Source: Rhizophagus irregularis
Taxonomy: Eukaryota > Glomeromycota > Glomeromycetes > Glomerales > Glomeraceae
Direction of reading: 5' to 3'
Assembly (NCBI RefSeq): GCF_026210795.1
Contig: NC_089455.1
Location: 930,001-994,000, forward strand
DNA length: 64,000 nucleotides
In this document: piece by piece, positions 1 to 64,000 of the stretch
How positions within the stretch are numbered: position 1 is the stretch's first letter
Layout: every line of letters begins with the position of its first letter
Position numbers and translations under genes: made by a program
The notes under the pieces: generated by a model
The model's database searches: none
What the model saw: only the letters and a program-made list of their open reading frames with translations
What the model was told of the DNA's origin: nothing

Positions 1-3000
1 GAATAAAATCCGAGACATTCCATAATAGACCAATTGCGGTCAAACTAATATTCAGATCATCCATTTGTAAACCAAATGCGCTCAATGTATTGATGCATTG
101 TTTCAAACACTCGGGTGATAATAATGACAGGAAATCTGTACATATAAGTTGTAAACAGGGAAATGCTACACGAACCAAACCAGAAGTTTTTGTATTTGAA
201 ACACCAAAAGATGGTGCATCAATTACGCTTGTACTTTCAACACTCGCTGTATCTGTCTCATCATCGCCAGGTTCACTAGGAAAAGATACAATGCAAACGC
301 TTCTTATCATGTCAAATATCATACTCCAACCATAAGTAAATGAATGGCCTGATGTTTGTAATAATTTATTCAACGTTTCAAGACCCATCTTTCTAACTTC
401 AACATGAAAACTTTTGCTCACGTCTTGTGGATTTTTTTCTGGATTATTTACTAATTGACTTAATGAAACGAGCAATTGCATTTGTATTCTTTCGTCAATT
501 TCGATTTGCTCAGAACTTGCATAGCTCATTGCTTGAATGACAATATCTGCAATTGTTTCACAAGATTGCATACGAATTGGTGGAGGAGTAGATACGTAAT
601 TTGCAGTTTTAATGAGATGAGATATTATTAAATCCCATATTAGGGAAGGTTCACGTGCTATCAACCGGGGCATGTTGATTAATGCAACTAAGTGAAGTTT
701 GTTGATAGCAAAAGATTTTTCATCTGACTTCTACAAGGAATGTAAATATAAAGATTACATGTAAAACCATTGTAATTCAATACATGGATATTTAAGAACT
801 TTCAAGAAAATAATTCATTCTTACATTCCCTACCATAGCACTCAACGGTGTAGATTTGGTTATCTTGCCCTCCGTAGGTACGTTATCTTGTCCTGATATT
901 GAATCTTCAGTGTCCAATGGAATACCACTTGTATAAGCATTTAACTTACATAATGCTCTTGTGAAAGCCTGTAAAGCATCGTCATCAAGATATTTGCAAT
1001 TTTCAAATAATTTCTTGATTTGTATTAATAAAATGTTTAAATCATTGTCAATTGCTGTTTGCTGAGATGTTAAATTTGTCTGATTAGATGAACCATGTTT
1101 CGGCGATGAAGGAATGATATTTCCTTTACTGGATGAATAAGTTCTTTTTATGCTTGGTGGATTAGAAGATATTTGTGATGAACTTCCTGCAGTGGGTAAC
1201 GAAGTTACAGAATTAGATGCAGGATTTTGCGATCCTATTCTACGTGAACCTCTTGAACCACCTCTAGCATGTTTAGGGAAGAGTATAAAATCTGCTAATT
1301 GAAGAGTTTCTAGCACCAAATACCAAGAATCACCCAAAACTCCTCCAAGATACTGTGCAATATTTAATAATATTTTTAAGCAAGATAAATTCCCATCTGA
1401 TAATGTAACACCTTGAGGGGTTTCACTTCCCGTACTACTTGAACTTCCACCACTATGAGTTGCTTTACTTTCTGCCAGTGAAGCAGCAATTAAACTAGGA
1501 GGAACGGCTCCTTTACATAAACTTGTCAAAAAAGCATCACGAGGTGTAGACAATTGAAGAACACCACATACAATTGTAAAATTTTGGTAAGCCCTTAAAA
1601 CACCTTGAAATAACTCCTCATCTAGATTTGCTGTAAGAAAGAATGATTGTGCTGCAAGCAATCCTGGCCAGGCAGTATTAGCCATATCTGTAACAATCAG
1701 TATATCATTGTAAAGTGGATGTGATTCTAATTGTTGCAATGTGGTAGTGCTAAAAGATGCAGATTGATTATATGTAGGTGACTGTGGAGGTGATGATGCT
1801 TTCTCGTTTTTTTGTTTATGAATTAATCCGGAGAAAATACTCAAAACAAAATTATGCAAACCATCAGCTACTGAATTAAGACAAATAAGAGCAAGATAAT
1901 ATATGTACGTTTCCGGGATCTGTGGTGGATCAACTTTATCTAATTGATCGACACTTCAAAAAGAATGTATTGTAAAATTATAAACATAATCAAATTTCGA
2001 TAATATTTAAATTAAATGTACATACCAATTTATCTTCATCATCGAATTTGATGCTGTTAATCCAGGTACATCAGTCTGTCCTGAACCTCCAATTACACCA
2101 GCCATTCCAGATAATTCTAAACTTTCTCTCCCTTGATGTAAATGTCCAATTAATGAATGACTTCCAACACCCAATAATTGTGGTTTTTCGGCCGCCAATT
2201 TTCCAAAAGCATTAACCATTTCACGAAATACATTCGTTGAATGACCTTGTTTATCATACAAGCGGTAAATAGAACGCAAGAGTGCTTGATCATCGCATAT
2301 ACCACGAAATATTTCCATTGATATAACACGTTGCCACAATGGATTATCGGGCTCGAGAATTTTGATAAACATATTTAAGAATATTTCGCATTCCATTACC
2401 TAATTTCATGGGTTAAATCACCATAATATAATAAAAGAGTAACAATAACTCTTAAAAGCATAATTCAACAATAAAATTCAATTACTCTATCTATCCAATA
2501 ACTTAGGACAAAAGTAAATCTAAGTATTAATAAATAAACATTTACCAGAATTTCATTAAATTGTTTCAATAAAATGTGAACCAATCTCATTAATCTCATG
2601 ATGGTAGGAAAGTCAAATTTATCAGAGAAATTTTTAATAATTAAAGGACACACGCGTTCTCGAAGTAGGGCACAAAACTCTGGGTGCTATAATAACGTAT
2701 GAAAATTAAAATTAAAATGATAATATTAAAGAACATGCGATTATAGCCATATGGTACAAACCGTTTTAAATAATCTAAAATGATTTGTTAATATTGACTC
2801 TATTAATTCTAATCCAAATGTTCTTGATAAATTATGTAGTTTAAGATACACGGGATTTTCGCCATTAGTTAATAAACACAAATCTTGAAAAAGATAATAT
2901 GCGTCTCTTGCACAAGGACGAAGTGCTATTACGCCTTCTCCATGAACTGAAACAACGGTAGAGGTAGGTTTTATTGACCCTTGGATAAAAAATTAAGTAT

Positions 3001-4054
3001 TTTAATAGTCCTATTTTTTTTCCAAAAAAAAAAAAAAAAAAAAATAGGCACATATTAAAATAAAATACCATCTTTATCATTGATGCTGTCCTCCTCTTGA
3101 ACTTTATCAAATATGTTAATTACTAACTGACGCAAAGTTGCTGCAGCTGTATTATTTACTACTACAATCTTTGAATCTTGAAGTCGAAAACATATTAACA
3201 ACGCCTAGAACAAATAATATTTATAATTATTATCTTATTTAAAAAATTTTTTTTTTTACAAATTAACCTTAAAATCGGATTACCTCCGCTAACAAATCGC
3301 CATGTAAAGTTTGATAATTACTTAACAAAGGTGGCACCGTTTGAAGAATTTTAAGTTGAATGTCTACACCTTGTGACATAATGTCATTTAGGGTTTTAAG
3401 AACGGTTCTCACAGAAGACTAATTAAGTATAACATTTTAAATAATGATAGATCGAGTAAGTGATTATATGATATATTGTCACGTTGAACTTTACCTCAGG
3501 AATCGCGTGGTGCGATATAAGTCTTTGTAAGCAACCTATAGAAATTGTTATCAATTTGACATGTTTTGTTTCACATGCAAGAATAAACGGACGCAGGAAA
3601 TCATTGTTTTTTGCAAGTTCTTAATAAAATTGAATAATGTTAGATATTATATTAATAAAAGTGTAAATATCAATAATTTATCGACAAATCGAGTTTACCT
3701 TGCGATATATTCATTCCAGGTCGCTCTTTGTGTGTTCTTAAAATTATAATGGATCTCTCGGCTGCCTATACTCATAAATAAATAATTGTAATTATTATAA
3801 ATCAAAAAACCAAAAAAGTATGACCCGCAGCAAAATTCAGGAAGGCTTAGCAAAGTAATATATTATACATAATCATATATTTTATAATAATAGCAAAGCA
3901 GAAAGATTAAACTATTAAGAATAATAAGGAAAATATTTTGACGTCGTCAAAGGCGATTGGTGTAAATTACCTCTTTAATTTCTGGGTGTTTCCTGCGAGC
4001 TTCATTTGAAAGCTGCAGGAGTTCGGCGTTTAAAGAAGCGATAAGTCCACTCAT
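1..4054 (-). CDS. MON2: MON2 homologue, Golgi-endosome trafficking scaffold (partial)
   Basis: N-terminal part of a large Sec7-related (DCB-HUS type) scaffold that in other eukaryotes acts at the trans-Golgi with flippase partners. The ATG at 4054-4052 begins MSGLIASLNAELLQLSNEAR, the hallmark start of MON2. The first exon (4054-3971) ends at a GT donor. Later exons give AAERSIIILRTHKE and the peptide IFRGICDDQALLRSIYRLYD, with FGKLAAEKPQLLG, typical of the DCB/HUS region. Further exons run down to the left edge (TLQQLESHPLYNDI, LGDSWYLVLETLQ, then a HEAT-like stretch with INMPRLI and SLIWDLI). The coding sequence is split by many short introns, including near 3800-3970, 3425-3495, 2400-2550 and 1870-2030. 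A serine/asparagine-rich linker lies around 1080-1260. The 3' part is outside the window. Family assignment is firm; exact exon limits are less so. Confidence 0.93.
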
Positions 4055-4636
4055 TTTTGAAAATATTTGCCAATTTATAATATCTACAAAGACAACGGTA
4101 TAAATTGGACCATCAGCAGCCTTCCGATCTATAAAATTTTAAAAAAATAATTTACAACAAATCTAAGCGAAAAAATTTCTTCAAAAAATTTCAAAATGAT
4201 GATCTCAACAAATATCTATCCACCCAATCATACCGTGCGACTCATGTTGTCTGACGGCTCAAAATTTAGTTCGTAATCCGTGGGGTAATTAATACCAAGA
4301 ATCTAGATAAATCTGGAGGATGGACACGAAGAGTATACTGTATATTAAAATATATTGAACCTATATTAAAAGATTATTAACAATATTGACCTACAAGGAA
4401 AATCTTTTTTTTGTTATATAAAAATGTTAAGATAATAAAGTTAAATATGTATATAGTGAAACTATATAGTGAAACTTTTAGGAAATTATTAGATATTAGT
4501 TTATAAATGTGGAATTGTGGAATTATTAGATCGTTGACACGTCGTACAAAAAATTAAAGCTTATCATTTATCAAAGCTCCCATGATAGTGTTTTTCTCAG
4601 ATTTTTCATAGTTATTTATTTTTTAAAAAATTAGTC
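4055..4636. other. divergent promoter region between MON2 and the IQM-like gene
   Basis: About 580 bases separate two start codons pointing away from each other, so this stretch probably carries both promoters. It is AT-rich, with no ORF I can support and no motif I can name with confidence. Confidence 0.5.
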
Positions 4637-6400
4637 ATGAGTGACATTCCAGCTAATACAGGGAACGAAGAATCAAGTACTTCCAATAAACAATCAACTT
4701 CTGAAGAACATGTTAAGAATGACGAATCTACGGAGCATTTAGAAGAATCGGCAACGAAAATAGCTAATGCTTGGCGATACCACCGGTAATTAAATTGCAT
4801 ACTCGAATATTAACAATAAAATTAACGATTTAAGCTGAAACTGGTTTACAATATCTTTATATTAGTAAAACGCGGGAAGAAGAGGGAAAAATCTTATCTG
4901 CCAATTCCAGAGACATGATTATCAAAAGCAATAGTTCATGTCTTCATTTGCCTGGGCAAACTTGCCCTGTCTGGTCTCAATGGGAAGAACTGCTCAATGC
5001 CGTAGAAGAACATTTACGTCGTAAAGAATTACGTGAAGAACCTCCAAGCACTAGTCAAAAATTTGAACTTGCTATGACCGTGGTAGAACGTATTGCAAAA
5101 GTACTTGTTGAACTTTACTGTTTTTTATTATTCTTACAAAACGTGCTGACGCAGGAATTATGATGTAAAATTTTGACCATCAATGTGGTTTTTTTGATTA
5201 GTGTCAAAAGTTTATTCAATATCTATGACCTTTTCTTTTTACTATCTGATTGTCTCGATATTCAAGGGGTCTAGTTCTGTCAAGAATCATCTCTGGCTCA
5301 TCCTGGACACAGAACACTGGTTGGAAATATGTGATGAGAAGCATCGATATGGATCAAACCTAAAGGTTCGTTTGTTAATAATCATTATTAATGAATTTTT
5401 ATTTTAATATTTTTTTTTAAGAAGAAAAATTAATTAAAATATTATCAATATTTAGGTTTACCATGATTACTGGCTCAAGACATCATCACCAGAAAATTTT
5501 TTCGAATGGTTAGATAATGGTTCAGGTAAAACTTTGGATTTGGAAGCTAGACCACGTAGATTATTGGACAGTCAACTAGTAAAGTATCTTACATCAAAAG
5601 AACGTGCAGAACACGAAGTAATTTTTAAGGATGGATTGCTCATCTATGCACAAAGCGGGAAGCCAGTACATACCAATCCACCGGATCCCGATTCCGTAGC
5701 CCCGGCAGATAGTACACAAAATTTATCTATACCAAATACAACTGAACCTCGTTCATTATCACCCGCACCTAGTTCTCAAGGAAGTTTAAATGAAGAAATT
5801 GAAGACCCAACTTCAACTGGACCGACACGACGGGAAAGTACCGAAATTGGGCCTAGACGTGAAAAATGGATTTATGTCACAGACTGTAGTGGAAAATTTT
5901 ATGTAGGCCAAAAAACAAAAGGTCATTTTCATCATTCATCATTTCTTGCAGGAGGGGCTATCTGTGCAGCCGGAGGAATTAAGGTTCGAGAAGGTAAACT
6001 TCTTGAAATTAATCCAAATAGTGGACATTATAAGCCAGCACAACATCATTTCAAAGCACTTGTCGATCGATTAGTCGGCGAGGGAATTGATATTAGTGAC
6101 GTAAAAGTAACCTATCCAAATGAAAATCTTGAGAAGAGATTAATGGCCAAATACAAATTTAAACGTTTAGCAATGTTTAGTATGGTTTATGAAGAACTTA
6201 TGCGAGATGCTAGCAATACAATTAATCAAAAGATTGATTTTATGGATCGTCACGTTTCTATTTTCAAAAGAAATGTGACAGAAACCATTAATTCTTGTAA
6301 GGAATCCATTAAAGATTGGATACGACGAATTATGCCAGGCGACGATGATATGGCAGAAAATCATATACCTGATAATGATCAACAAAATGGCCTTCATTAA
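4637..6400 (+). CDS. IQ-motif calmodulin-binding protein, IQM-like
   Basis: Four exons (4637-4785, 4866-5100, 5267-5365, 5456-6400) join in frame to about 475 residues. The N-terminus is acidic and Ser/Thr-rich, then ESATKIANAWRYHRKTREEE reads as a degenerate IQ motif split by intron 1. The central block contains LWLILDTEHWLEICDEKHRY, VYHDYWLKTSSPENFFEWLD and YLTSKERAEHEV. The C-terminal block has REKWIYVTDCSGKFYVGQK, FHHSSFLAGGAICAAGG and INPNSGHYKP. Together these are the conserved landmarks of plant IQM and fungal IQ calmodulin-binding proteins. The last 60 residues or so (mixed-charge, ending NDQQNGLH) look lineage-specific. The exon 2 donor at 5101 keeps the frame and avoids the stop at 5161. 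Calmodulin binding is inferred from the family; its biochemical role in fungi is unclear. Confidence 0.85.
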
Positions 6401-8182
6401 AATTATTACACATTTTTTATAATTTTATATCCTTTATATATTTTTTTTAAAGATGAGTATTTAATTATCATAATTAAGTTTAAATTTATTTGGTGAACAA
6501 ATTATAATTTATGTGATGGAATGGAAATAAATTTATTAATTATTAGAATCTCGTAATCAAGTACAGTAATGATATCATTAATAATATAAATAACAATGTA
6601 TCAATCATTATATCATTATTCAAATAATAAATAAACCTCAAATTGACATAAATTTTAAGTTTTAAATTGTGTTTTAATGTTTTTATATTCTTGAAATACA
6701 GTACATATATTAAAAAATGAAGTATATTAAATTTTAAAACATTATCCTGTTCAAAAGTAATTACTCCAACTATTTCATGGAACAATTTTAATCGCAATTT
6801 GTATCGAAAATCTCAAGAAACAAGGATCTTATTATATCCAAGAAGAACGAGTTGAAAATAAGATACTTTATATGATGAACCTTTAAAAAGAATTAACTAT
6901 TATATTCATAAATAAAATGAAATTAAAAAATGGTAAAAATGGAGAAACCGATGGTAAGAATCAATAAAAATTATTAATATATAATAAAGATACTTTAAAA
7001 CACGGAAACAAAAAGGATATATTAATTGAATAACCTTCGGATAAAATCAAAGAGTAACGCAGATTCCATATATCCTTTCTTGGACTGATTTGGAACCTTT
7101 CTTATCACAAAGCTCTTTGAAAGATGAAATCAATCACTTTGATGAAGACCTTTTTGATTTTCTTTTCGGAAAAGATGATATTGCCCATTAAGAATGAATG
7201 TAACACACAAGCCATCGTTGATTATAAGGAACGTGGATTATTATTCATGCGACCAATCGATCTACAATTATTGGATAAATTATTTCTATTAACAAACGAC
7301 CATTTATTACATTTATTTCTCTAAAGCTCATTGAATTCTTTTCAAAAAAAAAAAAACCAAGTAAATTTATCACATGTGAATATATTTATTACGAATTATT
7401 AATGATGTATAACAAATAACGATCTACTTTATGTATATGTCGTAAAATACACAAAATTTCCTCTAAACAGATGTCGATATTTTTTATCAATTAGTAATTT
7501 CATCAACCAATTAAATTTTTTATAAATAACAAGAACGAACTAAACCTAAAAAGGTTAAGTTTACTTATAGATTACAGGCATTGAGAAAAAAAAATTTAAT
7601 TAATTTTAGGGACATCCCGCATAAATACATGAGAAATTAAAACAGTATAAAAAAAAAAGAACCGAGTCAATATTCCCAGTCAATAAAAAAAAATTTTTTT
7701 TACACACACATATATATGTACACATATATATAATAAAAAGTTACCGAGTCAAATTTTTTTTATGTACCCAGTCTTAAAAAAAGGAACCGAGCTAAAATAT
7801 TCCTGAGTCAAAAAAAAAAAAAAAAAATTTTTTTTATGATCATTGATAACCATCATAGTATTAAAGTTTCTTGTGATGATGAACATGAATTGATGCCTAT
7901 TTATAACTTGAACCGGCATGAGCTCTGTGATAGATTTTATCTCGGATTGCGCTAATAAATACTTGCTTGGCAAGGCTTAAAAACATTTCTATACAAAGTT
8001 AGTAAATAAATATATAAGAGATCAGCTTATTGGTATGTTTATCATAATAGGGAAATATGGCTTTTTATTTTAAAAGAAAAACGTGCGATGTGCGCTTTAC
8101 GGCAATGAGTGTCGACTTGGAAAAATACTTTAGATTTTGTGCTTGAGGCTTTGTTGTACTTCTTATTCCGTAATTTAATATT

Positions 8183-8217
<35 letters not shown>

Positions 8218-10823
8218 TTAGCTACATTTTTTTAAAATAAATGTGTTCATCTTTTTATTCATAATCATTTTTTTAGATTAATAGATGTTTATGAAAGTAT
8301 GTCATCTGTGGGGTAAGTCATCCCTTTAATAGTTTAGTAAATCTTCCTTTACGAATGATTTCAATAAACAAGAAGTGTAACAGGTTTTTTCTGCTGAATG
8401 CCGATTGAATGAAAATAGCGGGAAGTTGTGGGGGAAATATTTCAAAGCAGTCATGTGACGTCAACAAAAAGTGACATTCAGTGATCGTGATATTTTGGTC
8501 ACACAAGAAAAGATAAAAACTCTTCGGAAGGAAAAGAAAAAAAAATTTTAATTAGATTAAGCATCTTCAGCCCATCCTTTAAAACTTGACTACTAAAAAG
8601 AAGAAAGAATGGGTGGATGATTCACAAGACAAAATGACAGGTTTTTTATGGGATTGATGAACAAATAACCTATTTTCGGAAGAATTTCTTATGCTAAACC
8701 AAATAAAGATTAGATTGAAATTCCTCATAAATAAATTAAATTTCCTTTACCGCGGATCATTATTACACATAAACATTAAATATTAAATATTGTTCCTTAT
8801 CATTTGAAATTCCAAAACTCACGAATACTTTTGTTGGTTAAGTAAATTGACATCAACTCACACGATGATTTGGTACACAAACAAATAAAAAAATTTCTCT
8901 TAAAAAAAAAAAAAAGAACAATCCATCCAAATAGATCTAATTATTTACGATTATGTCACTCAATTATTCTATTTTTAATTCTATGTGCCGCAGTAATCAA
9001 TTTTTTACCTCCGCACTGATTTACATGCAACTATAGAACTATGATTATAGTTTGATAAGTTTGATAATTGGTTGTGCTTGTGGCCTGATTTACCCTGAGA
9101 TTATTCTTTTTCTTCTATTTCTTCTACGATAGCATGTGATCAATGCCATGTGGCACATTCAAACTATATCGAGAATAGTAATATGATATTTTGGAAATAA
9201 TTATTGTAAACAATCATGCCAATGTGCGAGAATTTTACACCACCAGATATTTGGTAATCTAAAAAAAAACAATTATATGAGAACAAATAGTCGATGATTG
9301 AAAGATTTTTATCTTTCAATAAATGTTATTTTTATTACTTTCAGGAATGTTTCTTTTTTTTTCTTTCTTCCTCCCCTTTTTTCCTTTTATTCCGATAATT
9401 CATTCATCAACAATTCAAATGCTCGTCATCAACTTTGTCATCCATGACATAAAGAAGTTACATTAGTTACTATTATTGAAGAATGAATTGTTTGTTTTTC
9501 AAAAAAAAAAAAAAAAAGACAAAAAAAAAAGACAAAAAGGTTTTAAGGGATGAAACCTCATAAATGTAAATGTATAGATTACAATTCCGTTCGGGTTATC
9601 AGCTTGTTTTTGGAAGTTTGATTGCCGGAGGGACCAACCAATGAACCCCAATTTTGTGTTACCTAATTAGAATTGATGTATTACAGAGATTTACTTCTTA
9701 ATTTACCTTTGCCCACTTTTTCACCTTTTTTTTTTTTTAAGAAAAAAAAATAATAATATAAAATAAAATTTAATTTACGAGTCTAACCATAATATATATT
9801 ACTAGCTTAATTAAATAGATTGTTTGAAGTATAATATAAAATAAAAATAGGTTTGAATGAAGTATCGACATTGCGCATCACGCAGAGGTGCTAATAAATG
9901 TCTTATCGATATCCATCAACTTATTTATTCAGTCGGAGACTTAACAATATCAAACAATGCAGTCTAAACAACTCAGTAACAAAAAACAGCACAGATCAGC
10001 GAAGTAATAAAAAAAAAATTTTTTTCTTTTAAAACGTTCCATAAACTGCATAATATAAAAAAAGACTAATTTTTTTTTACTCGGTGCTGACTCGGAAATT
10101 TTTTTTACAATCTGCTGTGTTCATTTGAATAGTTATACATCTTTCCTTTTGTAGTCTAGTTGATTTAAATGACGTAAACAAATTTCGTTTTGTGCCATTA
10201 GAGTTCTGTGGTTCCCTAGTTTTGATCAAATTTTTTTTTCAATTTAGTCCACTACTTTGCTTATTTTTACTTTTTGCACCCCCCAAAAACTTTCTTTTGC
10301 CCACACTTGCTTCTTTTGAAAAAAGGAAAACCAAACTTTAACTGTTCCTTTTGTTGTTGTTGATCCTAAAATTTACTACTCTCTTCGTTCGTCCGTCGGG
10401 ACAAAAAAAAAAAATATATACATATATTTTATTTAGTTAATCTACAGTAAGTACCCCTTTGCATGGAAATTTGTCAGCGCTATTACTTTTTTTCACCATC
10501 CTCAATCTATGGTTCCTCTCCATTAATCTTTTATAAAAAATAAGTACTAAGAATTATTAAAACAACAAACAAGTTTGTTTTAAAACTATTCGTCATAAAT
10601 TTCCTTATAAATATATTAATATATTAATAAAACTCGTTATTTTTATTTTGAACATTATCTTTATTGACCTTAAAGATTATTTATTTTTATTTTTATTTTT
10701 ATTTTTTATTTTTCTAAATTCTGTTAACCTTGTCTTTATTACCACACAAAGTACTCTCCATCAGTAAGAAAAGAGTGGAAGAAGAAGGCTTCTTCTTTAT
10801 AACGTATCTAGTAATTTGAGAAG
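6401..10823. other. long intergenic region upstream of TUP1
   Basis: About 4.4 kb with many poly-A/T runs and no supportable gene. The short ORFs here look like chance. Fragments of the form ACCGAGTC recur near 7660-7800 (three to four partly degraded copies), and the reverse form ACTCGGTGCTGACTCGG occurs at about 10079-10095, so diverged repeat pieces may be present. The last 600 bases before 10824 are T/C-rich and probably include the TUP1 promoter and 5' leader. Confidence 0.5.
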
Positions 10824-13800
10824 ATGTCGAACATTTATAGCCATAGACAGCTTGTACCAGGTGGTGGAGCTGGGTCAAATCGTGTTAATGAGCTTATTGA
10901 TGCTCTAAAACAAGAATTTGATAACCTTCAGCAAGAAGCTGCGATGTATAAAATGCAACGTGATGACCTTGAACATAAAGGTGAGATAATGTTAAATTAG
11001 AAATTACATCAACATAACTTTATATTTTATTCAAATAGATTGAAGTATTGGAATGGAATTTATTCATGAGATTAAATATCAGATATTGTTAATTTACGCT
11101 CTGGGAATTTAAAAGGAGGATGTAATCTTTCAACAATCTTCCTCCTTTTCGGACCTTAATAATGCACGATTTATCAATTTTGCGCTAAATTAAAAAAACT
11201 CTGTTTATAATCGGATGTGATGACGTATTAAAGATGATCTGTACAACCAACAAACATTAATTAACAATTACCATAATAGTTTCTTACATTAATAAAATTT
11301 TATTCATGGATGTTTTTATTTTTATTATGACAATAGAAGTTTATTCGAACATATCTAAATATGTTGTTATGTCTATTGTTATAATATTTTCATGAGATTG
11401 GAATATATTTATTTATACATATATTTTTTATTTTTTATCAATTATCACTATTTCTTGATCGCTGTCCAAAATGATTCAAATTGCTTATTTATTCTATCTC
11501 TAATATTTTTAGTGCAGCAACAAACTGATGAGGTTAATCTTATCCGCCAAGGATTATATGATTTACAAGCCACACAGAAAAATATGAAAGTTCAGTGAGT
11601 ATAAAAATTTTGAAATTGTTGTAAACTAATTATCTTTTTTTTTTGACAGTTTTATGCTAATGAATTGATTACCGACCAATCTCTACCCGTAATTCTAAAT
11701 ATTTGAACTCGCCCCGAATATGACGCCAGATATGATAATGAAATACGCGCTCTTCAGCGTGATATGGATCCACAGAGAATTCATCATTCTTCTAGTTCTC
11801 ATGCTGCACCACCACCATCACATCCCCAACCACCACCGCCAACTATCGGTCAAGGTCAAAACAATATATTTGGTGCGATTATGAGCGGTGGAGGCGGCGG
11901 GAATCAGGTTCTTGTCGCTCCACCTCAAATGATGGATCAACCTCCGCCAGGTGGGCAGTCGGGTCATCCAGGCGGTTATCCCGGTCCAAACGGTCCACCA
12001 CAAAGTGTTCCTCAGTCTGGCGGTAGTTCCGCACAATCTCCTTATTTGAATGGTAGTGGTCCAGCACCTTTATCACAGCAGCAACATGGACCTAAACGAC
12101 AGCGAATGGAAGACGGTCCGCCACAGAATATGGGACTTCCACCTAATTCTCAACAACCTCCTTCAAGTTTGTATAATAGTAACGGAATGCCACCACAAGG
12201 TCCACCAGGTCAACAATCACTAAGTCAAGGCGGATATATGAATGTCGGTCAAAGTAGTAAACCTGTTAGCAAGATGCCCAAGGTAAATAATTTTCAGAAT
12301 TTTATTTTCATTGTAATTTATTTTTATTATATCCAACAAATTTTTTATTGTATGATTTGTTTTGAAATTTATGACTTATATAGCCGATGAATTCAATATC
12401 GCAGATTCCTCAGAATATTTCCGAAGGACCTCAAAGTTCTGGAGTTCCTCCTACTGGTAATGCACCACCATCTTCTGGTCCTCAATCAAATAAACGTAAA
12501 AACAATCCTAATATGGGCGCTCAATTACCGCCCGGTAATCGTACACCTATTAAACAAGGTCCTCTCAGTAGCGCTCAATCTGGACTAGGCGACATGGATC
12601 CCGAAAATGTTCCCGCACAGCTAAAAAAGGAAGGCAGCGATTGGTTCGCAATGTACGTTTCTACTTTATAAATTTATTGTTTATTTAAATGGACTTAGCA
12701 AAAAGTAAATTCATTCTCACGTGACTTTTTGAACTATATTTATTTAGCTTCAACCCTAAAGTGCAACGCGTACTTGATGTCGAGTTATTCCACACGTTAG
12801 ATCATAATAGGTAGATTGCCCTTTTTTTTGTTTTGAGTTTCTTATTGCAAAATCGAATTAAATTTACACAGTTACTAATATTTTATACATTTTTTTTTTT
12901 AAGTGTCGTTTGCTGTGTAAAATTTAGTGGCGATGGAAAATATCTTGCTACGGGCTGTAATAGAATCGCACAGATTTATGATGTTCATAACGGTCAAAAA
13001 ATTTGGTAATTCACTTTTATTTTTTTTTTTTCAAAAAAATTTTCATTTATTCCAAATCTGTCATATATATATATAATTTTTTTTTAATAGTGTTTTGGAT
13101 GACACAAGTGTTGATAAAACTGGTGATTTATACATCCGAAGTGTTTGCTTTAGTCCTGACGGAAAACATTTGGCAACTGGTGCTGAAGACAAACAAATAA
13201 GAGTAAGTATATTGACTATTTGATTTGATTGCTCCTACATCCCTGCATTGAGTAAGTAATTTTAAACATCAATGATTACTAATTATCAATTTTAACAGAT
13301 CTGGGACATTCGTAGTCAAACTATCAGTAAATTATTTCCTGGTCATGAACAAGATATATACTCACTTGATTTTTCACGTGATGGCCGTTTCATTGTTTCT
13401 GGGTCAGGTGATAAAACAGCCAGAGTATGGGATATGGTATCCGGGGAACTACTGTATAAACTTGCAATTGATGAACCCAGTCAAAAAGATGCCGGTGTTA
13501 CCAGTGTCGCCATAAGCCCCGATGCTCTTTATGTTGCTGCAGGTTCATTAGACAAAATAGTGCGTGTATGGGACACACGAACAGGAATTCTTCTTGAAAG
13601 ATTAGAAGGTCATAAAGATAGTGTTTATTCTGTAGCATTCTCACCCGATGGTAAGACATTGGTATCCGGTAGTTTAGATAAGACTCTAAAATTGTGGGAT
13701 ATGAGCCATTGTGGAAGAAATAACAGTAGTCAAAAGAACCAGGCAAAAACAACGCTTAATGGACACAAGGTATCTTTATTTATTTTTCTATTAGATACTT

Positions 13801-14156
13801 ATTTATATTGAAACTTGGTTAATTGATTTTAATTTGTTATTTAAGGATTTCGTACTATCAGTAGCAGTTTCACCTGATGGACGTTGGGTAGTATCTGGAT
13901 CAAAGGATCGAGGAGTACAGTTCTGGGATCCTATCACAGCTCAAACACAATTTATGTTACAAGGACATAAAAATTCAGGTTGGTTTATAGATTAATTTAT
14001 TTTAATTTATCGTATTGGATTTTGAAAGTATTTATTATTAAATTGTTTCGTTATTTTAAAGTGATTTCGGTAGCTTTAAGTCCAACGGGCAAACTTTTCG
14101 CCACTGGCTCTGGCGATTGTCGAGCAAGACTATGGCGGTATTATGATGAAATGTAG
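10824..14156 (+). CDS. TUP1: general transcriptional corepressor Tup1 (WD40)
   Basis: Ten exons (10824-10980, 11513-11594, 11730-12282, 12384-12652, 12748-12810, 12904-13005, 13091-13202, 13299-13769, 13846-13978, 14062-14156) sum to exactly 679 codons, 678 residues. The N-terminus ([20 protein letters not shown], then [14 protein letters not shown]) is the Tup1 tetramerisation helix. Residues about 90-340 form a Pro/Gln/Gly-rich linker. [20 protein letters not shown] precedes a seven-bladed WD40 propeller with repeats such as [20 protein letters not shown] and the end [18 protein letters not shown]. In yeast Tup1 works with Ssn6/Cyc8 as a nuclear corepressor recruited by DNA-binding proteins; the same role is inferred here. 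Exon 3 must start at 11730, because the AG near 11650 opens into a stop. Confidence 0.96.
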
Positions 14157-14902
14157 CTACGATAATGTTATTTTAAAGACAGAATTTCTAAATACACATA
14201 ATAGTTTTTATAAATAGCAAATACTCATAATTTTATTATATTTTTCTTTTGTTAAATATTTGCTTTCTTTATGCATAATCGTTTTTTTTTTGATTGTTAC
14301 ATTTATTTTTGGTATTGTTTATGTAGGAAAAAAGTGCAGTGAAGAAGAATAGTATAATATATAAATGGTTTAAAATTTTTAAAAAGCTGGTACTGTTTAA
14401 TCATTACTTTGCTTTGAATGTTTTTATAATTTTTTTATTGTCATTATTTCGATTTTACCTTCAAAGTATTTATGTATGAAAAGACGGGAAATCTTTTTTT
14501 GTGTAGATTGTTTTTCTTTCTCTTCAAAATGAAAATTTTTAGTGATTTAAGCAGATTTGGTTGTTTCTCATTTTATGGTAGATTTTTTTATATTTTCTTC
14601 CCTTTTTCAACTTACCTTTTTTTTTTGTACAAATGAATTTTTTTTCTGAATTTCTTATTTTTTGCTTTTATAATATACTTCTGAAAATCTGTTAAAAATA
14701 ATTTATAATTGTACCAGTATTATCATTTAAATGGAAATTTTATGATTTTTGTATAGAAAATTATTATTTTTTTTCTAAAAAATAAATTTTTAATTAAGAC
14801 TATTAAAATTTAATTATTATTCTTTTTTTAGTTATATATAATATAACAAATACAAAGTTTAATTAATAAATCGCAAAAATAAAAATATAAAAAGTCCATA
14901 AG
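14157..14902. other. convergent 3' intergenic region
   Basis: T-rich DNA between the ends of TUP1 and the facing glycosyltransferase gene. It probably holds both 3' UTRs and polyadenylation signals (several AATAAA-like sites, for example near 14778). No gene was seen. Confidence 0.5.
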
Positions 14903-16952
14903 TTATGGTTCAGCTAATTCTTCACCACTTAAAGGTGATAATTCATCAACTTCTACTTCCCCATTTCCATTATGATTGTCCAAAACATCAAGAGTAGCAT
15001 CATCATAGTCACCATCATTTTCATTATTTATTTTTGATTGTGAAGAAATTTTTTCTTCTGATGTTGTTGATATAGACATTTTAGAAATTGAATTTGTTTC
15101 ATTTATAATATTTTTTGTTTCTGAGGGTGATTTTTCTATTGGTACAATTGATTTTTCAGATATTATTCCATCATTAACAATTGCATTTGATGCTTCAGTT
15201 GGTATTCCATCATTAACATCTACATTTGATGTTTCAATATTATCAGACCCTTGACTTTGCACATCATTGATATTTTCATTTGATGTCTCTGTTGGCATTA
15301 TAGTCTCTATTGTCAATAAATCCGATTGTTTGGGTAAAGGTATAGGTTCCGGATCCGGTATTACACCACCCAATTCTTCAACTAATTCATTAAATTTTCC
15401 ATCTTTACCATACCATTCTTCTAAATTTATTATTCTTGAAGGATCTTTAACTTCTCCCATAACAATAGCATCAGCAAATCTCCATCCATTTGTATATCCA
15501 TCATTAAACATTTCTAAAGGTTTTTTATATTTCTCCCAATTGATTTCATCATCAGATCTTAAATTTAAAAATTCATACCCACGTAATTTTTTTAAACCAT
15601 CATTATTATTATCACTATCTACAAAAGTTTCACATCCTTTAAACATAGGTACATATTTTGTAAAACATCTTTCTATAGCTAAATCTTCTTGTAAATAATT
15701 ATTTTTTATATTACTATTTTTAATTATAGTTGCTAAACAATATGGTAAATGTGGACCTATCATAGTTAATAAATTTTTATTTATTATATAACCTGATCCT
15801 TTAAAACAAAATTTTTTTGTAGTTTCATGATCTAAATTTGGACTTCCTATTAATTTAGGTAAAAAATTATTTTCAGTATTATTTAATGTTGATAATAATT
15901 CAATTAATTTTGGTAATCTAACAAATGTCTTATCTGTGATTTTTAATATATAATTATAATGATCTAAATGATTTTCGTATAAATAATGAAGTGCCTATAA
16001 AATTAATTACAAAAATATTAAAAATAAAATAAAATAAAAAATAATAAATATTCAAAAAATTATTTACCTTTGTTAACTTTTGAAATTCTTTTTGTTCATC
16101 ACTTAATTGATTTTGTTCTTTAAATATCATAGTTTCTTGAAGTATTTCTTTTAATAAATCTTTTAATTCCTTTTCTAATCCTTTTTTGTTATCATTAATG
16201 CTAACATCTTCTGTTACATCATTATTATTAACAATATTTTCAAATCCTTCTTTATCAACTTTATTTATTTCATCATCATTATAAGGTATATTTGGCCAAC
16301 CAAATTTTTTAAATGTATCTTCAGGAGTAGCAAACCATAGATCTACACTTAATGATTTATTTTGTTTAGCTATTTTACCCCAAGTATCTATTATGGTTTT
16401 ACTAAATGTATCTAATGAGGTACTTGATGAAGTAAGAATTAAAATTGCCAACTGTTTCGGATAATTATCTGTGAACGTGGAAAATATTGGAGGTAACGGT
16501 TTTGTTTGCTGTTGTTGTGATTCTTTTGTATGTCTATATTCATAGACACAAAGAAAGAGGATTAGTTAAAACTAAAAGAGAAAATGACTTTTCGATGGAT
16601 AAAAACGAATTTAATTTTAAAATTTAAAATAAGCTTTTTACCCAGTGACAGCTGGAGTTTCTTCAAACGGTACATGATTACGTTTTGAAAGTTGCAATCG
16701 AATTATTATAATAAATATTACTAACAACATAAAACTAAGATAACCCCATTTCCTTCTCACAAAGTGAGGGGGGAATAATATAGTTCTCCAACGTCCATGA
16801 CGAAAAGTTGTAGGTGGTATTGGGGATGTATTAGGAGAAACGATAGTAAGTGGTAATAAATTATAATTGGATGTTGAACGTAGTGAAGCAATTGAAGTTC
16901 TAATACGTAACAGAAGTGGGTTTATTGGAGGAGATCTATGTTTTTCTTCCAT
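14903..16952 (-). CDS. fringe/GT31-like type II membrane glycosyltransferase
   Basis: Three exons (16952-16642, 16533-16068, 15994-14903) join in frame to 622 residues. Residues 1-67 form a basic N-terminal tail, followed by one membrane segment at about 68-85 (LSFMLLVIFIIIIRL), as in Golgi type II enzymes. The lumenal part has QLAILILTSSSTS and IIDTWGK, then YNYILKITDKTFVRLPKL and CFKGSGYIINKNLL, which match in order the fringe/C1GALT beta-1,3-glycosyltransferase fold, and finally YTNGWRFADAIVMGEV. The usual acidic DDD/DxD metal motif in the position KTDDDTFV reads ITDKTFV here (residues 279-281 T-D-K). The last 150 residues are low-complexity, Asn/Ser/Glu-rich and contain repeats with EASNAIVNDG-like units. 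The donor and acceptor substrates cannot be told; the changed metal motif makes activity uncertain. Confidence 0.72.
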
Positions 16953-18239
16953 AATTGTATTTCAAATCCTTAAACGTAATAAAATAAAAAAAAAATTAAA
17001 AAAAGTTCTAAATAAAAAGCCTTGTTTTTTTTTATTTAACAAAAACTTTCTACGGTTTTTACACGTTACTGTATATTTTTATTTTTTTAAAAAAATATGC
17101 ATAATTTTTTGCATTGCATAACTGCATAAATTTCTGCTACTTTTTTGGATATGAATGTTGAATGTAAATAAACTAATTTAGATAATAGTTATACTCGCGT
17201 AAGGCGCATAAATATGATAAGGTACACAAATTTAAAAAACCAATCAGTTTTTATCATTTAACCCACTTTCGATTTGAGTATCAAAGTTATTGAATTAATT
17301 ATACAGTAGTTAATAAAATAGGTTTAAAAACAAAAGAATTAATTCTTAAAATAAATTTAAGAAATTGAAAGATACATTTATTTTATTCATTTTTTTTTTT
17401 TACTACGGGACTTTTTCTTTCATATACCCTTCATTATAAATTTTCGAATATAAAATAATCGACAACTTAATAGTCATACGATATTGTTTGTATATTTGTA
17501 CACAGATTGTGCAATTGTGCATGATTCTCGAAAACCACCTGATCACATATAGAACATTCCCTATTTTTATCCTTTACAAAGGGAAACTTATATATTCAAA
17601 CGACCAGAAGAAAAACATCCGGGTAAAGTAGGATATATATTAGTCATAACACAGACCAATTACTTTAAAGGGATAGGATCGGATTTATTACTGCGATTAG
17701 GCTATTAGGAAAATTCGAATACGGAAAACGTTACTGTGGGGTAAGGAGTATTAGTAATTTTAATAATAACAATTTCGTAAATTTCATCATTTCAATCATT
17801 GTGACCTAAGGTACAAAAGCACAAAAGTGGCTGATAATCAAATTGGGGCTGGTGATAAGAATTGGTAGACCGAACAATTCTGTTACAATAGTCATAAGAT
17901 TTTCAACTAAACTGCACAAGATTTTTCAAATAAAAAAAAGAAGGGCTGATCGAATATCATTAATATATTATTTTGGGGTTTATATTAACCTTATTTAGCA
18001 ATCAAATGACATAATTTATATGCTAATATAATATTGTTCGGTTCTATTTTCCCGAAGTTTTATTATATAAATATCGAAGGATTGTTTAAATATAAACCCA
18101 AAAACAAATTTCAATTTTTAATACACAAATCGATCCTCAACTACCAAAATCCAATATTCGAACTATTCCAACATACTTTAAATAAATCAAATATTTAAAT
18201 ATACATTTAAACTTTAAATTTTATTGTAAATAATAATAA
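16953..18239. other. divergent intergenic region
   Basis: About 1.3 kb between the glycosyltransferase start and the following plus-strand gene. It is AT-rich with poly-A/T runs and presumably contains both promoters. No RNA gene or repeat was recognised. Confidence 0.45.
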
Positions 18240-19382
18240 ATGCTTATCAAGAAAGAAATAAAATACGGATATTCCGCAGGTAATATGTCTTTTTTTTTTA
18301 AAAAAAAAAAAATTTTATAAATTTTTTATTTTCTAACTAAAATATTATTTTTTTTTTTAGAAACTGCAGGAACTACGGGAAAAAGTCGATTAGTTAAACC
18401 ATCGAATCTAACAAAAATCCGTCTTACACCTACAAATTCAAAATTCTTATTTTATGGTACAAGACACGATATATTAAAATGGATGTCTTTACACTCAGAA
18501 TTATTGATAGTATATGATCCAATAGCCGATGATGATGATGAACTAGCATTATCACCACCACCTTCACCACTTAATTCTTCTCCCATGTTTATCGCATCTC
18601 CCACATCTCCCACATCTCCCATATCTCCCATGTTTCCTTCGTCTCCCTCATCAATGACACACTCTTTATCTTCTGATTCAACTCTTTCAACCAATACTAT
18701 CACTATAAGTGAAAAACCACACGATATTGTATTCGATTTATTCACAATTCCGATCAAAACTTCAGAAATATTATCAGAAGAAGCAACTTTTAATAGACCA
18801 TTAAATATTGCATTAAAATGTATTCCCTGGATAGAAGTTATGTTAGAAATTCGCCCTGCCGATGAACTTAAAGATTCTAAATTATATCCTATACATAGAG
18901 TAATATTACCTTCTGGATCATCTTTATCAGAAATTTCTAAAGCTTTGGAAAAAAGTTGGAAAAGTCTTATTCCAGATTCAACGGCTTTTGGTCCTGATTG
19001 TTTTATTAGAAATAGTGAATTAATATATCCTCAAAATAAAACTAAATCAGATTCTCATGATTTTAAACCTAAAGAAATAACTTCCGAAGAAGAAGAATTT
19101 TATAAATCAAATGGATTTATGGCCGGAATAGCTAAACGAGTTCCAACCGTGGATTTATGGCTTCGTCAAAAACAAACTTCCGGTGCTATACCTCCTGGTG
19201 TATTAACTCCTTACATAATTGATGAAGTTTTGGAAGATTTAAATGAAGAAACAAAAAAGGACGATGAAAAAGTTCCTGAAGACAAAAAAAAGGAAGCAGA
19301 ATTAGATAAAGAATTGTCAAGACCTGATTTACCAAGATACGAAAATGTTTTTGGTGACGTTTTATTAGAGAAGGGAAATTGA
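18240..19382 (+). CDS. fungal orphan protein with SP-rich low-complexity segment
   Basis: Two exons: a 40-base first exon (18240-18279) and 18361-19382, giving about 353 residues (MLIKKEIKYGYSAETAGTTG...). I do not recognise the family. Visible parts: a basic N-terminus (about 1-55), an acidic DDDDE patch, then a tandem Ser/Pro/Thr stretch (SPTSPTSPISPMFPSSPSS), and a long folded-looking region with IALKCIPWIEVMLEIRPADE, YPIHRVILPSGSSLSEISKA and RVPTVDLWLRQKQTSGAIPP. A Lys/Glu-rich segment follows near the C-terminus. No signal peptide or membrane helix is evident. The intact 300-residue frame and clean splice sites support a real gene. The downstream exon alone could be read from the ATG at 18483; the longer model is preferred because exon 1 joins in frame. 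Confidence 0.7.
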
Positions 19383-20769
19383 TGATAAATAGGAGAAATG
19401 ATGATAGAAATGTATAAATGAGGGGAAGTAATAATAGAAATATATAAAAGAAAAAAAAAGTTTGAAAAAAAATTGTAATTAATTATATAAAATCCATTTG
19501 TATTTAAATATCATTCATTAATTTATTATAAAAAATATATAGTCTAATTTTTATATAAACTAATAAAAAATCACATAATTTATAGTCATCACTTTAATTA
19601 ACAACTCGCATTAACAAGTGAATAATGATTTTTCGTAGTATTTCCTAGAAATGTTTAATCATCGACATAAAGGAAATAAAGTCATATATCGCCTTATAGT
19701 CGTTATCATAGAACTCTAAAGTTCTTTTTGCATGTGTTGAAGATGTTTTGCATTACGCACAGACGCGATATACCAGGTCGGTTATATACCAGGTCGGTTC
19801 AGAGGTTTGTTATAGATTGTAGTAATTCATTCCAGATTTCAATTCCATTAAATTAAGATTTACCCATGATCTAGTGTGTTGAGAATCCGATATATCGAAC
19901 TTTATACTAAGTTTTATTTTTTCTTCTCATACTTTATTGCAATGAACTAAAGAAAGTCTGAATCAAGACTCTTGTAGCAATTGTATAGCAATTGCTCCGT
20001 AACTCCATTTTTAAATGACCGGGTACCATTCCTGGTGTAATGGCTAATTTTGGCATGTACCGAACAAAAAAAAATACACAAGGACTGGAGTCTCTAGACA
20101 AATCTCGTAACATTACAATGACTGCAGATTTTATAAAATCCCGTGTCTTACTTATATCATTCATGGAATAATATTTTAACCGATCATTATTTGTTCAATT
20201 TCGATGTTTAGTTAATTGACTCTTTCATTAACAGTAGGATACGTAGTGCCATTGTTGAATGAAAATAAAAGGTAATTAGGTAACCTGATTTGATGTGCAG
20301 CAATCCGCAATATGCATTTTTTACCATATATGTTTAATACAAAACCTACAATGGTTTAGAATTTTTTTACGATTAAGTGTTTTTATATTTGGAATTCATT
20401 TTAAATATGGTTTCTTTGTTCATTTAAGAAACCAAATTAGTTCTAATTAACTACGAGATTTACTAAAGGATTCTTCAAAAATTCGTCTATTGATCTCCCA
20501 TAATTAGATTTGATGATTATAAGATATATTTTTAGGAAATTCTTGTAATTAATGAATGTATCATAATTTAAAATTCGACTACGTAATAGATTGATAACGA
20601 TTTCTGAAACAAAGAAATTATGTATTATTTAAAATTCTTATAATGATGTTTTTATTTATTTAAAGAAATTCATAATTAATACGAACTAGAGTAATTTTTT
20701 TTTTTCCGAGAAAAAAAAACAAAAAACAAATATTTTTTTTAAAACAAAATCAAATTAAATTAAATTATT
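19383..20769. other. intergenic region
   Basis: About 1.4 kb of AT-rich DNA. A short direct repeat, TATACCAGGTCGGTT, occurs twice at about 19769-19800. No gene was supported. Confidence 0.4.
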
Positions 20770-23136
20770 ATGGACGCACAACAATTCATCAATGAAAAAT
20801 ACCCAACAAAAGAAGAAAGAATTAATGAAACGAAATTAATTATAAATAAACAAAATCTTGAAGGATATTTGGATTTATCAGATTTTGTTAATTTGGAATT
20901 ATTAAATTGTTGTGATAATCAATTAATCGATTTAAATATTAGTAATAATAAGAAATTAATTGATATTGATTGTTCACAAAATAAATTAAATCAATTAGAT
21001 ACAAGTAATTGTAAAAATATAAATATTATTAACGTTCATTATAATCAACTTAATAAGATCCCTATTTTAAAGAGTAAAAATTTAGAATATTTAAATTTAC
21101 TTGATAATAAAATTTCTTCTTCAAATTTAAATTGTTTTTCTTCTTTTATTAATCTTAAACAATTATTTATAGGTAATACTGATCAAGAAAGAATTGATCA
21201 AGGAATTTATAATCAATTTTATGGTAGTTTGGAACCTTTAAAAGGTTTAATTAAATTAGAAAATTTAAGTATTAATAATACTGATATAGATTCTGGTTTA
21301 GAATATTTATCTTATAATATTAAAAATTTAAGATGTTTGGCTGATAAAAGATTAGATGCTAAAGTTAAAATAATTTATAATCAACTTGAAACTTTTGCTA
21401 TTGATGATATTGATGCTTGGCAAGGTAGATATAATTTAAGAGGATGGAAAAAAAATTGGGAATTAACTAAAGAAATGGAAGAATTAACTAAAGAAATAAC
21501 ATTAAGTGAAGAAGAAGAAAGTTCTGATGTTCAAAATCGTTTAACAGAATTAGAAAAAGAAGAAAGTAATTTAGTAATTAAAAAAGATGAATTGGAAACA
21601 AAAAAAATTAAATTAGAACAAAATGTAAAAATTTTACAACAACAAATTTATAATTTAAATATTAATTTAGAAGAAATGAATATTGTTTATCAAAAAACAA
21701 AACAAGAATTAGAAGAAAAAGAAAATGAATTAAAATCCATTACTGCTGAGCAATTAATGGAAAAAGGAATATTAGAAAGAGAAGCAAATATTTTAAAAGA
21801 AGATTTATTAAATAAAGAAAAAGTTAAAAAAGAATTAGAAGAAAAATTAAAAGAAACTAATGATGATTTAAAAAATAAGGAAGAAGAATCTAAAGATTTA
21901 CATAATCAATTAGTTAAAATCAATAAATCAATTATTGAAATTGAAACTAAAAAAAAGGAATTAAATTCTCTTAAAGATGAATTAAATAATCAATTATATA
22001 AAGCTAAATCTAGTACAGCTTCTTTAAGAAAAAAAATGAATGATTTAATGGAAATATTAAAATTTAAAAGTAAAGAATTACAGGGTCAATTAATGAAGGC
22101 TAAACAAACACAAAATAAACTTGAACAAACTGAAAAAAATAAAAATATTCTTCAAAAAGAAAAAGATGAATTAGAAAAACTTTTAGAAAATCTTAAACAA
22201 GATGAACAAAATTCTCAAAATAAACTTATTAACCTTAGTAATCAATTAAAAAATAAGGAGGATTTTATTAACAAACTTCAACAACAAAGTGAACAACGAA
22301 TTAAAGAATTAAAAAATCAATTAGATGAATTAACTAAAAAAAATGAAAAAGCTTTTCAAAAAGAAAACGATCTTTTAAAGAAACTTCAAAAAAATAAACA
22401 AAATTCTCAAATTCTTAAAAATCAATTGAAAAATAAGGAAACTTCACTTATTAAATTTCAACAACAAAGTAAACAACAAATTGATAAATTAAAAGAACAA
22501 TTGGATGAAGAAACTAGAAAAAGTAAGGAGACTTTTCAAAAAGAAAAGGATCTTTTACAAAAACTTCAGGAAAATGAAAAGAATTTTCAAAATCACTTAA
22601 AAGATAAAGAAATTTCTATTAATAAATTTCAACAACAAAGTAAGCAACAAATTGATGAATTAAAAAGAAAATTAGATGAGGAGACTAGAAAAAATGAAAT
22701 GGCTCTTCAAAAAGAAAAGGATCTTTTAGAAAAGTTACAAGAAAATGAGCAAAAATCTCAATATAAACTTGCAGGTCTTGAAAGTCAGTTAAAAGAAAAA
22801 GATTCTTCTATTAATAAGCTTCAACAAAAATTTGATGATTTAAAAGAACAATTAAATAAATTTCAAATGCAAGCTAAAAAAACTAGTCTAAAAGAATTAC
22901 GGGATACTCTTAAAAGTAATCTTGGTAGAAGAGGAAAGATCTTACTGGAGAATCTTTTAAAAGAGCAAAGGAATATCATTTTAACTAATAATAGTTCTGC
23001 TTTCAAAAGATTGGAAGAAATTAAACGGGATTTAAGTGTTGATTTAATGTTAGAGGAGGATATTTCCAATCTTCAATCTCTTTTAAATTTGCAAACGGAA
23101 ATAATTCAGTTAGAGATGCAACTGCCGAATCAATAA
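20770..23136 (+). CDS. leucine-rich repeat plus long coiled-coil protein
   Basis: Single uninterrupted frame of 788 residues with a strong Asn/Lys/Gln-rich, AT-biased codon use. Residues 1-30 (AQQFINEKYPTKEERINETK) lead into about eight leucine-rich repeats (30-215), of the form LDLSDFVNLELLNCCDNQL and LNISNNKKLIDIDCSQNKL, closing with LKGLIKLENLSINNTDIDSG. Residues 225-770 are an almost continuous heptad coiled coil. Inside it there is an internal repeat of about 52 residues (units carrying KFQQQSKQQID and KEKDLL[QE]KLQENE) present several times between about 500 and 680. This layout is one I associate with expanded families of Glomeromycotina and some of their endobacteria (from memory, not checked). 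No catalytic domain or signal is seen; a scaffold or binding role is likely but unproven. Confidence 0.85.
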   Translation: MDAQQFINEKYPTKEERINETKLIINKQNLEGYLDLSDFVNLELLNCCDNQLIDLNISNNKKLIDIDCSQNKLNQLDTSNCKNINIINVHYNQLNKIPILKSKNLEYLNLLDNKISSSNLNCFSSFINLKQLFIGNTDQERIDQGIYNQFYGSLEPLKGLIKLENLSINNTDIDSGLEYLSYNIKNLRCLADKRLDAKVKIIYNQLETFAIDDIDAWQGRYNLRGWKKNWELTKEMEELTKEITLSEEEESSDVQNRLTELEKEESNLVIKKDELETKKIKLEQNVKILQQQIYNLNINLEEMNIVYQKTKQELEEKENELKSITAEQLMEKGILEREANILKEDLLNKEKVKKELEEKLKETNDDLKNKEEESKDLHNQLVKINKSIIEIETKKKELNSLKDELNNQLYKAKSSTASLRKKMNDLMEILKFKSKELQGQLMKAKQTQNKLEQTEKNKNILQKEKDELEKLLENLKQDEQNSQNKLINLSNQLKNKEDFINKLQQQSEQRIKELKNQLDELTKKNEKAFQKENDLLKKLQKNKQNSQILKNQLKNKETSLIKFQQQSKQQIDKLKEQLDEETRKSKETFQKEKDLLQKLQENEKNFQNHLKDKEISINKFQQQSKQQIDELKRKLDEETRKNEMALQKEKDLLEKLQENEQKSQYKLAGLESQLKEKDSSINKLQQKFDDLKEQLNKFQMQAKKTSLKELRDTLKSNLGRRGKILLENLLKEQRNIILTNNSSAFKRLEEIKRDLSVDLMLEEDISNLQSLLNLQTEIIQLEMQLPNQ

Positions 23137-24329
23137 CGAAACTAAATATATTACATTATTTGGCTGAATAGTGAACCGGCAAATGTGATTACAATATTAT
23201 AATCCAATATTAAAGTACTATCAAAAAACTTGAATCATTTTTCAGCGATGGAAATGTCGATCATTCGTGTAAAATAAAATAATTCATGGATATCGGATCC
23301 TAACGTTAGCTTTCTAGACAAAGGTTCATACTTTTTAATTGAAATAATGAAAAAAATACTTTAAATGGTTTAATTTAATCAAAACTTAAATTAGAATTAG
23401 AGAAAAGAGAAACTAAGTATTAGTGAGTAGAAACTTAGAGAGTTTTATCGATCAGAGAATGAGTTTAGGACAAGCTGATCTTGAATACTTTTGCTAAATA
23501 AAGAACATTCTCAATAATTTTGGTAACATGAGATATTAATTAAGGATCTCCTTCCTATTATATTTTGTTAGGCAAAAAATGAACCGATTACGGAAAATTG
23601 TGGTTTTTGTACTTAATTCCTTGCGTTTTATGTGTAGTTTTTATGAGCCAGAAATATTTCTAATTAATTTTTGGATAACAATTATTAATTCGTAAGCTCG
23701 ATATCATGCAGTTTCTAAATTTGATCTACAAGGAAATTAATTAATTTCCGTTTTCCGGTTTACGGGTATTTGGGCATTTCGTAATACTATCGTAATATAC
23801 CCTTATTAAGGGAAAAAAAAAATTGTCGGGTGTTATGAATAGTTTATGTGTCCTTATATAGCTAACTAAGAAACGCGTAAATTGCATAAGTTTTTTTTTT
23901 AGGTATAGAATATTACCGTATCTATTTATATTTTTTCACTAATTCGAAATTTTTTTTTCTCTTCGTTCCTTTTTTTCTGTAAGATAAATTTTCTCTTTTC
24001 TTTGAGAAAATTCTATCGATTATAATAAACTCTCGGACAAAATATTCGGATGTTGATTCTCCTATAAAATTCTCTCCTTTTTCGAACTATCTTTCATTTT
24101 CTTTCATTTCTCTTTTTTCCCTTTTCCTCCTCCAACTCTAATTACATTTTATTTTTCTTTTTTCTTTTTTTTTTGAGTGTAATATTGTGTTGTAATATTA
24201 TAAAACTTTGGGAATAAATATTGTGGTCGCGAATTTCTTTTTGTGAGATACTAATAATTTTGTAAATAGTTATTTTTGGAGTGTCGTTTCGGTAGGTGAA
24301 TAAGGTGTAGCACATATTACATTTTAAAA
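23137..24329. other. intergenic region upstream of membrane-protein gene
   Basis: About 1.2 kb. The last 300 bases are pyrimidine-rich (repeated TTCTTTTT and CTCTTTTTTCCC), a common look for fungal promoters and leaders. No gene was seen. Confidence 0.4.
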
Positions 24330-25577
24330 ATGCCGCCTATACGTATTAAGAAATTTTCAAATGAAATTACGTAAGTTTTATTCTCGAAATTTTTATTTTT
24401 ATTTGTTCTTTACACACGTTTTAACCACTTTGTTATTTATTGTAGTAAAGGTATAGCGCGCGATAATAATGTACATATGCTTTATCATATACATCGTAGA
24501 CAAGAAGATTTTAATAACAATCATAAAATAAACCCAACTTCAGTCCCCTCAATTCCGACAGTATCATTGCCACATGGTTCAATATCTTTAACTTTGGTTA
24601 CTACTTCTACTATTAATGCTACGCCTGCTGCTGGTACTGATATTGATACTGCTACACCTATTGCTAGCGCTACTGATACCGATACTGAAGCTACTGCTAC
24701 AGATATTGGTGATCTATTACCTACTGATCCATCAACTCCAAAAATACCAAAAATACCATTTCCATCAATACCACCTTCTATTACCACTCCGATAACATCA
24801 GATATTCCTACTACTGCTACTCCGATACAAACACAAAATCCTTTATCTTCTTCCTTTTCAATAACATCGACAACAACAGCAACAACAACAACAACATCTC
24901 CATTTCAGCCAATACCAAGCTCAGGTTCACCAAATGACACAAAATCAAATAATTTACATGTGTGGATGTTTTCAATATTGGCAGTTGCGATATTAATTAT
25001 GATCTTAACAGTCTTAGCTTTAATATATAAAAAAAGAAAAGGAAAAAGAAATACTTTACATAGCATAAATGCTGGAGATATAACTGACAAGGATAAAGAA
25101 AATAGTTCAAAGTCTAATTCATTAACTTCTTCGATTAATAGCATTTCTTCTTCATTCAAAATAAAAAAAGGAAAAATTGTACCCGGAGATATTCATGTTA
25201 GTAGTCCTCCTGTACCAAGTATAGTTGAGGAAAAACCTCACATGCCAACATTAAAACGTACTCAAACAACTGTGTCTGCATTTCAAGAATTGGTTGATTT
25301 AACCGATGATGAACATTTTAACCTAAGAAAATCTACTAGTTCCGGTATATATACGATTGCTTCTCGCCTTAGTAGTACTCCAACCTATGTTAATTATGAT
25401 GCAGAAGAAGGTTCTTCAAGTAATGTTACAAACGTAATTCCTTTAAATCAAGAGCGTATTGATACTATAATACCTCACTCAAATGCAGATAGTGGTGGTG
25501 GTGGTCTCACAAGAACTTTTGCTTCCGCAACAATCCCATTTGACACTAGTAATAATGAAGATAATAATAATCAATAA
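24330..25577 (+). CDS. single-pass membrane protein with Ser/Thr/Pro-rich ectodomain
   Basis: Two exons: 24330-24370 (41 bases) and 24446-25577, together 390 residues. Residues 1-40 are basic without a signal peptide. Residues about 45-180 are very rich in Thr, Ser, Pro, Ala and Ile with alternating TDTDTEATATD-like stretches, plausible for O-glycosylation. One hydrophobic helix follows at about 187-208 (WMFSILAVAILIMILTVLAL), then KKRKGKR, so the C-terminal 180 residues should be cytosolic. The tail is Ser-rich with no recognised domain. The plan resembles fungal wall-stress or Mid2-like sensors, but there is no cleavable leader and no sequence match I can claim. The gene at 38023 has the same plan and the same short-first-exon structure. 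Confidence 0.72.
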
Positions 25578-26067
25578 TCTAATGACAACAATAATATTTC
25601 AACCAAAAGTATTATACATTCACTTTAGCGTATATAATAATTACACTCATCATATTATCCTAATCTTAATTGTAAATTTACTTCACTATAGACATTTCAC
25701 AGAAAAATATCATAGAGAACTTTTTTCGGGAGAATTTTCCGATAAATTAATAGCATTACTTTTTATTTATTTATTTAATAACTTAATTCCAAATCCCCTC
25801 ATTTAATCTACATCACAATTATCACTCATCACAAAGAAACAACACTTTCTACAACTTTTTCATGTAATTACAAAAAATCCTCGGTTGGAATCATTGTGGG
25901 TGGTTTGTTATTTTCATTCGATATTTGTTCCGAGAGTTTAATAAACATATTGGAATGTCTGGATTACATTCTATAAAATTTTGTTACTTTTTATTCTGTG
26001 AACTTTTTACATTTAATCTCAAAAGTAATTATTAATAAAAATTAAATGATAAATAAAAACTATTAAC
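25578..26067. other. convergent 3' intergenic region
   Basis: About 490 bases between the stops of two converging genes. It is AT-rich and holds presumed 3' UTRs only. Confidence 0.45.
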
Positions 26068-27925
26068 TTATTTTTTATTAGCAAGACCAGATCGAAAATA
26101 TGCGATATCTCCATCTTCAAAAACATATTCTTTACCCTTTGTCAAATATTTTCCCGCTGATTTAACCGCTGCTTCGTTACCAAGTTCTTTTAAGTCATCA
26201 AATTTCATAACTTCTGCTAAAATAAATGATTTCTCAAAATCGGTATGAATAACTCCTGCTGCCTTTGGTGCCTTCGTGTGTTTCTAATAAAAATTTTTTT
26301 TTTTTTAAAAGAAAAAAAAATTCATTTTTAAATTGCTTAAACCACTTTTAATTAATCTCAAATGTATCATGATTAAATAAATACCCTAATTGTCCAAGCT
26401 CTGACTTCATCCGGCCCACAAGTGAAAAAATACATAAGCTGTAATGCTTGATATCCTGCTACTATGATTCTTGGAAATGAAGATTGAGCATCTTTTTCAG
26501 CCAAAAATGCATCCTTTTCTTCTTTTGTAGGAAGAACCGAATGTTGATATTCAAATCCCGCACTGAAAGGAAGTATTAAGTCTCCCGGATTATTTTCATC
26601 AACCCATGTCTTTATCTTTGGTAACCTAAAATAGAAACCTTTATATTATTATATGATCTTTCTTTTAACGTCGTCTATCCGCATTTTATTCACCATTTGT
26701 TCTTTTTCCTAATGAAATCTTTTTCGCTCAAATTAACTAAATAAATTACGGGCTTTGCGGTAAGTAATTGCAAGGCATTGATAATATCTACCTAAAGCAG
26801 GAAAAATGTGTACATAAATATGTTATACATAAATATTGTAATCAATACATTAAGAAATAATGATTTTTGATAATTACTTCTTTGTTGTTCCAGTCCCCTT
26901 TTCGAACATCCTTTTTGTCCTCTGCTACAAATTTCAGCACTTTTTGTGTAATGTCCTATATCGAATATTTAAAATTAACTTGTAATATAATACATAAAAT
27001 TTCACGTATTCCATATATATAGCACTTACCAATTCTTCTTTCTTTGCCTTATCGGCCGTAGAACCACCTTTTCCTACGCGTGCCGTAATTTTTGACAATT
27101 CTTCTAATTTTTTAGTCAAAAATTCTTCATCTTTGAGACGAAGTTCGTTATGAATAATTTCAAGATCCCTAACAGGATCAAGTTCCCCTTCAACATGAAT
27201 TACATCCTCCTCAGAGAAAGCTCCTTTTATCCATCATCATAACAAAAATTTTAATAGTTAAAGATGATAAATTTTTTCGTACAAACGTTAAAATTTAAGG
27301 TTGAAACAAAAAGGATACGGACAACATGGAAAATAGCATCTACAGCTCGAATATGACTCAAAAAGTTGTTACCCAATCCAGCTCCGGTGGATGCGCCTTT
27401 AACTAACCCAGCAATATCAATAACAGTAAGATAAGCTGGCACCTTTGAAAGTGGTTTATATGTTTCACACAACCAATCAAACCGGGAATCTGGTACAGCG
27501 ACTCGAGATTCTTCTGGATCTATATATTTAAAATTGATTACATAACATTTAGATCGCATAACATTTGGATCGAATCCACGACTAAACTATAATGTGAAAG
27601 TTAAAAACTAACCAATTGTACAAAAAGGATAATTTTCTGCGGATGCCGCACTGTTTGTAATGGCATTAAAGAAAGTAGATTTCCTGTGATATAAAATTGA
27701 AAAATTGGATTAAAGCAAAACTTGTTCAATAAAGTTGACTGAAGTTTTCAAAATTAAATTTATATTATAAACAAAATAAAATTATTACATAAATATAAAT
27801 AGTCATTGCTTTAACTTCTCGGAAACTTACCCAACATTAGGTAGCCCAACAACTCCGATCTTCAAGTTATTACTCGGTCTACCAAGTAAAATTCGTTCTT
27901 CTTTGACAACTTTTTTTGGTGGCAT
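26068..27925 (-). CDS. OLA1: OLA1/YchF-family Obg-like ATPase
   Basis: Multi-exon gene. The first exon 27925-27831 starts [20 protein letters not shown]; exon 2 (27683-27613) completes the P-loop GLPNVGKST. The next exon, from 27519, reads [17 protein letters not shown] and the switch [19 protein letters not shown]. Later exons carry the coiled-coil part ([14 protein letters not shown]), NLSEKDF, and the TGS domain with [27 protein letters not shown] and the end [14 protein letters not shown] replaces the NKxD guanine-recognition motif, the known reason that YchF/OLA1 proteins prefer ATP over GTP. The expected size is about 390 residues, normal for the family. The protein is normally cytosolic and ribosome- or proteasome-linked. 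An in-frame upstream ATG at 28078 would add 51 residues (see findings). Confidence 0.95.
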
Positions 27926-29670
27926 ATTTTTTCTGTATAATGGTAAAGTATAAGAAAAAGAACGAGTCCAAAAGACCTGTAAAAAGTTTGACGAAATACT
28001 ATTGATAGATAAAGATCTTTGAATTCGTAAATAATAAGAAATAACCAATAAAGGTCCTCGAGGTGCGAAGTTGAACATTCAAAAAAAAAAATGGGTTTTT
28101 TTTGTTAATCATCTCGTGATCGGGAATCGGCACAGTACCCTCTGGCCGGAATTATAGGTTCGGCCAGCATTAGTATAATGTGAGATAAAATAGGCAATTC
28201 AGTTAATTATAATCCAATTTTTTAATTCTGACAAGTATTATAATTAGTTTGGAAATATAGAATTAGTTTATATTAATAATTTTACTTAAAATTCATTAAT
28301 TAGAATTAATTTTAAATTAATAATACAAATTAATCTATTAATAAGTATCTGTATTTAGTGTTATTATTATCTATGAATAAAATGTGATAAAACACATCTG
28401 AAGTATAAGAATATTGGAATGTTAAAAAAAACATGATATTTAATTTGGTATTTTTATAATAATTGATTCAAATTTAATCATTAGAATTTACAGTAGAGAA
28501 ATCATCTAAAGAGGAATGAAAAAGAGAAACAGAGGAAAAGGAGGAGCATTATATATATAGTATTTAGTATATAGATATATATCCAGTATAAATATATTAT
28601 CTCCAGCATAATTCACACCAATCTCTATCAGTCAATAATCACACTAATTAGCTAATATACAGGAATATAGGAACATTAGATATATATATAATATGAATTG
28701 ATGATACTAAAGGAAAAATAAAAACTGTGATTAACTTTTTAATCAGCTAAAAACTCAAGCTCAAGCTGAACTAGAAGCGGTTAAAAATGCCAAAGAATTA
28801 ATTATGGGATATCCATATTGATAGAAAAAGCTGATAGAAAACTTCAAAAATACTAAGAAGTGATAAGAAAATAAACTTTTTATGATATAGACTGTAAAAG
28901 CTGACAATCTTAAGCTTTGGGAATGTATTTATTTGAATTCTGTTATTTGATTATTTATTGTCCATTGGTCTGCTGAGTTGACTTTATTGGCTTCAATTAC
29001 AATTCACTGAAAATATCAGTAAAAAAAAATTCACAAATATAAATTACTTATTTAGTTGTATTATCATGCAATCATAGAAAATAGAAAAACATTGATATAA
29101 GTGATTACATCAATAAAAGAATTAAATTGGCGTTTGGTCTGATGATATCATCTCTTTTTTTATATACTGTATATATAAAACATCATGATTATCTAATTTA
29201 AAAGCCAATTGCTTTTTCTAGTAAAATTTGATGTAAGAAATTTGATATGAGTAATTATAAAGGTTTGCAAAAAAATAATATAAATACTGCCTTTTCAGAT
29301 TTTAAAAAAGGATATAGTAATTATATAAAATAAAGAGAGGATTCCATTTTTTCATAAATACATCATATTAATAAAAAATCAGTGTTTATATCATTTAACA
29401 TACAATAACACTTATATCTGATTCTGATTACTTGCCTTACTTCAAATAGAACTTTAAAGAATAGTCCTTGATAAACTTTGATAGTTGATACTTTCAAAAG
29501 ATGAATGGCTGTAATGTTAATAAAATTCAAGAATTTTTTACAAACACATAAATAATATATTGTTAAAGGATTCAGCAACTGATGAAGAAAAAAACTAAGT
29601 GAAATTATTAATCAATAAACAAAAGTAAGTAACTTTAAAATAAAGTTGAGGTAAAGAAATAAGTTATTTC
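27926..29670. other. intergenic region with small hairpin
   Basis: It contains the OLA1 5' leader and about 1.5 kb of AT-rich DNA without a supported gene. A GC-rich hairpin with arms CTGGCCG (28142-28148) and CGGCCAG (28161-28167) stands out against the AT background and may be a repeat end. A short exon-like open stretch near 28745-28822 (LKTQAQAELEAVKNAKELI) ends in a stop and has no partner exon that I can find. Confidence 0.4.
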
Positions 29671-30745
29671 TGCATTTTGTTAATCATCTTAATGGATTGA
29701 AATAAGTAAAAACCTATTACAGTTTTGCATTTTGTTAACAGTCTTAGCAAGGCTGAAATAAATAAGAGCTTGTCATGGGCTCATGGCTTTGCACTTTATT
29801 ACAGTCAAACCTCTATATACTGATGAGGTTATTTTAAGGAAAAAATATTGGTATATTGAATTATCATCACACAATTACTATATATCATATTATAAATCAC
29901 GTTTATTATTAGATTAGCGAACAGTTAGATTTTGATACTAATACTTCTAATTGGAAACAATATCAATACTTACAAGTAACATAATGCAGAGCAAATACCA
30001 CCTGATTAAAGGTAGAGTGTATCATGTGATACTTCATATAGATTGATTAGTCAAATTCCTTATTACATAGTAATACTATTTTCTGTACAATATAAACTTT
30101 TGTAATACTTAACATAAATGGATAAAATTTATATCGTTAGAAAGCCACAATTTTGAACTTTTATTTTTTTAATTAAAAAAACTTCTTTTATAAAAAAAAT
30201 CTTTAAAAAACACCTAATGAAGTTGTGACTAGACATATATGTTTTTGCGACTAGGCAATCTTGAATTTTATTGGTTGTTAGTATCAGTTGTATATTTAAA
30301 ATGTAAACAAATGATCAGCAAACCTATAGTAAAATAATTTGCCATCCACTACATATAAAAAATGATTGACATATACTCTACTCTTAATGATCTAAAATAA
30401 TTAAATTTTAGCAAAATAAACTGCAAAAGAATTCAGATTAAATCTTTTACTTGGGCCAACTTTATAGTGCTGGTCCAAATTAATACTAGTGTAGCTAAAA
30501 TATCGGTACATCTTAATATATGTTATTATAAAAGGATCAAGAAAAAGTATTAGTATACGACTATACGTTACATTGCGAAATTATATACAATATCAATATA
30601 ACGCAGTTTTTTATTATACATGAAACAAAACAATGAAAATTTATCGGTACAGGAAATTATCAGTACACTGGGGATCAGTACATAGAGGTTTGACTGTAAT
30701 TGCCTTAGCGAGATTGAAATAAGTAAGGATAACACATTTCTGGCC
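29671..30745 (+). repeat. short tandem array (about 3 units) split by a transposon
   Basis: Related units begin TGCATTTTGTTAA...TTGAAATAAGTAA (from about 29671), TGCATTTTGTTAACAGTCTTAGCAAG...GAAATAAATAA (from about 29727), and a third that starts GCACTTTATTA at about 29791 and continues only after the element, at 30699, as CTTAGCGAGATTGAAATAAGTAA. The interruption shows the transposon arrived after the array formed. Confidence 0.6.
29802..30696. mobile_element. non-autonomous pogo/Tc1-mariner-like element
   Basis: 895 bp bounded by inverted ends. The left end is CAGTCAAACCTCTATATACT; the right end, read in reverse, is CAGTCAAACCTCTATGTACT (one mismatch in 20). A TA dinucleotide flanks each side (29800-29801 and 30697-30698), the target duplication expected for Tc1/mariner/pogo elements. 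The CAGT[CA]AAACCTCTATA end is typical of pogo-like elements. No transposase frame is inside, so it would depend on an enzyme encoded elsewhere. Confidence 0.8.
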
Positions 30746-32469
30746 ACATAAATAATTTTCACGAAGGTGAAGTTTTATTGGAATACTAAGGTCTACTAAT
30801 TCTGGAGGAGGAATTAGTTATGTACCTCCCTTAATAATCCAAGAAAACTTCCTCTCATTAAGTTACTTATACAGTTATACTTAATTGATATTAACCATCA
30901 TTTTTTAAAAAAAAATTAATAAGGAACATACCAAAGTTGCCAATGTAATATGTGAATTCTAGAATCTATCCAAAAAAATAAACAAAAACATAATGATACA
31001 GGTGAAGAAGATGAAGTCATGAAGACGATTTGGCAAAAAAAGAAAAAATTCTTACATTCAAGAAACATGAAATTTTCAATCAAAGAAAGGGAAGTAAAAC
31101 TTCGGACTTTTCCATGACAGAAAAGTTGGTTTTACATCTTAACAAGTGTAAGAAATATATTATTTATTACTGTAAATTTCAGTATTATATAAAATTGAAT
31201 TTTGTTGTGTCCTTTAACCAGATGAACTGGTTTGAACAGTATATAACCTTTAATACAAGCCTTTGTAATAATTCCAAGAGGACTTTTAAAAAGAACTTCT
31301 TTAAGCTTTTAAACAATAATTATTTAAATAATCATCTACCTCGGAGTATTGATCATCAGCTCGGAAGAGCCACGAATTGTACGACAATCACCAGGTCTGT
31401 GCGGCATATTAATTTTCGCATATAACCAGAAAAACTAATGCACCCGGTCCCCCTAACCTCTGTTTTCCCCGAACAAACGCGTTAAAATTCTTGCTTAAAT
31501 GCTTTGTTGCAACACAGGACCTACTATATATGTTAATATTGACGGCAAAACCATATGCTATGAAGGGCTGAGAACTTTGCAATTTCCGAGATCTACGCGA
31601 ATTAGCCAACTTTGAGTCTTGTGGGGAAGATCTTCATGTGAAAAATCCGTACGCATATGCTTTCAAAGGGTTCTTGGCATCATACGATAAAGAGAATCAT
31701 CTTCCTTATCTTCGGCGTTCGGTCCTTTTATTTTTCCGCGGTCTACAGTAACGAGATATAAAACGCCAGACTGGTAGAAGTTCAGCCAACCTTCCCGCGA
31801 GTGTGTATATACCCTTTGGTCGTCGTTCATAAAGATAATGATGGAGGACTGTAAGACTGCAAGATTCCACTCTAAATCTAAATTTTTTGTGATGAAGGGC
31901 TAAAAATTTGAGCAAGACAGGAGGATATCTAATATGACCGATTTGAGAGCTATCACCGCTACTGGCAATATTCGTCTCAATTGCTTTCTTCGTGGAGAGA
32001 CTGTTAATAATATTTCGATATAACAATTGATAACAGTTTGGCCTTTGATAACCTAAAAGACTCGATCAGAAATGTCCGGCAAGTCTTACGTCAAACAAAC
32101 TTCGATCTATACGAAGTTAATTTTTTCCAACCCAATCATGCTAGTCTCTTCTGTAAATAGTTTTCCGGATAGCCAAGGGACCACAAAGTGAAATTTCTAA
32201 ACATTTTCCCACTTGCGTATCGTAACTCTCATAGAAAGGAACCCTTATCCTCAAGAAAATGGTCAATTCATGTCCTCATATACCCCAGAAATGATTAATG
32301 TAAAGCGATATATTCGCATTTTTTTTATGTACTGTTAGGCCGTGTCTTCCGGCAACGATTTATTTTACATGTATCACGGGCTACGTCCCGACCCTTGTAT
32401 TAATAAAGTTTGATTACCTTTGCCAAGTAACATTGAACATTTTTTGCCGTACATGTAGCATTATTAACC
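30746..32469. other. accessory region without supported gene
   Basis: From about 31340 the base composition becomes clearly less AT-rich than the surroundings and stays so to about 34000. Short frames occur on both strands (66 to 131 residues) but show no family signature, low-complexity signal or splice logic. The block 31340-32400 may be a repeat or an old insertion. Confidence 0.35.
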
Positions 32470-33130
32470 ATGACAGTTTGTGATAGTGGAACAGCAAACC
32501 CATCCGAGCTTGAGATATTGAGACAGCGCAACGCTGAGCTTGGGGCTAAGATTTCCAGGCTTGAGGAAAAGAATTTCGAGCTTGAAGAAGAACGGAGACT
32601 ATCATCCAATTATCTTATGAAACAGATGATCGAGCTTAGGAACGAGAGGGCTCTCCTCCATACCGAGAATTTCGATCTCAAATTCGAGATAACGAAGCTC
32701 AGAGGATCGTGAGTCCAGACTCGCGAAGATGAGACAGATTAATGAGAATTATGAGCTTAAAGCCGAGATAGCAAAATTAAGGCATTATATCGATGAGCTT
32801 AAAAAAGAATTAGAATCTAAGAAAAACCGCAAATTCCAGACTAGATGCATCCAGATAGCTAAAATTCTTAACGAGGAACCTATTATCGAATATCGCCCCT
32901 CTTTCATGCAAGGATTAGAGCTTGATGCCTTCTTTCAAAAATATCGAATCGCATTGGAGGTGCAAGGGGCTCATAGCACCAGATGGTATAAAGATATCAA
33001 AAAACTCGAGGACATCGTTAATCATGATCGGAAAAAAAGATGCATTTGTCTAGATAATGGAATTTTCCTTATTGAGGTATGGTATGATCAAACCGGAAAT
33101 CGTTATTCCAGAAAGGATACAAAAAATTAA
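32470..33130 (+). pseudogene. coiled-coil plus PD-(D/E)XK-like endonuclease protein, frameshifted
   Basis: Two open frames in different phases lie end to end. 32470-32712 (81 residues with stop) is coiled coil (ELEILRQRNAELGAKISRLE). Frame +1, open from before the ATG at 32729 to 33130, continues the coiled coil (YELKAEIAKLRHYIDELKKE). It ends in a compact domain: QGLELDAFF, then IALEVQGAH, then ICLDNGIFLIEVWYD. LELD plus ExQG plus a late IEV strand resembles Vsr/restriction-type nuclease folds with the catalytic lysine replaced by Gln. The frames overlap near 32700-32713, so a single-base indel would account for the break. The family with repeated ENAELKAE-like heptads is one I associate with Rhizophagus. 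It is either a pseudogene or, less likely, two separate short genes. No intron of sensible size bridges the shift. Confidence 0.6.
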
Positions 33131-33470
33131 GGAATTCATTAATCAAGCATCCAAAAGTTTCGATATCCTATAAACAACAACTTATAATACATGTAAATTT
33201 CTATTAAATTGCAGATAAATATCGCAAAATTGGGTTTCTCAATCTTTGTATTTAGTATCTTCACCACTGAATCCGTGGTGCCACATGTATCGAATAATAA
33301 TGACCGAAATTTCACTGCGCCTATATGGCATCCAGGGCTTTATTAGTTCGAAGTGTAACGAAGGACTATATACTTCTACGTTCGATAACGTCATGTCCGG
33401 ACCCAGAAACTGAACCTATGTTCCTTAGATAATAGATTTGTAATTTAACCACTACTTTTGGGAGCTCTAC
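33131..33470. other. spacer between the two broken accessory genes
   Basis: 340 bases with no ORF or repeat that I can support. Confidence 0.4.
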
Positions 33471-34138
33471 ATGGACAAAGGAAATCCCGAAAACCCATGT
33501 CATATTGTACTCCCGTACAGTCAGTTTGAAACTAGAAATAATGAACCCAATTCCTCCATGCGCCAGGTGTCAGTTGGTGATGAAATCGATGAAACACATG
33601 GGCGTTGCAGAGGTCCACTCATGATAGTTGACATGATCCCGAAATCTGACCGTAACCACATTGCAACCTCACTTGGCCTTGAGCTCCAAGATGGAGATCA
33701 AAATGATGATATCGGTTATATGAAAAAAAAGTTCTTGTCTGTTATATTGAAGAAGTTGGTGATTATGGATTTGACCATATCATTGTCATCGGGGAACGCT
33801 ACTGGACTCCTTTTTATGGACTGCTTCGGCCGCGTGTTTGATTTGGATTCTATGGGTAATGTATTATGGTTACTTGGCGATTACTCCAAAAGAGTGGAAA
33901 GAGTGACAAAAGGACTCAAGACTGGCCGGGGGTACCATGGATTCCGGTGGAATTGTTATTGAAACTAAGGATTGTATGTACAAAATTTGCTCTTTACTCT
34001 TTTTTTTTTATCTTAAATTTTTATTTTAGCAATTTCTTCCAGATTCACCATATGATTACCATACCTTCCCTGTTGAAAAAATAAACAAGAAAACGAGGTC
34101 GAAAAAGAAAAGCTCAAAAAAGAAACATCATCACTGAT
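33471..34138 (+). pseudogene. unnamed accessory gene with frame breaks and basic tail
   Basis: The frame from ATG 33471 reads to 33962 (163 residues), with GDEIDETHGRCRGPLMIVDM early and LLFMDCFGRVFDLDSMGNVL late. Between about 33731 and 33835 a second frame reads VCYIEEVGDYGFDHIIVIGE. This looks more protein-like than the same stretch of the first frame, so a shift into and out of that frame is likely. Near the end, the frame with WPGVPWIPVELLLKLRI splices cleanly at a GT donor (33975) to an exon at 34034-34138, encoding QFLPDSPYDYHTFPVEKINK and a Lys-rich tail ending HHH. I do not recognise the function. The pattern fits a decaying member of a lineage-specific family. Confidence 0.5.
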
Positions 34139-35071
34139 TTTAATTTCTTTGTTTTGATCAGCGTGTACTTTTGATTTAAATTTCAATTAATGTTTGTTAT
34201 CAGATTATTAAAGATTTATTGACATTTTTATTAATTACATTTAGCTGAAGATAATTGATTACTAATTAATATAAGGGTTATTTGCTTTGGAAATAATATT
34301 TAGTTGCATCGTATTGAAAATAAATAAATATGATCTTTGCATTATTAAAACATTAATTGATTTTTTACAATGTCTACTACACCTACACACTTGTTCTACA
34401 TAAAAATAAAGTTTTGCTCACTCGAACAATTCGTGGGCAATGGGCATTAAGTATAACTGATGACCGTTTTTATTCTATCCAGAATATCGATGTTGGGATA
34501 AGTGTAATCAGATCAAAGTGAGTGCTGAATAATCGTGTTAATATAGATAAAGAAAGCTGGTGTAGTCCGTAGCATTAGAATAGAACACGATTTCATTTTT
34601 TTAAAACAAATCTGCGTATAATTTACTTTCGTGCATGACAAATTGTAATGCGCACGCACGAATAAATCCAAACTAGGCGTCCCTTCTACATAAGCAATGC
34701 AAAAATGAATTAAAAGATAAATAATATTATATTTCTTATATTTCTAATATTATAATTTATTTATATTGATTAAATAATAAATAATAGTTTATTTATTTTA
34801 AATTTTATTATACTGGTTGCAAATATAATAATTATAGTAAGGTAATTCAATATAAAATATTAATAAAACAAAAATGTAAGATATAATTCTAAATTACCAT
34901 TTATCAACTAATTCATATTTACCCACTTATAAAATACTTGTTAATCCATATTTTACCCACTTATAAAATACTTGTCACATGATTAACAAACTTCAATAGT
35001 GCATCTTTTTAATTAATTACTCATTCTTTAAACCCAATAAAATAATTAATGTAATTTAACTAAATTGTTCT
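34139..35071. other. AT-rich intergenic region
   Basis: About 930 bases; a 23-base phrase (TACCCACTTATAAAATACTTGTT-like) occurs twice near 34920-34975. No gene was supported. Confidence 0.4.
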
Positions 35072-35465
35072 CATGTCAAAAAGACTAAACTGCTCCCCAG
35101 CCAGCCATTAACAATGCATATGAATAGTATTGTTAACTAACTAATATATAGTGTCATCGACGGCCACGGCATTTTAAATAATTTTGACATTTACCGTATA
35201 CAATTTATATATTAGTTAGTTAACAATACTATTCATATGCATTGTCAATGGCTGGTTGGGAAGCAGTTTAGTCTTTTTGACATGAAAAATGGTAAAAGTT
35301 GAAATGCCCTAACCGTCGATGACACTATATATTAGTTAGTCAACAATATTATTCATATGCATTGTCAATGGTTCCCAGCTTAGTCTTTTTGAAAACGATT
35401 AGTTACGGTTACGGCATTTTAAATAATTTCGACATTTACCGTAACGCCGACGCCGACGCCGTAAT
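35072..35465. repeat. nested inverted-repeat element (three arms)
   Basis: Arm 1 (35072-35160) contains AAAAGACTAAACTGCT and CATATGAATAGTATTG. Arm 2 (35208-35284) is its near-exact inverse, with about 50 bases between them. Arm 3 (35320-35393) repeats arm 2 in the same orientation with more changes and a small deletion. Between the arms a second module with GCATTTTAAATAATTT and GACATTTACCGTA occurs at 35161-35200 and 35407-35445, and a degraded inverse lies at about 35287-35318. The right side ends in CCGTAACGCCGACGCCGACG. It is probably a foldback/MITE-type element that has partly duplicated. No coding capacity. Confidence 0.7.
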
Positions 35466-38022
35466 TCAAGAAATTTCGACAGCACCTATAATCTAATACG
35501 ATTAACTATGCTTCTACTTACAAAATAAGTTACTGGTTGCAGGTATATTCTCAAGATTCAGAATTTGATTGTCACCTCCATATTACGACGTTATCATGCG
35601 ATGATGAGTAATGTATAATATTCCTGATTGGCCGAACGGCACTTCTTATTATCTTACGTCGTCACCATTGGGTATGTATGTATATGTACTATATATATTC
35701 ATTCATATTTCCCCAAACTTTGGAAGCCAAAAGGTCGGACTTCAACCCTGTGGACTGGATTGGATGCTAAATCAATTGTATGTTAATAAAGGGTTGAAAG
35801 TTGAAACGCAATATGCACATTATACGTGCGCTCGCATGCATGAAAATGTGTTTTTTTTCCTTGAAGGATCTAAAGCAGGAATTATACTATCAATGGTCAA
35901 AATGTTTTTCTTCTTTAATACGTCCTCATATGATAGTGTTTCATAAATCTTTTTTGATATATATATTAAGCAAGAAGATTTTTGAAGATCCCGAACAAAC
36001 ACTTCATTGTCAATAAATTGATCCAAACTCTTCATGAAATAGGTTGATATCAGAAAATTATGCTTAAAAAAAAAAAAAATTTTTCTTTATTTTCTTAAAA
36101 AAAAGAAAAATGAGGTTTTACGTAAATCATAAAGGATTCTTTACGCCATCGTCTATCAATGACGCATTTCAAAAATCATGCTAATCCAAATACATTTTAT
36201 TATTATTTTATTATGAAGTAAATTTAACGTTACACTAAAGGTAAAAAATGAAAAGGTAAAAAAAAAAATATTATGTATATTAGATTTTTCTTTTAGAATA
36301 ATAATAATAAAAAAAAAATAAGTATCCAAAAATAAAATTCTGTTACAACGTATTTTTTCCTGACAAAGATTTTCTTTAAATCATTTCCATTTATCCTTTC
36401 TATTGCTTTCTTTTTTTTTCTTCTTTTGCCCCCCCTTATTTTATTATACTTTTTAGGAGAAAAAAATAAAAATTCCGATTCTTGAAAAAAACCTGTTTAT
36501 TTTTAAAATTAAATTTGCCAAAATGTTTATCCATTTTACTATAGATAGATTCATTCCATAATTCAAATATTTATCACACACATAAACATTCGATAAGATC
36601 TTGAGTCTTATTTAGCCAAGTGATCATATTGCGCTATCATTCTTTCGTTTAGTGAAACATGAAACAAAATTATCTTACCTTCTCCTTTCTTCTTCCTTAA
36701 TACTTGTAAACTCAATTCAGCAAAAAAAAAAATAATTACTTTTAAATATTATATTAGCTTTTTTATCCAAAATAATTGAATCGCAGAAAATCATAATAAA
36801 ATCCGATTAACAATTAATTAATTTGAAAGATAATTTTAGCCCAACGATTACGGGAAAAAAAATTTTTCTTTGAACGGTTAATAACATTCTAATCCAAAAA
36901 TAAATTACTGAAAAAAAAACAAAAAAATCATAAGAACGCGTCCATAAATGAAAAATGAAATAAGGGGGGAAAAAAGCAATAAGTTAACCGTGTTACATTA
37001 AATCATAAATCTGTCATTTCATCGTTTAAAGCATAACCTTTCACAAAAAGTCTAAATTAGATATCAAAAAGATTTTTCTAGATATTATATGTTTATATGA
37101 AGGCATAGTTAACTTTAAAAGGTAAACAATATTATAAATCAAAAAAAAAAAAAAACAAATTGTGGTTATGTATATTCTCCTTTACCAGATACTTTTTTTT
37201 TATAGAATTTTTAAAATAGAAGAGGAAAGTTATTATGATTTTTTTTTTATTAAAATATATATAATATCCAAATATATACAATTATACATACATACATATA
37301 TACACATACATATATGAATTTTAAAAGATATTTTTTTTTTTTAAGGATTCTTTTCTTCTGTGATAATAAAGAAACATTTTTTTTAATTAAAACTTCGAAA
37401 TACTTTTGTTTCCCAAATTTAATAGATTATTCCAGATACATATGGCTAATGTCCCCTTAATGGCCGAACGTGGATGATGATCTTTTGATTACAACATAAA
37501 ATGCGTTTTACCAAGAATTACGAATAAAACAATTATACGACTGTGACAACATACACTTTATTTATAATACTATATATAATTAACAGGAACTACTTGAAAT
37601 TGTATGAGTAATTTGTTAAGGCGCATTTTACATTTAAGTAAATAATTAACCATATATTGTAAAATTTATTTGTTATTATAAAATAAGTAAATAAATACTC
37701 ATCGGCACCCGCCTTTTTTCTTCATTTCTTATTTTAAATCGTATTTTTTTTTGTTTTTTTTTATCCTAGTATTTCACTAGTGAAATAAAAAAAAAATAAT
37801 CAAACTTTTCACATTCATTCTCACCCTCTTCCTTTGTATAATAATCCCAATAATCCCCTATCGGAAAAGTAAGAAAAAAAAAAAAGTTTTTTGAGCGTTA
37901 AAACGAATGGATTTGAGTTGATCTCATATATTTAATCATATCTATCGTTTTAAATATTTTTTTTTTAAAAAAAAAAATCTTTCCTTCGTTTCAAAGTCAA
38001 AACTTGTTTTTCGTTAAAATAA
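35466..38022. other. long intergenic region
   Basis: About 2.5 kb with many homopolymer runs. Short frames at 35611-35946 (both phases) lack family features. No gene was supported; the last few hundred bases are the likely promoter of the following gene. Confidence 0.4.
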
Positions 38023-39044
38023 ATGGAAAATAATAATAAGGGAAGAAATTACAGACGTTCAAATAACTGGAGCTCGCAGGGTAAATAAAAAAAATATATT
38101 TTTTTTTATATGATTTATTTGATTTTTATTTTAATTTATTTTAATAGAAAAACAAACTTATTTACATTTTCTTAAAAAATCTAGACGGGATAGACCAGAA
38201 TTATTCCGGAAGAATCAGATCACGTGCAAGATCAAATCATTCGAAAAGAATCTTTACTTCTCCAAAAATCTTCAAACCTACTCAATATCCTTCTCCACCT
38301 CTTTCAAATATTGTCGCTTCAAATGCTCCAAATGATAAAAGTATAAATAATGTGTCAAGTGGATTCATTATTACTGGAATAACAATAGGATCTTTAATAT
38401 TCTTAACAATAATAGTTTATTTGTTAATTCGATTTATAAGAAAAAGAAGAGAATCTTCAAAGTCACGAGAAGTTCAGGAAGACGAAGAATTACCGCATCC
38501 ACGATTAACCTTAAATTTTGTTAAGCATAATCATGCTATACCAGAATTATGTACTACACCAGATACTCAACCGATATTAGATTATTACTCTTCAAAAGCT
38601 GGTTTGACTGACAATTCATCGCCTCCTATTATTAATTCAAATAAAGTAAATAAATTAAGTCACTTTATTAAAGAAGATAATAACGATCATAAATCTACAC
38701 CAGTTGAACTTACCGAAAATATTAGAAAATCTTCTGAAGAGAATGTTAATACTGATTACGTACCACAGTATTACAATGGTATGGAAATACCTCCTTTAGG
38801 TGCCAGAATTATTCCATTGGAACGTCAAGTACAAATCGCAAAGGAATTGACTTCTGTTAATAATAATAATAATAATAAACGAAAGAGCAATAGGAGTATC
38901 AGCAGTCTACTTAGCATTAATAGTAGAAGAAAAAGTAGTACGAGTAATTATCATTATAATTATAATAATTCTAGTACCCCTAATTCGCTTTCTCAAATAA
39001 GTGAAACTCCTCAGAATGAAGGTGCTGCGAAAATAGTTTCTTAA
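38023..39044 (+). CDS. single-pass membrane protein with basic ectodomain
   Basis: Exon 1 (38023-38080, MENNNKGRNYRRSNNWSSQ) joins exon 2 (38185-39044) in frame to 305 residues. Residues 1-75 are Arg/Ser/Asn-rich with no signal peptide (RIRSRARSNHSKRIF, then TQYPSPPLSN). One membrane helix lies at about 80-103 (IITGITIGSLIFLTIIVYLL), followed by RKRRE, which places the 200-residue C-terminus in the cytosol. The tail is polar, with an Asn run near 248 and a Ser/Arg-rich stretch (SNRSISSLLSINSRRKSS) that could be phosphorylated. No domain was recognised. It shares layout with the protein at 24330; a shared IIPL/VIPL phrase in the tails is too short to prove homology. Confidence 0.7.
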
Positions 39045-42000
39045 CATACTTAATATCATATAATTACATATTTGAATTAATATTATCCATTTATCAATTA
39101 ATATTTAATACTTTTTAAATGTACAGCAAAAAAAAAAAAATTTTAGAATAGAATTTTGTATTACTAATGTAAAAGTATGGGCATATATATTATAGTAATA
39201 ATTTAATAATTTAATATTTAATATTTTTAATGTATTTTAAATATGGGTTGGAATATTTGGTGTGGGACAGTGTGGGTATAATTTTTGGTTATAAAAAAAT
39301 ATTTGTACAGTTAAGTAGTTTTCGAAATAATTGGTTATAAATTTTATATTGATTTATTGAACATAATAGGAAATTAATCACTTTTACAAAGAAAGTAATT
39401 TTATCACATATTTTTCTATTTTTATTACATGTGAAAAAACCGTGGTTAAAAGTATACGTGCACTACAAACGTATCTTTTAATTCAATAAAATTTGTTTCC
39501 AATTTTTCGACATGCATATTAATAATATTAATATATTAGTGTGTTCCCTTTATAACGAAAATCCGTAAATCTGTGTTTTTTTTCAAAACCTGTAGCAGCA
39601 ACTGCAGGTTCGGAAAAATTCTTCCTAACCCTGACATTGTGATACAATTAGTAATATACTACATATTTATATAGTCATGTAGTGTATATACTTATACATA
39701 TAATTTATATATACCCCCCCGGTCCGGTCATCCCGATTTTTAATGAAAAAATATATGGGTTTTATAAAAAAGTTTTTATGGGACCATAAGCTAGGGCCAT
39801 AAGCTAAGGACCATAAAGACAGGTTATTCAAATGACTTTTTTTACGAATAAAAAAATCACGCAATAATCTTATATGAACAATAATTGAAAATCTATATCT
39901 TATCAAAAAAAATGAAAGAATCCTGCAAGCAATTTGGAAAAAATAATGTGGTTGGAATTTTTTTTAAAAAAACCCATTCTAAGAAATGTTCTCCGTCTGT
40001 GATCTTTCTAAATCGGAATTAATAGATTCAAAAAAAAATACGTAACTGTGAAACCAATTTGTCAACCAATTAAAACAAGGGTTCTTATAAAAAAATGAAA
40101 ATTATGCTTTGTCTATCAAAAAAAAAAAAAATTGCGTTACTATGGAATGATTAAAATTTACCAATTAAAAATAAATAAAATGAAATTCACAACAAAAATT
40201 GATTAATTCGAAGATTGATTACTAATTTTGTTTTGCCAAGAGAGTTTAGTTGACTTACGGTAAAGTTAGAGGCGCGGGTAATAATAATATCTTAATTGGG
40301 TAATTCATTTTCTGAATAGAAGTTTGGGATATGGATGACATTATTAATTGTTCATCATGTGATTTACCGACAGGAATGGTAATCTATTGCCTATTGGTAT
40401 TTTGGTAATGGTAAATTTATCTATATTTTTACATCCCATAATTAAAAGTTTATAATGCGGATATTTACTATATTTAAATAAAATGATACGTTTCGAATTT
40501 GAAATCTTTTTATGAAATTCTTTATTAAGATCATAATCGTTCAAGTAAATGCGGATTAATTTTCTTGCAGAATAATTTAGTACTAAAAGTGAATGGTTCC
40601 ATTCTTTACGGAACTTCCTTTTTCAAATGAATCATCTTGCTCTCCGAGTAAGAGTTTAATTTGCATTAAATTGTAATTCAGAAATGAAGTAAGAGAATTC
40701 ATTGTTTGTATGATACTTCACATCACATATTGCAACGTGATTAAAGAATGTTCTTTTTTAAAAAATCTGGTAAATCTGGTTCATAATTTAATATTAAATG
40801 GGATAGATAAATTTTCATACAAAGAAGAGTTAAACTTAGAAACCGATGTAGGAAAATTATTGGATAATTGATTGATGATCGTTCGTGACGCGCATTGCTA
40901 TAACTAGCGTGAATAGGTAAGTTCAGTTCTTTTTGGTTATGAAACACTTGTATATGAAATTTTATAAACATTTTAATTTCATCTACAATCAGATGGAAGA
41001 ATGATTCTTTATGATGAAAATTATGAATTATCGAAGAATTCTTGATTAAACGAATTAAAAAAATGATTGCGAATTGAAGGAAGTCATTAAAATTGGAACA
41101 AAATGGAATTTAAGGTAGAACTTATTTATATTTCTTCAAACCTTTTATTAAAGCTTGATTTAACCTCATTATTCTCAATTTTTGAGTAGGTCCTTCCCAA
41201 AAGTATAGCTAATTTAGCTTTCTAAATCGTTTTCTCTTGAGTAAATAGAGTAAATGCTTTAGAGTAAAATCGCATCTTTATTAAATATCAGAACTTATTT
41301 ATGATCACTACATTATTTATGTATTGTATATTCCTCAAAGGCATACAATCCAAAGCATCAATCTCCCAAAGTATTTATGCGGAGTAAAAAAATAAGTTAA
41401 CCTCATTACAAAAGAAGATATATGAAAATTATGATGTGATTGATAGGATTTTTCGATATTGATGGAATAAACAATGTAGACATATATTTAGCGGAAAAAG
41501 TAGATTACGTAATATCAAGATTAGAAATTTTAGGATAAATTAGGATCTAAAATCTATTTATTCAAGACATTTTCTATCAGCTCGAGATTTCAAATTAGCA
41601 TTTATTATGATCACGTTTATTATGATCTCAATTACATCTTTATTCCTTTAAAAGTATTTTATTTTACATAAATGATTATTGTACAATAAACCGGATAGAA
41701 TGGATCACGGTTAATTAGAAATCTTACTTATTATAATACTGTATTTATTTTTATATTTCTTTTACGAAAAAGATACTCTAAAAAACCGTGTAAATATGTT
41801 CAATGGCTTCTTATTATATCTTATTATATTTATTATTTCGCTTTTAGATTAATCATTTTTTTGCGATATTTAAAAATTTAAAAATTTTTTTTTTTTTATA
41901 TGTAATTAAAGAATATTTTATTATCGTGAGGGATCATGAGGGAATTACAAGTGCAAGTGCAAATGCAGCCATCTTTTGAAATATATATATATATATATAT

Positions 42001-42371
42001 ATTTCTCTTATCTATATATTAGTTATAAAATGGAATTGGAAATTAAAAAAAAAAAAGTAAATTAAATGACAAATAAATATGTTGAATTTATTCTATAATT
42101 GATCTCTTTCTTTCTTCCCTGATCTCTTTCTTCCCCTTCATATATATTTCTTCATATCGTGTAATTGATCTTAATAATTGATCCTTTTCTTCTTCTTACA
42201 TAATTCCTCCTAAATTTTTCTTCCCCTTTATTTATTCGAAAACTGTAATTAATATAAAACATCATAACCATAACATATAAAAATCATGATGAATTAGATC
42301 ATGATTTCTTCCATAAAATTTACACCTTCAGGTAACATCTTTTTATCTAATATACAATAATAATAAATACA
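39045..42371. other. long intergenic region with AT microsatellite
   Basis: About 3.3 kb of AT-rich sequence. An (AT)n microsatellite lies at about 41978-42002. Small minus-strand frames near 40344 and 40741 have no recognisable features. No gene was supported. Confidence 0.4.
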
Positions 42372-43357
42372 TTATGATGTGTGAGGTACAACACCACCAA
42401 TGGTTTGAATAAATTGATTGCCTTTTTCTTTAACAATTCTATTTCCGATTCCTCCAATACCAAAAGCGGGAGCAATTCTTACAATTCTAGTTAAAGTAGT
42501 CTTAATATATAATTTAGATATAAATCCTGCACGAGAAGCAAAAGAAACATGTGGTCTATTATAATAATCTAAACCAAATAAATGTAAAGGACAAGAAACA
42601 AGTTGCACAACAGCAGGACACAATATTTGAGCTGCATTAATTGCTTTTTCATCATTTAAGATCAAACCACGTTTTTGAAATTCAGCTGCAACAGTATCTG
42701 GCATATTAAAACTGGCACCAATTGTTAAAGCATCTCTAGCAACAAACATACCATAACTTGCTAAAGGTAAACCTTTTGGTGCTACCATACCAAACATTCG
42801 AGTAAATGCTCTATCTTTGAATATACATGTTGTCATATTTGCTATAGTAGTACCCAAAAATTTTGGTGTTTGACTATCTTTTTCTAACCTTTCACATATT
42901 GTATCAATCGTGTTTGCTGTAGCATATGTACTAAAATACACTCCAAAAACAAGTAAAAACGATGGAGCACGAATTAATCTGTGAGGTCTCGTTAAAAGAT
43001 TAATAAATCCATTCTTTAATGCTGTTCCCAACTTATTTCTTCCACTCGTATTTTCGATAATTGATCTATTTATTACAATAAATATAAGAATAAAGAAAAA
43101 GATTGTGAAAGGTAAAAAATTATTAAAAGAATAAAAACCTTTTATAAATGATAAGAAAATAAGAAAAAAAAATAGAATAGAATAGAATAAAAATATCGAA
43201 AAAAAGAAAAAAAAACTAGATAAAAACTTTATTTTCAAATAACATACCTATCGACTATAGTTATGAAAGGTGAAACCATGAAAGAGGCAGAAGCTGCCGC
43301 AATCAAATCGACACCTAATTTTTTAAAAAATAATTCTTTATTTTTTGTATCAACCAT
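42372..43357 (-). CDS. conserved fungal multi-pass membrane protein, probably mitochondrial
   Basis: Two exons (43357-43248 and 43065-42372) join to 267 residues. The start MVDTKNKELFFKKLGVDLIA is followed by AAASASFMVSPFITIVDR. Exon 2 has RAPSFLLVFGVYFSTYATAN, CIFKDRAFTRMFG, PLASYGMFVARDALTIGASF, INAAQILCPAVVQLVSCPLH and PAFGIGGIGNRIVKEKG. The alternation of hydrophobic stretches with short basic loops, and phrases such as SPFITIVDR and PLASYGMFVARDALT, recall a conserved fungal family distantly like mitochondrial carriers. I know no standard gene name. The longer frame starting at 43238 reads through the intron and is not the real N-terminus. Substrate and exact location are unknown. Confidence 0.75.
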
Positions 43358-46300
43358 GATAATATTGAAATAATAATTTTATATTTGATTTATAAATCAA
43401 AAGGAATTATTTTCGAGAATCAAAAGGCGAATTTTTGGCCTTTATAAAAAAAAAAAAAAAAAAAAGAAAAAAGATACGCGAACCCCAAATGCACATATTT
43501 GTACAAACTTGATAGGATTTTCGCACAACATGAAAAAGGCATGAATTCGGAATACGAATAAAACATATATAGCCTTATCACGTAAATTTTAAGGATGTTT
43601 TTTGCGTATCTGTTGTACAAAGTCGGCAGACCTTTGGTTGTACAATACCTTTAATGTAAAAGATGAGAATGACATAAATTATGTATTACTGTAAAAAATA
43701 ACAAGTATCTTTTAAACAAATAAATTGAATTGGAATATTTTTTTTTAAAAAAAAAATAAAATAAAAAAAGCAGAGATTTTCCTGAAAACAGCCGCAGTAT
43801 TACCGTTTATTTTTTCTTTTTACAAATTTCATTATCATCTTATTGGTTATTTGAGAAGCATCGGAAAATGTCGTATGGGAGGGGTTTTTTTAATGCAAAA
43901 AAAAATAATATTTAATAATATTCTTTGTGCTCAAATGAATCTTCCGTCGTTTCGCTATCAATTGTAAATATTAAATTTATCATGTAAACTTATTTCTGAT
44001 TATCTAATCTTATCAAATTAATCAAAAAAATCAAAGAAATTTAACGGAATTGTATAAAATCTATTAATAAAAACGGATTGATTTTAATTTTATCATTCAA
44101 GAGATAACATTATGCAATATGGAGTAAGTACGATAATGCAGTCAAACATCCTATAATTGAAATATTTCGGAAAGACAAATTATAGGTTAATCTTGAAATT
44201 TGAAAGAATACCGTACAAACGTAAACTTCATTTCCTCATATGAAAAGAAATAAAATAGAAAGAAATTGGACAGAAAGGAAGTTATTCTCTTTTCTTGGGG
44301 TATAGTTTCAATAATAAGAGATATGTTAAGGATTTTTTTTTTTTACAAAGTTTTTTAAATATACGCGTTGATTTTTACACGAAAAATGAAAGAGAGCAAA
44401 AAGTCAAATAATGAATAACCGAATTAATCGCAAATTTTCAAAATAATTATTCAATAATAAGATTTACCTTAATAGGAAAATCAATAGATTAAAAGAACAG
44501 AAGAAAGGCTTTCATGAATTGCACTGCAGTGCTTTTACTTATCACATGATATTTCACCGCAATAACTTTGCAATAGCTAAGCCAAGTTGCTAAGTTACTA
44601 AGCCTCTCTGATAATCATGTGGGCAAACCAAATTTTATTTGGATGGAATATCAAAGATTTTCATGTTATCAAGATTCTAGAGCGTTGATTCCCCATAAAA
44701 TTTATTTATTCAGTTCATTTTTGTAACACGTTACAGATTTACACACAGGACAGGTAAATCATTTTCTTAGGTAAGTATATGAAAGTTTAAGTGACAGGTT
44801 AAAAATATTTATTTTTCGGATTACAAATTGTAATTCAAATTAATAAAAATAAAGTTACTTCTTACCATAGATGTTATCATATATCATATATATCTCTAAT
44901 CATGTTATCATGTACTACCAAAAGTGAAAGTATGACTGATATGACCCTATTGTTCAAGGTAAATGTAATGGGAGGAATCTACAGTAGATTGTACAGAATT
45001 TAGTGGTTTTTAAATGACACAAAAATTAGTTTAAATGTAATTCTGATTGACATATTTGGTGTTTTGACATGAGCCAATAAAAAAAAAAACCAGAAACAAA
45101 CCGGGGAACTTCCGCAGAATAATAACTTACTGAAATTTGACATTATATCAAAAATAATAATAATTGTTCAATATTTATTATTATAGTGTGATTCATCATA
45201 ATTCATCATAATTCACAACTTCAATCATTATTACTATAATATAATAATATTTATTTATTTTGTAAATATTACTAAAAATGATTTTTTTTAAAAATTTCTC
45301 ATAATAAGCACGTTGGTAACACGAACCCTGAAAAAATAGTAGTAAATCGTGACCGATCAACCGGATTTTAACCAATAAAATTTGGTATGAATGTAATTAA
45401 GTCACAAGCCAACGTCAGGAGGACACTCTGACGCAGCAAACAATTTATAAAACCACTTTTTTTGTGATAACAATGTCATCCCACATAAAATGGCTGCCGT
45501 GTAAATTAAGAATTTGCTAAATATATAAAATAATTATTGTTGAGACGTTTCCAATCATTAAATTATAAGGAGGGAATTACAGTTTTGGCTGTTATACATG
45601 TGAACTTGTAAAAAGACAAAAAAAAAAATGCGAGTACTCCAGAATAGCATGCACTAACGTAGCATTTAAGATAAGTTTCAAAGTCTATAAAAAGTTAATG
45701 AAGTTTATCAGCCATTAATCACTATTAATCACTAATAAAATACATCATTAAATGGTATTAAACAACAATGATCATCTGAATGATGTTTAACTTATTCGGA
45801 TCACAATCAGGGCGAGGTCAGACTTGTATGCTGTACTCTTATTTTTTTGTGGAGTGATTCATTAAAAACCAAGCCTTTGTTGGGAATAAAATTTTCATAG
45901 AATTTCTTTATTTCTTTTTATCCTTTTTTATTTTTTTTAATTCTTTTTTTTTTCTTTTTTTTATTTTAATTTTTTTTTCTGTGTGAAAGGGAAAAAAAAC
46001 AAAAAAAAAAAGGAAAGGAATCATTTAAAAAACTTTCGTTATTCATTTTTGCACTTATTTTGTGTATTGTGTAATATGTTTTATATAAATTGAGCATTAT
46101 TATTGGCGTTAAAATATGTTTTTTTTTGCCAATCTTATTTTACCATAATAGTGGATAACCATTATGAATATTTTATACTATTAAATATATAAACTTGTTA
46201 TGTTTTATTGTTATTATTTTTTTTTTTTTTATATATTTTATAAATATTTTGGTTACACTCGTTTCAAAGAAATCTCATATCTTTTTTTTTTTTTTTGGAG

Positions 46301-46850
46301 ACATTGACGATCTTCATAATACATCTTTAAAAAGTGTTTTTTTATATAAAAACTTCCGAAAAGATTTTTTTTTTTAAAAAAAATTTTTATTTTTTTTGTT
46401 TCACCTAAAAAAGATTCTCATTTTCTCTTATCGGAACTTGTATCAAATAACTATAAAAAAATACACATACATTTATATATATATATATTAGATAAAATAT
46501 CGAGAAAAAAAAAAAAAAAATTAAAAATTTTTGATAAATAGTTGGTTTTTTTTAATAAATAAATAAACAAATATTAAAAAACAAAATAAAATATATATAT
46601 ATAAAAAATAATTCATAAATAATTAGATAAAACTTATAATAAATCAAAAATCAAAAAAACTCCTTTTTATAATAGATAAAAAAAATATTCCTTTATCTTT
46701 ATCTTTCTTTAAAAAAAAAAAAACAAAAAATTTTCCATTTCAAAAAGTAAACCTATTCTTTAATCATTTCAATCAGATTTATTTTTAAAAGAAATTAATA
46801 ATATATATATATATTTATATATATATATATATATTATAATATATAAAAAG
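43358..46850. other. long intergenic region upstream of the pseudokinase
   Basis: About 3.5 kb. It has poly-A/T runs, a small tandem ATTCATCATA repeat at about 45196-45218, and (AT)n tracts just before 46851. No gene was supported; short frames are low-complexity. Confidence 0.4.
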
Positions 46851-49800
46851 ATGAATTTCCCTGATCATGTATTATTTAATATAAATGTTGCCGTGGTGGC
46901 AATGATATTAAGGAAAAGATATGGTTATGAATTTGAACGAGATGATGATTCAAAATGTGAGTAAAATTAATTATTAATAATTCAATTTAAATTTATCTTC
47001 TATATCTAATCGTTCGTCTGTTTTAATAGCAATCAAGTCGAATGAAATGTGGGAAATGACTGAAACCCTTCATAATATTTTAATCGATTGTTTAGGAACT
47101 GATGATGCTATATTAGATTTCATAAATTGGTTTTTCGATGGTATACGAAAAACGTTTGAATCAGAAAATAATTTTTCTTCCCGAAATAATTCTTCCTTCT
47201 CTTTACAACATCATCATCAAATATTAGTATTTCCTGATACTTGCTTTCAATGTAAAAAACCTTATACTTCCCCTTTGCCAAATGATAAATGGTGTAATGC
47301 GTGTGAATCTCATGTATTTGAATCAAAATTTCATATTTGGACGAGTGGAAATGTGGAACTTGATGGATTTATTCGACAATCTCAATTGGAAGCAACTGAA
47401 TCTACAGATTTCCTAAGATGGGTGGATTTTTCCGCTTTTACTGACATGAATCAAATTGGTAAAGGTGGTTTTAGTGAGGTTTATGTCGGAAAATGTACAA
47501 ATGATCGTTTGGATGGGACCTTAAAACAATGGGTGACAAATATGGAATGTCAAATTATATTGAATTATGTACAATGTCGTAATGAAGATCTTAAAGAAGA
47601 TTTTGAAGACATACCTTTAGAAAAATGGGAAAATATTTTGTCAGACTTTGTCGATAAAATGAAACTTATTTACCGAGATAGAAAAGCATTAAAGTGTAAA
47701 CCACGTGATCTTTCTGATGAAAATCAGGAACATAAAGTAAGTATTAAGTCGTCTTAACTAGTAAAATTATAATTATTTTGACTATGGATACTATTACTCT
47801 TATTTATAATATTAATAGCTTATAATGTTTTATTAGGTTAAGAGAACTAATAGTTTTACAAGACTTAAGAGTCTTTTAAAAAGAAGACCAAGTAAAAAGA
47901 AGAATAAAAATGTAAGAATTATTATTTATTATTTATATTATTTATTAATGGTTATCATGAGATTCATGATTTATTCATTTTTTTTTTTTTTTAGAAATTA
48001 TTACTTAATCCCAAACTAAACGAGCCTAAGAAAAAAATCACTCAAATACCTTCAACTGTTTCTCCGTTACGGAGTAAGTTTGTTCCAAAAACAGTTGTAT
48101 TAAAACGATTATTAGATTCACAAAATTTAAGTTCAAGTTTTATCAACGAGGTAATTATCACTTTTTTTTTTAACACTCGATGGAGAATTTAATTTATACT
48201 TGAGTTCGCTCTTTAATTATTTTTTTTTTTTTTACCCTTTCTTAAATTTAGATAAAAACACATTATCTTTCGTTAAAGAAATCCTCAAAAGTACCAAGAA
48301 TGTATGGTTTTACGCAAGATCCGGTAACAAAAGATTATTACATAGTGTTACAGTATGCAAATGACTTAGACTTAAATAGATACCTGGCTCATAATTGTGC
48401 TAGCATAGATTGGTGGCAACGTATAAGTATATTAGATGGAATTGTAAAAGGAATTTATGAATTACATAAAGAAGACTTAATACATCATAATTTACACACT
48501 GGTAATATATTAGTTAGACGTACTAGAAGAAAAGAGGTCGAGAGAATAAGTTTAAGAAATCCTTCATCATCTGTGAGAATATGGATTTCTGATAGTGGTT
48601 TACAAGGTCCTGCTGGCTCATCGAATGAAAATAATGATTTAAATTCATCATCCTCTCCTATCGATGAGAATAGTAATATCATATCTAATTCACGAAAAGA
48701 AATTTATGGAGTATTGCCTTATATCGCTCCTGAAGTTTTACAAGGTAAAGAATACACAAAAAGTTCAGATATATATAGTTTAGGTATTATTATGTGGGAA
48801 TTATCAAATGGTGCTACTTTAAAAAGACAACAACGTCATAAGAGACCTTTTCATGATCAACCTTATGATAAAAATTTGGCAATGGAAATTGTAATAAACG
48901 AAAAAAGACCCAATATAGCTACATCTCCTGATATACCAGAATGTTGGTTAGATTTGATGAAAAAATGTTGGGCATCAAAACCGGAAGATCGACCTAATAT
49001 TGAAAACATCATGACAATTACTAATGCATGGAATGCAGAAAGGAGAAAGTCTTTGAATTTGGAATCGAAAAGTTCTTTGCCGTTTTCATTAATTCATACT
49101 GATCACAAAATTGATGAAAATATTGTTGGACAATTTATGGAAGCTGAGAAGAGAAGAATCGAAAGATTAAACAAAGGAAAGCAAGTGGAGAGAGATGATA
49201 AACCAATTGTTGATGAAGAAATTTCAGTTGGTGCAACTGAATCCGTTAATCAAGATGATGATGATAATCATCAGGAAGTTTCGATGAAAAGTCAATTAAT
49301 TGACTTTATAATTGAAATACCAAATGAGAATTTGAATGAAATTTATGGAGATTCAAATTCTCATCACGAAGGAATTAAAAAAGAGAAAGTTGATAGTGGA
49401 TATCAAAGAGAAGATCAAGATGATGAAAGTTTGGAGTTGCAAGAAAATATTAATCAAATAGAAGATGAAATTGAACCTGAAAAGACCATAGAAGAAGAAA
49501 AGAATTTAAATAAAAATATTGAAGGTAAAAATTTTTTTTATTGATTAATTAAAATGAAAGTAGATACTAATTTCTTTTTATTTGTATTATCAGATAAACA
49601 AATTGAACCAATTATAGTACAAGACGACAGGAAAAAACATGTTAAAATCGATGACAATCAATTAGGTAACTATTATAACTATTATAATAACTTTTTATAT
49701 TAAAATTATTAATCTATTGATAATTTAATAATTTTTTTTTATTTATTTAGTAGTTAAACAAGATAATCAAGATAGTCCAATTAAAAATGGCATAGAAGCA

Positions 49801-49931
49801 AATTCCGAAACTGGATCAAAAGGTAAATAAATCAGTCATAATGTTTTTTGTATATAACAATGAAATTTTACTTACCCGTTTTTTTATTATTTTTATTAGA
49901 AATTAATATAATTAAAGAGAAAGAACCATAA
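46851..49931 (+). CDS. TKL-type kinase-like protein with zinc ribbon, probable pseudokinase
   Basis: Eight exons (46851-46956, 47030-47736, 47837-47911, 47995-48150, 48252-49524, 49594-49665, 49751-49822, 49900-49931) sum to 831 codons. A zinc-ribbon-like CFQCKKPYTSPLPNDKWCNAC lies at about 107-127. The kinase domain begins with the glycine loop IGKGGFSEVY (about 178-187), but the VAIK-type lysine (KTVVLKRL, K333) comes only after an insertion of about 130 residues that is partly very basic (LKRRPSKKKNKN). The catalytic loop reads HHNLHTGN (426-433), so the HRD aspartate is Asn; the metal-binding motif is DSG (462-464). YIAPEVLQGKEY and DIYSLGIIMWELSNG are intact. The last 230 residues are acidic and disordered-looking. 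The fold is clear; loss of the catalytic Asp suggests a signalling scaffold. Confidence 0.88.
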
Positions 49932-50444
49932 AAAAAATTTACAATTATGACATCAATTTTTATGAATCAATTTCTTATTCCAATCATTTATTCATTTTCA
50001 TTTAATTCATTATATCTATTTTCGTGTAAATGTGTGTATATTCGATATAATGTTTTTCTTGGAGTTATTTATATCATCAATAAATACTGCGTATTTATGT
50101 ATTTATGTTAATTACGACATTACGGGTTTTTTATTTTAGTTTATAGAATTTTGTGTATTTTTATAATTAATTTTTTATAGAGGGAAGTTGTATTATTATA
50201 TAAGGATTGAAACATACATATATAAAAAAAAAATTAAAAAATCATATATATATATATTCATTTAAAATAGTATACTCATTTTTTTTTCAAAAAATAAGAT
50301 ATATAAAAATAGAAATTACTAATTTTCGCTTAGTGTTACAAAAATTTAATAAAAATAAAAAAACTATATAAAATTTGAACTATAATAGTTTCTGGGCTGG
50401 GTTTAATCAATATCTTTACTAAAAATAAATTAAACAATACAACC
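49932..50444. other. 3' flank of the pseudokinase gene
   Basis: About 510 bases of AT-rich DNA, likely 3' UTR plus the upstream region of the next ORF. No feature recognised. Confidence 0.4.
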
Positions 50445-50882
50445 ATGCTAAATGAAATTCTTAAAATACTTCAATGTCTTGCTTACCTTTCAATGACTGT
50501 TAAGAACAGTTATTCATTAGCTAATCGCGTCCAAGAAAGATTCGTTACTTCAATTACTAAAACGGAGATTCAAGAAATAATTGAAGAAGTGGAAAGGCAA
50601 ATTACAATATTAGATAAAGAAATAAAAGAAAAAGAAAGTAATTTATTAAGTAGCAATCCAGAAACAGAGGAAGAATTGTTTTTGCCTACTAGATTAAGAG
50701 AGGATTATTGTTCACCTGAAAGATTAGACGAATGGTTAAGAGGTTGGGAGTTTATTGATAATCATGACTTTTCTGATGAAGAGAAAATTCTGGTTGTTGA
50801 TAAAGAATTGGCCGTTAAAGAAAAATTACGAGATGGGTGGAGTAGACTTCGTTGTGAGCTATATGTTATGTTAAATGACTAA
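50445..50882 (+). CDS. 145-residue orphan protein
   Basis: Single-exon frame of 145 residues. It has a hydrophobic start (ILKILQCLAYLSMTV), a predicted helical or coiled-coil stretch (EIQEIIEEVERQITILDKEI), then RLREDYCSPERLDEWLRGWE and a charged end (ELAVKEKLRDGWSRLRCELY). Tryptophan is always TGG here, so it looks like ordinary nuclear coding DNA, unlike the relic that starts 18 bases further on. The family is not recognised. The composition and length are compatible with a real small gene, but expression is unproven. Confidence 0.5.
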   Translation: MLNEILKILQCLAYLSMTVKNSYSLANRVQERFVTSITKTEIQEIIEEVERQITILDKEIKEKESNLLSSNPETEEELFLPTRLREDYCSPERLDEWLRGWEFIDNHDFSDEEKILVVDKELAVKEKLRDGWSRLRCELYVMLND

Positions 50883-50899
50883 TTTTCTTTGCTCTTAAA

Positions 50900-51188
50900 A
50901 TGTCTAATACAACTAAACTCGACCTTAAACCTCTTATCTCCAATCGTAATTTCTTAATTGAAATTATACAAATTGTCGTACTGATTATGAAAAAGCGGGA
51001 GCAGTTTAGGCTTTTGAGGTTTGTTACGATTTAGCCAAAATACTATCCGTAAAGTCTTACTATTACGAGCCCAAGAAGTTCATATTACTCCCCGTTTAGC
51101 TGGACTAGAAGGATTTATTCCCAATGCTGAAATTTGATTTGCTAAAAAAAGAAATAAAACTAGCCATACTTATAATGGCGAAGTAGCC
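50900..51188 (+). pseudogene. relic of a bacterial HI0074-like nucleotidyltransferase partner
   Basis: Three frame segments in the same direction form one family pattern. After an ATG at 50900 (SNTTKLDLKPLISNRNF), the second frame, from about 50977, reads DYEKAGAV, a TAG stop, then AFEVCYDLA. The third, from 51039, reads NTIRKVLLLRAQEV...GFIPNAEI, then TGA, then FAKKRNKTSHTYNGEVA. The FE-CYDLA helix and the RNKTSHTYN signature are landmarks of the HI0074/nucleotidyltransferase substrate-binding family, found in bacteria and archaea, often beside a minimal nucleotidyltransferase. The TGA (51135-51137) stands where these proteins usually have Trp. At least two shifts and one stop make it non-functional under any code. 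No nucleotidyltransferase gene is seen next to it. Confidence 0.75.
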
Positions 51189-51525
51189 ACCGAGATTTAA
51201 AAAGTTTGAGTATTTTATTATCTAATAGTTATCAAGTTAAAATATCAGATTTTGGTTTATCAAAGAGTAAAATTATTAGTGCTTCTAATTCGACACATGA
51301 TACTACTGGAGTTTGTTTAGTCGGTATCCGGAAATGAGATTGAACTTGTTTAATTCTAAGGTAATGAGTAGCGGGGAAAGTGGAGAATGTTGACCGGGGC
51401 GAAATTCTTTTATTGGAATGCGAATGAATTAACTACTTTAATTAATAAGTGTTTGGAGAATAGTAGTAAAGATGGATTAGAGGCAAAGATTAAGAGTATT
51501 AGTGATGAGAATTTTTTTAGCCAAA
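51189..51525 (+). pseudogene. protein-kinase fragment, TGA at the conserved tryptophan
   Basis: The frame reads HRDLKSLSILLSNSYQVKI, directly followed by SDFGLSKSK, then STHDTTGVCLVGIRK and a TGA at 51335-51337, with another TGA two codons later. In kinases this position is the Trp of the G-T-x-[KR]-W-M-A-P-E motif, so TGA for Trp is the simplest reading. A later frame (about 51405-51510) has AKFFYWNANELTTLINKCLE, like the helical end of a kinase domain. The N-lobe is absent; the fragment fuses directly onto the HI0074-like relic. It is not a copy of the pseudokinase at 46851, whose matching motifs differ (HHN, DSG, GVLPYIAPE). Confidence 0.7.
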
Positions 51526-51542
51526 TAAAAGTTTTTTTCTTT

Positions 51543-51907
51543 CTATTCATGCCTTTTTAAAGCATTAAATTCCTTGACCGCCGGAATCAAGTCATCATTG
51601 CTCGCTCCAACTGGTTGAACTATTGAATCTGCTTTTTTCGCTATCTCCAAAGTTCCTTGGCTCGTGCGGGCAGGAGCGTCAACTATTATTAAATCATATT
51701 TACTAGTTAGCGGTCAAACTTCTTTAACTGAATTAAAACACTTGGCAATCAATTTTGCCTTTAATTTTACTCATTCATAACTGGTTAATTGTTGCAATCT
51801 GCTAATAATACTTTAAGTTTTTGCTTTTGAACTTCTATTGCCACTGCTCGGGACAGAGTGCTTTTTCCCACTCCTCCTTTTTGGCTAATAAATGCTATTA
51901 TGGTCAT
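51543..51907 (-). pseudogene. parA: ParA-type partition ATPase relic using TGA for Trp
   Basis: On the minus strand, from an ATG at 51907, the frame begins [20 protein letters not shown], a textbook deviant Walker A of ParA/Soj proteins, then VLLADC. A shift of a few bases follows (51790-51800), where DTQQ is expected. In the new frame come TSYE, TGA (51773-51771), VKLK, then a shortened middle, SVKEV, TGA (51716-51714), PLTSKYD, the Walker B DLIIVDAPARTSQGTLEIAK and VQPVGASNDDLIPAVKEFNA, ending at a TAG. ParA proteins of small plasmids are about 200 residues; here about 120 codons remain. Both TGA codons fall at usual Trp positions (YEW, VWP), which points to a mollicute-code donor. It is clearly distinct from the eukaryotic Nbp35 ATPase next door. 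Confidence 0.85.
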
Positions 51908-52200
51908 ACTCTACCGATAAATCTCTCAGTACAAATTAATTAACTCCTTTTAAGCAAGATGATGCTGTGCCCAAATTTTTTAAGTTTAGCTAGTATATTA
52001 GTATATTAGATCACTAAAATATGCCTCCGACTATGTTCTTTACCTTCCTTAAAGTCACGTGAAATGTTAAAGATTTTCATTTTTCGAGATTGCCGATCGA
52101 TTATAAATATTCGTTGCGCCAATTCACGTGATATTCAAAAAAATTATAAATCAAAAAGCGAGATCAGATCTATGTACTAATTGATTTCTTTTCCTAAACG
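51908..52200. other. NBP35 upstream region
   Basis: About 290 bases between the bacterial relic and the NBP35 start codon. CACGTGA occurs at 52054 and 52125, a possible E-box-type site. No gene. Confidence 0.4.
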
Positions 52201-53660
52201 ATGGCTGTAACAGATAATATACCCGAACATTGTCCAGTATGTATTTTTGAAACTTGTTATACTCTTGTGAAATATCAGAAATACTTATCTTTATGATCAT
52301 TTATTTGACAGGGACCAACCACTGAACAGGCAGGAAAAGCTTCGGCCTGTCAAGGTTGTCCAAACCAAAATGTATGTGCTACAGCTCCAAAGGGACCAGA
52401 TCCGGGTATGTTTATGTTAATTCACTCTTTTTTTTTGATTGATATTTTAAATTTTAACAAATAAATCTTTTGATAATTCATTAGACTTGTTACTTATTAA
52501 GGAAAGAATGAGCTCGGTTAAACATAAAATTCTCATATTATCAGGTAAAGGTGGAGTAGGTAAAAGTACATTCACCTCCCAACTTGGGTTTGCTTTTAGC
52601 AGTGATGAAAATATTCAGGTAAGGTATAAATACTTTTATATTTTTTAATAATTATCATGCTAAATTCCTCTTATTTCATTACAGGTTGGAGTTATGGATA
52701 TTGATGTGTGTGGTCCCTCAATTCCGAAGATTATGGGATTAGAAGGAGAGCAAATTCATCAAAGTTTATCTGGATGGTCACCAGTATATGTACAAGAAAA
52801 TTTAGGTGTAATGTCAATTGGATTTATGTTATCAAATCCCGATGATGCAGTAATTTGGCGTGGACCGAAAAAAAACGGCAAGTTCGAGTTTTTAACAATT
52901 GTGAGCCCTTAAATATGAAAGTATTTTTTTTTAATTTGTTTTGTTATTTTATATTACAGGGATAATTAAACAATTTTTAAAAGATGTTGATTGGGGGGAT
53001 ATAGATTATATGTTGGTAGACACACCACCTGGTACATCAGATGAACATTTATCAATTACTCAATATCTTAAAGAGAGTGTAATTGATGGAGCTATTATAA
53101 TTACAACACCGCAGGAGGTTGCTTTACAAGATGTTAGAAAAGAAATAGACTTTTGTAGAAAAGTAAAAATTCCTATTATTGGAGTTGTTGAAAATATGAG
53201 CGGTTTTATTTGTCCTAATTGCAAGGTAATAATAATAAATGGAGATCAATATTATTATTTTAAATTTTAAATTTTAATTGTTCTATTATATTTAGGGAGA
53301 ATCAGTAATATTTGCTCCAACAACTGGTGGTGGAAAGAAAATGGCAGAGGATGAAAAAGTTCCCTTTTTGGGATCTATTCCTTTAGATCCCAGAATAGGT
53401 ATGATATTTAATATTTATATTTATAAAAAATTTGTATCATTTTTTTTTAACCCATATTATGTTATCTATAGGTAAGGCTTGTGATACTGGTGTATCATTT
53501 TTAGATGAATATTCAGATTCTCCAGCCTGTAAAGCATTTCAAGATATTATTGCAAGTAAGAAATCTTTTTAAGTTTAATAAATAAAGAATATATTTAATA
53601 TTTGAATACATTCTAATTGAGATTTTGCTTTTTATAGAAATTAAAACACAAATCAATTAA
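52201..53660 (+). CDS. NBP35: NBP35, cytosolic Fe-S cluster assembly scaffold ATPase
   Basis: Eight exons (52201-52236, 52312-52405, 52485-52618, 52685-52877, 52960-53225, 53296-53398, 53472-53555, 53638-53660) keep frame throughout to about 310 residues. The N-terminal cysteine motif [20 protein letters not shown] plus a further Cys holds the stable 4Fe-4S cluster of Nbp35 and separates it from Cfd1. [15 protein letters not shown] is the deviant Walker [13 protein letters not shown] and [11 protein letters not shown] (the C-terminal CxxC for the bridging cluster) follow. Nbp35 works with Cfd1 in the cytosol to build Fe-S clusters for nuclear and cytosolic proteins. Intron 4 must use a GC donor (GCAAGT at 52878). 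The C-terminal exon is tiny (KIKTQIN). Confidence 0.96.
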
Positions 53661-54677
53661 TTAAATTATAAATAAGAAAATATTTGTAATATAACATGAA
53701 TCAATATTTTTATATTATTTGCTGTATTTTAAACTATTTTCATTAATTATAAAAAAAATTTAAATAAATATATTTTTTGTTTTTTTTTATTTATAGTTAA
53801 CTTTAATAAATTCAATTTTTTAATTACAACTTATATATTAAATAATATCAATGACAAAAGTTTTTTTAAAAGAATGATTAGCTAATAAAAATACAAATTT
53901 TAGTTTTACTCAGATTTATAATGATTTTTAATTTCTAATTATATAATTATATAATAATTACCATATAATAGGGTTACAGTATTCCAGATATGATACAGAT
54001 TTCAGAGGTTTTGACTTTATACGTACCCCACCATTGTGTGAGTTTTTATTATTAGTAGATATGTATAAAACTTATATAATAATTGAGTATTTATCATGCA
54101 TAATACCTAGGCATTTATTAAATTATTTTAAATAATAAAATCAGTAGAAAATGTAAGTTCTTTTTTGTAGGGTATTGTACATAGGAGGAGTACCGTGACC
54201 CACAAAATATGGTAATATAATTCCTATTAAAATATTATATAATTACTTTTTTTAACATTATTCTTAAAAAAAGCAGGTCATATTAATATAACTGGTAAAT
54301 CAGAAATATGACAAATTAAACTTCTACTTGTATAGATAATTACTTTTTTCAATTTATATTATACATTTTATACTACTATTTAATACAAATTATAATACTC
54401 TTTTATATATAGTATTCTTCTAAAAAATCTCTAATTTTTATCTAAATAATTTATTTATAATAAAAAATTTTATATACATTCAAATACAGTATTTTTTTTT
54501 TATTTATTTATTTATTATAGATATAGTTCTATTACCTTTAAATACAGTATTAAAGTACTATAATCTACATTATAGTATTTTAATTATAATAATTATTATC
54601 AATATTATCTATATTTTTTTTAATTACTAATAAATATATTTTAAAATTTATTTATACTTTATAATTCTAAAAAAATG
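53661..54677. other. AT-rich gene desert, first part
   Basis: Extremely AT-rich. A palindrome AGTACTATAAT/ATTATAGTATT occurs at about 54555-54580. No ORF or RNA gene was supported. Confidence 0.45.
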
Positions 54678-54849
54678 CAGTTAACCCTTATTATAATGAA
54701 CTCTAGGGTCCAGACTTCAACTTCGCTATAAGACTATAGTAAAGATTTTAAGAGATTTGATTAATTAATTCATTATAACGAGGGGAAATTTATTATAGTT
54801 ATCTGAAAAATTTACTATATTAAGAATTCACTATATCAAGGTTTAATTG
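54678..54849. mobile_element. small pogo-like MITE (decayed)
   Basis: 172 bp with imperfect inverted ends. The left is CAGTTAACCCTTATTATAAT; the right, read in reverse, is CAATTAAACCTTGATATAGT, about three quarters identical over 27 bases. The right flank is TA; the left flank TG may be a mutated TA. The ends resemble the CA[GA]T[TC]AAACCT start of pogo/Tc1 elements but are not the same family as the element at 29802. Confidence 0.5.
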
Positions 54850-55850
54850 TAAAAACTTTTTTTGTTTTAAATTATTATAATGCAATTTTTTTACAATTAC
54901 TGTAATTTTATTTAAATATTAATACCTACTCCCTTTAAGGGTAAATTTAAAAAAAAAATATTATTATAATTCATTAGTAAACTTTGATTAGTAAACTGCA
55001 TATAATATTATTAATATCAAAAATAAAAGTATAAAATTATATAAATAGAATTTTACTTTACTTATAATAGAAGTTACTATAGAAAGTTAATATTTCAGTG
55101 TTAATGGTTTTGGATGCTGGTGTAGTTAGTTATTTTTTAGAAGTTTTGTGATAATAAATACTAATAGAACTAGTTTTTAAAATAAACATAGTTTTTTTCT
55201 TTTTTTTCATATTAAAAGTAAGCTGCTAGAATTACTATTCAAGTTCTATTTAATTATTTTAGCATAAGAAATTTGCTTATTCTTTCCTTTAAGAATAAAA
55301 GAAGTGACATCTGCTTTGAGAGTTACAAGTAACACTTTAATTTGTATTACTTCTTTCTTAATTTATACTACATTCATATTAATTAGTGATTGGTACTTAG
55401 TATAAGCAAAAATTTTCATATTTATTAAAGTGTTTTCTGTAAAATTAAATACATAATTAGTATATTGTGATAATGTCAACAACATAAACTATATATGACA
55501 ATTAAAGTGGATTAAAGTTTCTTTTCAAATTTTGTTAACTTTCTAATTAAGTAAGAGCTAAAAATGTTAAAAATATATAAAAATATAATAAAGAGAAAAT
55601 GAAAAAGTTTATTAAGGTCTTTTACTCTAAAAGTTCTGAAAACATTTTAGAACTTTAAAAAAAAGCTTTATAAAAAATCAAGTTTTTTTTACTGATAAGT
55701 TTAATGATATCTACTATATACTATGCTTCACTTATGTTGTTAGCATTGTATTTATTTAGACTAACCTTTAAAAATTTAAAAAAAGAACTATCTTTAATAT
55801 TATTAATAAATTATTTGACTTTTAAATAATCAACTACAAGTCATTTGTAA
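54850..55850. other. AT-rich gene desert, second part
   Basis: About 1 kb with no supported ORF, repeat or RNA gene. Confidence 0.4.
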
Positions 55851-56276
55851 TTAGGAATGGGGTCAGTTTGATTACGTAATTTTGAGTGGATCTTTAGAAC
55901 TGATCAAAATCTCATGGGTTTTAAATTTATATGAGTCAAAAATCTTATTGGGAATAGAGAAACACTAATATTTTTACAATAAATAAAAAAAAGAAAATTT
56001 ATAAGTTAAAACAATTTTTAATAGCTTTTAAAATTGAACCGAATCAGTTCTAAACTGGTTCTAAAAACCAGTTCAAAATATGATCAATATCAAAATTATG
56101 ATGATCATGAATCAACTATTGATTGTTAACCAATCAAAATTTTTTTAATTCATAATCAATATATGTTCGACTTGTGTCTTTAATTTGACACATATAGCTC
56201 ATATTTTTCTTAATGGGAACTGATGTGAAACTGACGGCGAACCGAAATGAAACTAAACGAACCATTTCCATCCCTA
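55851..56276. mobile_element. hAT-type MITE with 8-bp target duplication
   Basis: 426 bp. The left end is TAGGAATGGGGTCAGTTTGA; the right end, read in reverse, is TAGGGATGGAAATGGTTCGT. The sequence TTTGTAAT lies immediately outside both ends (55843-55850 and 56277-56284), an exact 8-bp duplication, the length made by hAT transposases. The inside has CCGAATCAG and GAACCGAAAT motifs and no ORF, so it is non-autonomous. Confidence 0.8.
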
Positions 56277-56284
56277 TTTGTAAT

Positions 56285-57437
56285 TACTAAAAGCCATTTT
56301 TTATTAAAAAAATTTCTTGATAATTTCCAATTATTATTATTTTATTTTCATTTTATTAATTACTTTATAATATAAAATTTAATATTTCATTATTTTTATT
56401 TAACTAAAATATTCATTATATTTCTTTTCATTTCCTATTAGCTTTAATATATTACTATTAATTAAACTTTTATTTCTAAAATATAATAAATTATGTTTAA
56501 TAATAAATAATATCACTAATAAAAATATTTATTCATTTTTTTAATCAAATATTATAATTTATTTTTTATAGTTAGTGATTTCATTAAGAATTTTTATAAT
56601 TAAATATTGCCAAATTTATATAAAAAATATAATATTATTTATAAATATCATTAATTTTAAGCAAATGTAATTTTTAATGGCTATAATTAAAATAGCATGT
56701 AGTTAAGAAATAATATTATTACCTATTTATATATTGTTCAAAGTCTTAATTAATTTTATTATATTGAAATAAAATTGAAATAATCATAAATGTAATTTTT
56801 TCTATAAAATAATAATAGTGTAATAATTTTATATATTCTATTAACACTAAAAGTTTACACTATTTATTACTAATATCTCCTTTATAATCAACATAATTAT
56901 GAACTAAAATAAAGATTAAACAAATAAATATAAAATAATATAAAATAAAAAAAAATTTACAAAAAAAAAATGTAATTGATATTATAATATTAAAAAAAAA
57001 CTTTTAATTTATCATATGTTTAAGATTTAAATACTTTTATATTATAGTAAAAATCTATATAAAAGATAGTAAAAATCTATATAAAAGAACTATTACATCT
57101 TTCTAAACTTGCACTTCAGTTTTTGGTATTCTTCTATCATAAATAGGATAAGTGCTGGAAAAAAAAATTAAATTAAAATTTTTTCAAAAAAAAGTTTATA
57201 AGTAAAATAAATGTAAATCTAATTATTTAATTCAGATTATTTGTTATTTTAAAAAAAATTTTTGTTAATTTAATTCTGTCCTTTTTCTAGCATTTATTTT
57301 AAATTAACTGTAAAAGAATTTTTTACTTTAAAATAATTTATTAGAGATATTAAAACTTAAAATAAATAAAATATTTATATTAAAAAGCTTAAAAAATAAA
57401 AAAAAAATATTTGTTAAAAAAATGGTTAAATGCATAA
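56285..57437. other. AT-rich gene desert, third part
   Basis: About 1.15 kb. A perfect tandem duplication of a 22-base unit (TAGTAAAAATCTATATAAAA plus GA) lies at about 57045-57088. No gene. Confidence 0.45.
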
Positions 57438-57592
57438 GGGCAGTGACATTTATTACGTAATATTTTAGGGGGTGGGAGGGTATTTAAAGGTCATGTAACA
57501 TATAAGTGTAACGTAAGATTTTTCATATTACATGGGGGTGGGGGAGTATGGGCTTATAGTAAAGGGATATTACGTAATAAATGTCACTGCCC
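57438..57592. mobile_element. PIF/Harbinger-like MITE
   Basis: 155 bp with long, perfect inverted ends: GGGCAGTGACATTTATTACG continues into TAAT on the left and its exact inverse closes the right. TAA occurs directly outside both ends (57435-57437 and 57593-57595), matching the 3-bp TWA duplication of PIF/Harbinger elements. Internally a GGGGGTGGGAGGG tract near the left and GGGGGTGGGGGAG near the right are notable in such AT-rich DNA. The near-perfect ends suggest a recent insertion. Confidence 0.82.
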
Positions 57593-57595
57593 TAA

Positions 57596-59563
57596 CTAGA
57601 AAGAGTTTTTATTTGTAAGAGTCATGAATCTAGTATTTCACATGAATTGATTCATAAATAACTTTTGATTTAGCAGTCTGATTTCAATGATTTTTTTTTA
57701 TTTTAATCAGAGCAATAAGAGCTATCAATTAAAAAACAATTATTAAAATCAAATCACTAGATTTGAAATAATATTTTTTGGAATTCAAATCAAATTTAAA
57801 TCAAATTCAAATCAAATTAAATTTCAGAGGAAAAATTTGATTTATGCAGAATACTAAACTCATGACATATATTAGTTGATATTTTAGAAGGTGGAAAGTT
57901 AAGTAAAATTTTATATGATATAAAATTAAACATTTTTTATTTTACTTAAATATTTAAAAGTTGCCTATAATTATTAATGATTAAATTATAATAATCTTTG
58001 CACCATTCAATTCATTTTATTGAGAAAATTCAAATAATATACTGTATTTTATAGATTATAGTATATGGAGGACTGTATTTAAAATTATATAATATAATGT
58101 AATTTTAGCTAATTTTGATTTTAATTTTAATTAAACCTTTAAAACCAAAATATTTTGACTTTTGGCTTTTAATTTTAACTTTATATATAAATTTAAACTA
58201 TTATTTGAATTAAAACTAAATTGATTCTACAATTTAAGTTGATTTAATTTATACTTAACAATATTATTTAAAATACTATTATTAGTATTAATTTAATAGT
58301 TAATAAATTATATAAAAAGAAAAATAAATGAGTTTTAGAAAAAAAACAGCAATTTTATAAAACAAAAGTAGCTAATATAAAAAATAGAATTTTTTTATAA
58401 AAAAAGTTCTTTTTATTTTATACTAAAGAATTATTATTATTCTGAAAAGAAGGTTATATTATTTGTTTTTCTTACTCAAAGTAAAAATACAGGAGATACC
58501 AAATAAAATGAATTCAAATAAAAATTATATATTCTCTTATAACACTATAGCAAGTTCTAATTTTTTTTTTGTGAAAACTTCAACTATTATATAAAAATAG
58601 ATATTTTATTAAACACCAAACACCAATTAAAAAAAATTAGAAGAGAATAATAAATTAAAACTTTACTAAATTTATGCTTTTGATAATTACAGTATTTTAT
58701 ATATATTATAATAATTAAAATCTTATAATTAAAAAACTTGGTTGATTTAAAATAATGTAAACTTATTCGTCATATAAAATACCATTTTCATATTAATTTA
58801 TAATTACATTTTTACTCAATTTTCTAAAAAAACATAATAGCACTACAATATTTACAAAGTGGAATTAATACCCTTATCTTCCTGTCTTCCTTTAAACCAA
58901 AACTGAAAATATAAAAAAGCGTAGAAAAGTTATAAAAACCATCCATAATTCTAACGTAAAGTAGTTTAAAAGATGAAGCGCATGTGTGATAGTCGCAAAC
59001 CCCCACTTTTAGAAATACCTATTAAATCTTCGAGTTTCACTTTTTCTTTTTCTCCCGGCAAATCAACGAGATGTTTATTAATTAATAATTTTACATTGCT
59101 ATCTGATACAATAAACAAATGTTCTAACTACTTCTAACTACAACTCTAACTACATTATATCGTGATTTGTCCATTAACTATCAAAATATCAATAAATGAA
59201 AATAGAAAAATACTGTATATTACAAATATCAATTGTTAGTGCGATCCACCAACTTTTATTTTTTTAAGAACTACTATATTATTAAGGCAAATGTGCCTAC
59301 TAAAAAGTGTATATATATATAAAAATCGCTAGTCATATATATTCAAATCTACTATTTACTGTATGGAAAGGGATGAACGAAATTAAAGAAATAGAGAATA
59401 AAGAGAAATTGTATGAAGGAGGATGAAAAGTTAAACAAACACGCGTTAAAAAAAAAAGTAAAGTTACAACAAAAAAAAAATAACACGTTTCGTTTAAATG
59501 TCTAAAGAAAATATTACAAATTAAGAAATTTTAATTATTAAAAATTTTTAAAGTTTATAAAAT
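57596..59563. other. AT-rich gene desert, last part
   Basis: About 2 kb. A degenerate AATCAAATT-type run at about 57785-57820 is a small tandem repeat. No gene was supported; the final 300 bases are the 3' flank of the following minus-strand gene. Confidence 0.4.
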
Positions 59564-60229
59564 TTACCAAACTTCGACACGTTCTAAATTTTTTCTATCA
59601 CTTTTAGATTTTTCAGCGTATTTTTTGTTTAAAGCCATGGATTTTTTTAATAGTTTATATTTTTTAAATTCAGGATCTCTATTAGTGTCCCCTTTAACTA
59701 AATTTTGATTAGATTCCAATTCAGCGTCAGAAATTAAACTAGACATCAATTTTTGGGAATAAATTTTATGAAGTTTGGTATTACTACGACGAGTTTCTTT
59801 CCAATTTTTGGATGATACTGAGGTTTCGTAATCTACGTCATGATCGCCTTTTAATATGTCATTTTCGGATTCGTCGTTTTTCACAACTTTTGAAGAGGAA
59901 GATGATTTCTTTTCTTTATCATCATTTTTTGATCCTTTTGGAGAGGTTGAAGAAGATTTCTTCTCTTTATCATCGCCTTTTGAAGAAGTTGAAGAAGATT
60001 TCTTCTCTGATGAAATTTTATTTGTTATATTGACTTTATCGTTGTTAGATGATGATTTACGTTCACCCCATTTAGCAGCGGCTGCGTATGTTGGATTTTT
60101 ATGAGCTTGTATAAATTGAAATTCTTCTTCATCATCTACAGAATGAACAGAGTGGACTGTAATACGTTGAGCCAAGTCAATATCCTCTTCAATATCCCAT
60201 TCGCTGATTTCTTCCCAATTTTCGGCCAT
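59564..60229 (-). CDS. acidic/lysine-rich small protein, function unknown
   Basis: Single exon. The ATG at 60229-60227 (MAENWEEISEWDIEEDIDLA) gives 221 residues and is preferred to the ATG nine codons upstream, because the acidic start is well formed. Residues 1-60 are acidic and end in NPTYAAAAKWGERKSS. Residues about 65-130 are a Ser/Lys/Asp repeat region (SSSTSSKGDDKEKKSSSTSP and similar, at least three units). The C-terminal 90 residues look conserved and helical (WKETRRSNTKLHKIYSQKLM, then FKKYKLLKKSMALNKKYAEK). I do not recognise the family. No membrane segment or signal peptide; it may be nuclear judging by the charge pattern, which is only an inference. Confidence 0.68.
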   Translation of the reverse strand: MAENWEEISEWDIEEDIDLAQRITVHSVHSVDDEEEFQFIQAHKNPTYAAAAKWGERKSSSNNDKVNITNKISSEKKSSSTSSKGDDKEKKSSSTSPKGSKNDDKEKKSSSSSKVVKNDESENDILKGDHDVDYETSVSSKNWKETRRSNTKLHKIYSQKLMSSLISDAELESNQNLVKGDTNRDPEFKKYKLLKKSMALNKKYAEKSKSDRKNLERVEVW

Positions 60230-62414
60230 AATAATATCTATGTCAAAGTATATCAAAAATACGTGTGTGTGTTTTTTTTCCTTGGAGAAAGAAGAAAATG
60301 TAAAGTTATTTATTTAATAAGATAAGAAAAAGCTTTCAAAGGGGGATTTTATTAGTTATATGATTCAAGCATGAGAAAAATTGGATGCATTTATATTAAA
60401 TTTGTAGTACATTGTTGCAAAAAAAAAAATATCATCGGCCGTGAACAAAAGAATATGCGCCGCGCGGGAAAATTTATTTATATTGTATATTGTAAACGGA
60501 ATCTCCTTTTTCCCCTGCGGAAATTTATCATAATTACTCAAATTAATAATAATTATTCTAATCAGTCTTTCTTATATATAATCCCTAATTTGGATAGCAA
60601 TTAATACAGCAGTTTATTTTTAGATGTGCAGTTTTGTATGACAAAACTAATTTCTACAATGAATACCAGAATTTCCAAAATTTTTTTCCAATTTTCTATT
60701 CTCCGCAGTTACCATGCTGCGTTTTAATTTACGATAATTGGTATAATTGGTATACAAACAAAAAACAACAAAACGCAGTAATCTGCGCAGCATACGCGCA
60801 GCTTAGAAATTTCTGAAATTTCCTGTAATATCTGTCTGATATGATAACATTAAAAAGCGTCATTTTTATTTATTATATAGTCATATCTGTCATATCTAAC
60901 ATATCTGATCAAATATATTACACATATTGCTTATATTGCTTATATAATTATCATATTTATTATATTTATTTCCGCAAGTTTTTAGTCGATCCATGTGATG
61001 TACCCCCCAAAAAAATGTGGTTTATCTCGTGTCCCTTAAAATGAAACAAAGAAACGAATGCATAAAGATAACGCAATTATTATTTTAATTTTTCTCCTTA
61101 AGAGACCAGATTTGTTTATATTATTAATTAAAACGCGATGTTTCTTATCATCACATTATCGGGCGCATAATATTAAAGTCACAAGGTCTATCACAACAAA
61201 AATGAGTCATTGAAACTAGATTTTAATTGTATAATTTTTACGTAAAATTCCGTTCTTATGGATCTGAAGCGTGTCATTATTTTAATGGTTGCACATTTAT
61301 TGATCTACAAGGTCTACAAGGTCACCTGGCTTATATCGTTGGTAGTACGCTGCCTATCAATCACCCAACCATGAGTTTTTATCAAAAGAATGACAATAAT
61401 CAATTTAAAATATTAAGGTGGTTGTCCACCAATTTTGGGTATAAATAACCGGTTCATCACTTAAAATACCATGTGGATTTATTATTCATTTTCTTTCGGT
61501 AGATATTCAAATGATAAAATAAACTCTAGATACAATTATCTTCTGGTAGATTTTCAGATGACAAAAAAAACTCGATTAATGTGACCCTCAAAAAAGTAAT
61601 TATCGCCAATCTATCTTGTTCGGTATCATTTCTCCATGGTTTATAGATTTCCCGAAAAAAACTGAAAATTAGAAAGAACGAATTAGTAATTATTCGATTG
61701 AAGTCGTGACATAAGAAAAAAATGTTGTTTGATAAACTGTCAGGGTTAAAAAGCTCAATTATTTTTTTGTATTCATTCGATTCTACACCGTCATGTGAAG
61801 AAATTCAAATAAAAAATTACATCATTCAGTTCTAATAATAACTATTACCAAGATTTTTTATGTACCTTATCATATAACGTAATTTATTTACCAAATAGAT
61901 ATTGATCTCTAGTCATCTCATCCAAGCTTGAAATATTACAAAAATAAATCTTCTTTAGTATGCCTTATCCAAAGGTGAAGGTTTTAAGCATGATGATTAC
62001 ATCAACTGTATCATGTAAAAAAAAAAAAAATTCTTAAATAATAAATGAATATACTTCACATTAACAGATTTCGTAAATAGTAAATCCAACTTCTCTATTT
62101 AATTCATTTATAATATTTACGTTATGTTTATTGAAGCGGTAAAATACTCGCAAATTAAATGTCCATATTTTATAATATTATGACCATAGAAAGAAAAGTA
62201 AAAAATTTTTTTTGTGTATTCAATTTATATTAATTTCGATCTGCAAAATTGATTATCTAATATAAACTGATGAGTGGCTTAGCAATAATTTTTTAATATT
62301 TTTTTATTTTTCTTTTCGATTTATTTGTTGTTTTTTCCTTGATTTTAATTATTTTTAAATAGAAATTGGCGTATTTTTAATTTCGATTTATAAGTATTAA
62401 AGCATGATTAAATA
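60230..62414. other. divergent intergenic region with GC-rich hairpin repeat
   Basis: About 2.2 kb. Near 60700-60800, CTGCGTTTT (60717-60725) pairs with AAAACGCAG (60770-60778), and GCGCAGCATACGCGCAGC follows at about 60784-60801; this looks like a dispersed repeat or the remains of a MITE. The short frames in this stretch show no family features. Confidence 0.5.
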
Positions 62415-64000
62415 ATGACTTTGTTTAAGAAACTTTGTAATCAAAAAAATATAGCATTTTTTAACCAAGTTAGATTATTTTATATACGTGAAGTTTGCTA
62501 TAATGAAAGTTTTCATAAACCAACTTTTTACATAAATAATACGAAAGGAAATTTAAATTTTTTTGAAAGAACATTCTCTACAAAAAATGAAATAGATAAT
62601 GTAAATATTGTTGAAGAAACAGAAGAATTGAAAGATTTATCAGGTTTGAGAGAATTCTCAAACGATAAAGATAGAATAATTGAGAAAGATAATAGAGGAT
62701 TTCGTGCTATAACATGGTCTAGATTAGAAACAAAAGTTTTAGATAACCTTGTTGAAAAGTATGGTAAAAGCTGGGAAACAATTTCTCAATATATGTTTGA
62801 CAAAACACCACAAGAATGTAAAGTTCAATATGAAAAGATAAGAAGACAACAAGATTCCAATTTTAGTTACCAATTTATGGATTTACCTGAATTTACAGAT
62901 GATGAAATTGATCAAATAAACATTTTAATTCAAAAAAATGGACGTAATTGGCGCAGGATTGCAAAATTGTTTCCCGATAAATCATCACTTGATATTGAAC
63001 GTTTTGTAAAAGATAATTCAGATAGATTCCCATCCCTTTATAGTGACCCAATATTTATAAAACGATACAAAGGATCAACATGGACAGATAATGATTTAAA
63101 ATCCCTTAATGAACTTCTTATGAAGCATGGACGAAATCTTGATGCAATTTCACAAGAACTACCTCATAGAACTCCTAAATCTATAGAGAGAGCCATTTCT
63201 AAACATATGTTAGATCTTCCTGCACTTCATTCAGGAAAAGTTGCAGACTGGTTTAGGTCATCAACTATATGGAGTGAATCAGAAACACGTTCATTAAACG
63301 AATTAGTTGAAATATATGGTTTTAATTGGGAAAAAATTTCAGAATACCTTCCAGGAAGATCACCACTTTCTTGTAGCTCAAAATTTTATGCTAGTTGGTC
63401 AACTTGGAATAATAAGGTGACCGCTCTAGTACCTCATAAATGGCCTAAAGAAGTAATACAATTCTTAGATCTTTTAATAGAAAAATATGGGAAATGGCAA
63501 ATATTACCGATTCTTGTATCAGGAATGACACCAGCAAATTGGTTTTCACCTTTTTCCCCTCAATCAAGAGTTTGGACAATAAGTGAGAAACAAATTTTAC
63601 AATATTTGATAAAAACTAATGGATATAATTGGGAAAAAATTTCTGAGTATTTTCCTCATAGGCAACGTTGGACAATTATACGTGAAGTACTTGGTAATAT
63701 TGAAGATTATGGATCTACGTATTCGGATGAAAATGTTTCGACATCAAATCTTATAAATTCAAAAAAACGCAAAAGACGCTCTTTTTATTGGCCGTATGAA
63801 GAAGTAAAAAAATTATATGAACTTAAGGAAAAATATTCATCTAATTGGTATAAAATATCGGAAGAACTCCCTGGAAGGGCTCCCGCTGCATGTTATCTTA
63901 AAGATTTCGTACTATTGAATGCGCGTAAGAAAATTAATTATAAATTGGATGTACTCGAAATATGTCATTTACAGGAACTTCTCAGATATCATGGATCTGA
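62415..64000 (+). CDS. multi-repeat Myb/SANT-like protein (partial)
   Basis: Open from the ATG at 62415 to the right edge (528 codons and two bases), with no stop and no needed intron; the 3' end lies outside. Residues 1-65 (MTLFKKLCNQKN...FFERTFSTKNE) are basic with few acids and end in a RTFST-like phrase, reminiscent of a mitochondrial presequence. Then follow at least six SANT/Myb-like units built on W-x3-E-x-L-x-L and NWEKIS-type helices: TWSRLETKVLDNLVEKYGKS, GRNWRRIAKLFPDKS, STWTDNDLKSLNELLMKHGR, IWSESETRSLNELVEIYGFN, VWTISEKQILQYLIKTNGYN and a unit with SSNWYKISEELPGRAP. Basic residues KKRKRR (about 450) could be nuclear. DNA binding is inferred from the repeats; the target and compartment are open. 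Confidence 0.82.
   Translation, partial: MTLFKKLCNQKNIAFFNQVRLFYIREVCYNESFHKPTFYINNTKGNLNFFERTFSTKNEIDNVNIVEETEELKDLSGLREFSNDKDRIIEKDNRGFRAITWSRLETKVLDNLVEKYGKSWETISQYMFDKTPQECKVQYEKIRRQQDSNFSYQFMDLPEFTDDEIDQINILIQKNGRNWRRIAKLFPDKSSLDIERFVKDNSDRFPSLYSDPIFIKRYKGSTWTDNDLKSLNELLMKHGRNLDAISQELPHRTPKSIERAISKHMLDLPALHSGKVADWFRSSTIWSESETRSLNELVEIYGFNWEKISEYLPGRSPLSCSSKFYASWSTWNNKVTALVPHKWPKEVIQFLDLLIEKYGKWQILPILVSGMTPANWFSPFSPQSRVWTISEKQILQYLIKTNGYNWEKISEYFPHRQRWTIIREVLGNIEDYGSTYSDENVSTSNLINSKKRKRRSFYWPYEEVKKLYELKEKYSSNWYKISEELPGRAPAACYLKDFVLLNARKKINYKLDVLEICHLQELLRYHGS

Follow-up and report, generated by a model that had tools for sequence, protein, structure and literature searches.

A nuclear chromosome of Rhizophagus irregularis probably harbors a dead fragment of a bacterial replicon in which UGA encoded tryptophan, and the most likely donor of this fragment is a Mollicutes-related endobacterium (Moeniiplasma). 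That the donor was a bacterium using UGA as a tryptophan codon is well supported. The relic covers about 1 kb of the 3.46 Mb contig C27 (positions 50900-51907 of the window, the window being the whole stretch of 64,000 nucleotides that was analyzed, C27:930001-994000). It would be a nuclear insertion of endosymbiont DNA which is unusual in the genetic code of its donor. The initial annotation had described it as endobacterial DNA that entered the nucleus and decayed. The bacterial character of the relic, the UGA=Trp donor, the embedding in fungal DNA and the decay were all borne out, and a further locus of this type was detected, whereas the part of the claim naming Moeniiplasma met with weak matches among 320 Mycoplasmatales genomes.

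Genomic setting of the relic

The features of the relic and of its two flanks, given in window positions, are as follows.

50445..50882, + strand: left flank, intact orphan ORF of 145 aa (3 TGG, 0 TGA)
50900..51197, + strand: decayed HI0074-family gene (nucleotidyltransferase substrate-binding, HEPN type; PF08780 and solved HEPN chains)
51135..51137, + strand: TGA at an invariant HI0074 tryptophan (EIW; W in five of five relatives)
51182..51200, + strand: HI0074/kinase junction, a reading VATEI-stop overlapping the HRDLK reading in a different frame
51185..51334, + strand: protein kinase fragment from catalytic loop to DFG (HRDLK...DFGLSK; Pkinase 8.9e-7)
51335..51337, + strand: TGA in the kinase region, unsure, near the W expected in a kW.aPE motif
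51375..51503, + strand: possible kinase C-lobe (MLTG..FYWN..ELTTLINKCLE), recognized by eye, with TGG twice
51546..51907, - strand: decayed plasmid-type ParA partition ATPase (AAA_31, NF041546; ATG at 51905-51907)
51714..51716, - strand: TGA in the ParA frame at an unconserved column (not W in five of five relatives)
51771..51773, - strand: TGA at an invariant ParA tryptophan (TSYEW; W in five of five relatives)
52201..53480, + strand: right flank, fungal NBP35/NUBP-type gene (PF10609, 1.3e-40 on exon 52935-53267)

Host DNA is continuous on both sides of the relic, with a kinase gene (48252-49541) on the left and the NBP35-type gene on the right. The initial annotation had placed the relic next to a fungal NBP35 gene, and the PF10609 match on the right-flank exon agrees with this. 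The NBP35-type gene has apparent introns, its ATG (52201-52203) was placed by eye and it possibly extends past 53480. Two TCACGTGA-type palindromes, perhaps promoter elements, are located upstream of this gene at 52055-52131.

The orphan ORF on the left stops 17 bases short of the ATG at 50900, a spacing that resembles a bacterial operon. A search of the genome with this ORF returned the ORF alone, and searches of plasmids and phages gave no matches. The G+C content of the relic stretches was 30-37%. When the relic DNA was compared with plasmids at the nucleotide level, four short matches were obtained (E about 0.3). No matches were found in an Rfam search of 44000-58000, and no tRNA was found in the window.

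The ParA and HI0074 remnants

The ParA remnant displays an unbroken P-loop (KGGVGKST) and a single frame break near 51790-51800. Its N-terminal piece (51788-51910) matched AAA_31 (2.9e-9) and the NCBIfam family ParA_partition (NF041546, 1.2e-9), and the body (51546-51812) matched the same ParA_partition family (2.3e-5). The scores of the two broken pieces against NF041546 were 38.1 and 24.1 bits where the cut-off is 180, with the P-loop and QP.GAS motifs there. Read through the frame break, the protein showed 54.5% identity to plasmid ParA of Providencia and 51-52% to that of Xanthomonas among the matches listed, i.e., among 40 of 3829 matching plasmid records, the best of these 40 being the one at 54.5%; one plasmid match outside the 40 listed fell in the 60-80% identity band. 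Searches of the fungus's own genome covered 146,748,485 bases in 32 contigs. There, the C-terminal body of ParA matched itself alone, and AAA_31 matched the ParA relic and two other sequences without stops.

The HI0074 remnant begins with the ATG at 50900, a start assigned by eye, and is decayed by an in-frame TAG (51007-51009) and at least two frame breaks, at one of which the conserved tryptophan of the LAW motif is gone. The stretch 50958-51197 matched PF08780 at 7.6e-5 (23.2 bits, under the cut-off of 31.8 bits) and TIGR01987 at 0.012, while the pieces 50846-51031 and 51010-51096 (the middle piece), each searched alone, matched no Pfam family. The joined reading matched solved HEPN chains (4.7e-7, over residues 2-73 of 73) and was 42.5% identical to a plasmid copy from Bandiella (Rickettsiales). 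In an alignment with five relatives, the helix motif RN..SHTY was found in the relic, and the invariant tryptophan there is encoded by TGA. No nucleotidyltransferase partner for HI0074 was matched among the pieces searched.

A fungal pseudogene or a chance similarity might be considered for the relic, as its kinase piece resembles kinases of the fungus itself. This explanation is extremely unlikely, given that the P-loop and body of ParA match a bacterial partition family (1.2e-9 and 2.3e-5) and that HI0074 matches solved HEPN chains.

The kinase fragment and its junction with HI0074

The piece 51176-51361 matched Pkinase (1.2e-6). Both HI0074 and the kinase are truncated at the junction 51182-51200, where the same bases are read in two frames, and this junction is likely a product of end joining or rearrangement. 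The tryptophan of the kW.aPE motif of tyrosine-kinase-like kinases would be expected near 51335. The PF07714 match of the joined kinase query stops two residues before this position, and the possible kinase tail at 51375-51503 had no Pfam match. The kinase fragment is not clearly a gene that used TGA.

The kinase piece had 35 other matches in its own genome (E up to 1). The best-scoring match was 54% identical over 26 aa, and the highest identity among the 35 was 62%. These matches do not separate a fungal from an endobacterial origin. We infer that the kinase fragment arrived together with the bacterial DNA.

A second relic on C12

A search of the whole genome with PF08780 (E 0.001) gave one match, C12:4005841-4006092, with four TGA and one TAA inside. 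The C27 relic of HI0074 was missed by this search at the same threshold. Because family searches overlook decayed pieces, the count of two relics is a lower bound. Two features were recorded on C12.

C12:4005047-4005748, upstream of the C12 HI0074 relic: intact uridine kinase-family ORF of bacterial type, 234 aa (1.2e-27)
C12:4005832-4006095: second decayed HI0074 copy (PF08780)

The C12 copy of HI0074 differs from that on C27. It has two tryptophans at columns that are W in five of five relatives, both encoded by TGA, and one of these two codons abuts a frame break. Farther out, the locus is bordered by a fungal protein kinase gene and, at its opposite end, by a cytochrome P450.

The family match of the uridine kinase (1.2e-27) is below the cut-off of the model. 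The sole tryptophan of this ORF is encoded by TGG and no TGA occurs in it. No other match was found in the genome at E 0.01 and no relative in viral_contigs. At E 0.001 the ORF matched 131 of the 320 Mycoplasmatales genomes, and the identities listed were 24-37%. In a tree of 20 mollicute loci, six plasmid copies and the C12 sequence, the latter had a terminal branch length of 2 and was not placed firmly. It is possible, as a tentative reading, that the fungus took up endobacterial DNA more than once, leaving dead UGA=Trp fragments on C27 and C12, and that the C12 uridine kinase perhaps escaped the code barrier and kept working, as a case of endosymbiotic gene transfer across genetic codes.

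Integrases of the tyrosine recombinase family (PF00589) had eight matches in the same genome (C27:1862177-1862767 and seven others). None of these contained TGA, and two of the eight held TAA or TAG stops.

TGA at conserved tryptophans

The four TGA codons pointed out in the initial annotation (51135-51137 and 51335-51337 on the + strand, 51771-51773 and 51714-51716 on the - strand) are in frame, as it stated. Its statement that TGA occurs at tryptophans in all three genes applies to 51135 and to 51771-51773, where W is present in five of five relatives; it does not apply to 51714-51716, where the column is not W in five of five, and it is unsure for 51335, just before which the kinase homology ends. 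For ParA and for HI0074, conserved columns were judged from an alignment with five relatives.

Over C27 and C12 together, all four conserved tryptophans are encoded by TGA and none by TGG; one of these codons adjoins a frame break. The 277 codons of homologous frame at both loci contained six TGA, one TAG, no TAA and no TGG. For control, the stops in three broken matches to other families in this genome were two TAG and four TAA, with no TGA (Fisher p 0.004, a rough value).

The codons were also evaluated under an HKY model of decay in which divergence was a free parameter. The input was the four conserved tryptophans (three in the reduced run), assumed to be independent sites; the kinase, the uridine kinase (whose single tryptophan codon is TGG) and the two TGA at unconserved columns were left out. 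An ancestor using UGA for tryptophan was favored over decayed TGG by a factor of 2.6e4 (kappa 10) to 7e5 (kappa 2). Without the C12 codon beside the frame break, the likelihood ratio was 2.8e3-3.8e4, and with the C27 locus alone it was 175-945. Points against the UGA=Trp donor are the uridine kinase on C12, which contains a single TGG and lacks TGA, and the two TGG codons of the possible kinase tail.

Alternatively, the donor may have used the standard code, e.g., as a member of the Rickettsiales or another proteobacterial endosymbiont, and TGG would have changed to TGA after insertion. The closest relatives found are indeed from standard-code proteobacteria (plasmid ParA of Providencia and Xanthomonas among the matches listed, and HI0074 of Bandiella), and both families were weakly matched in the 320 Mycoplasmatales genomes. 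However, such a donor requires that four of four conserved tryptophan codons became TGA, with none remaining TGG or becoming TAG, yet TAG or TAA occurred only once in the 277 codons. At the divergence that fits best, four such changes have a probability of 9e-6 to 1.3e-4. RIP is a CpA-directed decay, and decay of this kind would yield TAG, not TGA. We therefore regard a standard-code donor as unlikely.

Integration versus contamination

According to the initial annotation, the frameshifts and the TAG stop exclude live contaminant genes. This argument is weak: the endobacteria are themselves enriched in pseudogenes, according to the available text of PMC11423566, so decay alone does not exclude contamination. 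A better argument against contamination is the embedding of the relics in chromosome-scale contigs at two loci. An assembly chimera or endobacterial contamination has in its favor that endobacterial contigs are known in fungal assemblies and that such bacteria hold pseudogenes (same text of PMC11423566). Against it speak the short insert between fungal genes in a 3.46 Mb contig and the recurrence on C12. In addition, the parts of PMC10234402 consulted report a uniform Nanopore coverage of 77-85x for the assembly of R. irregularis DAOM197198 (146,773,001 bases, 32 chromosomes), which has nearly the same size and the same chromosome number as the genome analyzed here. Taken with these points, a chimera or contamination is very unlikely, and insertion into the chromosome is preferred.

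Identity of the donor

Moeniiplasma is a likely candidate for the donor. Mollicutes-related endobacteria are described in the available part of PMC10507103 as inhabitants of R. irregularis, annotated with translation table 4 and carrying kinases derived from fungi, and for recovered endobacterial genomes a G+C content of 29-33% and an enrichment in pseudogenes are reported (PMC11423566, in part).

In the comparison with mollicute sequences suggested by the initial annotation, ParA was weakly matched in seven of the 320 Mycoplasmatales genomes, by its N-terminal part (query residues 1-59 at most), and HI0074 was matched below the cut-off in two of the 320. A pattern modeled on endobacterial 16S primers found seven records of Mycoplasmataceae or Ureaplasma, none of them titled Moeniiplasma, and ParA had no match in these seven genomes at E 0.01. 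A TGA-specific ParA pattern gave no match in genome_contigs or viral_contigs, and a single ParA query found no relative in viral_contigs. With a ParA alignment, 80 loci were detected in viral_contigs; at the tryptophan nine had TGG, one had GGC and 70 had no motif readable by the motif script.

The Mollicutes-related endobacteria may have gained ParA and HI0074 from others, or another code-4 bacterium may have been the donor. In favor of another UGA=Trp bacterium, both ParA and HI0074 are atypical of the Mycoplasmatales searched. On the other hand, the bacteria with genetic code 4 that have been described from these fungi are the Mollicutes-related endobacteria (PMC11423566 and PMC10507103, in the parts available), and their genomes contain foreign genes (PMC10507103, in the same part). 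A UGA=Trp donor other than Moeniiplasma is therefore improbable.

Proposed origin and relation to known systems

With a Mollicutes-related endobacterium as donor, we infer its identity and its route of entry as follows. Lysed endobacteria would release DNA into the cytoplasm that they share within the hypha, and this DNA may be caught at a nuclear double-strand break via end joining. Perhaps two pieces were captured and joined within HI0074 and the kinase, or the rearrangement may be older and have occurred in the donor. Because the fungus reads UGA as a stop, the genes would have been dead on arrival and would then have decayed; alternatively, they may already have been pseudogenes in the donor.

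DNA of Wolbachia is inserted in the chromosomes of its insect hosts. Like the present relic, those insertions are decayed bacterial DNA within a host chromosome, with host genes on either side. They differ in that here the host is a fungus, the donor used UGA for tryptophan, the fragments are very short and they were recognized without comparison with a donor genome.

The partners in the transfers between Mollicutes-related endobacteria and their fungi (PMC10507103) are identical to those considered here, and kinases are shared by fungus and endobacterium. However, the transfers described in the available part of that source run from fungus to bacterium, while here dead DNA would have gone from bacterium to fungus. 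R. irregularis acquired genes from its endosymbiotic bacterium according to PMC11291939, which cites Li et al. (2018) for this; the same source traces receptor genes of Mortierellomycota to Mycoavidus endosymbionts (both statements from the accessible portion). As far as the available text of Li et al. (2018; PMC5982333) goes, the donors were not known endobacteria of these fungi. These two sources (in the same parts) resemble the present case in that genes of bacterial origin are described from fungi, R. irregularis among them; theirs are genes, many of them expressed, whereas ours are pseudogenes with TGA at tryptophan. In Gigaspora margarita, a test of whether a polyketide synthase domain came directly from the endobacterium did not confirm such a transfer, according to the part of PMC7732545 consulted. 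No description of dead endobacterial DNA in the nuclei of these fungi was found in the titles and abstract openings searched, which does not establish its absence from print.

A relic with UGA=Trp codons carries a label of its donor that outlasts decay. Genomes could be screened for such insertions, which would then serve as a fossil record of earlier infections. The relic also raises the question of how the barrier set by the genetic code restricts the passage of genes from an endosymbiont into its host. The families of the relic are like those of HEPN/MNT (HI0074/HI0073) toxin-antitoxin pairs and of plasmid ParA ATPases, but here both genes are broken.
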